Assembly (NCBI GenBank): GCA_016284265.1
Contig: JAEEOM010000039.1
Location: forward strand, 1 to 61,560
Reading direction: 5' to 3'
Length of the DNA: 61,560 nucleotides
Source of the DNA: Bacteroidales bacterium
Lineage (GTDB): Bacteria > Bacteroidota > Bacteroidia > Bacteroidales > UBA932
The position numbers were made by a program, and so were the translations under genes. Numbering within the stretch: position 1 is the first letter of the stretch; each line of letters starts with the position of its first letter. A model generated the notes under the pieces. That model had not been told where the DNA came from. It saw only the letters and a list, made by a program, of their open reading frames with translations, and did not search any database. Below, piece by piece: positions 1 through 61,560 of the stretch.

Positions 1-191
1 GGAAAGCGAACAGTCAATGACCTCTCGGGATCACAACTGACAGACCCATTTCGGGCTCGAGACGAATAGACATCTTTCGAGCTCGCGACCGATTGATTTC
101 GTTTGGGTACGTGACTGATTTCCCCCTTTTGGCCGAGGAAACCCCCAAGCACCGCTCGATTTAGAAAGGCCGCAAGCCCAGAGGGTGAGCG

Positions 192-377
192 GTGAGCGTG
201 GGAGGTCGGTTTGCTCACCGAGAGCACCGCAAGAGGGCCGCCGTGAACAAGGGAAGCCTGTTCGCTCACCGGAGGCAGCGCAAGACGGCCGCGGTGAGCA
301 GCTGGAGCTGATTTGCTCCCCGAGGGCAGTACAAGAAGGTCGTCGTGAGCAGTGAGGATCGTCTTGCTCACCGAGAG
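192..377. repeat. 51-bp tandem repeat, about 3.6 copies
   Basis: Copies begin at 192, 243, 294 and 345, exactly 51 bp apart; the last is truncated after about 33 bp. Each begins GTGARC and contains TTYGCTCACCGRRGGC-like sequence about 20 bp in. The two ends of that stretch (GTGAGC and GCTCAC) are complementary, so three copies can fold into a 6-7 bp stem and copy three into a weaker one. The period is a multiple of three, giving a 17-residue pattern with a FAHR core, but the third copy has an in-frame TGA at 309-311. Confidence 0.8.
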
Positions 378-426
378 AATTTCGGAATCAGCGTGAAAAC
401 TGTAGGGATTGTCATTGACTTAGTGA

Positions 427-478
427 CTTATGCCGCGATAGAATCGGTAGGTCGTAATTCTTCTTATCGCGGCATAAG
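427..478. repeat. Perfect 14-bp inverted repeat (hairpin)
   Basis: CTTATGCCGCGATA at 427-440 is matched by its exact reverse complement at 465-478, leaving a 24-base loop. The pentamer AGTGA stands on both sides, at 422-426 and 480-484. No T-run follows, so it does not look like an intrinsic terminator. It could be a protein binding site, a recombination site or the remnant of a very small element. Confidence 0.7.
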
Positions 479-698
479 AAGTGATGTTTTGAGCAGACTC
501 TGCGAATTTAATCGTGCAACCTCCGCGTATTCCGTCAAATATAAGGCGAGTCGTATCTCCGATTTCTCATTTTCTCAAAAAGAGAGGCAAATTAAAGTAA
601 AAACATGCAAAATGATGAGATGGATAGCCTGGTTATCAATCATATAATTACGTCTTTCGATTTTTTTCTTTTGTAACTCAAAAAGACGAAACTCACAT

Positions 699-706
699 TA
701 CTTTTG
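699..706 (+). promoter_or_regulatory. Bacteroidota -7 box (TACTTTTG)
   Basis: This matches TAnnTTTG exactly and sits 25 nt before the ATG at 732. A TTTG at 670-673 is a few bases farther away than the usual 19-21 nt, so the -33 element is doubtful. Confidence 0.45.
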
Positions 707-731
707 TTCCAGATACGCAAACAACAAAACA

Positions 732-1310
732 ATGAGTACCTATTACAACATGTCTGCCGAGCAGCTGGAAGAGATTCGACAGAGAGCCTCTCGTTTTAAT
801 GAACCATGGACGAAAGAAGAGAGACAAACTGTGATTACCTTGTTTCAAGATGGAAAAAGTGTAGAACAAATCGCAATGTTGCAGGGAAGGACACACAATG
901 CAATCCGGATTAAATTGATTCAAGCCGGAGAGATTGCTCTTCACCTTTCCCGAAAAGGTAAGCCGTGGACCGAGGAGGAGGTCGATCGCTTGGGACGTTT
1001 CCATTCGCAGGGGTATCCTATAGAAGGATGTGCCAACTATCTGGGCCGTCTGAGGCGAGATGTCGAAAAGAAACTGATTGAAATCGGTTTGTTGGAACCA
1101 TCGAAGGCCGATCCCTCACAGCAAATAGAGAATCTAAATGCCTATGAGCCCTGGACTGACGAGGAGACGCGTCAACTTGTTTCTGAACTGGCGAATTTTA
1201 GGTCGGCATTGGCGGCAATTCGTGAAATCGCAATCCGTCACGGTCGTTCACTGGGTTCTATTGTTGCCCGGGCCCAGAAGGCCGGCTTATGCGATGGCGC
1301 CCTGGTGTAA
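732..1310 (+). CDS. Triple SANT/Myb-like HTH protein
   Basis: The 192-residue protein has three copies of a Myb/SANT-like helix-turn-helix pattern. Each opens with PWT plus acidic residues (PWTKEE at 25, PWTEEE at 78, PWTDEE at 140) and ends in a basic recognition-type helix closed by Ala/Ile-Gly. There is no signal peptide or membrane segment. Tandem PWT(K/D/E)EE repeats are typical of DNA-binding Myb modules, so a DNA-binding role is likely, but I recognise no characterised homologue. The ATG at 732 is preceded by a -7 box. The stop codon lies inside the first copy of a 50-bp repeat, and the gene converges on prfB. It could be a regulator or a small accessory-element protein. Confidence 0.7.
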   Translation: MSTYYNMSAEQLEEIRQRASRFNEPWTKEERQTVITLFQDGKSVEQIAMLQGRTHNAIRIKLIQAGEIALHLSRKGKPWTEEEVDRLGRFHSQGYPIEGCANYLGRLRRDVEKKLIEIGLLEPSKADPSQQIENLNAYEPWTDEETRQLVSELANFRSALAAIREIAIRHGRSLGSIVARAQKAGLCDGALV

Positions 1311-1354
1311 TAGCAGGCCGAAGCGGCAGGGTTTGGGGCAGCGCCCCAGTATTA
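1305..1354. repeat. 50-bp direct repeat, copy 1
   Basis: This copy differs by one base from 1399-1448. It includes the stop codon (1308-1310) of the HTH gene and a GGGGC-AGC-GCCCC hairpin at 1335-1347. A second small hairpin, GCGGC-ATCA-GCCGC, lies in the spacer at 1360-1373. Confidence 0.85.
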
Positions 1355-1398
1355 GAAGTGCGGCATCAGCCGCTAGCGTAGGCCGTTGTAAGAGCCTT

Positions 1399-1448
1399 GT
1401 GTAATCGCAGGCCGAAGCGGCAGGGTTTGGGGCAGCGCCCCAGTATTA
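1399..1448. repeat. 50-bp direct repeat, copy 2
   Basis: Near-identical to 1305-1354, with its hairpin at 1429-1441. Its last three bases (1446-1448, TTA) are the complement of the prfB stop codon, so the two copies abut or include the stops of both converging genes. A role in transcription termination is possible, but neither stem is followed by a long T-run. Confidence 0.85.
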
Positions 1449-2523
1449 CAGGTCGTTCCGCATCAGGAACTCCTTCATGAAGGCATTCAGGTCCCCGTCG
1501 AGGACGGCCTGCGTATCGGAGGTTTCATAGCCGGTGCGCAGGTCTTTTACCATCTTGTAGGGGTGCAGCACGTAGGAGCGGATCTGAGAACCCCATTCGA
1601 TGCGTTTCTTCTGGCCCTCGAGTTCCGCCTGCTTTTCCTGACGCTTCTTCAGTTCCAGGTCGTAGAGATGGGATTTGAGGATGCGCAGGGCGTTCTGCCG
1701 GTTGTCGAGCTGCGAGCGGGTCTCCGTATTCTCGACGGTGATGCCCGTGGGGATGTGCCGCACGCGCACGCCCGTTTCCACCTTGTTGACGTTCTGGCCG
1801 CCCGCCCCGGAAGAGCGGAAAGTGTCCCATTCCAGGTCGGCGGGATTGATCTCGATCTGGATGGTGTCGTCTACCAGGGGATAGACAAAAACGGAGGAGA
1901 AGGTGGTCTGCCGTTTCCCCTGCGCGTTGTAGGGGGAGATGCGCACCAACCGGTGAACCCCGTTCTCGGCCTTGAGGTAGCCGTAGGCGTAGTCTCCCTC
2001 AAACTGGATGGTGCACGATTTGATGCCGGCCTCGTCGCCTTCGAGAAGTTCCGTGACGGTCATCTTGTAGCCGTTGCGCTCGCCCCAGCGGGTGTACATG
2101 CGCATGAGCATCGACGACCAGTCATTGGCCTCGGTGCCGCCCGCACCGGAGTTGATGGTCAGCACGGCGCCCAGATTGTCGCCTTCTGCACCCAGCATGT
2201 TGCGCATCTCCAGCGCTTCGAGTTTGCCGACCAGATCCTGATAGGCAGCATCGATGTCGTCGGCCGCGTCTTCCCCGAAATCGAGCAAAGTTTCCAAGTC
2301 GGAGAGCCCGGCTTCAAGGGCGTCGTAGCCGTCTGTCCAGTATTTGACAGACGAGACTTCTTTCATGAATGCTTCCGCGGCCTTCGGGTCGTCCCAAAAG
2401 TCGGGCGCGGTGGTTTTGGCTTGTTTTTCAGCTAATTCTGCACGTTTTGCAGGGATGTCAAAGAAACCTCCCCAACGTCTCTATCCGCTGTTTAACCGTT
2501 TTAATCTCTTCTGAGGTGATCAT
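1446..2523 (-). CDS. prfB: Peptide chain release factor 2 (programmed frameshift)
   Basis: RF2 recognises UGA and UAA stop codons and triggers peptidyl-tRNA hydrolysis. The GAGGQ peptidyl-transferase motif is at residues 241-243 (GGQ). The codon-recognition tripeptide is SPY at 196-198, where E. coli has SPF; the 45-residue spacing to GGQ equals that of E. coli RF2. The frame from the ATG at 2523 gives 21 codons ending CTT and then an in-frame TGA (2460-2458). A +1 shift continues into the 337-codon main frame, for 358 residues in total, close to the usual 365. Reading only from the internal ATG at 2366 would lose about 50 N-terminal residues. The start overlaps the recX end by 23 bp, so the two are probably co-transcribed. 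Confidence 0.95.
2457..2473 (-). promoter_or_regulatory. RF2 +1 programmed frameshift site
   Basis: On the minus strand the order is GGGGAGG (2473-2467), TTT, CTT, TGA, C. This is the arrangement of E. coli prfB: a Shine-Dalgarno-like stimulator three bases before the CUU slippery codon, followed by UGA C. Low RF2 slows termination at UGA and lets tRNA-Leu slip +1, so RF2 controls its own synthesis. The skipped base is the T at 2460. Confidence 0.92.
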
Positions 2524-2962
2524 AAATCCGTTTTATTTCTTCGTAGCTGTAACCGCGGCCCAGGCCGTAGCGGAAGAACTTGGCTTCGCGCCGGCGGGCG
2601 TCGGTTTCCCGCTGCAGGGTTTTCCATTTTGCGCCGAGTACCTGTTCGAGCCGGGCCGTGGCGGCTGCGCCGTCAATTTCTGAAAGGGCTTCGGCGATGG
2701 CGCTCTCTCCGATGCCTTTGCGCTGCAAAGCTAACTTAATTTTGAGATTTCCCCAACCCTGAAGCGCACTTTTGTCCCGCGCAAAGGCCCGGGCGTAGCG
2801 TGCGTCGTCCACATATCCTTCCCGACAGAGCCTCTCCAGCACTTCGGCGGCTTCAGGAGAAGGCAGAGCGGCAAGTTTGCGGCGGATGTCGTTGCAGCAA
2901 TACTCGCGGGCGGCACACTGCCGCATCAGACGGTTGAGGATACGACCGGTTTCAGGGTCCAT
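2501..2962 (-). CDS. recX: Regulatory protein RecX
   Basis: RecX binds RecA filaments and modulates recombinase activity. The 153-residue product shows the three-helix-repeat pattern of the family: IRRKLAAL, then LCREGYVDDARYARAFARDK, then a second repeat with LQRKGIG. I chose the ATG at 2962, one base after the stop of the upstream patatin gene; a start farther upstream (3001) would overlap that gene. The 3' end overlaps the start of prfB by 23 bp. recA itself is about 6 kb away on the other strand. Confidence 0.88.
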   Translation of the reverse strand: MDPETGRILNRLMRQCAAREYCCNDIRRKLAALPSPEAAEVLERLCREGYVDDARYARAFARDKSALQGWGNLKIKLALQRKGIGESAIAEALSEIDGAAATARLEQVLGAKWKTLQRETDARRREAKFFRYGLGRGYSYEEIKRIYDHLRRD

Positions 2963-2963
2963 G

Positions 2964-5225
2964 TCAGAAATTGTAACCGATGCTGATGGAGGCGCCCACA
3001 CGGTGTGTGTAGTCGGACCAGAACAGATTGAAGGCGAGCGGCCCTATGAAAGAGTTGTAGGCATAGCCGAGCCGGGCTCCAGTCACGAGATTGGGTTCGA
3101 AGAGGTCGTTGAAGCCCTGGAAGTCGAGCGAGAAAGCGCCGGAGGCGAAAACATAATGGTTGTCGAGGAACCGGTAACGGGCGTCGAGCGAGGCAATCGA
3201 GAGTACGTTCTGGAAAACATGGGTGTAACCGAAACCAAGGAAAGGAATCTGCTGGTCCATGTATCGGCCGGCGAGGTTGCCGCCCATGATGTTGGCATGT
3301 GCCAGCGGCACTCTGCTGCCGAAGAGGGTGCGGTTGTCGAGCGAGAGGATGAAGGCCAGCCGGCCTCCGGTCGGGATTACGGTCGAAAAGTGGATCTGGG
3401 CTGCGCTGAAGTCTCCGTCTTCGCTGAAGAGCCGGTTGAGATAGTAGCGGAACGATCCGTCGAAATTCGATCCCCGGCTCGGGAAATACTCCTGGTCGCG
3501 GCGGTCGAACTGGAAGCGGACGAAAGCGCTGAAAAACTTGTCGCGGGACAGGTCGATGTCGTAGGTCGGCAGCGATTCCGCTTCGGTGAGCAGGCTGTTG
3601 TAGTCGTAGAGGTCGAGCCGTCCGCCCAGGTCGATGGCGATGTCGCGGGCCTTGACGGTGGAGAAGGCGGCCGAGAAGGAGTGCTCGTCGAAATCCATGT
3701 TGCTGCGCAGTCCTTTGTTGAGGATGTTCAGGTCGGAAGAACGGAAGTTGTACGTCAATTTGAACTGGGCCAGTGACTTGAACGCGTAGGAATATTGTAC
3801 GGCTGCCTGCATGTTGTAGGCCAGTTTAGCGGTAAGGGAAAGTTTGGAGCCGTAGAGGGCGTTTTCGTTAAGTCCGACACCCAGCAGGATGGCAGCGATT
3901 TCCTCATTGTCAAACCGGAACCCGGCTCCGAACCCGGACTTGCGTCCGCCCACGAAGTTCAACTGGAGGTCGTACGGGTCCTCGTGTCCCTGCAGTTGAT
4001 AGGTAACCGAGGCAAAGGCAGCCGTATTGTAGAAGCGCGACACTTCCTCGTCCAGCGTCTTGCCGCTGATGCGTTCTCCGGCCTTGAGCGGACTTTTGCG
4101 GAGCAGCCACTGGGCATCCTGTGCCGTGAGCCCGTTGTACGAAACATGGCCCAGCGTGATGGTGTCGCGGTCCAGACGGACGGCCTTCCGGTACTTCTCG
4201 GGTTGCTTGATGGGTCCGATGAAGTTCTGCTCGGAGCGGTCGAGCCAGTCTTTCATGGCTGCGATGTCGGCCTGTTTCTCCCGAGCGGCTTTCTCTCCGT
4301 TGTCAATCAGGGTGCGCAGGCTTTTCGTGTCGAAGCTGAGCGTGCTGAAGCCCTTGATGTCAGGGGTGATGAGGATGTCGGTCTGGGAAATGGCCTGGGG
4401 ATACTTGGTATCCATGTAAAGGTCCAGCACCTCGTTGAACAAATCACCGATACTGTTGATTTCCGGCGCTTCATCGCTGAGTTCGCCGAGTTTGACGCCG
4501 ATGATGATGTCAGCCCCCATCGCTTTGGCCACATCCACCGGAAAGTTGTTGAGCGCGCCGCCGTCGATGAGGACCATGTCGTTGAGCCGTACCGGAGAGA
4601 AATAGCCCGGAATGGCCATCGAGGCGCGGATGGCATCTACGAAGTTGCCGCCGTGGAACACCACCTCTTTCTTGCCGATCAGATCGACGGCCACGCAGGC
4701 GAAAGGAATCGGCATGCGGGAGAAATCAAGCGAGTCCTGATAGCCCACCGACAGTCGGGTGAACAGATTGTAGATGTTCTGCCCGTTAACCATCGCGATC
4801 GGGATGTTGTCGAGCAGTGAGCCGCCCTCGCCGCGCCGGGGCTGTGGCCGGGGACCGAGCCGGCTGTAGTCGCCGGCCCCGAAAGGGATGCGGAGCAGGT
4901 AATTGTCCTGATATTTCCTTTGTTCGAAATAGGTGTTTCTTCTGGGGATCCGGTCGCTCATCACGTAGTTCCAGTCCTGGGCCATGATCAGCGAGTCGAG
5001 TTCCGCCGCGGAGTAGCCGATGGCGTAAAGGCCGCCGACGATAGCTCCCATACTGGTCCCGGCGATGCAATCAATGGGTATGCCGTTCTCTTCAAGCACT
5101 TTGAGTACGCCTACATGCGCGGCACCCTTCGCTCCGCCGCCACACAGCACCACGCCGACTTTCGGCCGCTGGGCGAAGGTCGGGAGTGCCAGAAGGAGCA
5201 GAAGGAAGAGGAGCAGGCGTTTCAT
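2964..5225 (-). CDS. Patatin-like phospholipase with outer-membrane barrel
   Basis: The 753-residue protein begins with a signal peptide (about 19 residues, ending TFAQ) and a patatin domain. That domain has the oxyanion-hole stretch GGGAKG, the nucleophile motif GTSMG and the catalytic Asp in DGGALNNFPVD. A POTRA-like linker and a long C-terminal region rich in alternating aromatic/hydrophobic strands ending in YNF follow, as expected for a BamA/surface-antigen barrel. The layout matches type Vd (PlpD-like) autotransported phospholipases. The start is the ATG at 5225, 10 bp after the stop of its paralogue upstream. Substrate and localisation are inferred from the family. Confidence 0.88.
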   Translation of the reverse strand: MKRLLLFLLLLLALPTFAQRPKVGVVLCGGGAKGAAHVGVLKVLEENGIPIDCIAGTSMGAIVGGLYAIGYSAAELDSLIMAQDWNYVMSDRIPRRNTYFEQRKYQDNYLLRIPFGAGDYSRLGPRPQPRRGEGGSLLDNIPIAMVNGQNIYNLFTRLSVGYQDSLDFSRMPIPFACVAVDLIGKKEVVFHGGNFVDAIRASMAIPGYFSPVRLNDMVLIDGGALNNFPVDVAKAMGADIIIGVKLGELSDEAPEINSIGDLFNEVLDLYMDTKYPQAISQTDILITPDIKGFSTLSFDTKSLRTLIDNGEKAAREKQADIAAMKDWLDRSEQNFIGPIKQPEKYRKAVRLDRDTITLGHVSYNGLTAQDAQWLLRKSPLKAGERISGKTLDEEVSRFYNTAAFASVTYQLQGHEDPYDLQLNFVGGRKSGFGAGFRFDNEEIAAILLGVGLNENALYGSKLSLTAKLAYNMQAAVQYSYAFKSLAQFKLTYNFRSSDLNILNKGLRSNMDFDEHSFSAAFSTVKARDIAIDLGGRLDLYDYNSLLTEAESLPTYDIDLSRDKFFSAFVRFQFDRRDQEYFPSRGSNFDGSFRYYLNRLFSEDGDFSAAQIHFSTVIPTGGRLAFILSLDNRTLFGSRVPLAHANIMGGNLAGRYMDQQIPFLGFGYTHVFQNVLSIASLDARYRFLDNHYVFASGAFSLDFQGFNDLFEPNLVTGARLGYAYNSFIGPLAFNLFWSDYTHRVGASISIGYNF

Positions 5226-5235
5226 GGGAAGGACA

Positions 5236-7581
5236 TCAGAAATCAAAGCCCAGCGAGAAATGGATACCGAGGCTCCGGGAGATGTCGGACCAGTGGAGGA
5301 TCAACTGGATCGGCCCGACGATGGTATTGATCGAATAACCGGCTCCCAGGCCGAAGTGATGCTCGTCCATGAAAGACTGATTCAACAGATCCCAGCTGTA
5401 CAGATAGTTGGTATAGAGGGTCAAGTAATGCTGCCTGAACAGGTTGAAGCGCAGATCGGCACGGGCGATATGCACCTTGTCGTAAACGTGATAGGTGTTG
5501 TTCAGGCCGATGAACGGCATCTGCGTCTTTGTGTAGCGGCCATACCGTGTGCCGCCGACATAGTTGCGGTAGAACCCGAAGGTTTCACCGAACAGGACGC
5601 GGTTCCAGGTCTGGGGGATGAGGGTCGTCCGATCGCCGAGCCGGATGGCGCCTTTCAAGTCCAATTTTCCTTCATAGAACACGTTGTTGTAAGGGATGTT
5701 ATTTCCCTCACCGTCGTCGAAATGGCCCCAGCCGTAATAAGCGCCGCCTTCAATTCTCAGATTCATGCCGCGGGTCGGGAAGTAACTGTCATCCAGGATG
5801 TCGAAGCGCCAGCAACCGAATCCGTTGACGGCCTGTTCGAAATAGTGCATGTCAATGAAATTGATGGCTGAAAGTTCCCGGTATTCCGCATTGTCGTAAC
5901 GGCCGCCGATCCGGATGTCGGCGTTCCGCCAGCCGGTAATCTGGTAGTTGAGTTCCGAACGGAAGAGGTTGGCGCGTTCCGAGTGGTCCAGGCCATATTC
6001 ATAGGGCTGGTCACCTTCTTTCAAAAGGTTTATGTCGTCATAGACGTCCATGTTCATATGATACAATTGGGCGGCTATGTTCAGGCGGGTCAGGTTGCGG
6101 AAGGTATAACTGTAATTGAGGGTAGCGTTTGCGTTGAGGCCGAGCTCCATCTCCAGACCGAGTTTCGAACCGAAAAGCTTGCGCTTGTTCAAGCTGACGC
6201 CCAACAGGATGGAGGCCATCTCCTCGCTGTCGAAGCGGAAACCGAGGTCGGCTTCGTGGACTTTCTGGGGATCCAGGTGGATCTTGAGCCGGTAACCTTC
6301 GTTCCGGTTTCCGGCGATGTCATAGGTTGATTTGGTAAAGCACCGGGTGTTGTAGAAAAAGTCCATGGCCTCGTCCATGTCTTGTCCCGATATGACCTTG
6401 CCGGGTCCGATATCGGTTTTTGAAAGGAGCCAAGCCATCTCGTCGCTGTCGGTGCCATGGATCTCCATTTGGGAAATCAGCACGGAATCGCGGTTCAGGT
6501 CGATGGCTTTGGCCGGGCGCAGGCGGTCCGTTCCAGGATATTCTTTCAGGTGGTCGGCCAGTGATCGCAGCTGGGGAAGCGTCCGGAAGGCAGCGACCCG
6601 GCCGCTGTCGACCAGGGCGTCGACACTATGCTCGTCGAAATCGAGGACGCCGTAGGCACTGGTGTTCGGCTCGATGATGATATCGGAGATAGCCCGTCCG
6701 GATTGATACTTCTCGCCGTTCATGAGATTGAGCAGGGAGTTGAGCATTTCCGGAATCGTCTGATCGTTATCGGGGGTACTTTTCTTGAAATGGTGCAGGT
6801 CCACCGTGATGATATAGTCGGCCCCCATCTCCTTGGCCACGTCGGCGGGCATGTTGTTGATCATGCCGCCGTCAACCAGGTACATTTCGCCCATGCGGAC
6901 CGGGGAGAAATAGCCCGGAATCGACATGCTGGAACGGATGGCGGTCACGATGTCACCCCGATGAAACACCACTTCTTCCTTCGTGTTGAGGTCCACCGCC
7001 ACGCAGGCGAAAGGAATGGGCAGTGTATTGAAATCGATGTCGTCCTGGTAACCGACCGACAGCTTGGTAAAGAGTTGGTCGAGGTTCTGCCCCTCGACCA
7101 ATGCACCGGGCATGTTCTGGAGAAAGCCCCGGATACCGGGCTGTTCCTGCTCCGGCTGACTGGCGGCGGTCTCTTCACTCAAGTTTTTGCGGTTCCAGAA
7201 GGGAATCGTCAACAGGAAGCGGTCGTTGTCTTCCTTGAACGCGTAGGAGATGTTGCGGCGGGCGACGTGGTCCTTCATCAGGAGATTCCAGTCCTGGGCA
7301 CGCACAAGAGAGTCGAGTTCGTCGGCGGAATAGCCCAGGGCGTACATGCCGCCGATGATGGAGCCGATGCTCGTGCCCACCACATAGTCGATGGGGATGT
7401 CCAGTTCTTCGAGCACCTTGAGGGCGCCGATATGCGCCATGCCTTTGGCTCCGCCGCCGGAGAGGACGAGTCCCACTTTCGGCCGCGGCCGCTTCGGTGC
7501 GGGGGCCGGATCGGTGTCTTCGGCACGGAGTGCCGGCATGAGGAGCAACAGGAACAGGATAGAAGCCAGGAAACGTTTCAT
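5236..7581 (-). CDS. Patatin-like phospholipase with outer-membrane barrel (paralogue)
   Basis: This 781-residue protein is a paralogue of the downstream gene. It has a signal peptide (MKRFLASILFLLLLMPALRA), a patatin domain with SGGGAKG, the GTSIG nucleophile elbow and DGGMINNMPADVAKEMGAD, then a POTRA-like segment and a C-terminal barrel ending in FDF. The ATG at 7581 overlaps the rlmN stop codon (ATGA), so rlmN and both patatin genes probably share a transcript. An acidic 20-residue insert rich in Glu, Gln and Pro lies around residue 115. Tandem duplication followed by divergence is the simplest origin. Confidence 0.87.
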   Translation of the reverse strand: MKRFLASILFLLLLMPALRAEDTDPAPAPKRPRPKVGLVLSGGGAKGMAHIGALKVLEELDIPIDYVVGTSIGSIIGGMYALGYSADELDSLVRAQDWNLLMKDHVARRNISYAFKEDNDRFLLTIPFWNRKNLSEETAASQPEQEQPGIRGFLQNMPGALVEGQNLDQLFTKLSVGYQDDIDFNTLPIPFACVAVDLNTKEEVVFHRGDIVTAIRSSMSIPGYFSPVRMGEMYLVDGGMINNMPADVAKEMGADYIITVDLHHFKKSTPDNDQTIPEMLNSLLNLMNGEKYQSGRAISDIIIEPNTSAYGVLDFDEHSVDALVDSGRVAAFRTLPQLRSLADHLKEYPGTDRLRPAKAIDLNRDSVLISQMEIHGTDSDEMAWLLSKTDIGPGKVISGQDMDEAMDFFYNTRCFTKSTYDIAGNRNEGYRLKIHLDPQKVHEADLGFRFDSEEMASILLGVSLNKRKLFGSKLGLEMELGLNANATLNYSYTFRNLTRLNIAAQLYHMNMDVYDDINLLKEGDQPYEYGLDHSERANLFRSELNYQITGWRNADIRIGGRYDNAEYRELSAINFIDMHYFEQAVNGFGCWRFDILDDSYFPTRGMNLRIEGGAYYGWGHFDDGEGNNIPYNNVFYEGKLDLKGAIRLGDRTTLIPQTWNRVLFGETFGFYRNYVGGTRYGRYTKTQMPFIGLNNTYHVYDKVHIARADLRFNLFRQHYLTLYTNYLYSWDLLNQSFMDEHHFGLGAGYSINTIVGPIQLILHWSDISRSLGIHFSLGFDF

Positions 7582-8639
7582 GAGGTTTGCGTATTCTTTT
7601 TGAGTCCTTTGCCTGCAAGCAGGCCGCAGGCAGCCAGAATGTCTTCGCCGCGCGAGGCGCGGAGCGTGGTGGTAACGCCAGCCTTCTGCAGCCGGGCCTG
7701 GAAGGCGGCGATAGCCTCGGGCCCGGAGGTGCGGAGCGGGGAGTCGGGGATGGTGTGGAAGCGGATCAGGTTGACACGGCACGGCAGGCCGCGCAGAAGC
7801 CGTGCCAGGGCGTCGGCGTGCCGGCGGGTGTCATTGACGCCGGCGAACATCGTGTATTCAAAACTGACGCGGCGCTGTCCCGTGAAATCGTACTGCCGGA
7901 TCAGGCCGATGACTTCCTGTATCGGCCAAGCCTGCTGGACGGGCATGAGCGAGGCCCGTTCTTCGGGGAAGGGATCGTGCAGGCTGACGGCGAGGTGGCA
8001 GCGGCTTTCGTCGAGAAAGCATTTGAGATTAGGCAGCACGCCGATGGTGGAGAGCGTGACCCGCTTCGGGCTCCAGCCGAAACCCCAGTCGGCAGTGATT
8101 ACTTCGAGGGCCCGGGAAACTTCGTCCCAGTTGTCGAGCGGTTCGCCCATTCCCATGAACACGGCGTTGGTGAGTTGGCCGGCCTCGTCGATGCTCATCA
8201 GTTGGGAAAGGATTTCCGCGGCGGAAAGGTGACCGTGGAAGCCGCCGCGTCCGGTCATGCAGAAGCGGCAGTTCATCTTGCATCCTATTTGTGAGGAGAC
8301 GCATACGGTGGCCCTTGCGACGCCGCCTTCCGAACCGTCTTCGTACTGCGGGATCATGACGGTCTCGATGTATTTGCCGGGGACCCGGGTGGGGAAGAGA
8401 TACTTCCGGGTGCCGTCGCGCGAGGTGAAGGCCTCGACAGGCTGCGTGCGCCCCACTTCGTAGCGTTCGGAGAGTGCAGCACGGGCTGCCTTCGACAGGT
8501 TGGTCATCGCTTCGATGTCCGTCGCGCGTTTCTGGTACAGCCACTGCGCGAGCTGCTTCCCTGCATAGGCAGGAAGACCCGCCTGCAGGGCGATTTCCTG
8601 CAGTTCCGCACACGTTCTGCCCAATAAAACCGCTTTCAT
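7578..8639 (-). CDS. rlmN: Dual-specificity RNA methyltransferase RlmN
   Basis: RlmN is a radical SAM enzyme that methylates C2 of A2503 in 23S rRNA and A37 of some tRNAs. The 353-residue protein has the radical-SAM cysteines in CKMNCRFCMTG, the GMGEP motif, and conserved Cys residues near the C terminus (ILAACG). I chose the ATG at 8639 (MKAVLLG) because family N termini begin here and longer frames run into the recA promoter region. The end overlaps the start of the next patatin gene by four bases. Confidence 0.93.
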   Translation of the reverse strand: MKAVLLGRTCAELQEIALQAGLPAYAGKQLAQWLYQKRATDIEAMTNLSKAARAALSERYEVGRTQPVEAFTSRDGTRKYLFPTRVPGKYIETVMIPQYEDGSEGGVARATVCVSSQIGCKMNCRFCMTGRGGFHGHLSAAEILSQLMSIDEAGQLTNAVFMGMGEPLDNWDEVSRALEVITADWGFGWSPKRVTLSTIGVLPNLKCFLDESRCHLAVSLHDPFPEERASLMPVQQAWPIQEVIGLIRQYDFTGQRRVSFEYTMFAGVNDTRRHADALARLLRGLPCRVNLIRFHTIPDSPLRTSGPEAIAAFQARLQKAGVTTTLRASRGEDILAACGLLAGKGLKKNTQTS

Positions 8640-8662
8640 GACGCGCGTCTTTTGTCCTTTTG

Positions 8663-8670
8663 CAAAAATA
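8663..8670 (-). promoter_or_regulatory. Putative -7 box for rlmN
   Basis: The minus strand reads TATTTTTG, 23 nt before the rlmN ATG, with a possible TTTG 23 nt upstream. It forms a divergent pair with the recA promoter. Confidence 0.45.
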
Positions 8671-8702
8671 CTACAAACCAATCCAATTTCCCACAAAAAT
8701 TG

Positions 8703-8710
8703 TATCTTTG
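8703..8710 (+). promoter_or_regulatory. recA promoter -7 box (TATCTTTG)
   Basis: Exact TAnnTTTG followed by C, the form seen several times in this window. It lies 54 nt before the recA ATG. I see no LexA-type palindrome between it and the gene. Confidence 0.6.
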
Positions 8711-8764
8711 CGTAATAGACGGAACGTGTCAGCGATCCATTAACCCTTAAACAAAACAAATTGT

Positions 8765-9799
8765 ATGGCAAAAGAAAATGAAGAAATGACAACGGGCGCC
8801 GGGAAGAACGCGGAGAAGCTGAAAGCCCTGCAGGCTACGATTGCCAAGATTGAGAAGGATTTCGGCAAGGGTACCATCATGAAGATGGGCGACCAGCCCG
8901 ACCAGGAAGTGTCGACGATCGCGACCGGATCCATCGCCCTGGACCACGCCCTGGGCATCGGCGGCTACCCGCGGGGCCGCGTCATCGAAATCTATGGACC
9001 TGAATCGAGCGGCAAGACCACGCTGGCCATCCACGCCATCGCGGAAGCCCAGAAACAGGGCGGCATTGCCGCCATCATCGACGCCGAACACGCGTTCGAC
9101 CGCACCTATGCCGTCAACCTGGGCGTCAATATCGACACGCTGCTCATCTCGCAGCCCGACAACGGCGAACAGGCCCTTGAAATTGCGGACAACCTGATCC
9201 GCAGCGGCGCCATCGACATCATCGTCATCGACTCCGTGGCCGCCCTGACGCCCAAAGCCGAGATCGAGGGGGAAATGGGCGACAACAAGGTGGGCCTCCA
9301 GGCGCGCCTCATGAGCCAGGCCCTCCGCAAGCTCACTGCCAACATCGCCAAGACCAACACCTGCTGCATCTTCATCAACCAGCTGCGCGAGAAGATCGGT
9401 ATCCTCTTCGGCAACCCCGAAACCACTACGGGCGGCAATGCCCTGAAGTTCTATGCGTCCGTCCGTATCGACGTGCGCCGCGTCACCACTCTCAAGGACG
9501 GCGACGATGCCACGGGCAACCGCACCCGCGCCAAGATCGTCAAGAACAAGATGGCGCCGCCGTTCAAGAAGGCAGAATTCGACATCGTCTTCGGCGAAGG
9601 GATCTCGCATATCGGAGAAATCGTGGACCTGGGTGTGGAACTTGATGTCATCAAGAAGAGCGGCTCCTGGTTCAGTTATGAGGATTCCAAGCTGGCGCAG
9701 GGCCGTGACGCGGTGAAGAAGCTCCTGCAGGACAATCCCCAGCTGGCCGACGAGATCGAAGCGAAGATCCGCGAGAAGCTCAAGACCATCAAAGACTGA
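8765..9799 (+). CDS. recA: Recombinase RecA
   Basis: RecA forms ATP-dependent filaments on single-stranded DNA for homologous recombination and repair signalling. The 344-residue protein shows Walker A GPESSGKT at residues 78-85, the conserved AEHAFD and IDSVAAL stretches, the L2-region NQLREKIG and the TTGGNALKF segment. The length is typical. An AT-rich leader with a good -7 box precedes it. trpS begins 7 bp after the stop, so read-through into trpS is likely. Confidence 0.97.
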
Positions 9800-9806
9800 T
9801 CTGCCG

Positions 9807-10961
9807 ATGGGAAAGATTATCCTGACGGGTGACCGCCCCACCGGGAGGCTCCACATCGGCCACTACGTCGGCTCGCTGCGCCGTCGCGTGGAACTGCAGA
9901 ACTCCGGCGCATTCGACCGGATTTTCATCATGATTGCCGACGCGCAGGCCCTGACCGACAACGCCGACAATCCGGAGAAGGTGCGGCAGAATATCATCGA
10001 GGTGGCGCTCGACTATCTCTCGTGCGGCCTCGATCCCGAAAAGTCCGTCCTTTTCATCCAGTCGCAGGTAAGCGAACTGACCGAACTGACCTTCTTTTAC
10101 ATGAACCTGGTGACAGTGCAGCGCGTTCAGCGCAATCCTACCGTCAAGGCGGAGATCCAGATGCGCGGTTTCAACGATGCGGAAGGTGCCGACAACAAGG
10201 CCGGCACACCCGTCGGCTTTTTCTGCTATCCCATCAGCCAGGCGGCCGACATCACTGCCTTCAAGGCGACGACTGTCCCGGTGGGCGAAGACCAGGAGCC
10301 GATGATCGAGCAGACGCGTGAGATCGTGCGCAAGTTCAACGCCACCTACGGCGAGACGCTCGTGGAGCCGGAAATCCTGCTGCCTGACAATGCGGCCTGC
10401 CTGCGCCTGCCCGGCACAGACGGCAAGGCCAAGATGAGCAAATCACTGGGCAACTGCATCTACCTGTCCGATTCTGCCGAAGAGGTGGCCGCCAAGGTGC
10501 GCGGCATGTACACCGATCCGGGCCACCTGCAGGTAAGTGATCCCGGCAAGGTGGAGGGCAACACGGTTTTCACCTACCTCGACGCTTTCTGCCGTCCGGA
10601 GCATTTCGAACGTTACGCCGACTGCTTCAAGGGTCGCAAAGTCAGTTTCGAATTCCACAATCTCGACGAGATGAAGGCGCAGTACCGGGCGGGCGGTCTG
10701 GGCGACGTCATGTGCAAGAATTTCCTGAACGCCGTCCTTAACGAAACGCTCGAACCCATCCGCGTCCGCCGCAAGGCACTGGAGCAGGACATCCCGTATG
10801 TCTATGAGGTGCTCCGCAAGGGTTCAGAAGTGGCACGCGCTGCGGCCGCCGAGACCCTCGCCTCTGTCAAACAAGCCATGCGGATCAACTACTTCGATCC
10901 GGGTGTGCTCGACGAACTCATTCGCGAGCAGACCGAAAAATACAGTACGAACAAACTTTAA
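9807..10961 (+). CDS. trpS: Tryptophanyl-tRNA synthetase
   Basis: A class Ic aminoacyl-tRNA synthetase that charges tRNA-Trp. The HIGH signature is at residues 17-20 ([11 protein letters not shown]), the KMSKS loop is exact ([11 protein letters not shown]), and the [14 protein letters not shown] stretch is typical. At 384 residues it belongs to the longer TrpS form. It follows recA by 7 bp with no separate promoter visible. Confidence 0.96.
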
Positions 10962-10976
10962 TTCTTTAGTGAACTG

Positions 10977-11585
10977 ATGAGAAAATTATTTGTCGCCATG
11001 CTGGCCCTGGGTTGCCTGCTGGCATCACCGACCCTCCGGGCACAGAACATCAACGAGTGGGCACCCAACGAGATTTCCGCCAGTTATGGCGTCTCCCTGC
11101 TCGGCGCTTCGATCAACACGCTTATCGATGTCTTCGGTATCGCCCGGATTTTGGACGACGAGACCCAAGAGGAAATCGCCTCCATCCGGAGCGGCGGTTC
11201 CAAAGGGATCATCAATGCCAGTTATCTTTACCATACCAGCTCTGTTTTTGCTGTGGGCGGGAATGTAGGCTTCAACCGGTTGAGTGTCCAGCTCCAGGAT
11301 AAGACCGGTTCCATGACGGCTGCTTCGGCCAATATCATTTTCGCCATGGTTGATGCCAAGTTGAACTGGTTCCGCCGCGACATCTTCGGCATGTACTCCA
11401 AGGCCGGTCTCGGTGTGATGTGCATCAACGGCAACCTGATGGAGGAGAATGGCGGCAACCTTTGGCTGCCCACCGCCCAGCTGTCGCTGATCGGTATGGA
11501 ACTCGGCCGCCAGTTCTGCGGTTTTGCGGAAATCGGTGCCGGCATGCAGGGCATCCTGCAAGTGGGCCTGAAGTACCATTTCTGA
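10977..11585 (+). CDS. Secreted outer-membrane-barrel-like protein
   Basis: I do not recognise a named family. The 202-residue product has a clear signal peptide (MRKLFVAMLALGCLLASPTLRAQ). It then shows alternating glycine/aromatic strands and ends in KYHF, a C-terminal aromatic typical of small outer-membrane barrels. It follows trpS by 15 bp and is closed by a strong hairpin at 11607-11639. A structural or porin-like envelope role is plausible, but no function can be assigned. Confidence 0.72.
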   Translation: MRKLFVAMLALGCLLASPTLRAQNINEWAPNEISASYGVSLLGASINTLIDVFGIARILDDETQEEIASIRSGGSKGIINASYLYHTSSVFAVGGNVGFNRLSVQLQDKTGSMTAASANIIFAMVDAKLNWFRRDIFGMYSKAGLGVMCINGNLMEENGGNLWLPTAQLSLIGMELGRQFCGFAEIGAGMQGILQVGLKYHF

Positions 11586-11606
11586 AAAATTTAACTTTTT
11601 GTGGAG

Positions 11607-11639
11607 AATCCCCTGCAACCACCAGTGTCGCAGGGGATT
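11607..11639 (+). terminator. Hairpin terminator
   Basis: A 10-bp perfect stem (AATCCCCTGC at 11607-11616 with GCAGGGGATT at 11630-11639), a 13-nt loop and a mixed GT tail. It probably ends the recA-trpS-11585 transcript. Confidence 0.65.
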
Positions 11640-11723
11640 GTTGTGTGTTAAGCAAGCGTTAGCCTGTTTTTCCCGTTGACGGTGACCATAAAAAGATTAA
11701 CTTTACAATCCAAAACCAAACGA

Positions 11724-12800
11724 ATGATTCAGACAAGAAGGAAATTGCTCACATGGCTGCTCGGCCTGACGCTCTGTCAAGCCGCTTTTGCGGGCAAGCC
11801 CGACACCGTCCGGATCGTCTTCATCGGCGACGTGATGTCGCATGGACCGCAGATTACGGCCGCGATGCGGCATGGCGGGAATCCCGCCAACCCGGCCGAT
11901 TATGACTATCGGTCCTATTTCCAATATGTCCAGCCCTGGTTCCAGGAAGCCGACCTGGTGGTAGCGAACATGGAGTTTCCCGTAGGCGTGCGGCCTTACT
12001 CCGGCTATCCGTTTTTTTCGGCGCCACCGGCCCTTCCCGACGAGGCACGACGCAGTCGCGTCACGGTTTTCCTGACAGCGAACAATCATCTCTGCGACAG
12101 GGGTCGGGCCGGACTCGACAGCACGTATGTCCACTATTCCCGACTGGGGGTTCCCTTCACGGGGTTCTATCGGTCGGCGGGAGAAGAATTTGAAAACGAC
12201 CCGCTGATCCTCAATATCCGCGGCCATCGCATCGCCCTGGCCAATTTCACGTATGGCACCAACGGACTGCCTGTTCCTCCGCCCTATCACATCAACCGGC
12301 TTGACTCCGCGCTGATCAAGGAGGTGCTGGCACGGGGAAAGGCTCGTGGCGCGGACTTCCTGATCGCGCTTCCCCATTGGGGCGAAGAGTACCAACTCAC
12401 ACCCAATGCTTCGCAACGGCACTGGGCCGACCTGTTCTTCCGGGAAGGTGCCGATGCCATCGTCGGAGCCCATACGCACGTGGTCCAGCCCGTGGAAACC
12501 AGGGCAGACGGTCGGCCCGTAGCCTGGTCGCTGGGCAACTTTGTTTCGAACCAGCCCTTCCCGTATTCGCAAATCGGCATGCTCCTTTCGCTGACACTTG
12601 TCTGCGACGGGGATGACATTCACGTGGCGGACTTTTCTCCCACCTATCTCTGGTGTTCCCGCAAGCACATGCTGGAAGCGAACTACACCGTGATCCCCAT
12701 CCTTGAATGGATCGGCACCCGTGATCGCTGGCTCGATCCTTCAGAATACGACAAAATGGTCCGTGAATGGACGGACCTCAAACATAAATTCGGACTGTAA
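11724..12800 (+). CDS. CapA-family secreted metallophosphoesterase
   Basis: The 358-residue protein has a signal peptide ending AAFAG and the CapA/PgsA-type metallophosphatase motifs. These are GDVMSHGPQ, NMEFPVG, LTANNHLCDRG, PHWGEEY, GAHTHVVQPVE and GNFVSNQ. Relatives are called poly-gamma-glutamate biosynthesis proteins, but most Bacteroidota copies have unknown substrates and no poly-gamma-glutamate genes are nearby. I start at the ATG at 11724 because the signal peptide begins there; an upstream in-frame start at 11676 would add 16 charged residues. phoH follows after 6 bp. Confidence 0.85.
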   Translation: MIQTRRKLLTWLLGLTLCQAAFAGKPDTVRIVFIGDVMSHGPQITAAMRHGGNPANPADYDYRSYFQYVQPWFQEADLVVANMEFPVGVRPYSGYPFFSAPPALPDEARRSRVTVFLTANNHLCDRGRAGLDSTYVHYSRLGVPFTGFYRSAGEEFENDPLILNIRGHRIALANFTYGTNGLPVPPPYHINRLDSALIKEVLARGKARGADFLIALPHWGEEYQLTPNASQRHWADLFFREGADAIVGAHTHVVQPVETRADGRPVAWSLGNFVSNQPFPYSQIGMLLSLTLVCDGDDIHVADFSPTYLWCSRKHMLEANYTVIPILEWIGTRDRWLDPSEYDKMVREWTDLKHKFGL

Positions 12801-12806
12801 GCGCCT

Positions 12807-13757
12807 ATGGAAAAAACCATCGTCCTGGAAGAAATCGACCCGATCGACATCTACGGCATCCACAACCGCCTGTTCGACCTGCTGGCCGCCCATTACCCCA
12901 AGATCAAGGCCATCGCCCGCGGGGCGGAAATCTACCTGATGGGGCCGCAGAGCGAACTCGACGACTTCGAGGAGAAGATCAACCGGTTGCGCCAGAAACG
13001 GATGGTCAAAAGTGTGCTTACCGAGTACGACGTGGAGGCTCTCTTCGAAGGCAGTGACCGGAGCGCGGAGGCAGGTCCCGTGAATACCGGCCCCGGCGGC
13101 GACAACATTATCCTCTACAGCAACGAAGGTCGGCCTATCAAGGCCCGCACCCCCAACCAGAAACGAATGGTTGCCGAATCCGCCCGTAACGACCTGGTCT
13201 TCGCCATCGGGCCTGCCGGCAGTGGCAAGACCTACACCGCCATCGCCCTGGCGGTCCGTGCACTGAAGAACCGGGAGGTGCGGCGCATTATCCTTACCCG
13301 TCCCGCCGTGGAAGCGGGCGAGCGGCTTGGATTCTTGCCGGGCGACCTCAAGGAAAAGCTTGATCCCTACCTTCAGCCGCTCTACGATGCGCTGGGCGAT
13401 ATGATTCCCGCCAAGCGGCTCCAGTCGTTCATGGAAGAGGGTATCATCCAGATTGCGCCCCTGGCCTACATGCGCGGCCGGACGCTCGACCGGGCCTTCG
13501 TCATTCTCGACGAAGCCCAGAATACGTCGCTCGGGCAGCTGAAGATGTTTCTCACGCGCATGGGCAGCGACGCCAAATTCATCGTCACAGGCGATGCCAC
13601 GCAAATCGACCTGCCCAACAAGAGCGACTCAGGCCTGATGCGCGGTGTGGAACTGGTCCGCGACATCAAGGGAATCAGTATTGTGGAATTCGGGAAAGAA
13701 GATATCGTCCGGCACCCGCTCGTTACGAAGATTGTGGATGCGTTCGAACGCATCTGA
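12807..13757 (+). CDS. phoH: PhoH-like ATPase
   Basis: PhoH proteins are P-loop ATPases related to superfamily 1 helicases and are linked to RNA metabolism. The 316-residue protein has an N-terminal KH-like region, Walker A GPAGSGKT, the VEAGERLGFLPGDLKEKLDPY stretch (only part is a strict motif), Walker B VILDEAQNT and the TGDATQID motif. It lies 6 bp after the CapA-type gene. Its 3' end overlaps the converging FISUMP lipoprotein gene by 35 bp. Confidence 0.93.
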   Translation: MEKTIVLEEIDPIDIYGIHNRLFDLLAAHYPKIKAIARGAEIYLMGPQSELDDFEEKINRLRQKRMVKSVLTEYDVEALFEGSDRSAEAGPVNTGPGGDNIILYSNEGRPIKARTPNQKRMVAESARNDLVFAIGPAGSGKTYTAIALAVRALKNREVRRIILTRPAVEAGERLGFLPGDLKEKLDPYLQPLYDALGDMIPAKRLQSFMEEGIIQIAPLAYMRGRTLDRAFVILDEAQNTSLGQLKMFLTRMGSDAKFIVTGDATQIDLPNKSDSGLMRGVELVRDIKGISIVEFGKEDIVRHPLVTKIVDAFERI

Positions 13758-14724
13758 CGCTGGCGCGCAGGTCATTCTTCAACGTATAACTCATCGGGAA
13801 ATCCGGGCTGTCGCTGTAAATGTACCGGTAGAAAGCCTGGTCTTCATTTTTCTCCGTGGCACTCCACCAGCAACCGTAGGCGTTCACGCCGTTGAAGGTA
13901 TCGCCGCCGGCATTGGCAAACGCATAGCCCATCGGCAGGGCGTTCCAACCGACATCATTGGAATGGACGTTGTCGGGGGTGTAGGGCCACATCCGCGCTT
14001 CATTCATCCGGGCGTCCACAGAAGCTTTCTCGCCGAGACCGGGCCAGTTGCCGAAGAAGTCGAGCGGTGTGCCGCCGTTCAGGGCAGCGGAGAGGGAAAT
14101 CCAGTCGTCTTCTGTCGGTACTCGCCAGCCTTCCGGACAGACGCCCCCGTCCTCCATGGCTTCCTCCCAGGTATAGAAACTGCCGAACAGCGGCGCCGTG
14201 GCCTTGGAGGCCTTGAACGGAATGCCGCGTTCCTGCCAGGCCAGGTTCTGGGTGAACCAGTCCAGTCCGTTCAGGGTGACGTAGCCGTAACTGCGGCCGT
14301 CACGCACGTCCACGAAGGAGTCGGCACTGCGTCGAAGACCGGTGAGCGAGGCGTTCCAGGTGGTGTCGATGGTCGTTACATCCTGCGTAGTGAAGGTGTT
14401 GTAGAAGCCAGGCGCATTGGCGGCGGCGGAGACTTTGAACACACCGATGCTGTCCGGGAACTGCACCGTGACGGTGCGGAAGGACAGCGTGTCGGAATAG
14501 ACCCCGGCGATATACCACTTGTAATACACTTCGGTCGGATAGATGATGCCGGAAGCGGACATCGTCACCGTTTCACCCTTGAGCACATAATGAGGGATGT
14601 CGAAAGTGACGGTTCCGGACATGGAGGGCAGCGTCGTCTCCTTTTCCTCCTCCTTGCAGGCAACCAGCCCGCAGAAGAGGGCGAGGACGAGGGTCAGCCA
14701 GCCATTTTTTCTAATCAGATTCAT
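13723..14724 (-). CDS. FISUMP-domain lipoprotein
   Basis: The 333-residue protein has a lipoprotein signal (lipobox LVAC, Cys23), an Ig-like N-terminal half and a C-terminal Fibrobacter succinogenes major paralogous domain. The FISUMP pattern is clear: GLDWFTQNL, GSFYTWEEAM, CPEGWRVPTEDDW, the WWSATE stretch and a final RASVRCVR. Such proteins are surface lipoproteins of unknown role, common in Bacteroidota. I start at the ATG at 14724; a frame open to 14847 lacks the signal. The end overlaps phoH by 35 bp. Confidence 0.87.
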   Translation of the reverse strand: MNLIRKNGWLTLVLALFCGLVACKEEEKETTLPSMSGTVTFDIPHYVLKGETVTMSASGIIYPTEVYYKWYIAGVYSDTLSFRTVTVQFPDSIGVFKVSAAANAPGFYNTFTTQDVTTIDTTWNASLTGLRRSADSFVDVRDGRSYGYVTLNGLDWFTQNLAWQERGIPFKASKATAPLFGSFYTWEEAMEDGGVCPEGWRVPTEDDWISLSAALNGGTPLDFFGNWPGLGEKASVDARMNEARMWPYTPDNVHSNDVGWNALPMGYAFANAGGDTFNGVNAYGCWWSATEKNEDQAFYRYIYSDSPDFPMSYTLKNDLRASVRCVRTHPQSS

Positions 14725-14768
14725 CGGACTACGCGGTATTACAACTTGCAAAGATGCACAAATAATCG

Positions 14769-14776
14769 TAAATTTG
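14769..14776 (+). promoter_or_regulatory. apbE promoter -7 box (TAAATTTG)
   Basis: Exact TAnnTTTG only 6 nt before the apbE ATG, so transcription would begin at or next to the start codon (leaderless or nearly so). Confidence 0.55.
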
Positions 14777-14782
14777 CAAGAA

Positions 14783-15793
14783 ATGTACCGTACCGTCCTC
14801 CTGCTGCTGACTTCTTTGCTGCTGCTTTCCGGCGGCTGCAGCGGCAATGCGCCCTATGTCCGCATCGAAGGCTTCGCCCAAGGCGGGACGTACCATGTGA
14901 TCTGTCGTCCCGTGCGCGGTCTCGGTGAGCAGACGCTCCGTGCGGAGATCGACAGCCGGCTGCTCGCCATCGATTTTACCCTGAGCGGCTACAACAAAGG
15001 GTCGCTCCTTTCCCGCCTCAATGCCGGGGAAGACCTTCCCCTGAATGACTTGTTCATCGGCTGCTTCAACCGTTCGAAGGAGATCTGGGCAGAGACGGAC
15101 GGGGCCTTCGACCCTTCGGCCGCCCCGCTGTTCGACCTCTGGGGATTCGGCTTCTCGAACAAAGGGACCGTTACCCAAGCGGCCATCGATTCCATCCGGG
15201 CATTTGTAGGCATGAACCGCCTCAGGTTGGAGGAGCGCGCCGACGGCACGTACCTGGTCCGGGACGATCCCCGCATGAGGCTGAACTTCAACGCCATCGC
15301 CCAGGGCTATTCGTGCGATGTGGTGGCCCGGTACCTAGACTCGCTCGGCTGCGCGGACTATCTGGTGGAGATCGGCCGGGAAATCCTTTGCAAGGGAAAG
15401 AATGCCGCCGGGAACCTGTGGCGTGTCGGCCTCGACCGGCCGGAAGACGGCAACATGGAAGAAGGACGCGACCTGCAGGCCATCCTCGAAGTAACCGACT
15501 GCGGCATCGTCACCTCGGGCAACTACCGCAAGTTCTATGTGGAGGACGGGCAGAAATTCGCCCATACCATCGATCCGACGACCGGCCGTCCCGTGTCGCA
15601 CAACCTGCTGAGCGCTACCGTCGTTGCGCAGGATGCCGCCACGGCCGACGCCTACGCTACCTGGATGATGGTGGTGGGTCTCGACCGGGCGCGGGAGATC
15701 CTTGCCGGGAGGCCGGATCTCGAAGCGCTGCTGGTCTATGACCAGAACGGCACGATGGCCACGTTCCAAACCGATCATATCAAAACGCAATAA
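14783..15793 (+). CDS. apbE: FAD:protein FMN transferase
   Basis: ApbE attaches FMN covalently to Thr or Ser residues of periplasmic flavoproteins such as NqrC and RnfG subunits. The 336-residue protein is a lipoprotein (LSGGC, Cys19). It shows the family pattern: FDPSAAPLFDLWGFG, the TSGNYRKF stretch, HTIDPTTGRPV and the metal-binding DAATADAYATW. I start at the ATG at 14783, where the signal peptide begins. The next gene starts one base after its stop. No target flavoprotein is visible in the window. Confidence 0.93.
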   Translation: MYRTVLLLLTSLLLLSGGCSGNAPYVRIEGFAQGGTYHVICRPVRGLGEQTLRAEIDSRLLAIDFTLSGYNKGSLLSRLNAGEDLPLNDLFIGCFNRSKEIWAETDGAFDPSAAPLFDLWGFGFSNKGTVTQAAIDSIRAFVGMNRLRLEERADGTYLVRDDPRMRLNFNAIAQGYSCDVVARYLDSLGCADYLVEIGREILCKGKNAAGNLWRVGLDRPEDGNMEEGRDLQAILEVTDCGIVTSGNYRKFYVEDGQKFAHTIDPTTGRPVSHNLLSATVVAQDAATADAYATWMMVVGLDRAREILAGRPDLEALLVYDQNGTMATFQTDHIKTQ

Positions 15794-15794
15794 C

Positions 15795-17474
15795 ATGAAC
15801 CGAAGAGATTTTCTCAAGACTTCCGTGCTGGGGGCGGCCGCCCTCGGATTCACGGGCGTAACCGGCTGCAAGGTGACTACCCGCAACACCTTCGACACGA
15901 TCATCAAGAACGGCGTCATCCATGCCGGCGACGGCAAGGCGCCGATCGAGGGCGACATCGCCATCCGGGGCGGCAAGATCGCAGCCATCGGCAAGGATCT
16001 CGGGACCAACGCGGATACGGTGATCGACGCGCAGGGACTGGTCATCTCGCCGGGCTTCATCGACATCCATACCCACACCGATACCAATCTCTTCGACGCG
16101 CCGAAGGGAGACAGCCGCATCTACCAGGGCATCACCAGCGAGGTGGGCGGCAACTGCGGTTACTGCCCGTTCGTCTATTCCGACGAAGCCTGGGAAAGCC
16201 GGAAGGACCGGCCACGCCACGGCGGACCGGCCTGGCGCGACATCGACGGCTTCTACCAGCGGCTGACGGAAAACAAGATCGGTATCAACTACTCGAGTCT
16301 CGTGGGACACGGCGATGTGCGCGAGGCGGTCGTCGGCCCCTACAATGTCCCGGCGACCGACGAGGATCTCAAGAAGATGTGCCGAATCCTCGACCGGCAG
16401 CTGAGCCTGGGTGCCATCGGCCTGTCCTACGGTCTGGAATATGCACCTGGCTGCTATTGCGACACCCGGGAGATGGTGGAACTCAACAAAGTCGTAGCCA
16501 AGCACAACGCACTCTACACCATCCACATGCGCAATGAGGACGACCACGTGCTCGAAGCCATGGACGAGGCCATCGAGGCTGCCCGCCTCTCCGGCGCCCG
16601 CCTGGAGATTTCCCACCTGAAGGCTCAGAATCCGGCCAACTTCGACAAGATCGGCCAGATGCTCAAGAAAATCGACGACGCCCACGCCGAAGGCATCGAC
16701 ATCGCCTTCGACCGTTATCCCTACACCGCCTTCTCCACGGGGTTTACGTCGTTTATCCCCATTGAACTGCGGGACGGCACGTCGGAAGACATCTACGCTC
16801 GCCTGAACGACACGGAGGCTTGCGAGAAGATCAAGGCGTATGCCTACAGCCGCCTCGAGCGCTTCGGCGGGCCGCAGCAAGTGGTGGTAGCCGGCTGCAA
16901 CGACCCGGCCAACGCCGTCTATGCCGGCAAGAACCTGGCCGAGTGCTGCAAGATTTCCGGCATGGACGAATGGGAAATGATCCGCTACCTGCTCATTTCC
17001 GAAAAACTGGAAGTCAACCAGGCTACCTTCGCCATGAAGGAAGAAAATCTCAAGATGATCTATGCGCACCGGCTCTCGATGCCCGCCTCTGACGGCAGCG
17101 TCTATTCGCCCGAAGGACCGCTGGGCAAGGAGCTGCCGCACCCGCGTTCTTACGGCACTTTCCCCCGCTTCTTCGAAAAGTTCGTCCGGGAAGACAAGGT
17201 TCTCGATCTGGCCACGGCCATCTGGAAATGCACCGGACTGCCGGCTTCGCGCATCAAGCTCCGCGAACGCGGGATGCTCATTCCGGGCTACGCGGCCGAC
17301 ATCACGATCTTCGATCCCGGCACGATCGCCGACCTGGCGACCTACGCCAAGCCGCACACCTTCCCTGCAGGCATCGCCCATGTCTTCGTCAACGGCGTCC
17401 ACACCATCAAGGACGGCGCCCATACCGGAGCGCTGGCCGGTGTCATCCTCGGGAATGAACAGCTTCGCCGCTAA
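15795..17474 (+). CDS. N-acyl-D-amino-acid deacylase family lipoprotein
   Basis: An amidohydrolase of the D-aminoacylase type, which hydrolyses N-acyl-D-amino acids. The 559-residue protein begins with a twin-arginine-like motif (RRDFLK) and a lipobox (VTGC, Cys25), suggesting Tat export and lipidation. Metal-site motifs are HTHTD, GGNCGYCPF, the IHMRNEDD stretch, EISHLKA and ASDGSV. It overlaps nothing and follows apbE by one base. A role in handling D-amino-acid products from peptidoglycan or antibiotics is possible but unproven. Confidence 0.86.
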   Translation: MNRRDFLKTSVLGAAALGFTGVTGCKVTTRNTFDTIIKNGVIHAGDGKAPIEGDIAIRGGKIAAIGKDLGTNADTVIDAQGLVISPGFIDIHTHTDTNLFDAPKGDSRIYQGITSEVGGNCGYCPFVYSDEAWESRKDRPRHGGPAWRDIDGFYQRLTENKIGINYSSLVGHGDVREAVVGPYNVPATDEDLKKMCRILDRQLSLGAIGLSYGLEYAPGCYCDTREMVELNKVVAKHNALYTIHMRNEDDHVLEAMDEAIEAARLSGARLEISHLKAQNPANFDKIGQMLKKIDDAHAEGIDIAFDRYPYTAFSTGFTSFIPIELRDGTSEDIYARLNDTEACEKIKAYAYSRLERFGGPQQVVVAGCNDPANAVYAGKNLAECCKISGMDEWEMIRYLLISEKLEVNQATFAMKEENLKMIYAHRLSMPASDGSVYSPEGPLGKELPHPRSYGTFPRFFEKFVREDKVLDLATAIWKCTGLPASRIKLRERGMLIPGYAADITIFDPGTIADLATYAKPHTFPAGIAHVFVNGVHTIKDGAHTGALAGVILGNEQLRR

Positions 17475-17524
17475 GACTTTGCACACCGGATGGCGTCAAG
17501 TCGAGCAAGTAATCCTTTTTTTGT

Positions 17525-17532
17525 TATCTTTG
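17525..17532 (+). promoter_or_regulatory. Promoter -7 box (TATCTTTG) before SPOR gene
   Basis: Exact TATCTTTGC, with only 7 nt to the ATG at 17540, again predicting a leaderless or near-leaderless transcript. Confidence 0.6.
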
Positions 17533-17539
17533 CAAAATT

Positions 17540-18040
17540 ATGCGAAGATACAAGAATAAGGCGCTTGCTTTTGCCTTGACCCTGGCGGTCCTGTCGCTCT
17601 CCTGCACAGGCTGCGACTGGATCCGTGCCTCGCTGGGCAAACCCACCTCTGCCGACCTGACCGTCCTTCGGATGGCCCGGGAAGCCCGTGAGCAGGCCGT
17701 GCGCGACTCGATTGCCGCCGCAAAGGCGGAGCAGGCCCGGATTGAGGCGGAGCAGGCGGCAGCTGCCGCCGCGGCAGCCGCCGTTCCGAAACGCTATTAT
17801 GCCGTGGCCGGCGCTTTCCGGGAGGACGAAGGTGCGCGGATTTTCGAAGAGAAGCTCCGCGAGAACGGCTTCCAGGTCCGGACTTTTAATTTCCGCAACG
17901 GCCTGAAAGTGGTCTGCGTGGAGGGCAGCGACACCCTGGAGGTCGTCCGCCGTGACATGGCGGCCATCAAGAAGCTTGGCATCGCCCCCACCGATCCCTG
18001 GATCTACAACACGAATCAAAAACTACACAAACAGATATGA
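17540..18040 (+). CDS. SPOR-domain lipoprotein
   Basis: The 166-residue protein has a lipoprotein-type signal (Cys22 or Cys25 in SLSCTGC) and an Ala/Glu-rich helix (residues about 45-92) with a run of nine Ala. A C-terminal SPOR fold ([21 protein letters not shown] to DPWIY) follows. SPOR domains bind denuded glycan strands of septal peptidoglycan, so a cell-division or cell-wall role is likely. The stop overlaps the gcvT start (ATGA). Confidence 0.83.
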
Positions 18041-19143
18041 AAAATACCGTTTTCACAGAGAAGCACATCGCGCTGGGTGCGAAGATGGCTCCGTTCGCCG
18101 GCTACAACATGCCGATCCAATACAAGGGAATCAATGAGGAACACGCCTGCGTGCGGGAAGGTGTCGGCGTTTTCGACGTCTCCCACATGGGTGAGATCTG
18201 GATTCTGGGCCCCAAGGCCCTGCCGTTCCTGCAGTATGTCTCTTCCAACGACGCCTCCGTCCTCTTCCCGGGCAAGGCACAGTACACCTGCTTCCCCAAC
18301 GGCAAAGGCGGTATTGTGGACGACTTCATCGCCTATTGCTTCAGCACGGAGAAATACCTGCTCGCCGTCAACGCCGCCAATATCGAGAAAGACTGGAATC
18401 ACCTGTGCAGCATTGCCCCGAAGTTCGGACTCGAGGTGGGAAAGGACCTTGTAAACGCGTCCGATGCCACCTGCCAGCTCGCCATCCAGGGCCCCAAGGC
18501 CATGGAAGTGATGCAGAAGCTCTGCAAGGAAGATGTCCTCTCCATGGAGTACTATACCTTCAAGGAGATTGAAGTGGCCGGCATCCCCGGCGCCATCCTC
18601 TCCACCACCGGTTACACCGGCAGCGGCGGATGCGAAGTCTATGTTCCCAACGAGTATGGCGACCAGCTCTGGAAGGCGGTCTTCGAAGCCGGTGAGCCTT
18701 TCGGCATCCAGCCGATCGGACTGGGCGCCCGCGATACGCTCCGGCTGGAGATGGGTTTCTGCCTCTACGGCAACGATATCGACGACACGACCTCCCCGCT
18801 GGAAGCCGGCCTGGGCTGGATTACCAAGTTCAACGACGTCAAGGGCGACTTCATCGACAAGCAATTCCTGCTCGACCAGAAGGCGGCCGGCCTGACGCGC
18901 AAGCTCGTGGGCTTTGAGCTCGTGGACCGCGGTATCGCCCGCCACGAGATGCCCATCTGCGATGCCGAAGGAAATCCGATCGGCCATGTAACCTCCGGCA
19001 CCATGGGTCCGACTGTCAAAAAGGCGATTGGCATGGGATATGTTAATGTACCTTTCAACAAGGTCGGCACCGAAATCTTCATCAATGTGCGCGGCAAGCT
19101 GATCAAGGCCGTGGTGGTGAAGATGCCGTTCTACAAGAAATAG
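18037..19143 (+). CDS. gcvT: Glycine cleavage system T protein (aminomethyltransferase)
   Basis: GcvT transfers the aminomethyl carbon from H-protein to tetrahydrofolate, releasing ammonia. The 368-residue protein is full length. It shows [12 protein letters not shown] near the N terminus, the folate-binding [14 protein letters not shown] stretch, [20 protein letters not shown] and the C-terminal [11 protein letters not shown]. No gcvH or gcvP is present in the window, and no glycine riboswitch is apparent. The gene starts within the end of the SPOR gene. Confidence 0.95.
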
Positions 19144-20436
19144 TTGAAGAAGTTTTTAATCATATTGTTTCTGCTGGAATTCTGTGCGGCGGGTCTCGCC
19201 GCACAGAATTTTGCTGTGGCCCCGTCGCTCCGGCAGCATGTGGAGGCCTTGGCCTCCGAGGAGATGGAAGGCCGCCTGGCCGGTACCGCGGGCGAACGGG
19301 CTGCGGCCCGCTACCTGTATGATGCGTTGCGCGAAGCGGGCGTCCTGATGCTGACCGACAGTCTGGGACAGGATTTCCGGATCTCCGGGGATCAAGGCGA
19401 GATTGCTTCGCAGAACATCGTGGGCATCGTGCAGGGCGCTGATCCGCAACTCCGGGAGGAGTATATTGTGGTGGGTGCCCGTTACGATCACGTGGGCATG
19501 CATACCCTGACCATCGACGGTGAGCCGGTCCGTCAGCTCTACCCCGGCGCCGATGCAAATGCTTCGGGTGTGGCGGTCCTGATTGAACTTGCCCGGATGG
19601 TTTCCCAGTACCAGGGCTTGTTCCGCCGGTCGGTCCTTTTCGTGGGGTTTGGTGCCGGCGAACAGGGCATGGCCGGGTCCTGGTATTTTGTCAACCGGGC
19701 CTTCGAACAGCTTGGTGCGGTGAAAGCGATGGTGGACCTCGACTGTCTCGGCCGCAGCGGACACGACAATCCGTTCCAATGCTTTACGCAGCTCGGGGCT
19801 ATCGACCGGGACTATCTTTTCGATCAGACACTGGAGCAACCTGTCGTCACCAAGCCTGTGCTTGTGCAGCAGCCGCCTGTATCCTCCGACTGCCTTTCCT
19901 TTTATGAACGGAATATCCCGATCTTCCTGTTCACCACGGGTCCGGCCCGGGAGCACAGGACTATTAAAGATACGCCCCGTCTGGTCGATTATCCGGCCAT
20001 GGAGTCCGCCTGCCAGTATCTCTATCACTTCCTGCTGGTCCTGTGCGATGTGGATGACGTCGCGACCGTGAATGCCGACCCTGCCAGGCGGGCTGCCCGG
20101 GCCGAAAAAATCTATGCCGTCGGCGAGTGCGACGTGCGTCCCCAGTTCTTCCATTCCAATGAGAAGCATTTCCTCCAAAGCTGGGTTTACAAATATTTGC
20201 GTTATCCCGAGCGGGCCATCCAGCAGAAGATCCAGGGCCAGGTGCTCGTGGGCTTTGTGATTGAAAAGGACGGCAGCGTTACGAACGTTACAGTGGAACA
20301 CAGCCTCGACGAGCAGCTTGACGACGAGGCGGTCCGGGTGATTTCTGTGTCGCCGAAGTGGATTCCGGGCCAGATCAAGGGCGAGAAAGTACGTACGCGG
20401 ATGGTCATCCCCGTGGAGTTCCGTCTCAAGAGATAA
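19144..20436 (+). CDS. M28-peptidase-like protein fused to TonB C-terminal domain
   Basis: The 430-residue protein starts with TTG immediately after the gcvT stop; this start gives a proper signal peptide (MKKFLIILFLLEFCAAGLAA). Residues about 25-300 align with M28 metallopeptidases and about 345-430 are a TonB C-terminal domain (YPERAIQQKIQGQVLVGFVI, the PKWIPGQ pattern). Key M28 positions are changed: the zinc His of HYD is Arg113, the second Asp of GADD is Ala138, and the catalytic Glu of EE is Gly172. Asp137, Glu173 and an Asp in MVDLD remain, and His271 lies in an altered context. It is probably a non-catalytic envelope protein. Confidence 0.8.
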   Translation: MKKFLIILFLLEFCAAGLAAQNFAVAPSLRQHVEALASEEMEGRLAGTAGERAAARYLYDALREAGVLMLTDSLGQDFRISGDQGEIASQNIVGIVQGADPQLREEYIVVGARYDHVGMHTLTIDGEPVRQLYPGADANASGVAVLIELARMVSQYQGLFRRSVLFVGFGAGEQGMAGSWYFVNRAFEQLGAVKAMVDLDCLGRSGHDNPFQCFTQLGAIDRDYLFDQTLEQPVVTKPVLVQQPPVSSDCLSFYERNIPIFLFTTGPAREHRTIKDTPRLVDYPAMESACQYLYHFLLVLCDVDDVATVNADPARRAARAEKIYAVGECDVRPQFFHSNEKHFLQSWVYKYLRYPERAIQQKIQGQVLVGFVIEKDGSVTNVTVEHSLDEQLDDEAVRVISVSPKWIPGQIKGEKVRTRMVIPVEFRLKR

Positions 20437-20463
20437 TTTCTTAGCAAACTGGCTGGAAATCGT

Positions 20464-20471
20464 TATCTTTG
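20464..20471 (+). promoter_or_regulatory. leuS promoter -7 box (TATCTTTG)
   Basis: Exact TATCTTTGC, 19 nt before the leuS ATG at 20491. Confidence 0.6.
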
Positions 20472-20490
20472 CGGTTCAAAACAACACGCA

Positions 20491-23202
20491 ATGGAATACA
20501 ATTTCGCCCAGATCGAGAAGAAGTGGCAGGCCTATTGGGCCGAGCACCACACTTTCCAGGCCCAGACAGATCCCGCCAAACCCAAATATTACGTGCTTGA
20601 CATGTTCCCGTACCCTTCCGGAGCGGGCCTGCATGTCGGTCATCCGCTCGGCTACATCGCGAGCGACATCTACAGCCGTTACAAGCGCCTGAAGGGCTTC
20701 AACGTGCTGCATCCCATGGGTTACGACGCATTCGGCCTCCCCGCTGAGCAGTACGCCATCCAGACCGGCCAGCATCCCGCCAAGACCACAGACCAGAACA
20801 TCGCCCGTTACCGGCAGCAGATGGACCGCATCGGCTTCTCGTACGACTGGTCTCGCGAAGTCCGCACCTGCGATCCCGCCTACTACAAGTGGACGCAGTG
20901 GGCCTTCCTGGAAATGTTCAACCACTGGTACAATCCCGAGACCGACAAAGCCGAGCCGATCGATACCTTGATTGACAAATTCCAGGCGGAAGGCCGTTGG
21001 GATGGTCTCTCCGAAAAGGAGCAGTCCGACCTGCTGATGCAGTACCGCATCGCCTACCTGGGCGAGACTTCGGTGAACTGGTGCCCGCAACTGGGTACCG
21101 TCCTGGCCAATGACGAAGTGAAAGAAGGTTATTCTGTGCGTGGCGGTTTCCCCGTAGAGCAGAAGAAGATGAAACAGTGGCAGCTCCGTGTGAGTGCCTA
21201 CGCCGAGCGGCTCCTGGCCGGTCTCGACCAGCTCGACTGGACCGACTCCCTCAAGGAGATGCAGCGTAACTGGATCGGCAAGAGCCAGGGTGCCGAAATG
21301 GTGTTCCATGTCTTCAACGGCGATCAGGAATACGAGATGACGATCTTCACCACCCGCGCCGATACGATCTTCGGTGTCACCTTCATGGTGCTTGCCCCGG
21401 AAAGCGACTGGGTGGAGAAACTCACCACGCCGGAGCAGCAAGAGGCCGTCGAGGCTTATCTGCTGCAGGCCAAGAAGAAGACCGAGCGTGAACGCATCGC
21501 CGAAACCCGCAAGGTCACCGGCGTGTTTACCGGTTCCTACGCCGTGAATCCGCTCACCGGCGAGAAAGTGCCCGTGTGGATTTCTGAGTACGTGCTGGCC
21601 GGCTACGGTACCGGTGCCATCATGGCGGTGCCGGCGCATGACAGCCGCGACTATGTTTTCGCCAAGACGTTTAACCTGCCCATCGTTCCGCTGATTGAAG
21701 GATGCGACATTTCCGAGTCGAGTTTCGACGCAAAAGAAGGCATCATGTGCAATTCCGGTTTCCTGACGGGCATGACCGTCAAGGAAGCCATCCCCGCCGC
21801 CATCGATTACATCGAAGCCCATGGCCTGGGTCGACGCAAGATCAATTACCGCCTGCGGGATGCCATCTTCTCACGTCAGCGCTACTGGGGCGAACCGTTC
21901 CCGATCTACTACAAGAACGGGATTCCGCAGGCGATGCCGATGGAATGTCTGCCGCTGGAACTGCCCGAAGTCGATAAGTTCCTGCCTACCGAGACAGGCG
22001 AGCCGCCGTTGGCCCGGGCGCAGGACTGGACGTATGAAGGCTGGCCCATTGAGACCAGCACGATGCCGGGCTTCGCGGGCAGCAGCGCCTACTACCTGCG
22101 CTACATGGACCCGCATAACGATACCGCCCTGGTGAGCCGCGAGGCCGACGAATACTGGCGCGACGTAGATCTCTACATCGGCGGTACGGAGCATGCCACC
22201 GGCCACCTCATCTACTCCCGATTCTGGAACAAGTTCCTCTATGACTGCGGCTACGTCTGCGAACAAGAACCTTTCAAGAAACTCATCAACCAGGGCATGA
22301 TCCAGGGCCAGAGCAAGTTCGTATATCGCATCAAGAACACCAATACCTTCGTCTCCTATGGCTTGAAGGACCAGTACGACACGACTGAGATCCACGTCGA
22401 CGTGAACATTGTCGACGGCGACCGGCTCGATACCGAAGCCTTCCGGCGCTGGATGCCCGATTTCGCTACGGCCGAGTTTATCCTCGAAGACGGCCAGTAT
22501 ATCTGCGGCAGCGCCATCGAAAAGATGAGCAAGTCGATGTTCAACGTGGTCAACCCCGACAACGTGTGCGAACGTTACGGTGCCGATACCCTCCGCATGT
22601 ACGAGATGTTCCTCGGCCCGCTCGAGCAGAGCAAGCCGTGGGATACCAAAGGCATCGATGGCGTCCACCGCTTCCTCCGCCGTTTCTGGAAACTCTTCTT
22701 CGACCGCGACACCTTCTGCGTGAGCGACGAAAAGGCAACGCCCGCTGAACTGAAGGCGCTCCACAAGTTGATTGGCAAAGCGCAGGACGACATCGAGCAC
22801 TTCTCCTTCAACACGACGGTGAGTGCTTTCATGATTGCTGTGGGCGAACTCTCCGATCTCAATTGCAACAAGCGCGAGATTCTCGAGCCGCTGCTCGTCG
22901 TGCTCAGTCCTTTCGCTCCGCATATCGCCGAAGAACTCTGGCAGATGCTCGGTCATGCGGAAAGCATCTCGTTTGCCTCCTATCCCGCGTACAATGCCGC
23001 CTATACCGTGGAAGACACCGTGAAGTATCCGGTACAGTTCAACGGCAAGCTGCGTTTCCTGCTCGAGTTGCCCAAGAGCCTGGGCCGGGAAGAAGTGGAA
23101 GCGGCCGTCCGGGCAGATGCCAATACCGGGAAATACCTCCAGGGCGCGACAATCCGCAAGGTCATCGTCGTTCCGGGTAAAATCATCAATATCGTCTGCT
23201 AA
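20491..23202 (+). CDS. leuS: Leucyl-tRNA synthetase
   Basis: A class Ia synthetase charging tRNA-Leu, with an editing (CP1) domain. The 903-residue protein has the HIGH-type motif in [16 protein letters not shown] and the KMSKS motif in [11 protein letters not shown]. The editing-site TTRADTIFG stretch and DSRDY also match the family. An insertion of roughly 80 residues between [16 protein letters not shown] and KMSKS is usual for Bacteroidota LeuS. Its stop codon is directly followed by the ATG of the YitT gene. Confidence 0.97.
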
Positions 23203-24099
23203 ATGAATCAGAACAAATTCTTATCGACGCTCAAGTCCTACGCGATCATCACGGTCGGCCTGATTCTGTATGTGCTGGCCTGGGTGGTCTTCATCATTCC
23301 CCACCAGCTGGTGGGCGGCGGCGTCACCGGTATTTCGGCTGTGATCCAGTATTGCACCGGGTTCCATGTGAGCTACTCCTTCTTCATCATCAATGGCATC
23401 CTGCTGTTGATCGCCCTCAAGGTGCTGGGTCCGGCTTTCGGCGTGAAGACCGTCTATGCGATGGTGGTCACGACGCTGCTGCTGCGGTTCATGCCGATGA
23501 TCATCCCGCAGGAATTCATCCAGATCATCGCCCTGGACAATGGCAAGCTGCTAAGTGTCATTATCGGCGGTATGCTCTCCGCCCTGGGCATCTCGCTCAC
23601 CTTCTCACAAGGCGGCAGTTCAGGCGGCACCGACATCGTGGCCCTGATGATCACCAAGTACCGCGCCATCTCGCCGGGCAAGATCCTGCTTATCCTCGAT
23701 ATCTTCATTATCGGATCGTCCCTCATCGTCCCGACGGAGGGAAGTTGGGGCGTCCGCGTCGCCAACCTGGTTTATGGCTATGTAATGGCCGGCGTCTTCA
23801 GCGTAGCGCTCGATCTTTTCGTTTCGGGTTCGAAGCAGTCCGTACAAATCTTTATATTTTCGAAAAATTTTCAAAAAATCGCCGACCGGATTACCAACGA
23901 TGTCCATCGCGGCGTGACGGCGCTCGACGGAAAGGGCTGGTACACAAAGACGGAGTCGACCGTCCTAGTAGTCGTGGCCCGCAAGCAGGAACTCAAATTT
24001 TTGCTTACCATCATCAAGGAGGAAGATCCGCAGGCTTTCATTTCCGTCGCCAGTGTGACGGGCGTCTATGGCTCCGGCTTCGAAGTTATCAAGAAGTAG
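23203..24099 (+). CDS. YitT family membrane protein
   Basis: The 298-residue protein has about five or six hydrophobic helices (residues about 10-205) and a C-terminal soluble DUF2179 domain (residues about 215-298). The helices contain the family pattern GGxTGIS and QGGSSGGTDI. YitT proteins are conserved membrane proteins of unknown transport or sensing function. The start is contiguous with the leuS stop. A strong terminator follows at 24133-24169. Confidence 0.9.
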   Translation: MNQNKFLSTLKSYAIITVGLILYVLAWVVFIIPHQLVGGGVTGISAVIQYCTGFHVSYSFFIINGILLLIALKVLGPAFGVKTVYAMVVTTLLLRFMPMIIPQEFIQIIALDNGKLLSVIIGGMLSALGISLTFSQGGSSGGTDIVALMITKYRAISPGKILLILDIFIIGSSLIVPTEGSWGVRVANLVYGYVMAGVFSVALDLFVSGSKQSVQIFIFSKNFQKIADRITNDVHRGVTALDGKGWYTKTESTVLVVVARKQELKFLLTIIKEEDPQAFISVASVTGVYGSGFEVIKK

Positions 24100-24132
24100 C
24101 TCAAAGACAGCATTTTACAAATCATATTATAT

Positions 24133-24169
24133 GGCGGTTATATCGTTCTTCGATCTAACCGCCTTTTTT
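24133..24169 (+). terminator. Intrinsic terminator after YitT gene
   Basis: GGCGGTTA (24133-24140) pairs with TAACCGCC (24156-24163), extended inward by ATCG/CGAT across one mismatch and followed by six T. It closes the leuS-yitT transcript. Confidence 0.9.
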
Positions 24170-24198
24170 GTTTGTAATTTCGGAGAAAAAACGGAACG

Positions 24199-24777
24199 AT
24201 GAATACGCTTTATCTGCTGATCGCTTATGTACCCCTCACCGTGGGGCTGGTTTTTCTCTTTTTCTGGATTCATCGGAAAACGACCGCAAGGGGTGGGGAA
24301 GCGGTGCCTGAATCCGATGCCCGCCCCAAACCGAAAGAGTATCCGCGTCAGGAACGGGCCATACCCAACGCCGACCGAATTCTGGAAGATTCTGGTCCCA
24401 GTCTGAAGGATTCCGACATGGAAGAGCTGAAGGAACGCCTTTGCAACGTCCTCGAACGCGAAAAACTCTATCTCAATCCCGACATCCGCGTCGGTGACCT
24501 GGCGGAACGTCTTTACACCAATAAAAGCTATCTGGCGCAGACGATTAAGATAAAAATGAATAAAAATTTCTGTCAGCTTATTCATTTTTATCGAGTCAGG
24601 GAGGCGATGCGGATCTATGCCCAGAATCCGGACTTGACGATTACACAATTATGCCGCCGGGTCGGATTCAATTCAATGACTACGTTCAATACGGCTTTCG
24701 GGAGGAATACCGGATTCACGCCCGCAGAGTGGTGTAAAGAATACCGGAAAAGAAATGAAACGAAGGGAGCAGAGTGA
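24199..24777 (+). CDS. Membrane-anchored AraC-type HTH protein
   Basis: The 192-residue protein has one N-terminal transmembrane helix (residues about 4-24), a charged linker of about 50 residues, and a C-terminal AraC/XylS-type double helix-turn-helix (about 90-188: VGDLAERLYTNKSYLAQTIK, then ITQLCRRVGFNSMTTFNTAFGR, then TPAEW). It has no sensor domain. In Bacteroidota, similar HTH domains occur at the end of membrane sensor proteins, so this may be a truncated or minimal version. The next HTH gene overlaps its end by 23 bp. Confidence 0.8.
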   Translation: MNTLYLLIAYVPLTVGLVFLFFWIHRKTTARGGEAVPESDARPKPKEYPRQERAIPNADRILEDSGPSLKDSDMEELKERLCNVLEREKLYLNPDIRVGDLAERLYTNKSYLAQTIKIKMNKNFCQLIHFYRVREAMRIYAQNPDLTITQLCRRVGFNSMTTFNTAFGRNTGFTPAEWCKEYRKRNETKGAE

Positions 24778-25117
24778 CGAGGAGATCTACGCACGGATGA
24801 TGCGGCTGATGCAGGGAAAGAAACTCTTCCTGCGGAAGAACCTGACCCGCGATGAAGTGGCCCGCGAGGCAATGACCAACCGGACCTACGTCACCCGGGC
24901 CCTGCAAGGGCGGGGGCTCAACTTCTCCCAGTTCGTCAATTCGTTCCGGGCGCAGTATGCCATTGAGTTGATGCTCGACGGAAAGCATGCCGACACCTCG
25001 CCCGCGGACATCGCAGAGTTGAGCGGCTTCTCCCACGTGGCCACCATGAACCGCTACATCAAGAAGAGCGCAGGCTCGACCGCCTGCGCCATGCGGGAAC
25101 GGATTTTCGGGCCTTGA
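24755..25117 (+). CDS. Solitary AraC-like HTH protein
   Basis: The 120-residue protein is essentially just an AraC-like DNA-binding domain. The first helix-turn-helix is VAREAMTNRTYVTRALQGRG; the second is DIAELSGFSHVATMNRYIKK. The canonical C-terminal TP(A/S)EYR ending is degenerate here (GSTACAMRER). It overlaps the membrane-anchored AraC-type gene by 23 bp and is probably translationally coupled. The pair could act together as one regulatory unit; the target genes are not evident, though the CHASE2 gene follows 55 bp on. Confidence 0.75.
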   Translation: MKRREQSDEEIYARMMRLMQGKKLFLRKNLTRDEVAREAMTNRTYVTRALQGRGLNFSQFVNSFRAQYAIELMLDGKHADTSPADIAELSGFSHVATMNRYIKKSAGSTACAMRERIFGP

Positions 25118-25139
25118 TCGAGCGTAAGGAATTTTTTCC

Positions 25140-25147
25140 TAATTTTG
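25140..25147 (+). promoter_or_regulatory. -7 box (TAATTTTG) before CHASE2 gene
   Basis: Exact TAnnTTTG, 25 nt before the ATG at 25173. It suggests the CHASE2/FecR-like pair has its own promoter. Confidence 0.5.
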
Positions 25148-25172
25148 GTCACTAATCGGAGTATCTGTGACC

Positions 25173-26360
25173 ATGGCCTCCCCAAAAACACCCTGGCATT
25201 TCTTTTTCCATCGCGATCATCTGCTCATCGTGCTTGGGGCTTTTGCCCTGTTGGGGGTGGTCTCTTTTGTCACGTTGAACCTTTCTTTTCTCAATCCTGT
25301 CGCCAAGGCGTGGAAGGCATTCAGCGTTACCGATTTGTTCTTTGACATCCAGCATTATGGCGAATCGGAAGAGAGCCCTGTGATAGCAGTCGTGGATATC
25401 AGCGAGGTCGAAGACAGGCGTGATTTGGCTGTTCTGCTGGAGCGTGTGGCTTTGTGCGAGCCTGCCTGCATGGGTGTGGATGCGATTTTTGAGGGACTGC
25501 GATCGGATGCGGGAGGGAATGCCCGGCTGGTGGAAGCCGTCAGGACATACGGCGACAAGATGGTGTTCACTTGCAAACTGACGGATTACGACAGTCAGGC
25601 CGGTTGCTTTACTTCTTCGGTCCATTCCTTTTTTTCAGACAGTTTATCCATCAGGGAGGGATATGCCAATTTGAAGAACAACTTGGACAACCTGCCTGTC
25701 CGCAAGCTCAGCGTCAAGAACCGGCTTGGCCAGGAAGTCATCAAGTCTTTCCCTGCTGCTGTCGTGGAACAATATGCCGGACGTTCTCTGGAAAACCATG
25801 GGGAAGACTGGCTGATCAACTACCGGAATGTCGGCTTTCGCGTGATTCCGCCCGATGAGATCGAGCAGGAAGCTGATTTCCTGGAAGGGAAGATAGTATT
25901 ACTCGGCGGTGTCAGGGAGGAAAGGGATGCGCATGTTTCTCCGATAGGGAAAATGCCCGGTGTCATGATTCAGGCTTATACCGTGGATACGCTGCTGGGG
26001 AAGAAAGTGCGTTATCTCCCTTCCTGGATCAACTGGATCCTTGCCTTTGTCCTGTGTTTCCTTTTCCAAGTTACCGTGGAGGCTCTCGTAAAAGCGACCG
26101 GGCAGGGCAAACGCGTCGTGCCGGCGACCTTCCTGCGGGAATCGAGGATCGTGCCCGGGAACACCTTATTCCTGTTTTCCGTTATCCTGACGTATCTGAC
26201 ATTCGTCATCTTTACGAAATGGGGCTTTTGTATAGATATAGCCATTGTATTGACACTTTTCGCTTTGACGCTGGAAAGCAGAAAACTGTACCGTTCTTCC
26301 CTCATTGCGCTTTCAAAGCGTTATTCAAATCGTTTCCTTCATAATTCATTGTTCACGTAG
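25173..26360 (+). CDS. CHASE2-domain membrane protein
   Basis: The 395-residue protein has an N-terminal transmembrane helix (about residues 15-35), a large extracytoplasmic CHASE2-type sensor, and three C-terminal helices. Sensor features are FDIQHYGESEESPVIAVVDI, then GVDAIFEG, the INYRN stretch and GKIVLLGG. CHASE2 usually feeds a cytoplasmic cyclase, kinase or GGDEF domain; here the chain ends about 25 residues after the last helix, so no output domain is encoded. A GTG six bases upstream is an alternative start. The FecR-like gene follows after 10 bp. Confidence 0.82.
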   Translation: MASPKTPWHFFFHRDHLLIVLGAFALLGVVSFVTLNLSFLNPVAKAWKAFSVTDLFFDIQHYGESEESPVIAVVDISEVEDRRDLAVLLERVALCEPACMGVDAIFEGLRSDAGGNARLVEAVRTYGDKMVFTCKLTDYDSQAGCFTSSVHSFFSDSLSIREGYANLKNNLDNLPVRKLSVKNRLGQEVIKSFPAAVVEQYAGRSLENHGEDWLINYRNVGFRVIPPDEIEQEADFLEGKIVLLGGVREERDAHVSPIGKMPGVMIQAYTVDTLLGKKVRYLPSWINWILAFVLCFLFQVTVEALVKATGQGKRVVPATFLRESRIVPGNTLFLFSVILTYLTFVIFTKWGFCIDIAIVLTLFALTLESRKLYRSSLIALSKRYSNRFLHNSLFT

Positions 26361-26370
26361 TCCCGTTCGC

Positions 26371-27330
26371 ATGAAATATTTGTTAACCTTTTCAATCAGT
26401 GTCATCCTGTCGTTCACTTGCCTGGCGCAATCCTATCTCGTCTATACGGTGAAAGGGGATGTCGTATCCAAGGGTAAGGCTAAGGCTGCGCAGATACAGC
26501 CCGGCGACCAGTTGACCGGTAAAGCCGTCGTGTCGGTTTCCCCCGAGGGCCGGCTGACGGTTATCGATGAGAAAGACGAAACGCTCTATACGCTCAAAGA
26601 GGGAATCGGGACCCTGTCGTCGCTGATCGAAAACCAGCAGAGCAAAGCCCGTCCGGTTACCCCCAGTTTCCTGGCTTTCGTAAAAGAAAAGATTTCAACC
26701 AAGAACAATCCCAAGGATGTCAACTACATGCAGGCGGCCGGTGTTACGTATCGCGGTTTGGGCGAGGATTTCATCCCGCTGCAGGCCGGCGGGCCCGGGA
26801 CGCTCCTGAATCCGCTCCGTGAATCGTTCGCCATTGCCGGGAAGGCCTTGACAGACAACGATGCAGACGGCTTGCTGCGTGTTTCGGACAGACTGGACAG
26901 CCTGGGACTTGTCCGCTACGATTTCCTGACCGTAACCGGGTACGAACCGCAGTCGTTCAACGGATACTTCATCTTCGATCCGCTGTGCCTGGTGGACCTT
27001 GCAGCCAATCTGGACAGTTCCCGGCCTTTCTCCGACCAAATAGCCGGGCAGCCTGTCCCGATGGCCCCTTCGACGGACAACAAACTGTCAGGTGGCAACA
27101 TCCTGTGCAATTACTACATCCTTCAACCCGGCCAGACCCTCGAACTGGCGGTCGGTTGCGCGGGCTATTGTGAAACCGCCGCCCTTTCTCTCTCCGGCAA
27201 CGTCACGGCCACTTTCGATGGCAGTGATTCGTATTACTGCACCTTCCCGGAGGAAACGACCGCCCGCATCGTCCTGACGAACCATTCCGGGAAAACCGAA
27301 GCGGTTCTGTTCGCCATCAATGCAGAATAA
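26371..27330 (+). CDS. Secreted FecR-like protein
   Basis: The 319-residue protein has a signal peptide (MKYLLTFSISVILSFTCLAQ). The N-terminal part, about residues 22-85, has a FecR-like pattern: VYTVKGDVVSKGKAKAAQI, then a PGDQL turn and strands ending in TLKEG. The remainder is not recognised. Pairing of FecR-like secreted proteins with CHASE2 membrane proteins is seen in other bacteria, and the 10-bp spacing supports a joint function. A bidirectional terminator begins at its stop codon. Confidence 0.65.
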   Translation: MKYLLTFSISVILSFTCLAQSYLVYTVKGDVVSKGKAKAAQIQPGDQLTGKAVVSVSPEGRLTVIDEKDETLYTLKEGIGTLSSLIENQQSKARPVTPSFLAFVKEKISTKNNPKDVNYMQAAGVTYRGLGEDFIPLQAGGPGTLLNPLRESFAIAGKALTDNDADGLLRVSDRLDSLGLVRYDFLTVTGYEPQSFNGYFIFDPLCLVDLAANLDSSRPFSDQIAGQPVPMAPSTDNKLSGGNILCNYYILQPGQTLELAVGCAGYCETAALSLSGNVTATFDGSDSYYCTFPEETTARIVLTNHSGKTEAVLFAINAE

Positions 27331-27357
27331 AAGCGCAGGCCGTTGAGCCTGCGCTTT
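27330..27357. terminator. Bidirectional terminator
   Basis: An 11-bp perfect stem (AAAGCGCAGGC with GCCTGCGCTTT) and a 6-nt loop between converging genes. A TTTCTGT tail follows on plus and TTTTATT on minus. Confidence 0.88.
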
Positions 27358-27378
27358 CTGTAGCTGTTTTGACGAGGG

Positions 27379-28809
<1,431 letters not shown>

Positions 28810-28838
28810 GGTTGTGTAGTTATATGGAGGTTTTATGA

Positions 28839-30188
28839 TTAGGCAAAGAATTTTTCGACGCGGCTCAAGGCGGTCGGCAGGGAGAAGATCACGACCCGGT
28901 CGTAGGGCTTGATGCGGGTGTCACCCACGGCGATGATCGTCTCGTTGCCCCGGATGATGCCGCCGATGACAGCGTCTTTCGGGAAGCGGAGGTTGCGGAT
29001 CGCATCGCGGGTAACAGGACTGTCGGGATTGACAATGTATTCGATGACCTCGGCGTCCGACCCGCCCAGTACTTTCACGGTGCGGACCTTGGTGCTCATG
29101 GTGAAACGGAAGATACGGCCGGCCGTGATGATCTTCTTGTTGATGACGGCATCGACACCCATCCCTTCAGCCAGTTTGATGTATTCGATGTTCTCGACCT
29201 CGGCGATGGTTTTGGACACGCCCATCTTCTTGGCTGCCACACAAGCGAGGATGTTGGTCTCGGAACTGGAGGTGACGGCCACGAAAGCGTCACAACTCTT
29301 GACGTCCTCCTCATAGAGGAAGTCGGAGTTGCGGCCGTCGCCGTTGATCACGAGCGTCCGGTCAAGATTCTCCGAAAGGACCTCGCAACGCTCGCGGTTG
29401 ATCTCGATGATCTTCACGAATTCGGCACTTTTCTCGAACTGCCGGGCCACCATCTCGCCGATGCGTCCGCCGCCCAGGATTGTGATGCGCTTGATGTCGA
29501 GATACCGTTTGCCGGACCAGGACATCAGTTCGTCCACATATTCCCGCTTGGAGACCACGTAGAGCATGTCGCCCCGCTTGAACTGGGTGTCGTGCTGGGG
29601 GATGATGGTTTCACCGCCCCGGGTGACCGCCACGACGCGGAAGGGCAGGCTGTCGGCCGGGTAAGGGAAATCGGCCGCCGACTTGTTGAGCATCTTCGAC
29701 CCTTCCTCGATGCGGAAGACGACCATCTGCAGCTGCCCGCGGGCGAAATCCACGAAATCCGACACGTCGGACTGCTTGAGCAAGTCGCCGATCTCCGTGG
29801 CAGCAATCTTTTCGGGATAGAAGAGAAGGTCGATGCCCAGTTCGGTGAACATCAGTTTATTGTCGTAGTTGAGGTATTCTGCGTTGTTAATGCGGGCCGT
29901 CACTTTCTTGGCGCCCATCTTTTTGGCGATAAGCGCAGCTACCAGGTTCACATCCTGCTCCTTGGCGGGACTGACGGCCACGAAAAGGTCCGCCTTGTCC
30001 ACGCCGGCTGACTTGAGGATGCCGATGGAGGTGGGGTTGCCCTGGACCGTGAGCACGTCCATGCTCTCGCTTACAAGCGCGAGCCGCTCTTCGTCGTGGT
30101 CGATGATGGTGATTTCGTGGTAGCCTTCACTCAGCATCTTGGCCAAGTGGCATCCGACTTCTCCGGCTCCTGCAATGACGATCTTCAT
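28839..30188 (-). CDS. trkA: Trk potassium uptake regulatory subunit TrkA
   Basis: TrkA is the cytoplasmic NAD-binding gating subunit of the TrkH/TrkG potassium transporter. The 449-residue protein has two RCK modules, each with a Rossmann glycine pattern (GAGEVGCHLAKML at the N terminus, GGGRIGEMVARQF near residue 235) followed by a TrkA-C domain. No trkH gene is visible in the window. It starts 7 bp after folE ends and probably belongs to a folE-trkA-aspA operon. Confidence 0.94.
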   Translation of the reverse strand: MKIVIAGAGEVGCHLAKMLSEGYHEITIIDHDEERLALVSESMDVLTVQGNPTSIGILKSAGVDKADLFVAVSPAKEQDVNLVAALIAKKMGAKKVTARINNAEYLNYDNKLMFTELGIDLLFYPEKIAATEIGDLLKQSDVSDFVDFARGQLQMVVFRIEEGSKMLNKSAADFPYPADSLPFRVVAVTRGGETIIPQHDTQFKRGDMLYVVSKREYVDELMSWSGKRYLDIKRITILGGGRIGEMVARQFEKSAEFVKIIEINRERCEVLSENLDRTLVINGDGRNSDFLYEEDVKSCDAFVAVTSSSETNILACVAAKKMGVSKTIAEVENIEYIKLAEGMGVDAVINKKIITAGRIFRFTMSTKVRTVKVLGGSDAEVIEYIVNPDSPVTRDAIRNLRFPKDAVIGGIIRGNETIIAVGDTRIKPYDRVVIFSLPTALSRVEKFFA

Positions 30189-30195
30189 GGTATCT

Positions 30196-30795
30196 CTAAT
30201 GTAGTTTGGCGCCGATGAGCGTCATGAATTCATTCCGGGTCCGGATATCTTTGAGAAAAGTTCCCGTGAAGGCCGAGGTGGTCGTCACGGAGTTCTGTTT
30301 CTGGATACCGCGCACCTGCATGCACATGTGGGCGGCTTCGATGACCACGGCCACGCCGAGCGGGTGCAGGGTCTCTTGGATGCAGTCGCGGATCTGGACG
30401 GTAAGTCGCTCCTGGACTTGAAGCCGGCGGGCGTAGGTCTCGACCACACGGGCGATTTTGCTCAGTCCGGTAATATATCCGTCAGGGATATAGGCCACGT
30501 GTGCCTTGCCGTAGAAGGGGAGCAGGTGGTGCTCGCACATGGAGTAGAGCTCGATATCCTTGACCACGACCATCTGGTGGTATTCCTCCTTGAACATGGC
30601 CGAGCGCAGGATTTCCGCACCGTCCTCATCCTGTCCCTTCACCAGGAACTGCATGGCACGCGCGACGCGCATCGGCGTTTTCAGCAGGCCTTCGCGGTTC
30701 GGATCTTCTCCGAGCAGCCTGAGGATTTCCCGGTAGTGGTCGGCGAGTTCCCCGGTTACGGGGTCGTTGTAGATTTCCAGCTTCTGATACGACAT
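30196..30795 (-). CDS. folE: GTP cyclohydrolase I
   Basis: FolE converts GTP to dihydroneopterin triphosphate, the first step to folates and queuosine-type 7-deazapurines. The 199-residue protein has the zinc/active-site motif [20 protein letters not shown] (Cys and His), the [20 protein letters not shown] stretch and the second zinc Cys in [10 protein letters not shown]. The length is typical. It is the first gene of the minus-strand set with trkA and aspA, divergent from mqnB. Confidence 0.96.
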
Positions 30796-30880
30796 GGCTG
30801 CTAGTAAAAGTATGGCAAGTTACGAATATTATTTCATTTTTCGGAAAATATTCTTAATTTGGAGCATTAAACGCACATTT

Positions 30881-31414
30881 ATGCAGATTCTTTTCCTGGC
30901 AGCCGTCGAATTTGAACTGAATGTCGCCCGGGCGCTCAGGCGCGGCGGGGACGATCGGTTCCTCTGCGGCGGAATGGGCCCGGAAGCGACACGCCGAACG
31001 CTGGAAGCGGAGTTCTCCGCCGGCCGGCGTTTCGACCTGGCGGTCAATTTGGGAATCGCCGGCAGCTACGTCGACTGTTTCCCGGTTGGCCGTGTTGTCC
31101 AGGTTGTCCGTGAGCAGTACGGAGGTCAGTCTGGCGCCCTGCTGGCCAATCCGGCACCACCGGAATTGTTCGCAGCGCTTCCACAAGTGACGGGCAATAC
31201 CGTTCCCGCACTGGAAGCCCGTTATCGCAGCGTCGAGGCAGAGATTGAGACGATGGAAGGCGCTGCTTTCTTCGAAACCTGCCTCCGTTACGGCATTCCC
31301 TTCGCCGAAATCCGCGCCGTCTCGAACCGCGTCGGCGAGGAGGACCGCTCCCGCTGGGACATTCCCCTGGCCCTCCGCAATCTGCAAGATGCCCTCCAAC
31401 CCCTGTCATGCTGA
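30881..31414 (+). CDS. mqnB: Futalosine hydrolase
   Basis: MqnB removes the nucleobase from futalosine in the alternative menaquinone pathway. The 177-residue protein belongs to the nucleoside phosphorylase superfamily. It has NLGIAGSY near residue 51, METMEGAAFF-like sequence (ETMEGAAFFETC) and the SNRVGEEDRSRWDIP ending. I start at the ATG at 30881; a longer frame back to 30794 is not supported by the family. Its end overlaps mqnD by 7 bp. It is shorter than many MqnB proteins (about 200-220). Confidence 0.85.
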   Translation: MQILFLAAVEFELNVARALRRGGDDRFLCGGMGPEATRRTLEAEFSAGRRFDLAVNLGIAGSYVDCFPVGRVVQVVREQYGGQSGALLANPAPPELFAALPQVTGNTVPALEARYRSVEAEIETMEGAAFFETCLRYGIPFAEIRAVSNRVGEEDRSRWDIPLALRNLQDALQPLSC

Positions 31415-32277
31415 ACGAAGTGAAAAAACTCTCCCTGGCCTTCTCCTCCTGCCCCAATGACACGTTCATGTTTCACGCCCTGGTCCACGGTCTGGTCGAT
31501 ACCGAAGGACTGACTTTCGACGTCGATATCCACGATGTGGAAGAACTCAACGAACGTGCGCAGCACGATCGCTATGACGTGACCAAAATGAGCTATCACG
31601 GCTGGTTCACGGTCCGCGACCGGTATGCCCTGCTTTCTTCCGGATCTGCCCTGGGCTGGGACTGTGGCCCGTTGCTCGTCCGCCGTGCCTGCGACGAGTC
31701 CGTGATGCAGCGCCCTGGCTTGCGCATCGCCGTCCCGGGCCGCTTCACTACGGGAGCTCTGCTTTGTACGCTGGCCTATCCCGGTCTGGGGGAGCAGATT
31801 CCGATGCTTTTCTCCGACATCGAAAGCGCTGTTTCCTGCGGGGAGGTGGATCTCGGGGTCCTGATCCACGAAGGACGCTTCACTTACCGGGACAAAGGCC
31901 TGGAACTGGTCCGGGATCTCGGCGCCTGGTGGCAGGAGACGTCGGGATGTCCGATTCCGCTCGGCCTGATTGCCGTCAGAAAGTCGCTTGGCCCGGAAAT
32001 TGCGGCCCGTTTCGACCGTGTGCTGCACCGGAGCATCTCCTATGCGTTCGCCCATCCGGAAGCCTCGCAAGATTATGTCGCCTCGTACGCCCGCGAGTTG
32101 TCGGCAACAATCCAGCGGAAACATATCGACCTGTTCGTCAACCGATTCTCCCTTGATTTGGGGGAAGAAGGCCGCCGGGCCGTCGATACTTTATACGAAC
32201 GCTATGAGAGAGATTATTTGCGTAGAGGGCGTCACGAAGTTGTACCGCACGGGCGACAGTGTGGTGCGGGCGCTTGA
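31408..32277 (+). CDS. mqnD: 1,4-dihydroxy-6-naphthoate synthase
   Basis: MqnD converts cyclic dehypoxanthine futalosine to 1,4-dihydroxy-6-naphthoate. The 289-residue protein shows the family pattern: SLAFSSCPNDTFMFHALVHG, the KMSYHGW stretch, GWDCGPLLV, and IHEGRFTY. The last 25 codons overlap the start of the ABC-transporter ATPase gene by 74 bp, so the C terminus is either slightly extended or the ATPase start lies farther in. mqnB precedes it; mqnA, mqnC and mqnE are not in the window. Confidence 0.93.
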   Translation: MLNEVKKLSLAFSSCPNDTFMFHALVHGLVDTEGLTFDVDIHDVEELNERAQHDRYDVTKMSYHGWFTVRDRYALLSSGSALGWDCGPLLVRRACDESVMQRPGLRIAVPGRFTTGALLCTLAYPGLGEQIPMLFSDIESAVSCGEVDLGVLIHEGRFTYRDKGLELVRDLGAWWQETSGCPIPLGLIAVRKSLGPEIAARFDRVLHRSISYAFAHPEASQDYVASYARELSATIQRKHIDLFVNRFSLDLGEEGRRAVDTLYERYERDYLRRGRHEVVPHGRQCGAGA

Positions 32278-32899
32278 CGGAGTGGACCTCCGTATCCGGG
32301 AAGGAGAATTTGTCGCCATCATGGGCCCTTCAGGCTCCGGAAAATCAACACTGATGAATCTGCTCGGCTGTCTCGACACACCGACGGAAGGCCATTACCG
32401 GCTGGACGGCTGTGACATCGGCAGCCTCGACGATGACCGGCTTTCGGAGATTCGGAACCGGAAGATCGGTTTCGTGTTCCAGTCGTTCAATCTGCTGCCG
32501 CGTCTGAACGCGCTGGAGAACGTGGCGTTGCCGCTTTCTTATGCAGGAGTCGGAAAGGAGGCACGACTGCTTCGGGCGGCTGAGGCCTTGCAGCGGGTTG
32601 GCCTGGCAGACCGGGCGTTGCATTTGCCCGACGAACTGTCTGGCGGTCAGCGGCAGCGAGTGGCCGTGGCCCGGTCTCTTGTCACCCGTCCGGCCATCAT
32701 TCTGGCCGACGAGCCGACCGGTAACCTCGACTCGGCCACGACCAAAGAGGTAATGAAACTTTTTGAGGCCATCCATCGTAAAGGAAATACAATCATATTA
32801 GTTACCCATGAGGAAGACGTCGCCCGCCATGCCGGGCGGATCGTCCGACTCCGGGACGGAAAAATAGAAAGCGATGAAAATCTACACCAAGACCGGTGA
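32204..32899 (+). CDS. ABC transporter ATP-binding protein (LolD/MacB type)
   Basis: The 231-residue ATPase has Walker A GPSGSGKST, Q-loop FQSFNLLP, signature LSGGQRQR, Walker B IILADEPTGNLD and the H-loop VTHE. The NLLPRLNALENVALPL pattern is typical of LolD, MacB and FtsE relatives. No permease gene is adjacent, so it is an orphan ATPase here. The ATG at 32204 lies inside mqnD (74-bp overlap), and its end overlaps the adenosyltransferase gene by 26 bp. Translational coupling is likely. Confidence 0.9.
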   Translation: MREIICVEGVTKLYRTGDSVVRALDGVDLRIREGEFVAIMGPSGSGKSTLMNLLGCLDTPTEGHYRLDGCDIGSLDDDRLSEIRNRKIGFVFQSFNLLPRLNALENVALPLSYAGVGKEARLLRAAEALQRVGLADRALHLPDELSGGQRQRVAVARSLVTRPAIILADEPTGNLDSATTKEVMKLFEAIHRKGNTIILVTHEEDVARHAGRIVRLRDGKIESDENLHQDR

Positions 32900-33395
32900 T
32901 GCCGGCACTACTTCACTGGTAGGAGGAACGCGCGTGAGCAAGGCGCATCCCCGCGTCATGGCCTACGGCGACCTCGATGAACTCATCAGTCTCCTCGGCG
33001 TGCTCCGTTGCGAGACCGAAGATGAGGACCTTCCCCTGCGCCGCATCCAAATTCATCTGATGAACGCGAGCGCCCACCTGGCCAATGACGGCCGCTCCAC
33101 CAAACTCAAACCGCTCGACGAAGGTGAAACCGCTTTTCTCGAGTCTGAAATCGACCGGATGACGGCGCTGCTGCCTCCCCAGACGGCCTTCATCCTCCCC
33201 GGCATGCCGCACGCCTCTTCACTGGCCCACGTGGCCCGCACCGTATGCCGTCGCGCCGAGCGCAGCGCCGTGCAAATCGAGGATCAGACCGATCAGGACA
33301 AGGCTGCGATCCGATACGTTAACCGCTTGAGCGACTATCTATTCACTTTGGCAAGATACTTGAGCAGAGGTTGCGATGACAACTGGTTGCCGTAA
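32874..33395 (+). CDS. Cob(I)alamin adenosyltransferase (PduO type)
   Basis: This enzyme transfers adenosyl from ATP to cob(I)alamin, making coenzyme B12. The 173-residue protein has the N-terminal TKTGDAGTTSLVGGTRVSK motif, the CRRAERSAV stretch and the C-terminal VNRLSDYLFTLAR typical of PduO/MMAB proteins. It overlaps the preceding ATPase gene by 26 bp. No cobalamin riboswitch is visible upstream because it lies inside an operon. Confidence 0.94.
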   Translation: MKIYTKTGDAGTTSLVGGTRVSKAHPRVMAYGDLDELISLLGVLRCETEDEDLPLRRIQIHLMNASAHLANDGRSTKLKPLDEGETAFLESEIDRMTALLPPQTAFILPGMPHASSLAHVARTVCRRAERSAVQIEDQTDQDKAAIRYVNRLSDYLFTLARYLSRGCDDNWLP

Positions 33396-33431
33396 ATAAT
33401 TGAAAAAAAGTTTGTTGTATTGTTTTTTTTA

Positions 33432-33439
33432 TATCTTTG
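33432..33439 (+). promoter_or_regulatory. Promoter of the DUF2795-type gene
   Basis: TATCTTTG followed by C, with TTTG at 33411-33414, 17 nt upstream and slightly closer than the usual -33 spacing. A long T-run precedes it. The ATG is 45 nt downstream. Confidence 0.65.
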
Positions 33440-33484
33440 CGGCCCCAAACCGGGAGAGTAACATTTTTAAAACACATACGCACA

Positions 33485-33706
33485 ATGTATTGGACACTTG
33501 AGCTCGCATCAAAACTGGAAGATGCACCCTGGCCCGCAACCCGCGAGGAATTGATTGACTATGCCACCCGTTCGGGAGCCCCGCTCGAAGTGATCGAGAA
33601 CCTGGAAGATCTCGAAGAAGACGGCGAAGTCTACGAATCCATCGAAGATATCTGGCCCGACTATCCGACCAAAGACGACTTCTTTTTCGATGAGGAAGAG
33701 TATTGA
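33485..33706 (+). CDS. Small acidic DUF2795-type protein
   Basis: The 73-residue protein begins MYWTLELASKLEDAPWPATR and ends in a very acidic tail (YPTKDDFFFDEEEY). It is a strongly conserved Bacteroidota family, usually called DUF2795, of unknown function. The domain resembles a small helical fold and the protein has no signal peptide. It is monocistronic, with its own promoter and a strong terminator, suggesting high expression. Confidence 0.88.
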   Translation: MYWTLELASKLEDAPWPATREELIDYATRSGAPLEVIENLEDLEEDGEVYESIEDIWPDYPTKDDFFFDEEEY

Positions 33707-33724
33707 TCTGACAATCAGATAGTT

Positions 33725-33761
33725 AAAAAGAATCCCGCGGCAAAACCGCGGGATTCTTTTT
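33725..33761 (+). terminator. Strong intrinsic terminator
   Basis: A 16-bp perfect stem (33725-33740 with 33746-33761, core AATCCCGCGG) and a CAAAA loop, with a run of seven T at the end. The symmetric A/T flanks allow it to act in both directions. The 98 bases from 33762 to 33859 hold nothing I recognise. Confidence 0.93.
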
Positions 33762-33859
33762 TTCCTCGATGGGAGTGGCTCATAGATTCCTACCACTTGT
33801 TGTCACGGTTTTTATCCAGCCGGTAACAGAGAGTAAGAGGAAATCTGTGTAGTACCTTC

Positions 33860-35143
33860 TTAGGCCATGCAAATATAGGCTTCAAGCGCACCGTCGGCGG
33901 CCGTGTTGAAGCTGACGGCCTTGGCGCCCTGGTTGAAAAGCGTCATGATCTGCTCGGGCAGGCCGTACGCGTCGTCAGAAATCTCCCGTAGCAAGCGGTC
34001 GAAATCTTCTAATGTCTCGGTTTTCGAGAGCAACTGATCGGGGCGGACGTTCCGGTAATAGGGGACAAATATGGCCCGCGGGACTGTGATTCCACAATCC
34101 TCCGGAGCTGGGTAGTGCTGTTTAAAGAACCAGACAATCAGGCTCTGAATCACTTTCGGATAGCTGTTCCCGAAACGCACGCGCTGAATCGGAACCCGCT
34201 CTGAGGGTTTGTCGGTCGGCGCAGGGATAGGTTGCTGGTCCGGTGAGCTCTGTTGCGAGGGTTCAAATTCGGCCTGCATTGCGTAGATACGGTTGCGCAG
34301 GAATCCATAGAGTTCATCGAGCGTCTCGTAACGGTTCATCTCCGCAACGGAAACCGGCTTGCCGATGCGCATGGGGATGCGCATGCCCTGTTTGTTAATC
34401 GTCTCATTGACCAGGTTTGCGGTTCGCAGCAACGGGTGGATTCTGCCCAGCCGATGGAAACGTTCAGAACATCCGCCTTCGAAATAAACAGGCAGTACCG
34501 GGCAATTGCACGTCCGGATGAATTTGACGATGGACGTCGGCCACGGACAGTCTTCAATGATGCCCTTCTCCCACGCAGTGCGCTCTTTCCTGGGCTGATA
34601 GGTGGCCACCGCACCCGCTGCAAACAGGCCGAGGCAGCCGCCTTCCTTGATGTGTTTCAGGGCGTTCCGGATTCCCGTCAGATTACCCCGGGCACCGGTT
34701 CCGTCGCTGGTGAAGGGATTCACAGGAAACATAACCTGCTTCATCTCCGGTACCTTGCCGAGCAGGAAAGTGCTGACTGTGCGGTAGTCGGGGCGGATAT
34801 GGCCGATCAGATCGAGCGTCATCATGCCGTCCAGGCCGCCGTAGTGATGGTTGGCCAGCATGATGAAAGGTCCCTTGCGCGGAACGTATTCCAGTTGCTC
34901 GGGTTTAATGTCATATCCGACCCCCACTTCTTTCATGGCACGGGCCGCAAAATCATTGGCATTTCCGCCCGCACAACGTGCGTAATGCTCGTTTGCCTTG
35001 TCCAGCCCCATCATCCGCATGGCAGCCGCAGCGACCAGACTTCCGACCGGCCCACGCATTTTGATTGCCTCCTGAAGTTCCTTTTGGGTAATCAGGACGG
35101 GTTTCTCTTCCGAAGCTTGTATCGTTTTTTTGCTGGCGTTCAT
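33860..35143 (-). CDS. PlsC-like acyltransferase with C-terminal extension
   Basis: The 427-residue protein contains a 1-acylglycerol-3-phosphate-acyltransferase-type domain. The HX4D motif is in ANHHYGGLDG near residue 100, with a glycine-rich FAAGAVATY block and PVYFEGGCSERF downstream. It lacks a transmembrane segment or signal peptide. The last 130 residues, after a Pro/Gln-rich linker, form a separate unrecognised domain. It probably acylates a lipid precursor at the inner membrane, but the substrate is unknown. The promoter at 35148 leaves only four bases before the ATG. Confidence 0.78.
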   Translation of the reverse strand: MNASKKTIQASEEKPVLITQKELQEAIKMRGPVGSLVAAAAMRMMGLDKANEHYARCAGGNANDFAARAMKEVGVGYDIKPEQLEYVPRKGPFIMLANHHYGGLDGMMTLDLIGHIRPDYRTVSTFLLGKVPEMKQVMFPVNPFTSDGTGARGNLTGIRNALKHIKEGGCLGLFAAGAVATYQPRKERTAWEKGIIEDCPWPTSIVKFIRTCNCPVLPVYFEGGCSERFHRLGRIHPLLRTANLVNETINKQGMRIPMRIGKPVSVAEMNRYETLDELYGFLRNRIYAMQAEFEPSQQSSPDQQPIPAPTDKPSERVPIQRVRFGNSYPKVIQSLIVWFFKQHYPAPEDCGITVPRAIFVPYYRNVRPDQLLSKTETLEDFDRLLREISDDAYGLPEQIMTLFNQGAKAVSFNTAADGALEAYICMA

Positions 35144-35147
35144 TTTA

Positions 35148-35155
35148 CAAAGATA
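35148..35155 (-). promoter_or_regulatory. Near-leaderless promoter (TATCTTTG)
   Basis: Minus strand TATCTTTG ends four bases before the ATG at 35143, so transcription must begin at or inside the start codon region if this is the promoter. Confidence 0.5.
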
Positions 35156-35292
35156 ACAAACATTTTTGTAACATAGCCGGCATCACCCCGGGAATGACCG
35201 GTTTCCATTCTTTTTTGTACGAATATGAGCATCGCTTTGTTTTTTTGTGTATCTTTAATATTTATTTGAATATTAATGCCGATTCCTATATC

Positions 35293-37755
35293 ATGAAGAA
35301 ACTATTCCTTACGATCGTTCTCGCCTGTCTGGTGGTTGGTGCGTATGCGCAGATTCTGCCCAGTGCCTATCCGGAGGCTGATTCCATTGCTTTTGCCAAG
35401 GTCCGGGCCCGGATGGATTCGATCCGACAATACCGACCCACAGTCGGTCTTGTCCTGGCTGGTGGCGGCGCGCGCGGACTGGCGCACTTGGGTGTGATCA
35501 AATACATGGAAGAACTGGGTATCCCGGTGGATATTGTCACAGGTACCAGCATGGGCGGCCTCGTAGGCGGTCTGTACGCCCTGGGCTACAAGCATGACCA
35601 GTTGGATTCCCTGATCCGGGACATCAACTGGCCCGTGATGATGTCGGACAATATCCCGAACAACTATATCGGGTACCGGCTCCGGAAATATCGTGATCGT
35701 TTCCTCATCCGCATTCCTTTCCATTATGATGACGAGGATCTGGCCGAGCGCATCCGGCAGGAGCAGGCCTGGGATAAGATCGAAGCGGAATCCCAGAGTG
35801 GCTCTTCCGAGTCGCTCCGGAATGCGATGAACAAAATCGGCATCGGCATGCCGGACGGCTATCTGTACGGCCTTAATGTCCGAAATACCCTCAGTTCCGT
35901 CAGCGTGGGCTATCAGGACAGCATCAGTTTCGCTGACCTGCCTATTCCGTATGCCTGCGTCGCAACCGATTTATATGCGCTGGCCCCGAAATACTGGACG
36001 GAAGGCAGCATCACGACCGCCATGCGTTCCACGATGGCCATTCCCTTCTATTTCCGAGCGGTCCGTGGCGGTGGTGAAGTGCTGCTGGACGGCGGTATGC
36101 GCAACAACTTCCCGGTGGACCTGGCCAAGGAGATGGGCGCCGACATCATTATCGGCTCCGATATGTCCAACCGTCGCGAGCTCGACGAATTGAACTCCCC
36201 GATGGACTTCCTGTTCCAGACCATCACGCTTTTGTCTTCCACCGCCTTCGAGCCTGCAAAGGAGATGACCGATCTCCACGTGCACCACGAATTGAAGGGT
36301 TACAACATGCTTTCTTTCGATGACGCGAGCGTGGACGACATCATCGATCAGGGTTATCAGAACGCCATCGCCCACAAAGAGATGTTTGAATCCGTCGCGG
36401 CCGCCGTGGCCGGCAAGGCCGAGCCCCAAGTCAGCCACCACGCGCCCGCCATCAACCTGGCCCAGACGGCGGTTCAGGTCAAAGACATCAAGTTTACGGG
36501 CATCAGCGACGATGAACGGAGCAGTATCCTGCATCCCAGGGATTTCCCCGCTACCGACCTGTACGACCGGGACATGGTTGAGAAACTGCTCAATAAAATC
36601 TACGGAACCAACGCCTTCCAGTCGGTCACCTACCATTTTGAAGGAAGTGAGGCGCCGTTTACCCTGGTGTTCGATTGCCAGAAAGGCCAGACCAACGATT
36701 TCGCCCTGAGTCTTCGCGCCGATACCGACGAGGCTGTGGCGGTCGCAGTACACCTGGGACTTGGCACCCGCCGGCTCTCCGGTTCCCGCCTGACGACCGA
36801 CCTGAGACTGGGCACGAATCCTGCCCTGACCGTCGATTGGGCTGTCAAGTCGAAGATCGGTCTTCCGACGTTCGGCGTAGCCGCACGGGCACGAGTCATG
36901 AACACCAATTCCGGCTGGGGATCCGCCACGTATGACAAACTCTTTTCTACAGCCGTGGATGCCTACCTGGAAGACTCCCGGATGCGCCTCGGATCTATGC
37001 GGATCGGCTTCACAGCTGAGATGGACCCCTATGAACATTACCTGACACGCGATGAAGAATGGGAAGGCTGGGATTGGAAGAGCTACTGGCTCTCCGCTTT
37101 TGCGACTTTCAAGATCGATACGTTCAATGACGGTTATTTCCCGACCCGGGGCTTCCGCCTGTCGCTCGACGGACGTTACGTCTTTAAGGGATATACCATC
37201 GATCTGGATGACCGTATCTATCACGCCTCGGAGTCCTATACGACGAAAGACGGCGTGGTCCCGACCTATCTGGTCGCCCTGGCTTCTTTCGAAACAGCGA
37301 TTCCTCTCGGTAATCATTTTGCGATTCTTCCCAAACTCCATTTCGGCATGGATTGGGCGGCGGCACTCAGGGACAATTCCCTTAGTGACACTTCGTACGA
37401 GGATCTTTTCAACCCCAAACATCTGGTCACTCTCGGCGGATTCATGCCGAACCGCTATACGGAGCGCCAGATTCCGTTTTTCGGATTTTCGACAGGATAC
37501 CGGAATTGCCTCCCGGTCGTTGCGGTCGGCCAGATTGACTTGCGTTATTGTTTCCTGAACAAGAACTACATCACGGCACGGGCCGGCATTTACAAGGATG
37601 CCTATTCTTTTCAATTGTGGCCTGAGATGGGGAGCGTCAGGGCTTACGGTGCGGAGTATGCCCGACAGTCGATGGTGGGCCCCCTCCGGATCGCTCTCCA
37701 ATGGACCACTTACGTCGGCTTTTCCGGCTACGCTTCAATCGGTTTTGAGTTTTAA
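35293..37755 (+). CDS. Patatin-like phospholipase with outer-membrane barrel (third copy)
   Basis: The 820-residue protein has a signal peptide (MKKLFLTIVLACLVVGAYAQ). Its patatin domain carries LAGGGARGLAHLG, the GTSMGG elbow and DGGMRNNFPVDLAKEMGAD. A POTRA-like stretch and a C-terminal barrel ending GFEF follow. It is more divergent from the 2964 and 5236 genes than they are from each other: it uses GGGARG instead of GGGAKG and has a longer insert near residue 160. I start at the ATG at 35293; the longer frame from 35194 lacks the signal. The MscS gene follows 12 bp on. Confidence 0.87.
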   Translation: MKKLFLTIVLACLVVGAYAQILPSAYPEADSIAFAKVRARMDSIRQYRPTVGLVLAGGGARGLAHLGVIKYMEELGIPVDIVTGTSMGGLVGGLYALGYKHDQLDSLIRDINWPVMMSDNIPNNYIGYRLRKYRDRFLIRIPFHYDDEDLAERIRQEQAWDKIEAESQSGSSESLRNAMNKIGIGMPDGYLYGLNVRNTLSSVSVGYQDSISFADLPIPYACVATDLYALAPKYWTEGSITTAMRSTMAIPFYFRAVRGGGEVLLDGGMRNNFPVDLAKEMGADIIIGSDMSNRRELDELNSPMDFLFQTITLLSSTAFEPAKEMTDLHVHHELKGYNMLSFDDASVDDIIDQGYQNAIAHKEMFESVAAAVAGKAEPQVSHHAPAINLAQTAVQVKDIKFTGISDDERSSILHPRDFPATDLYDRDMVEKLLNKIYGTNAFQSVTYHFEGSEAPFTLVFDCQKGQTNDFALSLRADTDEAVAVAVHLGLGTRRLSGSRLTTDLRLGTNPALTVDWAVKSKIGLPTFGVAARARVMNTNSGWGSATYDKLFSTAVDAYLEDSRMRLGSMRIGFTAEMDPYEHYLTRDEEWEGWDWKSYWLSAFATFKIDTFNDGYFPTRGFRLSLDGRYVFKGYTIDLDDRIYHASESYTTKDGVVPTYLVALASFETAIPLGNHFAILPKLHFGMDWAAALRDNSLSDTSYEDLFNPKHLVTLGGFMPNRYTERQIPFFGFSTGYRNCLPVVAVGQIDLRYCFLNKNYITARAGIYKDAYSFQLWPEMGSVRAYGAEYARQSMVGPLRIALQWTTYVGFSGYASIGFEF

Positions 37756-37767
37756 CCCCTCTTGCTG

Positions 37768-40290
37768 ATGCACATCCGTTTCCAGCTCCGATGGCTTCTC
37801 GCAGCGCTGTTGTGCCTGCTGTCCGTTCTTCCGGCACGTGCCGACGGACCGGACGATGATTTCCGGATTACACTGACCGAGCTGCTTCCGGAACTCCGGA
37901 ACGCTTATCAGGATGCACTGGCTTCCGACTCTCTGCTGCTGGACAACAGTGTACGTCGCCAGGAACTGTCTGAAATCATCCGGGCTGCCGACGAAGTCAC
38001 CATCATGCTCTATACCCAGCAGCCTGAGTTTGCCTTCGATATGGCTTTCGCGCTGGAGAAAGTGTCTGATGTGTACGCTTCTTTCCACGATCAAGCCAGT
38101 CTGTCCGACAAGTACCTGATTGCCTCCCGCTCCGGCTTCCGCCGCTACTCCCTGCTGGGAGAGACGCTCCGCGACATGTATATGAGCCACCCGATGGATT
38201 CCCTGCTGGTGACGGATACCCTGCTGCAAGAGCTCGCGCCTCCGCCGCCCCTGCAGGAAGAGAATCCTGAAGAACAAGCCCTGCTCGACAGTTGCCTGTA
38301 TTACTCCGATGCGCTTGCGGCCATGTACGGCAGTTCCGTGCTGCTGGCGCTGCAGGACAGCATCGCCTACGCAGAGACCGAACGCCGGCTTAAGCAAGCC
38401 TATGAGTATGCCCAGGAGAACTACGCCCAGACGCAGCGGAACATCTTCATCGGCGGGAACGTCAATGTCGTCAGCATCGTCAAGAACTGGGACACTTTCA
38501 TTGATCGGGTTAAAAGTGACCTGAAAGCCCGTTTCCGGCCGGATGACACCGTCGAGGAAGCTGGTGTTTTGAGTGGCCGAAGCATTCCCCGCTATGCCCT
38601 CCTCTCCCTGATCGTCCTGTTGGCGTCCTTTCTGGTCGCCGGCGTCCTCACGATGCTGGCGTGCAAGTTTATCCGGAACGAGAACATCCGGGCGTTCCGG
38701 CCCATTCTGTCGGCCATTCTGGCTATCCTGCTGTTTGTCCTGACCATCCTGCTCGCCCGGGGTGAACCGGGCAATCCGTACTGGCGGATGGCGTATCGGT
38801 TGCTGAGCCAGTTCTTCTGGCTCACACTGGCCATTTTTGTCTCCCTTCTGATCCGGGTTCGCGGCTCCCAGGCCCGTGCTTCCCGAAATCTCTACATTCC
38901 CACCCTGTTGCTGGCCTTCCTGAACATCCTGCTTCGTGCCGTGTTCCTGCCGGCCAGCCTGGTGCCGCTCATCTTCCCGCCGGCCCTGCTTTTGTTCATC
39001 ATCTGGCAGACGGTGACGAATATCCGAAACCGTACGAAAATCAACCGGAACGATCTCCGGTATATGTGGATTTCCGTGGGTGTCATGGGTGCAGCGTGCG
39101 TGCTTTCTTTGTGCGGCTATTCCATGGTCGGCGTGCTCCTCTTCACCTTCTGGACCTTCCAGCTGGCCTTGCTGCACACCATCACCACGCTCTATTTCCT
39201 GATGAAGCGTTACTATGAGAACCGCGTGAGCCGGCGGAAAGCCCGCTTCCATGTGGAGAATCCGGCCCTTCCGCTGGAAGACAAAGACGCCTTCATCGAA
39301 GTTACCTGGATTTACGACCTGCTTCGGATGGTCATCGTCCCGATGGCCATCCTGCTGTCGTTCCTGGTGAGTCTCCAGCTCACTTCCCGGGCCTACCAAC
39401 TCTCCCTGACCGGGGCGGACTTCCTGCGCGCGCCTTTGTTCCAACGGCAAGGGTTCCAAAGTCTGACCCCGCTCAACATCCTGCTGGTCATCGCGCTCTT
39501 CTTCATCTTCCGCTACCTCATCTACCTGATTAAAGCGATGGCCCGGATTATCAAGCTCCGCAGCCTCATTGCGAAGAAGACTCCCGCCGAGCTGCCCCTC
39601 AAGGAATCGGACGTGAACCTGTCGTTGCCCAATGCACTCTTCACCCTGCTGGGTTGGCTGGTTTATCTGATTATCGTCTTTGTCATCCTTCACTTGCCGA
39701 CCAGAGCCATCACCACGATTACGACCGGTTTGGCCGCCGGTGTCGGTTTCGCCTTGAAGGATTTGATCAATAATTTCTTCTATGGCGTGCAACTGATGGC
39801 CGGGCGTATCCGCGTAGGCGACAAGATCGCCTGCGACGGCGTCCGTGGCATCGTCAAGCGGGTAAGCTACCAGACTACGCTGGTGGAGGAGGAGGACGGC
39901 TCCTACATCGCTTTCACCAACACGGAACTCTTCACCAAGAAGTTCCGGAACCTGAGCAGCGGCCGCAACTACGAGTTCCTCAAGATTCCGGTCGGCATCC
40001 GCTACGGGTCGGACATCGAGAAAGCTCGCAAAGTCATTTTGGAAGCACTCAAACCGCTGATGACGCAGGACAAGGCCGGCCACGACATTGTAGATCCCAC
40101 GTTCCCGATCGACGTCCGTTTCGACAGTTTCGGCGAGAGTTCCGTGAACCTGGTCGTGGCGCTCTATTCAACGGTGGAGACACACTATACTTTCCCTGCG
40201 CGTGCCAAGGAAGCCATTTACAATGCTTTCCGTGAGAACGGCATCGAGATTCCGTTCCCGCAGCAGGATGTCTATATCAAGACGGAATAA
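37768..40290 (+). CDS. MscS-family mechanosensitive channel
   Basis: The 840-residue protein has a signal peptide (ending PARA), a long helical periplasmic region (about 25-270), multiple membrane helices (about 275-620) and a C-terminal MscS core. That core includes GLAAGVGFALKDLINNFFYG, the pore-helix/β-domain stretch GDKIACDGVRGIVKRV and RNLSSGRNYEF. This is the large MscS subtype (like MscK or YbdG relatives) that releases solutes under hypo-osmotic stress. I start at the ATG at 37768; a TTG at 37762 is an alternative. Confidence 0.88.
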   Translation: MHIRFQLRWLLAALLCLLSVLPARADGPDDDFRITLTELLPELRNAYQDALASDSLLLDNSVRRQELSEIIRAADEVTIMLYTQQPEFAFDMAFALEKVSDVYASFHDQASLSDKYLIASRSGFRRYSLLGETLRDMYMSHPMDSLLVTDTLLQELAPPPPLQEENPEEQALLDSCLYYSDALAAMYGSSVLLALQDSIAYAETERRLKQAYEYAQENYAQTQRNIFIGGNVNVVSIVKNWDTFIDRVKSDLKARFRPDDTVEEAGVLSGRSIPRYALLSLIVLLASFLVAGVLTMLACKFIRNENIRAFRPILSAILAILLFVLTILLARGEPGNPYWRMAYRLLSQFFWLTLAIFVSLLIRVRGSQARASRNLYIPTLLLAFLNILLRAVFLPASLVPLIFPPALLLFIIWQTVTNIRNRTKINRNDLRYMWISVGVMGAACVLSLCGYSMVGVLLFTFWTFQLALLHTITTLYFLMKRYYENRVSRRKARFHVENPALPLEDKDAFIEVTWIYDLLRMVIVPMAILLSFLVSLQLTSRAYQLSLTGADFLRAPLFQRQGFQSLTPLNILLVIALFFIFRYLIYLIKAMARIIKLRSLIAKKTPAELPLKESDVNLSLPNALFTLLGWLVYLIIVFVILHLPTRAITTITTGLAAGVGFALKDLINNFFYGVQLMAGRIRVGDKIACDGVRGIVKRVSYQTTLVEEEDGSYIAFTNTELFTKKFRNLSSGRNYEFLKIPVGIRYGSDIEKARKVILEALKPLMTQDKAGHDIVDPTFPIDVRFDSFGESSVNLVVALYSTVETHYTFPARAKEAIYNAFRENGIEIPFPQQDVYIKTE

Positions 40291-40296
40291 GCTGTT

Positions 40297-40956
40297 CTAC
40301 CACGCTTGCAGTTGCCGACGCACGGCTTCCCGGTAGAAAGTCCGTCGTTGCTCCTGGGTGATCCGGTAACGGACAAGCCGGGTATCGGCGGAAAGGCCGT
40401 CGTCGAGATTGCACGCAAACAAGTCGTTCACATCGGCCAGGTAGAGTTGATTGTAGCGCTGGTCCTGGTATTTCTGCAGTTGCAGCGCATAGTTCATCGT
40501 CTTGAAGGCGTCGCCTTCGCCCAGGTCGTCCTTGCTGAAAATGAAGAGTCCCATCTGTTCGAACCGGCCGTAGAATCCGTTGCCCACTTTGGCGATCTTG
40601 CTTTCCAGGATCCGGCGCAGGGGAAGGGCCATCTGCCAGTATTCCAACTCCCGGGAGCCGATGAATCTGCCGCCCCGCAGACCAAATGCATAGCCGGATT
40701 CCAGGATTTCGTCGAGTTCGTCGCTGTCCGGGCCGGACTTTGTGATGCCGGCCAGATTTTTCAGGAGTGCTTCGCCACTCTTCTTGTTCTCATCCATGGC
40801 CCGTGTGACCTCGATGCCCACGGAATGGCCGTCCGGTGACTGCAGGTCCGGCCGGTCGCGGTTCACGAGTTCCCCGTACACACCGCCCAGCAGTGCTGTG
40901 AGTGCAATCTGGGCATATTGTTCAAAAAAGCAGGTATCGTACTTGCGCGGGGGCAT
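40297..40956 (-). CDS. Uncharacterised protein, possible nuclease-like fold
   Basis: I do not recognise the family. The 219-residue protein has no signal peptide or membrane helix. A stretch near residue 35 (DRPDLQSPDGHSVGIEVTRA) has the D-x(n)-ExT look of PD-(D/E)xK nucleases, but this is weak evidence. It is the last gene of the minus-strand operon 45470-40297, 11 bp after glsB, and converges on the MscS gene with six bases between. Its role may relate to the lipid genes or it may be a passenger. Confidence 0.6.
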   Translation of the reverse strand: MPPRKYDTCFFEQYAQIALTALLGGVYGELVNRDRPDLQSPDGHSVGIEVTRAMDENKKSGEALLKNLAGITKSGPDSDELDEILESGYAFGLRGGRFIGSRELEYWQMALPLRRILESKIAKVGNGFYGRFEQMGLFIFSKDDLGEGDAFKTMNYALQLQKYQDQRYNQLYLADVNDLFACNLDDGLSADTRLVRYRITQEQRRTFYREAVRRQLQAW

Positions 40957-40967
40957 GGACTCCTGGG

Positions 40968-41969
40968 TCAGTGTTTCTTGAGGAGATGGCGCAAGCGGTT
41001 GCGGAGCTCCTCGAAATTGGGGAGCGTGATGTGGCGGCGGGTCTTTTCGGGATGGATCTCGTCGAATTTGATCAGGATACCGGCTTCGATCACGTCGCCG
41101 AACTCGTCGTTGATGCCCGCGCCGAACGACTTCATGGTCGGGGAGAGATTCATGTACGTGTTTACCAGCGGTGGGATGTTGACGCCCATCTTCTGGATTT
41201 CGTGCTTGAGGATCTTGTAGTCTTCCCGGAAATCGTCTTCCGTGAACAGGGCCTCGAAACGCTTGGACAGTTTGAGGCGGACCGGCTTCTTGGGAATCAC
41301 CATGCGGTCGATGCGGCTTCGCAGCGCGTTCTGTTTGATGCCGAAGTGTTTTTTGAGGAAGAAAAGCAGCATCTGGAGTCCCTCTTCGGGGAAGGAGGGA
41401 TAGATGGTCATCTTGCCGAAGAAATACTCCATCCGCCCCTTGTAGAGCAGGATCAGGCCACCCAGCCCGTCGAAGAGGTTGTCGAGCGAATAAAGGCTCT
41501 TCATGCCGTGCTCCGAACTCTGGTATTCGGGACGGATAAAGGAGCGGCTCAGTTCAATCGTCTTGAGGAAAGCCCCGTGCAGGTAACGCTTCGTGAAGCG
41601 GAACAGGTGCGAAGACGGCATGATGGGCTGCCCGAACCGGTCGTACATCACATCATCGCACAGCACGTAGCGGTACCCGCCGATGATGCACTCGGCTTCC
41701 GGATCCCAGAGGACGAGCTGCTTGTACTTGAAAGCGCCGTCCAGGTCGAAGGCGTCCAGGTCCACGGTCCTGCCGGTGCCGCCACCACCGGCGCGGAAGG
41801 CGATCTCCCGGAGCCGGCCGATCTCGCGCAGTACGTTGGGCGCGCATTGGTTGTCCACGATATAGAGCTTGTTGCCCGCATGATTGGTGTCGCGCAGGAA
41901 CCGTTCCTGCGTCAGTTCAGCCTTGAGCAGCTCCTTGTCCACCGGAGCGATGATCTCTTCCTGTTTCAT
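40968..41969 (-). CDS. glsB: Glycine-lipid N-acyltransferase (OlsB/GlsB-like)
   Basis: The 333-residue protein belongs to the GNAT-like hemolysin/OlsB family. In Bacteroides thetaiotaomicron GlsB transfers a 3-hydroxyacyl chain to the amino group of glycine. The pattern ECIIGGYRYVLC, then ELSRSFIRPEYQSS, then GLGGLILLYKG matches that family. The next gene upstream encodes the O-acyltransferase GlsA, 3 bp away. The amino-acid substrate (glycine, serine or ornithine) cannot be told from sequence alone. Confidence 0.85.
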   Translation of the reverse strand: MKQEEIIAPVDKELLKAELTQERFLRDTNHAGNKLYIVDNQCAPNVLREIGRLREIAFRAGGGGTGRTVDLDAFDLDGAFKYKQLVLWDPEAECIIGGYRYVLCDDVMYDRFGQPIMPSSHLFRFTKRYLHGAFLKTIELSRSFIRPEYQSSEHGMKSLYSLDNLFDGLGGLILLYKGRMEYFFGKMTIYPSFPEEGLQMLLFFLKKHFGIKQNALRSRIDRMVIPKKPVRLKLSKRFEALFTEDDFREDYKILKHEIQKMGVNIPPLVNTYMNLSPTMKSFGAGINDEFGDVIEAGILIKFDEIHPEKTRRHITLPNFEELRNRLRHLLKKH

Positions 41970-41972
41970 GGG

Positions 41973-42791
41973 TTAATCCTCCTTTTTCAGTTCATAGACT
42001 TTTTCCCGGACCCATGCGGCCCAGTCGGCGTCCCGCTTCTCCGCAGTGAAGGTCTGCCAGGGAATCGGCTTGCCGAAGACCAGCCGATACGATTTGTGCT
42101 GGCACTTGTAAAGTTCGTCCGGCAGGGTCAGCATGGCGATGTTGAGCTTGAGCTTCAATAGGTTCCGCAGCTTGTCGAGTCGGTAGAACCGCTTCGAGTT
42201 CTGGCCGCTGAACCACATGGGAATCACGTCGCGCTGTGACATCCGGCTCTTGGTGATGAAGGTCTTCTTCCAGGGAAGGTCCTGCACGACACCGTCGATT
42301 TTGCGTGAGCACAGGCCAGCCGGGAAAATGATGACCTGACGGTCGGAATTGAAGGCATTGTTGATCAAGCCCACCAGGTCGGCGCTCTGCCCGCCCATCT
42401 TGTTGACGGGGATGGTGTATTCGGCGATTGGCTTGATGGCCATCAGGAAGTCGTTGGCGGGAACCACGATGTTGCCGTTGTATTTCCGGCCGATCGTGCC
42501 GATGATGCTCATTGCGTCGATGGCGCCTAGCGGATGATTGCCCGCAAAGGTGAAGCGACCTGTGTCGGGCAGGTTTTCCAGCCCTTCCACGGTGAGGTGG
42601 ACGTCGTAGTAATCCAGCGATTTCTCGGCGAATTCCACGCCGAGGTACCCCTTGCTCAGGTATCCGTTGAGATGGTCCTGGTGGATGAAGCGTTTCAGCC
42701 AGTTCAGAACGAACTGGGGCACTTTCTTTTCGCCGAATCGGCTCTTGACGATCTGGTCGAGATCGAGGATGACGGTTTCGTTGACGGGCAT
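41973..42791 (-). CDS. glsA: Glycine-lipid O-acyltransferase (OlsA/GlsA-like)
   Basis: The 272-residue protein is a PlsC-superfamily acyltransferase. The HX4D motif is in AGNHPLGAIDA near residue 94, and the IIFPAGLCSRK stretch is typical of the GlsA/hemolysin type. It would add a second acyl chain to the hydroxyl of the N-acyl amino acid made by GlsB. It lies 4 bp after the GH3 gene and 3 bp before glsB, so the three are almost certainly co-translated. Confidence 0.86.
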   Translation of the reverse strand: MPVNETVILDLDQIVKSRFGEKKVPQFVLNWLKRFIHQDHLNGYLSKGYLGVEFAEKSLDYYDVHLTVEGLENLPDTGRFTFAGNHPLGAIDAMSIIGTIGRKYNGNIVVPANDFLMAIKPIAEYTIPVNKMGGQSADLVGLINNAFNSDRQVIIFPAGLCSRKIDGVVQDLPWKKTFITKSRMSQRDVIPMWFSGQNSKRFYRLDKLRNLLKLKLNIAMLTLPDELYKCQHKSYRLVFGKPIPWQTFTAEKRDADWAAWVREKVYELKKED

Positions 42792-42795
42792 AGGC

Positions 42796-44316
42796 TTAGG
42801 TTTCGGAAGGGTGGTTCAGTTGGAGGAGCGGGTCGATGTGTTCGCGGCTGTTGCTCAGACGCGGCACCTTGTGCTGGCCGCCCAGTTTGCCGCGCTGCTT
42901 CAACCAGGCGCTGAAGAGTCCCGGACGGGCAACCACAACTTCGAGCGGCTGGAGTGTGATGTCCTTGAAACGCTTGGCTTCGTAATCGCTGTTGATTTCC
43001 TGGAGGTGCCGGTCAAGCGTGGCGGCGAACTGCGCCAGGTCGGCGGGTGGCCGTGCGAATTCGATGAGCCACTGGTGGCGGCAGTGACCCTTGTCGTCCA
43101 TGAAGACGGGAGCCGCGGTGTATTCCAGCACTTCGGCGCCGGTCTCCCGACAGGTGCGCGCAAGGCCCTGCTCAGCATTATCGACGATCAACTCCTCGCC
43201 GAAGGCGTTGATGAAATGCTTCGTCCGGCCCGTGATGACGAACTTATAGGGATTCTTCGAAGTGAAGCGCACTGTGTCGCCGAGGATGTAGCGCCACAGG
43301 CCGCAGCAGGTAGAGATGACCATGGCATAGTTGCGGCCGGTCTCCACGCCCCAGACGGGAATGATTGTCGGATTCCGCCGGCCGAACTCCTCCATGGGAA
43401 TGAATTCGTAGAAGATATCGTAATCGAGCATCAGGCGCATTGCCGGATCGGCCGGGTCGTCCTGAATGCCGAAGAAGCCTTCGCTGGCGTTGTAGGTCTC
43501 CATATAGTGCATCTTGGGCGATGCAATCAGCCGTTCGTACTGTTTGCGGTAGGGCGTGAAGGCTACACCGCCGTGGAAGAAGACCTCCAACTCGGGCCAG
43601 ACTTCGTCAATCCGGCTCTTCCCGGAAATCTCCAGTACCCGGTCGAGCACCGAGAGCATCCAGGAAGGAACGCCGCTGATGTTGGTCACGTTCTCCTGGA
43701 ACGTTTCCCGGGCGATCCGGTCGCGCTTTTCCTCGAAATCAGAGAGCAGTGCCGTTTCTTTCTTCGGCACGCGGACCAGATTGGCCAGCGGATTGATGTT
43801 CTCGATAAGGATGGCGCTCAGGTCGCCGACCAGCGAATCTTTCAGATTATAGTTCGGAGCGTGGCTGCCGCCCAGGATCAGGGCCTTGCCGTCGAAAAGC
43901 CGGCTCTCCGGATGGTTGGCCAGATAGAAGGCTACGGAATCGTAACCACCCTGGAAATGAGCTTTCTGCAGTCCGTCCGGACTGACGGGGATGAATTTGG
44001 ATTTGTCGTTGGTCGTCCCCGAGGACTTGGCGTACCACTTGACTTTGCCGGGCCAGAGAACATCGCTCTCTCCGTGGCGCATCCGGTCGATGGACTCCTT
44101 CAGTTCTTCGTAGGTATTGACAGGCACAGAGTCGGCGAAATCTTCATAGCTGCGGACGGCCGCGAAGGCATGGGTGCGGCCGTACTCGGTATCTTTGGCT
44201 TTATGGGTCAGCCAGCGGATGACCTCCCGCTGGGCGGCATCGCCGTTGTGCGCCTGCCGGGCCAGCTCCCGCTGGCGGGGTTCGAAAGTCAGTCGGGCAA
44301 GGGTAGTCAGACTCAT
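42796..44316 (-). CDS. GH3-family acyl-adenylating protein
   Basis: The 506-residue protein matches the GH3 auxin-responsive family, members of the firefly-luciferase superfamily that adenylate acyl acids and often join them to amino acids. Visible features are the P-loop-like YAKSSGTTNDKSKFIPVS, the GGVAFTPYRKQYE stretch, YNASEGFFGIQ and KHFINAFGEELIVDNAEQGL. The length is near the family norm (about 500-550). It lies between a DUF3108 protein and GlsA/GlsB in one tight operon. Plant GH3 enzymes make amide conjugates; the bacterial substrate is not known. Confidence 0.85.
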   Translation of the reverse strand: MSLTTLARLTFEPRQRELARQAHNGDAAQREVIRWLTHKAKDTEYGRTHAFAAVRSYEDFADSVPVNTYEELKESIDRMRHGESDVLWPGKVKWYAKSSGTTNDKSKFIPVSPDGLQKAHFQGGYDSVAFYLANHPESRLFDGKALILGGSHAPNYNLKDSLVGDLSAILIENINPLANLVRVPKKETALLSDFEEKRDRIARETFQENVTNISGVPSWMLSVLDRVLEISGKSRIDEVWPELEVFFHGGVAFTPYRKQYERLIASPKMHYMETYNASEGFFGIQDDPADPAMRLMLDYDIFYEFIPMEEFGRRNPTIIPVWGVETGRNYAMVISTCCGLWRYILGDTVRFTSKNPYKFVITGRTKHFINAFGEELIVDNAEQGLARTCRETGAEVLEYTAAPVFMDDKGHCRHQWLIEFARPPADLAQFAATLDRHLQEINSDYEAKRFKDITLQPLEVVVARPGLFSAWLKQRGKLGGQHKVPRLSNSREHIDPLLQLNHPSET

Positions 44317-44330
44317 GGTTCTCTCATTTT

Positions 44331-45035
44331 TTATCGAAGGGTTCCCCGGATGGTTCCGACGGAGAGGCTGATGGCGAATTTCAGCGGGGTGCGGCGGGCG
44401 TCGTCGGTAAGGGTCAGGCTGAGTGCGTCCTTGCCTTCCTGGGAAAGGGTCACTTCGATGACCGGGGTCTGTTTCCCGTTGAAACGGATGGTTTTTTTCG
44501 TGCAGGAAGCGATGGTCACGGGGAGCGCATCGTGGTCAAGCAGCAGGGCGTTGCTGCCGACAGCGGGCGTCCCGTGGCTATAGTCCAAGGTGCGGAGCCA
44601 CCAGATCATGCCCAGCATGTCGCGTACTGCGCCCGGCCAGTTGAGGTCCTGGTTGCGGGGCGGCCGGCTGCTCTTGGTCACGTTCATGTGGACCTTGCCG
44701 GGCGCGGACCAGGTATAGGAGCCTTTGGCCCAGTACTTCTTTTCGGTCTGGCTGCGGGTGGCGGACACCGGAGTCACCCCGGCATCCTGGCGGAACGTGG
44801 AGCCATAGGTGCAGTCGAGGGTGTAGAGCCCCGCGACGGAGGCTTTGAGCGCGGCGTCCACATGATAGTTCTCCCCGGCGGTCGCGCCCCGGAAGGTCAT
44901 CGTCCCGATGTTGCCGGGAAACAGATTGTGGCGGATGCCGTAGTCCAGGTTTTCGTTGACGAACGAAAAAGACTGGGCGTCCAGGCAGGGGGCCAGCGCC
45001 AGCAGCAGGGAAAGAGATAGAAGGATTCTTTTCAT
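44331..45035 (-). CDS. DUF3108-type secreted protein
   Basis: The 234-residue protein has a signal peptide (MKRILLSLSLLLALAPCLDA). The remainder fits the DUF3108 β-rich family: NENLDYGIRHNLFPGNIGTM at the start and a long RSQTEKKYW middle part. Members are envelope proteins of unknown function, often near lipid or polysaccharide genes. It is 14 bp before the GH3 gene and 18 bp after the repeat-protein gene. Confidence 0.7.
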   Translation of the reverse strand: MKRILLSLSLLLALAPCLDAQSFSFVNENLDYGIRHNLFPGNIGTMTFRGATAGENYHVDAALKASVAGLYTLDCTYGSTFRQDAGVTPVSATRSQTEKKYWAKGSYTWSAPGKVHMNVTKSSRPPRNQDLNWPGAVRDMLGMIWWLRTLDYSHGTPAVGSNALLLDHDALPVTIASCTKKTIRFNGKQTPVIEVTLSQEGKDALSLTLTDDARRTPLKFAISLSVGTIRGTLR

Positions 45036-45053
45036 GATACAGAAGACGCGATG

Positions 45054-45470
45054 CTATTTCTGGAAGAAATAAAACCAGGCCACCCACGCTTGCTTGAGGC
45101 CGGAATCGGCATGGCCGATGGTGCGGTAGGAGTCGTCCTGGACGGTGCCGTCACTCTTGATGTGTCCGATGGTACGGTAGGAACCGTCCTGAACGGTGCC
45201 GTCGCTTTTGATGTGTCCGATGGTGCGGTAGGAACCGTCCTGGACGGTACCGTCGCTCTTGATGTATCCGACGGTGCGGTAGGAGCCGTCCTGGACGGTG
45301 CCGTCGCTTTTGATATGGCCGATGGTACGGTAGGAGCCGTCCTGAATGGTACCGTCACTCTTGAGATAGCCGACGGTACTGTAATTGCCGTTCTGGAGCC
45401 GCTGGGCACAGGCTTCGCCGCCCGTCAGCAGGGCGGCCAGGGCCAGCAGGAGAAAGAAGAAACGTTTCAT
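45054..45470 (-). CDS. Secreted 17-residue tandem-repeat protein
   Basis: The 138-residue protein has a signal peptide (about 22 residues, ending EACAQ), then five 17-residue repeats (residues 28-112) of consensus GSYRTIGHIKSDGTVQD and a partial sixth copy. It ends in an aromatic tail (AWVAWFYFFQK). The repeat looks like a β-hairpin or solenoid unit. I know of no function. It is the first gene of the operon that continues into DUF3108, GH3, GlsA and GlsB. Confidence 0.75.
   Translation of the reverse strand: MKRFFFLLLALAALLTGGEACAQRLQNGNYSTVGYLKSDGTIQDGSYRTIGHIKSDGTVQDGSYRTVGYIKSDGTVQDGSYRTIGHIKSDGTVQDGSYRTIGHIKSDGTVQDDSYRTIGHADSGLKQAWVAWFYFFQK
45135..45389 (-). repeat. 51-bp coding tandem repeat, five units
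   Basis: Five units of 51 bp encode residues 28-112 of the repeat protein. They are highly similar at the DNA level, implying recent expansion or slippage. The period equals that of the non-coding repeat at 192-377, but the sequences are unrelated. Confidence 0.9.
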
Positions 45471-45498
45471 TCGTCAAAAGATTTACAGCCTTCCCATA

Positions 45499-45506
45499 CA
45501 AAAATA
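45499..45506 (-). promoter_or_regulatory. -7 box (TATTTTTG) for the GH3/Gls operon
   Basis: Minus strand match to TAnnTTTG, 28 nt before the start of the repeat-protein gene. It pairs divergently with a plus-strand box at 45520. Confidence 0.5.
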
Positions 45507-45519
45507 GTGAAACATTCGT

Positions 45520-45527
45520 TAAATTTG
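45520..45527 (+). promoter_or_regulatory. -7 box (TAAATTTG) for the kinase-AAA+ operon
   Basis: Exact TAnnTTTG, 21 nt before the ATG at 45549. Confidence 0.5.
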
Positions 45528-45548
45528 GGAAAAAATTGTTCGACGCCC

Positions 45549-45974
45549 ATGATTCTTTCTGCATCCTACGATGAAATCGCCCGGCTGGTCCGCGAAAAAA
45601 GCGGGCAGAATATCTGCCTCCAGTACAAAAGTGCCGATACGCTGACCGTCTCGTATGAAGCCTCGATCCCCATCCCGGTCCTCAATCGTCCGCTTACCCA
45701 TACGGTATCGGCTGACGTGCAGTTGGTGGGCCTCAATCTTCCCCATGTCGTATTGCTGTTCGACGCCGGAAGGGCTGGAAACATGGCGATGGACCTGGCT
45801 TACCGGACGTTGCTCGGAAAGATGCCTCCCGGGCTGGTCGAACAGTTCTCGGACGGCCGTGCCGAGCTCAACCTGGCCGCGGTCCCGAAGCTCAAGGCGG
45901 TCTTCGAGCGCCTGAAGGTCAACAGTCTGTCGTTTTACAGCAAGTCGATCAGCCTCGACGCCGAATTCAAATGA
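45549..45974 (+). CDS. Uncharacterised 141-residue protein
   Basis: I do not recognise this family. The protein has no signal peptide or hydrophobic helix and alternates short strands and helices (MILSASYDEIARLVREKSGQ at the start, a β-rich middle, and AVPKLKAVFERLKV near the end). Its stop overlaps the start of the kinase-AAA+ gene (ATGA), which suggests translational coupling. It is therefore a candidate partner or substrate of that protein. Confidence 0.75.
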   Translation: MILSASYDEIARLVREKSGQNICLQYKSADTLTVSYEASIPIPVLNRPLTHTVSADVQLVGLNLPHVVLLFDAGRAGNMAMDLAYRTLLGKMPPGLVEQFSDGRAELNLAAVPKLKAVFERLKVNSLSFYSKSISLDAEFK

Positions 45975-47725
45975 CCATGATCCGCCTGTCCCCAGATTAC
46001 CCGATCGGACCCTACCGCGTCGAACGGTTCATCAAGGATGGCCTGTTCAACAGCAACTATGTGGTGAAAGATCCGGGCGGACGCCGCTGCTTCCTGAAAC
46101 TCTTCGATCCAACCGCTGTTCCGTCGTCCTGGCTGGTGCACGGAGAAGTGGAGGAAATCGTGAACAGCCGCAATCTCTCCCATGAACATGTGGTATCATA
46201 TGTAGCGGACGGACGGGTTTCCCTGGAAGACCAGGTGTGTCCTTATCTGGTGATGCAGTTCTTCAAGGGGGCACTCCTTTCGGAGTATCTGCAGGAAGGC
46301 CGTAAGTTTACTGAGCGGGAAGTCCGGGCGATCGCCGGGGCCGTGCTCCGGGGCCTGGTCTATCTCCGCCAGGAGGCCGGGTTGAACCATAACGACATCA
46401 CGCCCCGCAATATCCTGCTCGAGGAGACGCCGGACGGGCTCGTTCCCAAACTCATTGACCTGGGCCATGCCCATGGCGACGTGTTGCAGGGAGATCCGCC
46501 TTTCCCGATGGAAGACCTGAATCTCCTCTATACGGCACCTGAGGCGCTGGACGGTGTTTTCACAGCGGAGAGCGACGCCTTTTCTGTAGCGGCACTGCTC
46601 TTTACCCTGATCTGCGGCCAGGCTCCCTGGTACCGGATGCTCGAAGGCATGGAATCCTTTGCGGAACGGAAAGCCGAAATGCAGGCTGCCCGTCGGCGCG
46701 ATCCGGTATGGCCGGCTGCGCTCCATGCCAGCGAACGGGGGTTGCAGAATCTGGTGCTGACCGGTCTTCAGCTGGATCCAGCGCGGCGCCCCTTGCCTGA
46801 GCGGATGCTGGATCTGCTCTACGGGGTTCCGACGGACGAGCGGCATAAGACAGCGGACAAACAGCCGCCCAAGAAGGCAGAGCCGACAAGCGGTCTGAAA
46901 GCCACGACCGACAGTACGGAACTGAAAAAGACCATGCAGCGGGGTGCTCGTAGCGGCGGCTTTGCCGATGTGGCCGGCATGGAAGACCTCAAGAAGATGT
47001 TGACCGAGCGGGTGATCTGGGTGCTCCGCGACCGGGAGAAGGCACAGAAATACAAGCTCCTGCCGCCCAACGGCATGTTGCTTTATGGCCCGCCGGGCTG
47101 CGGCAAGACCTATTTTGCCGAGAAATTCGCCGAGGAATCACATTTCAACTACATGGTGGTCAACGGATCGGATTTGGGAAGCACCTATATTCATGGTACT
47201 CAGGGAAAAATCGCCGCACTCTTCCAGGAAGCGGCGGCCAAGGCGCCTACCGTACTCTGTTTCGACGAGTTCGACTCGTTTGTGCCGGCCCGCGGAAGCG
47301 AGGCGGCCCGCCATCGTCCCGAAGAGGTCAATGAATTCCTCTCCCAGTTGAACAACTGTGCCAAGCGCGGCATCTTCGTCATCGGCACCACCAACCGGAT
47401 GGATATGATCGATCCGGCCATCTTGCGCAAGGGCCGCCTCGACCTGCTGGTCGAAGTGCCGGCGCCCGAACTGGAGACCCGCCGCCAGATGTTCCTGCAT
47501 CACCTCAAAGGACGGCCCATCGCCGACGACGTCGATGCCACCCGATTGGCGGAACTGACCGACGGATACGCCTCCTCCGACATCGCATTCATCGTAAACG
47601 ATGCCTCGCTGGTCGCCGCCCTCGCCGACGAGCCGGTCTCCCAGCATCATCTCGAAGACTCCATCCGCTGCAATCCTTCTTCGCTCGGGAAGAAAGCGGC
47701 GCGAACCCCCATAGGATACCGATAG
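45971..47725 (+). CDS. Protein kinase-AAA+ ATPase fusion
   Basis: The 584-residue protein joins an N-terminal eukaryotic-type kinase domain (about 10-285) to a C-terminal AAA+ module (about 325-580). Kinase landmarks are Lys43 in FLKLF, HND at 140-142 with Asn147, DLG at 163-165 and an APE motif in TAPEA; the glycine-rich loop is degenerate (IKDGLFNSNY). The AAA+ module is of the FtsH/Cdc48 type: Walker A GPPGCGKT at 373-380, Walker B FDEFDS near 431, GTTNR sensor and RKGRLDLLVEVP. A Lys/Pro-rich linker joins them. No protease, FHA or transmembrane segment is present. The thioesterase gene follows 2 bp on. Confidence 0.88.
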   Translation: MTMIRLSPDYPIGPYRVERFIKDGLFNSNYVVKDPGGRRCFLKLFDPTAVPSSWLVHGEVEEIVNSRNLSHEHVVSYVADGRVSLEDQVCPYLVMQFFKGALLSEYLQEGRKFTEREVRAIAGAVLRGLVYLRQEAGLNHNDITPRNILLEETPDGLVPKLIDLGHAHGDVLQGDPPFPMEDLNLLYTAPEALDGVFTAESDAFSVAALLFTLICGQAPWYRMLEGMESFAERKAEMQAARRRDPVWPAALHASERGLQNLVLTGLQLDPARRPLPERMLDLLYGVPTDERHKTADKQPPKKAEPTSGLKATTDSTELKKTMQRGARSGGFADVAGMEDLKKMLTERVIWVLRDREKAQKYKLLPPNGMLLYGPPGCGKTYFAEKFAEESHFNYMVVNGSDLGSTYIHGTQGKIAALFQEAAAKAPTVLCFDEFDSFVPARGSEAARHRPEEVNEFLSQLNNCAKRGIFVIGTTNRMDMIDPAILRKGRLDLLVEVPAPELETRRQMFLHHLKGRPIADDVDATRLAELTDGYASSDIAFIVNDASLVAALADEPVSQHHLEDSIRCNPSSLGKKAARTPIGYR

Positions 47726-47727
47726 CC

Positions 47728-48474
47728 ATGGAAAACAACGACAAGAAAACCATCCGCCGCTTTGCAGTGACCAGCTACGACGCCGACGTGTCGCATTTCC
47801 TGAAGCCGGGCGCCTTCATGGACCTGGCGCAGGAAATCGCCTACGTTTCAGCCACGTCGCTCGGGTTCGGCTACGAAGACCTTCAGCGTTATGGGACGGC
47901 CTGGGTCCTGTCGCGCATGCATATCGAGTTCCCTGCTCCGCCGAAATGGCGGGACGAAGTCGAACTGCAGACTTGGCACAAGGGGTTTGAAGGTCCGTTT
48001 TACGTGCGGGATTTCCGGATGCTCGGGCCGGACGGCCAACCGGCGGTGCTGGCCACCTCCTCCTGGCTGATTATCGACGTGGCTTCCCGGCGCCTGCTCC
48101 GGCGGGAGCATCTTGCCGATCAGTTGCCGCTCGATACACAATGCTCCGACAGTGCCATTGAAGAGCCTTGCGGCAAAGTCCAGATGCCGTGTGAGGGGAT
48201 GGAGGAGATTGCCGAGCACGTGGTGGCTTATTCCGACGTCGATTTCATCGGTCATGCCAACAATGCGAAATATGTGGTGTGGGCGATGGATTGCCTGGAT
48301 TTTGAGACAGTCCGTACGCGCCGGGTCCGTTCCGTACGCATTAATTTCAACAAGGAACTCCTCCCTGGTGAGACTGTGGAACTCTTCCGGGCGCCGGTCG
48401 AAGGGGGCTGGGTAGTGGAAGGCCGGGTGGGAGACCGCTCTTCCTTCTGCGTGGAGATTCTTTTTGAGGCTTGA
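47728..48474 (+). CDS. Acyl-ACP thioesterase
   Basis: The 248-residue protein is a double-hotdog acyl-ACP thioesterase (FatA/FatB-like). It has MDLAQEIAYVSATSLGFGYEDL, the AWVLSRMHIEF stretch, and the second-domain catalytic pattern DVDFIGHANNAKYVVWAMD (Asp, Asn, His type). It would hydrolyse acyl-ACP to free fatty acid, ending chain elongation. It directly follows the kinase-AAA+ gene and converges on the AraC regulator with 11 bp between. Confidence 0.9.
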   Translation: MENNDKKTIRRFAVTSYDADVSHFLKPGAFMDLAQEIAYVSATSLGFGYEDLQRYGTAWVLSRMHIEFPAPPKWRDEVELQTWHKGFEGPFYVRDFRMLGPDGQPAVLATSSWLIIDVASRRLLRREHLADQLPLDTQCSDSAIEEPCGKVQMPCEGMEEIAEHVVAYSDVDFIGHANNAKYVVWAMDCLDFETVRTRRVRSVRINFNKELLPGETVELFRAPVEGGWVVEGRVGDRSSFCVEILFEA

Positions 48475-48485
48475 GACAGCTGGCC

Positions 48486-49313
48486 CTATTCAGGATTTTT
48501 CGTGCCTTTTGTGACGCTCTCCCGATACTGGGATGGCGTGACCCCTTCATTCTTCTTGAAGAAGCGCGTGAAATAAGACTGGTCGTCGATGCCCACCGTC
48601 GTGGCGATTTCAGCAATCTGCAGTTCGCCTTGCCGGAGCAGCGACTTGGCCAGGTTCAGCCGGGAAATCTCAATCCAGTCCATGGCCGAATGCCCGGTCT
48701 GGGCGCGGACAAGCCGGTTCAGGTAGTTGGGCGTAATGAACAACTCTTCGGCATAGTCTGCCACTTTTGCCGGTTTGCGGTTCCGGTTGAACACACTTTC
48801 AAGAAACTGGTTGACTACCCGGTTCCCGGGATGCGCGTCCTGGACTTTCAGCCGGCAGAGGAAGAGATCGAGCGCACTTGAGACCAGCGCGAAATCCTTG
48901 CGGCGCCAAGCGGCGAGGAGTTGTTCCAGCAAGGCATTCGTGAAAGCAGCCTCTTCGTCGCGGAAAGACTGGAGCAGCGGGTGCGGATCGTGCAGGCATT
49001 CATAGGAGACATCTTTTACGGCATGGATGGAGAAGCCACATTCGTAACTGATGTTCTCCTTGAAGTACAACACTTTGAAGGGGATATTCCGGGGAATCAG
49101 CAGCACCTGTCCGGCCTGGCAGAGCCAGGTCTGGCCCTCGATTTCCAGCAGGACTTCGCCCTCGATTAAGTAAACGAAAGAAAAGAAAGGCATTACGCTT
49201 TCCGGTACGTCCGAAACATCGAAGAATCCGTTCCGTTTTTCTTTCCGGATGGAAAAACGGAAATCCTTCATTTCTTCCCAGGGTCTCCAGTAAGGCTCGA
49301 TTTTTGTCATCAT
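48486..49313 (-). CDS. AraC-family transcriptional regulator
   Basis: The 275-residue protein has an N-terminal cupin-like sensing domain (about 20-120, with PFFSFVYLIEGEVLLEIEGQ) and a C-terminal double HTH (about 175-268). The HTH carries VADYAEELFITPNYLNRLVRAQTGHSAMDWI (a span, not a strict motif) and EIATTVGIDDQSYFTRFFKK. It is transcribed divergently from the LolA-like gene with overlapping promoter regions, so it may control that gene or its neighbours. The ligand is unknown. Confidence 0.9.
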   Translation of the reverse strand: MMTKIEPYWRPWEEMKDFRFSIRKEKRNGFFDVSDVPESVMPFFSFVYLIEGEVLLEIEGQTWLCQAGQVLLIPRNIPFKVLYFKENISYECGFSIHAVKDVSYECLHDPHPLLQSFRDEEAAFTNALLEQLLAAWRRKDFALVSSALDLFLCRLKVQDAHPGNRVVNQFLESVFNRNRKPAKVADYAEELFITPNYLNRLVRAQTGHSAMDWIEISRLNLAKSLLRQGELQIAEIATTVGIDDQSYFTRFFKKNEGVTPSQYRESVTKGTKNPE

Positions 49314-49326
49314 TTAAAGTTTGTTA

Positions 49327-49334
49327 CAAAATTA
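49327..49334 (-). promoter_or_regulatory. -7 box (TAATTTTG) for the AraC gene
   Basis: Minus strand match, 13 nt before the ATG at 49313. Confidence 0.45.
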
Positions 49335-49347
49335 GGAATAATTATCC

Positions 49348-49355
49348 TATATTTG
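49348..49355 (+). promoter_or_regulatory. -7 box (TATATTTG) for the LolA-like gene
   Basis: Exact TAnnTTTG followed by C, 20 nt before the ATG at 49376. It overlaps the AraC promoter region. Confidence 0.55.
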
Positions 49356-49375
49356 CAAGCCTTTTTAACAAGAAA

Positions 49376-49894
49376 ATGAGAAAAGTTTTATTCGTTGCAA
49401 TTCTGCTCTGCTGCGCATGCGCGCTTTTTGCCCAGCAAACCACGGAATGTTCTTTCACCCAGGCTCGGACTATTCAGGCTTCCGGCAAGGTGATTCGTTC
49501 GGAAGGCGTCATCTCTTTCAAGGCGCCCGACCAGCTCACGATGACCTATACCGACCCGGCCGGGGAATACCTGGTCATCTCCGGACCCATGCTCCGGTCC
49601 AATTCGCAGGGACAGCAGTTGTCGATCGACACCGATAAGAACGCCCGTTTCCGTACGCTCCGCAATACCTTGCTCAACTGCATTACCGGGGCTTATGAGC
49701 AGGCAGCCAAAGACAATGACGCCGAACTTTCCGTCTCAGAGAAGAGCGGTAAGAAGATCGTCTCGATGAAAGCGCGGAAGGCTGCTCCGCGGGGCTATTC
49801 CCAGATCATACTGGAATATGTCAAAGGTCTCCCCGTGCGGATGGTGCTCGAGGAGTTCGGCGGCATTTCGACTGAGTATCTCTTTAAATATTGA
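49376..49894 (+). CDS. LolA-like periplasmic protein
   Basis: The 172-residue protein has a signal peptide (MRKVLFVAILLCCACALFAQ) and a β-rich body matching the LolA/LolB-like fold: SGKVIRSEGVISFKAPDQLT, then YLVISGPMLRSNSQG and a C-terminal PVRMVLEEFGGISTEYLF. LolA carries lipoproteins across the periplasm; relatives such as this in lipid clusters may carry other lipids. I start at the ATG at 49376, where the signal begins. The 3' end overlaps the ACP gene by 11 bp (convergent). Confidence 0.8.
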   Translation: MRKVLFVAILLCCACALFAQQTTECSFTQARTIQASGKVIRSEGVISFKAPDQLTMTYTDPAGEYLVISGPMLRSNSQGQQLSIDTDKNARFRTLRNTLLNCITGAYEQAAKDNDAELSVSEKSGKKIVSMKARKAAPRGYSQIILEYVKGLPVRMVLEEFGGISTEYLFKY

Positions 49895-50123
49895 GCGGCT
49901 GCTCCAGCTGTTCGAGATAGGCGACAACATCGCCTACCGTCTCGAATTTGGCCAGGGCCTGGTCGGGGATGACGAGGCCGTACTGGTCTTCGATCTTCAT
50001 GAGCAGTTGCAGGATGTCGATGGAGTCGGCACCCAGGTCGCGCTTGATCTTCGATTCGGGCGTGATGATGGCCGGATCTTTCCGGAGCTGCTTGGCCAGG
50101 ATGGCCTGTACTTTGTCAAACAT
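49884..50123 (-). CDS. acpP: Acyl carrier protein
   Basis: The 79-residue protein is a typical acyl carrier protein. Its phosphopantetheine attachment site is Ser in GADSIDI. It carries growing acyl chains for fatty-acid synthesis and donates them to PlsX, GlsB and other acyltransferases. It is the last gene of the minus-strand lipid operon, 41 bp after plsX. There may be a second ACP elsewhere in the genome, since acpP usually sits with fabF. Confidence 0.88.
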   Translation of the reverse strand: MFDKVQAILAKQLRKDPAIITPESKIKRDLGADSIDILQLLMKIEDQYGLVIPDQALAKFETVGDVVAYLEQLEQPLNI

Positions 50124-50164
50124 AGGCTTCTGTTTACGTCATGCCCGGCCAAGCCGGGTATCGG

Positions 50165-51184
50165 TTATTCTTCGTAATGTTCGTATTGGGCGATTTCCGC
50201 CTCGATCTTGGCGGCCAGCCGGCTGGTTTCCATCCGCCAGGCCTGTTCAATGCACTTCTCCACGGCTACGGCCTTGCTGCTGCCATGTCCCTTGACCACG
50301 ACTTTCTCCGTGCCCAGCAGTACGCTGCCGCCATAGTTCTGGTAGTTCATGAATTCCTTCTCTTTCTGGAACATCCGCTTCATCAGCAGGGCGCCCAGCT
50401 TGTACAGCGTCCGGGAATAGATGTCTTTCTTCAGCTTTTTCAACAGTTCGAGTGCCGTCCCCTCTGTGCTCTTGACCAGTACGTTGCCTGAGAAACCGTC
50501 GGCCACCACCAGGTCGTAGTCGCCGGAGAGGAAGTCGCGGCTTTCCATGTTGCCCACAAAATGGATGGAAGGTGTTTCCTGCAGGAGCTTGTAGGTCTCC
50601 TGGCGGATGGTGTCGCCCTTTTCAGCCTCCTTGCCCACGTTGAGCAAGGCTGTGCGGGGCCGGGCGATGCCATAGACGTTTTCCAGGTAAAGGCTGGCCA
50701 TGATGGCGAACTGCCGCAGATGGGCGGGCGTCACTTCGACGTTGGCACCGCTGTCGCAGATGCCGACGATGCCGCCGTTCATTGCCGGCAGGATGGGGCA
50801 GAAGGCCGGGCGGATGACGCCCGGGATGCGGCCCAGCCGCACCAGGGCACCCGTCACCAGAGCGCCCGTCGAACCGGTTGAAACCAGGGCGGCAATGTCG
50901 TCGCGGTCGCGCAGCAGGATGATGCCTTTCATCATCGAACTGTTCCGCTTGAGGCGGATTACGTCGGTGGGTTTTTCGTCGCAGCCAATCACTTCGGGAG
51001 CGTGGACAATCTCCAGCCGGGATGCGTCATACGGCTTGCCGGCAAGTTCGGCCTTCAGCAGGGCTTCATCGCCTGTCAGGATAAGATGGAGGTCCGGATT
51101 CTTGGCCAGGGCGGCCAGGGCGCCGGCCACCGGCGCCTGCGGCGAATGGTCGCCGCCGAAACAGTCGACGAGGATCTTGATCAT
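50165..51184 (-). CDS. plsX: Phosphate acyltransferase PlsX
   Basis: PlsX interconverts acyl-ACP and acyl-phosphate, supplying PlsY for phospholipid synthesis. The 339-residue protein starts MIKILVDCFGGDHSPQAPVA and contains STGSTGALVTGALVRLGRIPGV (span), the CDSGANVE stretch and DGFSGNVLVKSTEG, all typical. Its start overlaps the GNAT-like gene stop (ATGA). The usual neighbours rpmF and fabH are absent; instead it lies with FakA and FakB. Confidence 0.95.
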   Translation of the reverse strand: MIKILVDCFGGDHSPQAPVAGALAALAKNPDLHLILTGDEALLKAELAGKPYDASRLEIVHAPEVIGCDEKPTDVIRLKRNSSMMKGIILLRDRDDIAALVSTGSTGALVTGALVRLGRIPGVIRPAFCPILPAMNGGIVGICDSGANVEVTPAHLRQFAIMASLYLENVYGIARPRTALLNVGKEAEKGDTIRQETYKLLQETPSIHFVGNMESRDFLSGDYDLVVADGFSGNVLVKSTEGTALELLKKLKKDIYSRTLYKLGALLMKRMFQKEKEFMNYQNYGGSVLLGTEKVVVKGHGSSKAVAVEKCIEQAWRMETSRLAAKIEAEIAQYEHYEE

Positions 51185-52311
51185 GCGAGTTTCTTGACAT
51201 AGGAGCGGCGACGCTTGGCCGGAACGGCCTTGAAGCGGCGCCACATGTTGTTGATGGCGTAATTGTCTTCGAGGTTGAGGTTGGTCTCGGCATATTCTAC
51301 TTCCGTGTCGCGCAGCATGTGCAGGATGGCCGAAGCAAAAGCCACCGATACACCGCGGTTGAGCCACGCGGGTTCCACGCCGATCAGGCACAGGTCGATG
51401 ATCTTCGGCCGGCGGAGACAGCGGAGGAGGCGCAGCAGCACGCGGGGCGTGAAGCGGCCGCGGGTTCCGACCAGGGCCGGCGCCAGGGCCGGAATGGCGA
51501 AACCGAAACAGACCATCTTGTCGTTTTCATCGAGCACGACGGCCGTGTATTTCGGATTGATGACCAGGCGGAAATTGTCGATCATCAGCTTTTTCATGCC
51601 CTCGGTGAAAGGAACGGTCCCGTAGAGCCCTTCATAAGACTTGTCGAGCAGTTCGAAGATGCCGTCGGCATAGCGGCGGATGAAGTCGCGGGCACTCGTC
51701 GAGGGGCCGAAATGAAGCTTGTAGCGGCGGAAGATGAAATCGGTCAGTTTGTCGAGGTCCTCCTCGTCTTCCGACGGATCCGGCGCATAGATCCGCGACT
51801 CGGTCCAGTCCACTTCCTTGACAAAGCCCAGCCGTTCGATGTGGCGTGCGTAGTAGTCGGCGTTGTATTGTTCCTCGAAGGTCTGGGGCTGGTCGAAACC
51901 TTCAATCAGCAGGCCTTCACGCTCCAGGTCGGAGAAACTGAGCGGACCGCAAAGGGTGTCCATCCCTTGGGTGCGGGCCCATTCTTCCACAGCTGCGAAA
52001 AGGGCCTGGGACACTTCGGGGTCGTCGACCGTGTCGAAACGGGTGAAGCGGGCCCGCTTCTCGCCGTTCTTCGCATTGGCCGCCCGCTGGATGATGCCCT
52101 GGATGCGTCCGACGATGCGTCCGTCCCGGTAGGCGTTGAAACAGATCCAGTCACAGCAGTCGTTATAGACGAATCCCTTCGAGAACATCTTCCGCTCGTC
52201 AGCGTAAAGAGGCGGGACGAAGCAGGGATGGCCGGCGTAGAGATCGAGCGGGAAGTTGAGGAATTCCCGTTGCTGGCGGCGCGTTTGTACGGATTTGACT
52301 ACAAGGGTCAT
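51181..52311 (-). CDS. GNAT-like acyltransferase family protein
   Basis: The 376-residue protein has a GNAT-like C-terminal domain (about 250-376) with GVEPAWLNRGVSVAFASAIL and a final RRRSYVKKL. Its N-terminal half has a second GNAT-like look (WICFNAYRDGRIVGRIQGII). Bacteroidota homologues are uncharacterised. The size resembles the YghO/bacterial ceramide-synthase type, but I cannot confirm this. It overlaps plsX by 4 bp and follows the DegV gene by 10 bp. I start at the ATG at 52311; a frame open to 52512 lies over the DegV gene. An acyl-ACP- or acyl-phosphate-using enzyme is a reasonable guess. Confidence 0.72.
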   Translation of the reverse strand: MTLVVKSVQTRRQQREFLNFPLDLYAGHPCFVPPLYADERKMFSKGFVYNDCCDWICFNAYRDGRIVGRIQGIIQRAANAKNGEKRARFTRFDTVDDPEVSQALFAAVEEWARTQGMDTLCGPLSFSDLEREGLLIEGFDQPQTFEEQYNADYYARHIERLGFVKEVDWTESRIYAPDPSEDEEDLDKLTDFIFRRYKLHFGPSTSARDFIRRYADGIFELLDKSYEGLYGTVPFTEGMKKLMIDNFRLVINPKYTAVVLDENDKMVCFGFAIPALAPALVGTRGRFTPRVLLRLLRCLRRPKIIDLCLIGVEPAWLNRGVSVAFASAILHMLRDTEVEYAETNLNLEDNYAINNMWRRFKAVPAKRRRSYVKKLA

Positions 52312-52321
52312 GGGGATGGGT

Positions 52322-53191
52322 CTATCGGTGTTTGGCATGGAAGCACACGGCGACGCCGTTGGGGCCGGCGTGGCTGCCTGCCGTCGGGTTGCAGACCACG
52401 TACTCGATGGCGAGATCGGCGCCGAAGCGCTCCTGGAGCATGCCGCCAAGTTCTTTTGCCAGTTCCGGCGCATCGGTGTGCCCCACGTAGAACCGGTAAT
52501 GCTTGATGTCATCGCCCAGCTCGGCTACGCGGCCGATCAGGTGTTCCATGGCTTTGACGCGGCCTTTCTCCTTGCCGCACGAGACCATCTTGCCGTCGGC
52601 GGACATGTAGATGATGGGGCGGATTCCGATCAGGGTGCCCATCGTGGCCGCCAGGCCGCTCACGCGGCCGCTGCGGCGGAAGAACTTCAGGTCGTCGGCG
52701 AAGAAGTACATGGCGTAATGGTCCACTTCGGTCTCGGCCCAAGCCAGGACTTCGTCAAGCGTTTTGCCAGCTTTTACCTGGTCGCCGACGGCGCGGACGA
52801 TCGCGTAGCTCATGGTCGTGATGCCTTTCGTGTCGATTTCCTCGAAGCGGCGGGCAGGATATTTGGCCCGGAGCTCCGCCACGGCTTCATCCATGGCATT
52901 GAAAGTGACAGTCATCGCCCGGGAGAAATGGACGTAGAGGATATCGTTGCCGGCGGCCAGTTCCGGCTCGAAGTATTCAAGGTAGCGCTCTTTGGAAATC
53001 GCACTGGTCGTGGGGAGCACGCCGCGACGCAGCATGTCGTAGAAGGTGCGGGCGTCGAATTCCGTGAAATCCACGTAGGGATAGATGGTTTTGGCATCCA
53101 CGCTGTAGGGCATGCTGATCAGCTTGTAGCCATATTCAGCGGCCACGGCGGGCGTAATGTCGGTGTCGGTGTCAGTATAGAGGGTCAACAT
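52322..53191 (-). CDS. fakB: DegV family fatty-acid-binding protein (FakB)
   Basis: DegV/FakB proteins bind a fatty acid and present it to the kinase FakA. The 289-residue protein has the DegV pattern: TDTDTDITPAVAAEYG at the start, PTTSAISKERYLEYFEP, then RRSGRVSGLAA and the C-terminal GSHAGPNGVAVCFHAK. The match to the fatty-acid-binding family is good. It overlaps the FakA gene by 7 bp. The chain-length preference cannot be read from the sequence. Confidence 0.9.
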   Translation of the reverse strand: MLTLYTDTDTDITPAVAAEYGYKLISMPYSVDAKTIYPYVDFTEFDARTFYDMLRRGVLPTTSAISKERYLEYFEPELAAGNDILYVHFSRAMTVTFNAMDEAVAELRAKYPARRFEEIDTKGITTMSYAIVRAVGDQVKAGKTLDEVLAWAETEVDHYAMYFFADDLKFFRRSGRVSGLAATMGTLIGIRPIIYMSADGKMVSCGKEKGRVKAMEHLIGRVAELGDDIKHYRFYVGHTDAPELAKELGGMLQERFGADLAIEYVVCNPTAGSHAGPNGVAVCFHAKHR

Positions 53192-54783
53192 AGCAGTAGG
53201 ATATAATCGTAAACAGGTTGTCCGCCGTCAATCAGCGTGACTTCGGTACGGGGAAATGCAGCGGTGAGTGCTTCGACCGTGGCGGCCGCTTCTTCGGCCG
53301 GGACGTCGGCTCCCTGGAAGAGCACGGCGATGTCGCGGGAGCCGGCTTCCAGTTTGCGGGCCATCTCCAGCAACGCCTGCTGCCGGTCGGGCGAACCGCA
53401 CAGGATCTCTTTTCCGCTCAGGCCCAGGTAATCGCCGATATGACCGGCTTCGCTGTCACGGATGGCCCGGGAAACCAGTCCAGTCACGGTACCGTCCAGT
53501 GCCTCTTCCAATTCCGAAACGATCTGGTCGACGGTCTCGGAAGTGTCGAGGCTGGCCAGGGCGAAATACCCTTCTCCCAGGCTATGGGTGGGTATCACTT
53601 CGACCCGGGCTTTGTCGTACATCGTGGCGGCTTGCCGGGCTGTGAGCAGGATGTTGCTGTTGTTGGGGAATACCAGGATGCTTTCGGCCCCGATCCGGTC
53701 AAAAGCCTCGAGGAATGCCTGGACCGGCGGGTTCATGGTCTGTCCGCCTTCGATCACCTCGTCGGAGCCCATCTCCCGGAAGGTCTGTTGCAGTTTCGCG
53801 CCGGCGGCGACGCTCACCACGCCGATGGCCTTTCCCTTGACGCGGAATCGTTCGTCCATGTGGTTCTCGTGATGCTGAAGCGTCATGTTCTCGATCTTGA
53901 GGGTCAGGAACTCGCCGTACTGCTGGCAGTGGTTGAGGATGTCGCCCGGAGTGCGGGTATGGACGTGGACCTTGATGATGCTGCCGTCGCGGAAGAAGAC
54001 CAGCGAGTCACCGTGGGCAGACAGCCAGTCGGCGATCACTTGTTCGTCGAAGGTGTCCAAATCCACTTTGCAGCGCTGGAGGCGCAGCAGGAATTCTGTG
54101 CAATAGCCGAACTCCAGCACGCTGTCTTCCGTGAAAGCGTTAAGGTCGGCGTGCCCGGCAGGCGCAGTCTCTGCCTCCGGCAGCGCCGCTGTCTCTCCGT
54201 GCAGGGCGGCGCGCATTCCTTCCGCTACGCAGAGGAGCCCCGCACCGCCGCTGTCCACTACGCCGGCTTTCGCCAGAACATCAAGCAGCTGCGGCGTATG
54301 CTGCAGTGAAAGGTCCATGGCCGGGATGAGCAGGTCGAAATATTCTTCCAGGTCTTTACTTCCCGCCGCCGCGGCCACCCCTTCCCGCAGGACGGTCAGG
54401 ATAGTGCCTTCTACCGGATTGGCGACAGCCTGATAGGCGGCTTCCACGCCGCGGGCCATCGCTTTTTCAAAGGCCCGTACATCGGCTTGGGAAAGACGTT
54501 CCAGCCCGTGCGAGAGACCGGCGAAGAGGCGGGAGAGAATCACGCCGGAATTGCCGCGGGCACCGGTCAGCATACCTTGCGAAACGGCCGCGGCCACTTC
54601 GCCGAGACTGCCGGCCGCCGCATGGCAGCCCGCTTCCATCGTCATGTACATGTTGTCGCCGGTGTCGCCGTCGGGAATCGGGAATACGTTCAGGTCGTTG
54701 ATGGTCTTCCGATGGGCATTCAGCCGTGCGGCACCGCCCAGGATCATCGTGAGATATGTTTTTCCGTCGAGGGTTTCTGTCAT
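53185..54783 (-). CDS. fakA: Fatty acid kinase FakA (DAK2 domain)
   Basis: FakA phosphorylates FakB-bound fatty acids to acyl-phosphates. The 532-residue protein has an N-terminal DAK2/DhaL-type domain with the ATP/Mg motif INDLNVFPIPDGDTGDNMY and GARGNSGVILS. A middle domain carries a Cys/His-containing stretch (EFGYCTEFLL) and the C-terminal domain resembles DegV. The length and order match Staphylococcus FakA. It overlaps FakB by 7 bp and the exporter gene by 4 bp, so the set is translationally coupled. Confidence 0.92.
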   Translation of the reverse strand: MTETLDGKTYLTMILGGAARLNAHRKTINDLNVFPIPDGDTGDNMYMTMEAGCHAAAGSLGEVAAAVSQGMLTGARGNSGVILSRLFAGLSHGLERLSQADVRAFEKAMARGVEAAYQAVANPVEGTILTVLREGVAAAAGSKDLEEYFDLLIPAMDLSLQHTPQLLDVLAKAGVVDSGGAGLLCVAEGMRAALHGETAALPEAETAPAGHADLNAFTEDSVLEFGYCTEFLLRLQRCKVDLDTFDEQVIADWLSAHGDSLVFFRDGSIIKVHVHTRTPGDILNHCQQYGEFLTLKIENMTLQHHENHMDERFRVKGKAIGVVSVAAGAKLQQTFREMGSDEVIEGGQTMNPPVQAFLEAFDRIGAESILVFPNNSNILLTARQAATMYDKARVEVIPTHSLGEGYFALASLDTSETVDQIVSELEEALDGTVTGLVSRAIRDSEAGHIGDYLGLSGKEILCGSPDRQQALLEMARKLEAGSRDIAVLFQGADVPAEEAAATVEALTAAFPRTEVTLIDGGQPVYDYILLLC

Positions 54784-57266
54784 TGTTTATCCAGTTTGAG
54801 ACTCCGCCGGAACCAACGGGTCTTCAGCAGCTGCCGGAAGACGAACGGCTCGAGCGAGTAGGTCATCAGAATGGTGGAGAGCATGCCGATCAGCGTGATC
54901 CGGCCGGTGGAACTGATGGCGGGGTGGCTGGCGAAAATCAGCGAACCCACTACGATGATCAGGATCAGGGCGGAGAAGAAGATGGCTACTTTATGGTATT
55001 CCAGTCGCGAAGTCTCGCCCGTACGCGCCTCCTGCAGCAGGCCTTCCATCACGAAGATGCTGTAGTCCACGCCGATGCCGAACACGAAGGTCGAAATGAC
55101 GATGTTGATCATGTTGAACTCCAGCCCGAACAGCGTCATCAGTCCCTGCAGGACATACCAGGAAAGGAACATCGGAAAGAAGGCGATCAGGGAGACCCAG
55201 ATGTTCCGGAAGGCAATCAGCAGGACGATCAGCACGAAGAGCGAGGAGATCCACAGCGTGGTGTTGAAGTCGTCGTGAATGATTTCCACCAGGTCCCGGC
55301 AATAGTAGAACGGTTCGAGCACCAGGGTCTGGGGTCCGTCAATCAGCCCTTCGGTCACGGCGTCTGTGTCTTTGGGGTCGAACGAGACGGACGTGAAGAT
55401 CAACTTCCGGCCGCCCGGCTGCGCTTCGATGTAATTGGAGAGCATTTCCGGAGGGATGACGCCCGCTTCAAAGAGGGAACCGGGTTCGTAATCTGCCTCC
55501 ACCAGCGCGAAGAACGGTGCGAAGAGACGGGGATCCACCTGGTGACGGCGGGCGGATGCCTCCAGCGTCTTGTGGGCGGCGGCTATCCGCTGCGGCGACC
55601 AGAACTGTTTCCAGGCCGCGATACGCGACTCCTGGTCGCGGGTGGTCTGGAAGAGGAGCGGAACAAGGGAGTTGTAGCCTTTGACCAGGCCTTGCTCCGA
55701 CAGTTTCTTCAACCGTTCCTCCAGCAGTTTGTTGTATTCCAGCGCTTGGTCGAGATCTTCGTCGTAAGTGGCGAAATACAGGTCCATGTAGCCGCTCTGG
55801 TTCTTGTCGAAATAAAGTTGCTGGCTTTCTACCAGTTCAGGGTTGTCGTAGTCGAGGTTGCGCAGGTCGCTGTCAAAACGCACACGCGGCGCAAGGGCGA
55901 TGCCGATTCCGATGATGGCCAGCATGGCGCCGAGAATCCACCCGTTGCGGTCCCACGGAAGCGCGTTGAAGCGGTCAATGCCCGGAAATCCGTGCGCCCT
56001 TTTATACTTCACATGTTCCTTTTTGAGGAAATGCGGCAGGAAGATCAGTGTATAGAGCGTGCTGCCTGCCAGGGAGAAAGCGGCGAACAGGCCGAAGTCG
56101 CGCAACAAGTCGCTCTCCGTGAAGAGCAGCGCCAGAAAAGCGCCGATCGTGGTAAGGCAGCCCAGGAAGACTGGCGTAGATTCCTCTCGCAAAGTCTGCT
56201 CGACGCCACCGGTATAATAGTAATGGATCAGGATATGCAGGCAGTAACTCAGCGCTACGCCCAGCACGATGGCGCCTACGCCCAGTGCCATGAGCGACAT
56301 GGATCCTTTGATCCAATAGAGGCATGCCAAGGCAAAAAAGGTCCCGTAAACGACCGGGGCGATCATGTGGAAGATGAAGGTACCGCGGCGGAAACACAGC
56401 AGCAGGATGACCAGGATGATCACCAGCGAAATGCCGACCGTCAGGGCCAGGTCCCGCTTGATGGTGCCGGAATTGGAAACGGCACCCAGGGGCGTTCCGT
56501 GGAACAGCACCCGGGCGTCGGGATGGGCGGCTTCAAAGGTCTTGCGTTCCTGGTTCAGGATCCGGGAAAAGCGGATGGAATTGTAGGAGTCGGTCTGTGT
56601 GAAGGCCGGTGTGATGAAAGAGAGGGTGACGGTCTGGTCGGGGCAGAAGAAATGGCCGTCCACGACGGTGAATCCGCCGATGCTGCCGCCTTCTTCCGGC
56701 AGGATATCGGCCAGGAAAAGATTGCGCAGGCCGAACGGATCGGTGCAGACCAGCTGGGTGGTTTCGCCGGTCATGTCGGCTTCAATCAGTTCCACGTTGC
56801 GCTGCATCTGCGCTTCGACCGCCGCCGGTTCCAGGGCTGCGGCGAAATCATCATAGTAGGCCGTGTCAATGAAAGTCGGGAGATGCTCGAATCCATAGTC
56901 CATCGCCCCGAGTGCCGTTTCCACTTCCAGTGCGCTCAGAATGCCGACAATGTAGCGGCCGGCTGTATCGCGGCTCCGGACGGCATCCGTGAATTCGTCG
57001 ACATAGCTCCCGAGTGTCCACGTGTCGAGCGGCTGCTCCGGATCCCGGGACGTGATCTGGATAAAAATCTTGTCTTTCAGGCCAATGTCACTGAACGCCA
57101 GTTCGCTGTCCAGGCTTGAACGCGGCATCAGTTTGATAATGTCTTCTTCGTACCGCAGCCGGGTCCCAAAAAAGAGGAAAACGAGTGCGCTGGCTGCCAG
57201 AAGGCCGTACAGCAGACCCTTGTGCTTCTGGAAATATTGATAGATCGGTACAAATATCCGGTGCAT
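54780..57266 (-). CDS. MMPL/RND-type lipid exporter
   Basis: The 828-residue protein has the two-fold RND layout: a first helix at about 15-35, a periplasmic loop, five helices, a second loop and five more helices. Signature stretches are LGVGAIVLGVALSYCLHILI and FVFGIGVDYSIFVMEGLLQE. Such MMPL/HAE3-type proteins export lipids, pigments or hopanoids. I start at the ATG at 57266; a frame open to 57377 adds nothing family-like. It overlaps fakA by 4 bp and heads the operon, so an acyl lipid is its likely cargo. Confidence 0.88.
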   Translation of the reverse strand: MHRIFVPIYQYFQKHKGLLYGLLAASALVFLFFGTRLRYEEDIIKLMPRSSLDSELAFSDIGLKDKIFIQITSRDPEQPLDTWTLGSYVDEFTDAVRSRDTAGRYIVGILSALEVETALGAMDYGFEHLPTFIDTAYYDDFAAALEPAAVEAQMQRNVELIEADMTGETTQLVCTDPFGLRNLFLADILPEEGGSIGGFTVVDGHFFCPDQTVTLSFITPAFTQTDSYNSIRFSRILNQERKTFEAAHPDARVLFHGTPLGAVSNSGTIKRDLALTVGISLVIILVILLLCFRRGTFIFHMIAPVVYGTFFALACLYWIKGSMSLMALGVGAIVLGVALSYCLHILIHYYYTGGVEQTLREESTPVFLGCLTTIGAFLALLFTESDLLRDFGLFAAFSLAGSTLYTLIFLPHFLKKEHVKYKRAHGFPGIDRFNALPWDRNGWILGAMLAIIGIGIALAPRVRFDSDLRNLDYDNPELVESQQLYFDKNQSGYMDLYFATYDEDLDQALEYNKLLEERLKKLSEQGLVKGYNSLVPLLFQTTRDQESRIAAWKQFWSPQRIAAAHKTLEASARRHQVDPRLFAPFFALVEADYEPGSLFEAGVIPPEMLSNYIEAQPGGRKLIFTSVSFDPKDTDAVTEGLIDGPQTLVLEPFYYCRDLVEIIHDDFNTTLWISSLFVLIVLLIAFRNIWVSLIAFFPMFLSWYVLQGLMTLFGLEFNMINIVISTFVFGIGVDYSIFVMEGLLQEARTGETSRLEYHKVAIFFSALILIIVVGSLIFASHPAISSTGRITLIGMLSTILMTYSLEPFVFRQLLKTRWFRRSLKLDKQ

Positions 57267-57290
57267 TCTTTCAGAGAATAATAAAACTTG

Positions 57291-57298
57291 CAAATGTA
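57291..57298 (-). promoter_or_regulatory. -7 box (TACATTTG) for the exporter operon
   Basis: Minus strand match to TAnnTTTG, followed by C, 24 nt before the ATG at 57266. Confidence 0.55.
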
Positions 57299-57334
57299 AG
57301 AATAATTCCAGTATATCCCTGACCAACTGGCATA

Positions 57335-57364
57335 AAAAACTACCTGCCCGACTCGGGCAGGTAG
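57335..57364 (-). terminator. Terminator downstream of the membrane protein gene
   Basis: An 11-bp perfect stem (CTACCTGCCCG with CGGGCAGGTAG, 57340-57350 and 57354-57364) and a 3-nt loop, followed on minus by TTTTTT. It separates the 58086 gene from the exporter operon. Confidence 0.9.
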
Positions 57365-57429
57365 AGATAGGGGCCAATTGTCAGACAAGAAGTTGACCTC
57401 CGACGGCCGAAGAGGAAAGCTGGACGGGC

Positions 57430-58086
57430 TTAGGCTTCGGTAATGACTTCGTCGATCTCTTCGATGATTTCGACACGCTTGTCTTCGAGAATGTCGTCGG
57501 CTTTCTTCGAGAAGAAGTTGTACATCACGCCTTCGACGGCGACCATGATGGCGGCGCAGAGGAAGGCGACCAAGAGGCAGAGGACGACGCCGACTTTCGG
57601 GATCGCAGCGCAGATTCCGCTGAGGAAGCCGATGACCACGGCGCAGATGAAGCCCAGGAAGAAGATGCGCCATTTGTTGCCGAAGGTGGTGTCATAACTC
57701 AGCCGAAGGGCTTTGAGCGGAGATACCTTCTTGTCGAGGAAGAAATAAATGGCGAATCCCCAGGCGATTCCCATGACGATGCCTGGAATGAACAAGAAGA
57801 AGCAGGCGACGGTGATTCCCATGTAGAGAAGACCCAACAGCAGGAAGAAGCCGCTCAGGTCCTTGAAGTTCTCTTTCGCGAAAATGGCGGTCGGGTCAAT
57901 GGTCTCGCCGCGGCCGATCCGGATGACGGCCTTATACAGTCCGATGGTAGTTCCGACGTTGAGGTAAGGGATCCAGACGGTCACCATGTAAAGGATGACC
58001 ATCAGCAGCAGGGGAAAGAAGTTCTTGAGGCCATACCGGACGCCGTCCTGGATGGTCTGCATGATGTCGAGTTTCTCAGTTGCCAT
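57430..58086 (-). CDS. Uncharacterised polytopic membrane protein
   Basis: The 218-residue protein has five or six hydrophobic helices (about 22-200) with amphipathic ends (YGLKNFFPLLLMVILYMVTV, then FFLLLGLLYMGITVACFFLF) and an acidic C-terminal tail (RVEIIEEIDEVITEA). It resembles the general group of small DUF975/glycerophosphodiester-phosphodiesterase membrane-domain proteins, but no function can be given. It has its own promoter and terminator. Confidence 0.75.
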   Translation of the reverse strand: MATEKLDIMQTIQDGVRYGLKNFFPLLLMVILYMVTVWIPYLNVGTTIGLYKAVIRIGRGETIDPTAIFAKENFKDLSGFFLLLGLLYMGITVACFFLFIPGIVMGIAWGFAIYFFLDKKVSPLKALRLSYDTTFGNKWRIFFLGFICAVVIGFLSGICAAIPKVGVVLCLLVAFLCAAIMVAVEGVMYNFFSKKADDILEDKRVEIIEEIDEVITEA

Positions 58087-58110
58087 AACTCTTGGGTTTA
58101 AAATTTACTG

Positions 58111-58118
58111 CAAATATA
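58111..58118 (-). promoter_or_regulatory. -7 box (TATATTTG) for the membrane protein gene
   Basis: Minus strand TATATTTGC, 24 nt before the ATG at 58086. Confidence 0.55.
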
Positions 58119-58156
58119 GAAAAAATTATCGAATCACAATAAATTTTTCAAAAAAT

Positions 58157-59266
58157 TTAATCTACAATCACCCGCTGGACGCGGCGGGGTACGGAGGTGA
58201 AGATCTCGTAGGGAATCGTGTCGAGGATCTGGGCGAGTTCCGCCGCGGTCGGGCGTTCTCCGAAGATCGTCACTGTATCACCCTCCTTGCAGTTGATGCC
58301 CGTGACATCGAGCATGCACATGTCCATGCAGATATTGCCGATGGTAGGGGCAAGCTGGCCGTTCACCTCGAAGCTGGCGTTGCCGCATCCCAGGTGCCGG
58401 TTGATGCCGTCCGCGTAGCCGACGCAGAGCGTAGCAGTGCGGGTCGTGCCGGAATGAAGCTTGCCGTGGCGTCCGTAGCCTACGGTGCCGTCGCCGGGAA
58501 GGAGTTCCTTGACTTGAAGGATCGGACAGCGGTAGAAGGCGGCTGGTTTGAGATCTTTCGAGCCCGTGGCACTGATTCCATAAATGCCGATACCCAGGCG
58601 CACCATGTCGTACTGGTACTTCGTGAATCGTTCAATGCCGGCCGAGTTGAGGACGTGGCGGATGGGCTTGTAGGGCAGGGATTCCATGACCTGCGTGCTT
58701 AGTTTCTCGTAGAGCTGGATCTGGCCGAGGGTGAACTCGTCGTGCTGCGCCTCGTCTGAAGCGGCCAGGTGGGTATAGAGGCCCTCGAGATGGATTTCCG
58801 GACTCTCGCGGACAAAGTCGATCAGTGCGGGAATTTCCCGTTCCATGAAACCGAGGCGGTGCATGCCGGTATCGATGTTGATATGGACAGGGTAGTCGCG
58901 GCGGCCGATTTTCCGGAGTTCCTCACGGAGGCGCGTCAGGGCGTAGATGTCGGGGATGCCGGGCTCCAGCCCGTAACGGATGATTTCCGGATAGTCTTCG
59001 GTGCCCGTGGTCAGGACGAGGATCGGGAGGTTGATGCCCGCCTTGCGGAGTTCCACGCCTTCACCGGGCAGGGCGACGCCGAGATAGTCTGCCCCGAACT
59101 GCTCCATCTCCCGGGCAAACGGCACGGCGCCGTGTCCATAGCCGTTGGCCTTGACCAGGATCAGCATCTTGGTTTCGGGTTTGAGAAGAGAACGGAAATG
59201 ACGGAAATTGCTTTCAATGCCGCTTCGGCTGAGTTCGAGCCGGGCGAGCGGAGAATTCTGTATCAT
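58157..59266 (-). CDS. alr: Alanine racemase
   Basis: Alr is a PLP enzyme making D-alanine for peptidoglycan. The 369-residue protein has the PLP lysine in LVKANGYGHGAVPFARE near residue 39, the VRLGIGIYGIS stretch, and the second catalytic Tyr region VGYADGINR with PTIGNICMDMCMLDVTG. It is full length. It has its own -7 box and follows the LAB-N gene by about 70 bp on the same strand. Confidence 0.96.
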   Translation of the reverse strand: MIQNSPLARLELSRSGIESNFRHFRSLLKPETKMLILVKANGYGHGAVPFAREMEQFGADYLGVALPGEGVELRKAGINLPILVLTTGTEDYPEIIRYGLEPGIPDIYALTRLREELRKIGRRDYPVHINIDTGMHRLGFMEREIPALIDFVRESPEIHLEGLYTHLAASDEAQHDEFTLGQIQLYEKLSTQVMESLPYKPIRHVLNSAGIERFTKYQYDMVRLGIGIYGISATGSKDLKPAAFYRCPILQVKELLPGDGTVGYGRHGKLHSGTTRTATLCVGYADGINRHLGCGNASFEVNGQLAPTIGNICMDMCMLDVTGINCKEGDTVTIFGERPTAAELAQILDTIPYEIFTSVPRRVQRVIVD

Positions 59267-59288
59267 CGATCATCTTGCATTTATCCTA

Positions 59289-59296
59289 CAAAAATA
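59289..59296 (-). promoter_or_regulatory. -7 box (TATTTTTG) for alr
   Basis: Minus strand match to TAnnTTTG, 22 nt before the ATG at 59266. Confidence 0.45.
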
Positions 59297-59336
59297 GAGA
59301 ATCGACGACAATGTTGGTTCTGAAAAATAAAAAAAA

Positions 59337-59972
59337 CTAAGCGGACCGCTCTTTCCGCAGGAGCATCAGGTTGCGGACATAGGTAATCAGTCCGAACGAC
59401 TGTGCCAGGATGACCACAGGATCGTGCCGCAGAATGCCGTAGGTAAGGATGATGACGGCCCCGATCAGACTGATGGTCCAGAAACCGGCCGGCAGGAGCG
59501 ATTCGCCCCGCCGGGCGGAGTAAAGGGCCTGGTACAGGAACCGGAGCGAGAAGATGAGTTGGCCGGCGGAGCCGAAGATCAGCAGCCAGCGCGGTATGGC
59601 GTCATTGTGGAAGAGCGTGGCGGAAACAGTCGGCCAGTCGAAGGCCATCCGGGCCAGCGCCGCCACCGGCACGAGGGCCAGCAGGAACAGCACGGGCCTT
59701 CGCCAGCTGCCCAACCGTCCCCAGACGCCTTTGGCATTGAGGTTCCAGATATAGACATAATAGCCGATGACCTGGCCCAGCATCAAGGCAAAATCCTCGC
59801 GCAGCCAGCCGTAGAGGAAAAACAGGAGCGATGCAGCAAGGCTCAACGCCCAGAAAAGCGTGGGATTGACCACCTTCCGCTCTTTTTCCGAGCGGAGCCA
59901 CTGCACGAGCATCCGCGCCGAGAAGAGTCCCTGCGCCGTCAGACCGAGAGCATAGATCCAGAGATTGTCCAT
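59337..59972 (-). CDS. Tandem LAB-N domain membrane protein
   Basis: The 211-residue protein contains two copies of the lipid-A-disaccharide-synthase N-terminal (LAB-N) domain (about 5-80 and 125-205). Each has the paired helices AQGLFSARMLVQW/GQLIFSLRFLYQ and the GQVIGYYVYIWNL/AQSFGLITYVRNL ending. In larger proteins this domain precedes LpxB; alone it is thought to help lipid A or undecaprenyl-lipid modification with a partner glycosyltransferase. Its ATG overlaps the stop of the glycosyltransferase gene by one base. Confidence 0.88.
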   Translation of the reverse strand: MDNLWIYALGLTAQGLFSARMLVQWLRSEKERKVVNPTLFWALSLAASLLFFLYGWLREDFALMLGQVIGYYVYIWNLNAKGVWGRLGSWRRPVLFLLALVPVAALARMAFDWPTVSATLFHNDAIPRWLLIFGSAGQLIFSLRFLYQALYSARRGESLLPAGFWTISLIGAVIILTYGILRHDPVVILAQSFGLITYVRNLMLLRKERSA

Positions 59973-60706
59973 CAGCCGAGGTTGCTGTCTTCGATCCGGT
60001 AGTCGAGGTAGCGCTTCTTCATCCAACGAAAGGCGAAGCAGTCGTTGAAGGGGCCCCATAGCCGGTTGAAGAGATGGTACTTGGCCTGACCCGCCTGGCG
60101 GGGAAAATGCCGCACCGGCACCTGCAGGACCCGTCCGCCGGTCATTTGGACGAGCGCCGGCAGAAAACGGTGCATGCCGGTGAACATAGGCAGTTTCCGG
60201 GCAGTGGCGGTCTGGAGCACTTTGAGCGGGCAGCCGGTGTCGGCGACGCCGTCGCCCGTCATCATCCGTCGCCAGCCGTTGGCGATCTTCGAAGAAACGC
60301 GTTTGACGAAGCCGTCCTTGCGGTTGGTCCGGATGCCGGTCACCAGTTCGTAGTCATCCGCGTGGGGAAGCAGCAGGTCGAAATCGTCGGGGTCAGTCTG
60401 CAGGTCAGCATCGATGTAGCCCACCAGCGGTGATTCGCAGGCTTCGAATCCGGCTTTCAGGGCGGCGCTCAGCCCGCGGTTTTCCGCAAACCGCAGAAAG
60501 AAGAAACCCTCGTTCCGCGCACAGAGTTCCGCCAGCAGCGGACTGCCGCCATCGGTCGAACCGTCGTCCACGAAGAGGACGCAGGCGGGCTGCCGGGTGG
60601 CTTTCCGGCGATAAGCGGAGAGTCGCTCCTCCAGTCGGGGCAGATTCTCCCGCTCGTTGAAAAGCGGGACCACGATCGTAAACGAATAGGCGGCGGTAGG
60701 ATTCAT
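59972..60706 (-). CDS. Family 2 glycosyltransferase (dolichyl-phosphate-mannose-synthase-like)
   Basis: The 244-residue protein is a GT2 enzyme similar to ArnC/DPM1-type polyprenyl-phosphate sugar synthases. It has VVPLFNERENLPRLEERL, the DDGSTDGG motif and the DXD-type DADLQTDPDDF. There are no C-terminal membrane helices, unlike ArnC. It probably transfers a sugar to a polyprenyl phosphate for envelope modification, with the LAB-N protein as membrane partner. Confidence 0.88.
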   Translation of the reverse strand: MNPTAAYSFTIVVPLFNERENLPRLEERLSAYRRKATRQPACVLFVDDGSTDGGSPLLAELCARNEGFFFLRFAENRGLSAALKAGFEACESPLVGYIDADLQTDPDDFDLLLPHADDYELVTGIRTNRKDGFVKRVSSKIANGWRRMMTGDGVADTGCPLKVLQTATARKLPMFTGMHRFLPALVQMTGGRVLQVPVRHFPRQAGQAKYHLFNRLWGPFNDCFAFRWMKKRYLDYRIEDSNLG

Positions 60707-60714
60707 TGCGAAGG

Positions 60715-60722
60715 CAAAGATA
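60715..60722 (-). promoter_or_regulatory. -7 box (TATCTTTG) for the glycosyltransferase gene
   Basis: Minus strand TATCTTTGC, 8 nt before the ATG at 60706: another near-leaderless arrangement. Confidence 0.55.
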
Positions 60723-60808
60723 CGACTGTTTTTTGGCGGAATGAATTATTTTTTGTATTTATGTAGTTTGAAACGTTATCTAAACGGATAGAAACGGATC
60801 CTTACGAC

Positions 60809-61560
60809 ATGAAACGGATAGCGCTCCTCCTCTTCGCCCTGCTGGCTTTTTCGCTGCAGCTCCATGCGGTGAAGGCCTATCCGTATCCCGTGTCGGTCAC
60901 GCAGCCCGACGGTTCCCAACTGACCATCCGCATCTTTGGCGACGAAAACCGGTCCTGGCAGACGACCCTCGACGGCCGGCCGGTCTCCCAGGGCCCGGAT
61001 GGTTTCTGGCGGATCATCGATTCACTGCCGCCCGTTACCGGTCGGGCCAAGCTTCTCAATCCGGAAGGCGGTACGCTTTCGATGTTTCTGGCTACCAAGG
61101 CAACGGTCCAGGTGCGGACCATCGTCATTCCCGTGCAGTTCCGTGACCGCAAGTTCACAGTGCCTTCGCCACGCTCCGCAATCTACAACCTCTTCAACCA
61201 GCAGTACTATTCCGAAAACGGGGCGACGGGCAGTGTACTCGACTGGTTCCGCGACAACCTGGGTACTTCTGCCGGCTTCTCGTTCGATGTCTGTGATGTG
61301 GTCACGGTACCGTACGATGCTGCCTGGTACGGCGCGAACGCCGATGGCGTGACCGATGTCAACCTCCCGCAGCTGGTCGTACATGCCTGCGAGGCGGCCG
61401 ACGCGGCCGGTGTGGATTTCACCCGCTACGATTTCGACAAGGATGGCATCGTGGACAATGTCTTCCTGCTTTTCGCCGGCCACAACGAAGCGGAAGGCGG
61501 CGGCGACGCCACCCTCTGGCCCCAGTCCTGGAACATCGCGGACATGGGTCTTTCGCTCGA
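60809..61560 (+). CDS. M6-family metalloprotease, partial
   Basis: The gene runs off the window end. The visible 250 residues have a signal peptide (MKRIALLLFALLAFSLQLHA), an N-terminal region with YPVSVTQPDGSQLTIRIFGD, and the beginning of an immune-inhibitor-A/M6 catalytic domain (IPVQFRDRKF, the LDWFRDNLGTSAGFSFD stretch, NVFLLFAGHNEAEGGGDATL then WPQSW). The catalytic HExxH motif is expected beyond the end. Such proteases are secreted; in Bacteroidota they often carry type IX sorting tails. The ATG at 60809 is the first start with a signal peptide. Confidence 0.85.
   Translation, partial: MKRIALLLFALLAFSLQLHAVKAYPYPVSVTQPDGSQLTIRIFGDENRSWQTTLDGRPVSQGPDGFWRIIDSLPPVTGRAKLLNPEGGTLSMFLATKATVQVRTIVIPVQFRDRKFTVPSPRSAIYNLFNQQYYSENGATGSVLDWFRDNLGTSAGFSFDVCDVVTVPYDAAWYGANADGVTDVNLPQLVVHACEAADAAGVDFTRYDFDKDGIVDNVFLLFAGHNEAEGGGDATLWPQSWNIADMGLSL

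Follow-up and report, generated by a model that had tools for sequence, protein, structure and literature searches.

A kinase-fold/AAA+ fusion protein of Bacteroidota with a C-terminal I-G-[FY] tail, a candidate ClpP-docking unfoldase

We describe a protein family of Bacteroidota in which one polypeptide combines a half of Hanks-type kinase fold with a single AAA+ half of the classic FtsH/Cdc48-like type and has an I-G-[FY] tripeptide near its C-terminus. The protein probably serves as the unfoldase of an ATP-dependent ClpP protease, a role for which docking and degradation are predicted from sequence comparison. Its kinase-fold domain would recognise substrates and perhaps phosphorylates them in the lineage studied here. 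The gene lies in a 61,560-nucleotide stretch of DNA from a Bacteroidales bacterium, called the window below (Table 1). ATP-dependent ClpP proteases are known. What appears to be new is a kinase-fold, classic-clade AAA+ protein with a C-terminal I-G-[FY] tail as the putative ClpP partner. The ClpP unfoldases named in the portions of the literature seen (ClpX, ClpA, ClpC and ClpI) are Clp-type AAA+ proteins, and none of the listed titles and opening abstracts of open-licence papers describes a kinase-fold/AAA+/I-G-[FY] family. The MoxR/vWA and GTPase/Hsp70 systems in the accessible part of one such paper (PMC7159879) are distinct from it.

Table 1. Coordinates of the fusion gene, its parts and its two neighbours in the window
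Feature	Position	Strand	Details
Upstream 141-aa partner	45549..45974	+	4-base overlap (ATGA) with the fusion gene
Kinase-fold/AAA+ fusion protein	45971..47725	+	584 aa, uninterrupted ORF
Kinase-fold half	45998..46825	+	Residues 10-285; PF00069, AF2 pLDDT, motif counts
Flexible linker	46829..46921	+	Residues 287-317; AF2 pLDDT <50, high pN/pS
Classic-clade AAA+ module	46958..47671	+	Residues 330-567; PF00004, CDC48/FtsH profiles, Foldseek, motif counts
C-terminal R-T-P-I-G-Y-R, proposed ClpP-docking motif	47702..47722	+	Residues 578-584, flexible tail
Acyl-ACP thioesterase	47728..48474	+	PF01643, 71.9 bits

The fusion is confirmed. Its intact reading frame matches the Pfam models Pkinase (PF00069, 87.8 bits against a cut-off of 31.7) and AAA (PF00004, 115.3 bits against 21.2), the latter in a single stretch. 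This agrees with the initial annotation, which had joined a Ser/Thr-type kinase to a Cdc48/FtsH-like AAA+ module in one polypeptide, and the motifs that it had named are all in place. In the kinase half the residues are K43, E62, H140-N141-D142, N147, D163-L164-G165 and A189-P190-E191. The AAA+ half has Walker A (YGPPGCGKT), Walker B (FDE), the sensor GTTNR and the arginines of LRKGR, with the pore loop at Y406-I407, the sensor residue at N475 and the arginines at R486/R489. The glycine-rich loop, also described earlier as degenerate, reads IKDGLFNSNY. In an alignment judged by eye, K22 occupies the expected first-glycine position, and a full GxGxxG occurs in none of the aligned family rows printed. 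The kinase half resembles Hanks-type, PknB-type kinases in its fold and its K/E/HND/N/DLG/APE residues. Unlike them, it has a degenerate glycine loop without GxGxxG and is fused to an AAA+ motor, and a large share of the family has lost or replaced the catalytic Asp.

An AF2 model built on 48 homologues has a mean pLDDT of 86.4. Values are mostly 84-98 in the kinase half, below 50 in the linker (residues 287-317) and low in the tail from about residue 571. For most homologues of the genus clade, the alignment starts at the second methionine (45977). The protein had been described as free of protease and membrane segments. The absence of a protease holds for the polypeptide; its relatives suggest a ClpP acting in trans. 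No peptidase family is among the 25 of 27 Pfam matches listed. The highest 19-residue hydropathy is 1.57, at residues 196-214, and the usual threshold for a membrane segment is 1.6. A membrane segment is unlikely because this peak stays below the threshold and falls inside a helix of the modelled kinase half.

The AAA+ half is closest to Cdc48 and FtsH. Its best NCBIfam profiles are CDC48 (177.7 bits, cut-off 802.65) and FtsH_fam (159.7 bits, cut-off 600), both far under the cut-offs set for whole proteins. Cdc48/p97 is also closest to the module in a PDB profile search, and Foldseek matches this half by fold to FtsH, p97 and a PAN chimera. PF10431 and the ClpX models are absent among the matches listed (25 of 27 for Pfam, 25 of 38 for NCBIfam), and PAN models fall under the NCBIfam cut-off.

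The protein was not filed as a member of the Clp, FtsH, Cdc48 or PAN groups because a defining feature of each was sought and is lacking. With ClpX, ClpA and ClpC it shares a predicted AAA+ ring and an I-G-[FY] tripeptide of the type that docks them to ClpP; in some relatives the gene lies beside clpP, and in two genomes it appears to replace ClpX. Unlike these proteins, it has an AAA module of classic FtsH/Cdc48 type, with no Clp D2-small domain among the matches listed. Its tripeptide lies in the C-terminal tail, whereas theirs lies in a loop inside the AAA module, and its N-domain is a kinase fold instead of a zinc or Clp-N domain. PAN and Mpa are classic AAA rings that dock by a short motif at the very end of the chain, the arrangement proposed here. 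Their motif is HbYX, whereas the fusion ends in PIGYR, in which Tyr is penultimate and preceded by Gly, and the peptidase linked to its relatives is ClpP. The N-domain of PAN and Mpa, a coiled coil and an OB fold, is replaced by the kinase fold. FtsH, which with Cdc48 has the closest AAA module by profile and fold, differs by its M41 protease domain, absent here among the Pfam matches listed, and by its membrane segment, unlikely here. Cdc48/p97 has the closest module by NCBIfam and PDB profiles, and differs in having an N domain and two AAA domains where the fusion has one. The accessible part of PMC6017811 describes Cpa as a proteasome-binding protein that does not need its last five residues.

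The family is sporadic within Bacteroidota and extends beyond one genome. Full-length homologues share 70-84% identity in 11 further genomes of the same genus and 33-56% elsewhere. Within the genus, 14 of 40 genomes have a full-length copy; 12 of these copies are of the window type, and those of G019 and G020 belong to another branch. At least 15 of 393 genomes in the order sample have one, a lower bound as at most three candidates were scored per genome. In the phylum sample 6 of 394 other genomes match, five at full length and one over the AAA half only. A wider scan of contigs gave at least 419 relatives, of which the best 80 were kept; L115-L170, left out of the analysis, are mostly archaeal and other AAA proteins, with 32-51% identity over 87 aa. 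One relative (L091) comes from a Bacteroidales MAG from water-buffalo omasum, and other named members belong to Prevotella, Muribaculaceae, Paludibacteraceae, Alistipes and Bacteroides acidifaciens DSM 15896. The joining of a kinase fold to a Cdc48/FtsH-like AAA+ remodeller, as the initial annotation had it, is conserved in many genomes.

Both halves are under constraint. Mean pN/pS is 0.39 in the kinase half and 0.10 in the AAA half (55 pairs from 11 of the 12 genus-clade copies, L035 being omitted as a near copy of L034). These values, together with the full-length homologues in other genomes, argue that the fusion is not a chance product. The linker region (residues 286-329, pN/pS 0.55) is the fastest evolving of the four parts compared. 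One genome of the set (G004) holds only an internally deleted in-frame remnant of 99 aa, which keeps about residues 2-45 and 550-584, and the gene is therefore dispensable there. Spread by viruses was considered and set aside, as one scan of viral contigs gave four pattern matches only and no relative of the fusion protein.

The motor and the kinase fold differ in what is kept. The 52 full-length members divide into 22 linked to a YbjN-like gene, 14 linked to an Hsp70-like gene, the 12 of the window genus clade and four others. AAA+ motif positions are kept in 50-52 of the 52. The complete kinase set (K43, E62, D142, N147 and D163) is found in 12/12 members of the genus clade, 16/22 of the YbjN class, 2/4 of the others and 0/14 of the Hsp70 class, where eight members have Glu at position 142. 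The kinase fold is truncated in L111 and L113. A paralogue in the window genome (G000:C50, 55% identity) reads HNN for HND and GLG for DLG, and the B. acidifaciens DSM 15896 member is likewise kinase-degenerate. Judged by these counts, the motor is the constant part of the family; the kinase fold is kept in full-length members, and its catalytic residues only in some branches. The active kinase proposed earlier is thus in keeping with every genus-clade copy and with part of the YbjN class and the others, and not with the Hsp70 class or the paralogue. The kinase may be active in the window lineage. In the Hsp70 lineage the fold is probably a binding domain.

The C-terminal tripeptide points to a docking function. 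Of 58 family members, 52 have [IV]G[FY] among their last 20 residues. Among the other 676 ORFs from these loci, 15 have [IVL]G[FY] (Fisher p 6e-59, kinship ignored). For this count five of 63 clustered rows were dropped, namely the duplicates L091 and L114, the G004 remnant and unrelated AAA ORFs of L026 and L081, and the L092 row was trimmed to its last 600 residues for an over-long ORF start. The distance from VNE to the tail motif ranges over 127-155 residues in 46 rows, which would suit a short, tethered docking motif. ClpX docks ClpP through an Ile-Gly-Phe loop, as the part of PMC7112951 seen describes, and presence or absence of a related LGF loop separates ClpC from ClpB in the excerpt of PMC10149685. 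In the window genome the ClpX loop is I-G-Y, identical to the fusion tail, and across the eight genomes examined this loop of ClpX follows the pattern [VIM]G[YF]. A strict match of F or Y between loop and tail fails, since the B. acidifaciens ClpX has VGY and its fusion IGF. Four members (L106, L107, L108 and L110) lack IG[FY] and end in RR.[VI]V[QE]GL ([QE]GL or QGLS); they also have L instead of Y in the pore loop. The tripeptide is kept by four of six AAA-only relatives: L081-L083, with two YbjN-like genes each, and L026, with one, have an IGF tail, and L084 and L085 are without it.

ClpP genes are repeatedly linked to the fusion. In six loci (L092, L093, L106, L107, L108 and L110) the next gene downstream of the fusion encodes ClpP; in a seventh, L038, three ORFs intervene. 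All seven products exceed the PF00574 cut-off. Those linked loci that are in the tree occupy three distinct branches: L038, L093, and L106/L107/L108/L110 as a group. The tree was made by a quick method with SH-aLRT support only, and does not hold L079, L080, L082-L085 and L092. In the six genomes with direct linkage, the fusion-linked ClpP is the only ClpP found. Weaker PF00574 matches in three of them fall in frames of about 600 aa. The linked ClpPs of L038, L092 and L093 share 74-84% identity with one another and 62-68% with ClpPs that adjoin clpX (L171 and L180-L182). The genomes of L106, L107, L108 and L110 keep ClpX, and their linked ClpP is divergent. ClpP is absent from the stretch read in 45 of the 52 full-length members. 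In the window genome no ClpP lies near the fusion gene, and clpP sits in the order tig-clpP-clpX.

ClpX itself may be missing from some genomes with a fusion. A protein search found no ClpX in G821 and G822, and yielded it at 64-100% identity in the other eight of ten genomes; PF10431 has one match in each of the two. The order tig-clpP-clpX is present in G000 and G020. In G821, tig is followed by an unrelated 516-aa ORF, neither clpP nor clpX, which places its ClpP outside the usual operon and beside the fusion. In G822 the contig ends after tig. The missing ClpX could be a gap, since both genomes are MAGs of unassessed completeness.

Partner genes were compared by clustering mechanically called ORFs in 61 stretches, two being duplicates, and counts refer to conserved families only. 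A YbjN-like gene adjoins the fusion in 22 of 52 full-length members, and the window clade nests inside this class in the tree. Among four such partners tested by Pfam, that of L112 scored 38.7 bits against a cut-off of 22, those of L024 (20.0) and L094 (21.4) fell just under it, and that of L095 had no match. YbjN and T3SS-chaperone-like proteins are proposed peptide-binding chaperones in the part of PMC9503650 seen. An Hsp70-like gene is in the locus of 14 members, ten of which also have a TerB-like gene. The one Hsp70 tested matched PF00012 at 8e-67. The TerB name for the protein of about 160 aa in this operon is tentative (19.7 and 22.6 against a Pfam cut-off of 24.4). A 315-aa protein of the same operon is a coiled coil. 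By eye it looked GrpE-like, and its 486-aa neighbour like a J-domain protein, but neither reading was confirmed by hhalign (probability 2.8 against the GrpE and 2.7 against the DnaJ of the window genome) or by Pfam. The initial annotation mentioned none of the IGY tail, the ClpP neighbours and the YbjN-like and Hsp70 partners.

These observations can be joined into a mechanism. Six copies would assemble into a ring by way of their FtsH/Cdc48-like AAA+ modules, and the pore loop Y406-I407 would pull the substrate through it. The C-terminal I-G-Y tails, flexibly tethered on the lower face of the ring, would enter the hydrophobic pockets of ClpP, much like the IGF loops of ClpX. The kinase-fold domain, on its flexible linker, would sit at the entry side, the position of the recognition domain in other unfoldases. 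There it could bind substrates or adaptors, such as the YbjN-like TY-chaperone proteins or, in the window clade, the 141-aa upstream protein. With its catalytic residues intact, the kinase of the window lineage may phosphorylate these substrates or adaptors, or the ring. A more ambitious version is possible though rather doubtful: one chain would mark and destroy, the kinase phosphorylating bound substrates or the ring, and the motor, docked by its I-G-[FY] tails, unfolding the substrates into ClpP. ClpX would then be displaced in some lineages, and elsewhere a dead kinase would act as recognition domain with a dedicated Hsp70.

If this classic-clade AAA+ family does dock ClpP by its C-terminal tail, two kinds of motor would have arrived at the ClpP interface, comparable to the use of HbYX tails at the proteasome, and ClpX could be replaced. 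With a kinase fold at its entry gate, a single chain would couple bacterial proteolysis to phosphorylation, and the branches with intact and with dead kinases would offer a natural experiment. ClpP is a drug target. An unlisted partner in gut Bacteroidota would therefore matter for activators such as acyldepsipeptides.

The fusion might instead be a stand-alone, Cdc48-like machine that remodels or disaggregates proteins, regulated by an active N-terminal kinase and working without a protease partner, which is the initial annotation stripped of its lipid link. The complete kinase residues in all 12 genus-clade copies and the purifying selection on the kinase half favour such a machine. The Hsp70 gene in 14 loci fits disaggregation, and no ClpP lies alongside the window gene. 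We consider it unlikely, as it leaves unexplained the conserved IG[FY] tail, the repeated ClpP linkage and the failure to find ClpX in G821 and G822. The Hsp70 class, moreover, has the complete kinase set in none of its 14 members while the AAA+ motifs stay.

Anti-phage defence, with the fusion akin to IetA, MADS Mad6 or PD-T4-6, is quite improbable. PADLOC does match both halves (mad6 100 bits, IetA 96 bits, PD-T4-6 78.6 bits), and the 315-aa coiled coil encoded in the Hsp70 operon gives a match of 22.2 bits to LmuB. The sporadic spread, at 15 or more of the 393 order genomes, and the deleted remnant in G004 would also suit a defence gene, and L094 lies near ORFs that resemble type III CRISPR genes by eye. 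However, the PADLOC matches to the fusion are confined to common kinase or AAA domains, and in NCBIfam the scores stay well short of the cut-offs (IteA 90.8 against 510, MAD6 68.1 against 460). For IetAS, MADS and PD-T4-6 the matches are at domain level and do not span a full-length model, and none of the partners tested matched partners of these systems. PADLOC matched neither the 141-aa partner nor the one protein tested from each of the YbjN-like, TerB-like, Hsp70 and linked ClpP groups, and by eye the genes around the window gene, and those around L092 and L093, resemble ordinary metabolic genes.

The tail could bind another partner, and docking to HslV or a proteasome-like ring with the ClpP linkage incidental would follow the PAN/HbYX arrangement of a C-terminal motif on a classic AAA ring and that of HslU, whose C-terminal Tyr/Phe controls HslV in the portion of PMC4106860 seen; this is very improbable, as ClpP is the linked peptidase recognised in seven loci (their neighbours being partly annotated) and the tripeptide is that of Bacteroidales ClpX loops.

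The initial annotation had seen the fusion and its immediate neighbours as a possible three-gene system tied to lipid metabolism. Its upstream partner does recur: the 141-aa gene is present in 7 of the 12 genus-clade loci, directly upstream of the fusion in five of those, and no copy was found in the stretch read of the remaining five. In L104 a relative (28%, E 3e-9) is encoded close to the fusion, and a search from that protein led to another in L076, which is closer to it; both are YbjN-class loci. The protein has an AF2 pLDDT of 83 and no matches in Pfam, NCBIfam or PHROG. Its fold has no PDB match at E<=0.001, the best being 0.19, and kinship with YbjN found no support (hhalign probability 0.4). 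A conserved three-gene unit is not supported, and the link to lipid metabolism was discarded. The thioesterase directly follows the fusion in only 6 of the 12 genus-clade loci, and the sole further match in the loci read is one of 23%, 6 kb away from the fusion in L099. The thioesterase is a local neighbour, outside the conserved system.

The ClpP adjoining the kinase-fold/AAA+ fusion in four loci (L106, L107, L108 and L110) is divergent, at 40-49% to other ClpPs, and in three of the four SPGG is replaced by SGGG. In the same loci the fusion tail, [IV]G[FY] in most members, is altered to QGL or EGL, and the pore-loop tyrosine is changed to leucine. Together, these sequence changes in peptidase, tail and pore loop suggest that motor and peptidase may have co-evolved in this group.

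The fusion-gene remnant in G004 is a natural internal deletion: all that is left is roughly 45 residues from the N-terminal end and 35 from the C-terminal end. G020, a genome of the window's genus, carries tig-clpP-clpX besides the ClpP at its fusion locus. The L113 locus comes from a cultured strain; its fusion is 495 aa, with a degenerate and truncated kinase part. In L094, the putative Csm ORFs sit downstream of the fusion-YbjN pair. In the window, the beta-flower gene is divergent from the fusion operon, and its product contains about six near-identical repeats of ~17 aa.

Features at the fusion loci and in the window
Feature	Location	Strand	Remarks
138-aa protein, 5-fold beta-flower	window 45054-45470	(-)	Pfam PF21785, 119 bits
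506-aa protein, putative GH3-family acyl-adenylating enzyme	window 42796-44316	(-)	likeness by eye
Putative type III CRISPR (Csm) operon	L094:12434-18261		ORFs judged by eye
Hsp70, fusion, TerB-like gene, second ClpP	L038 2216-13800 (G020)		all one strand, closely spaced
Hsp70-type locus with fusion	L113 4553-9624		Bacteroides acidifaciens DSM 15896
Fusion-gene remnant, in-frame, 99 aa	L025:7122-7421 (G004:C7)
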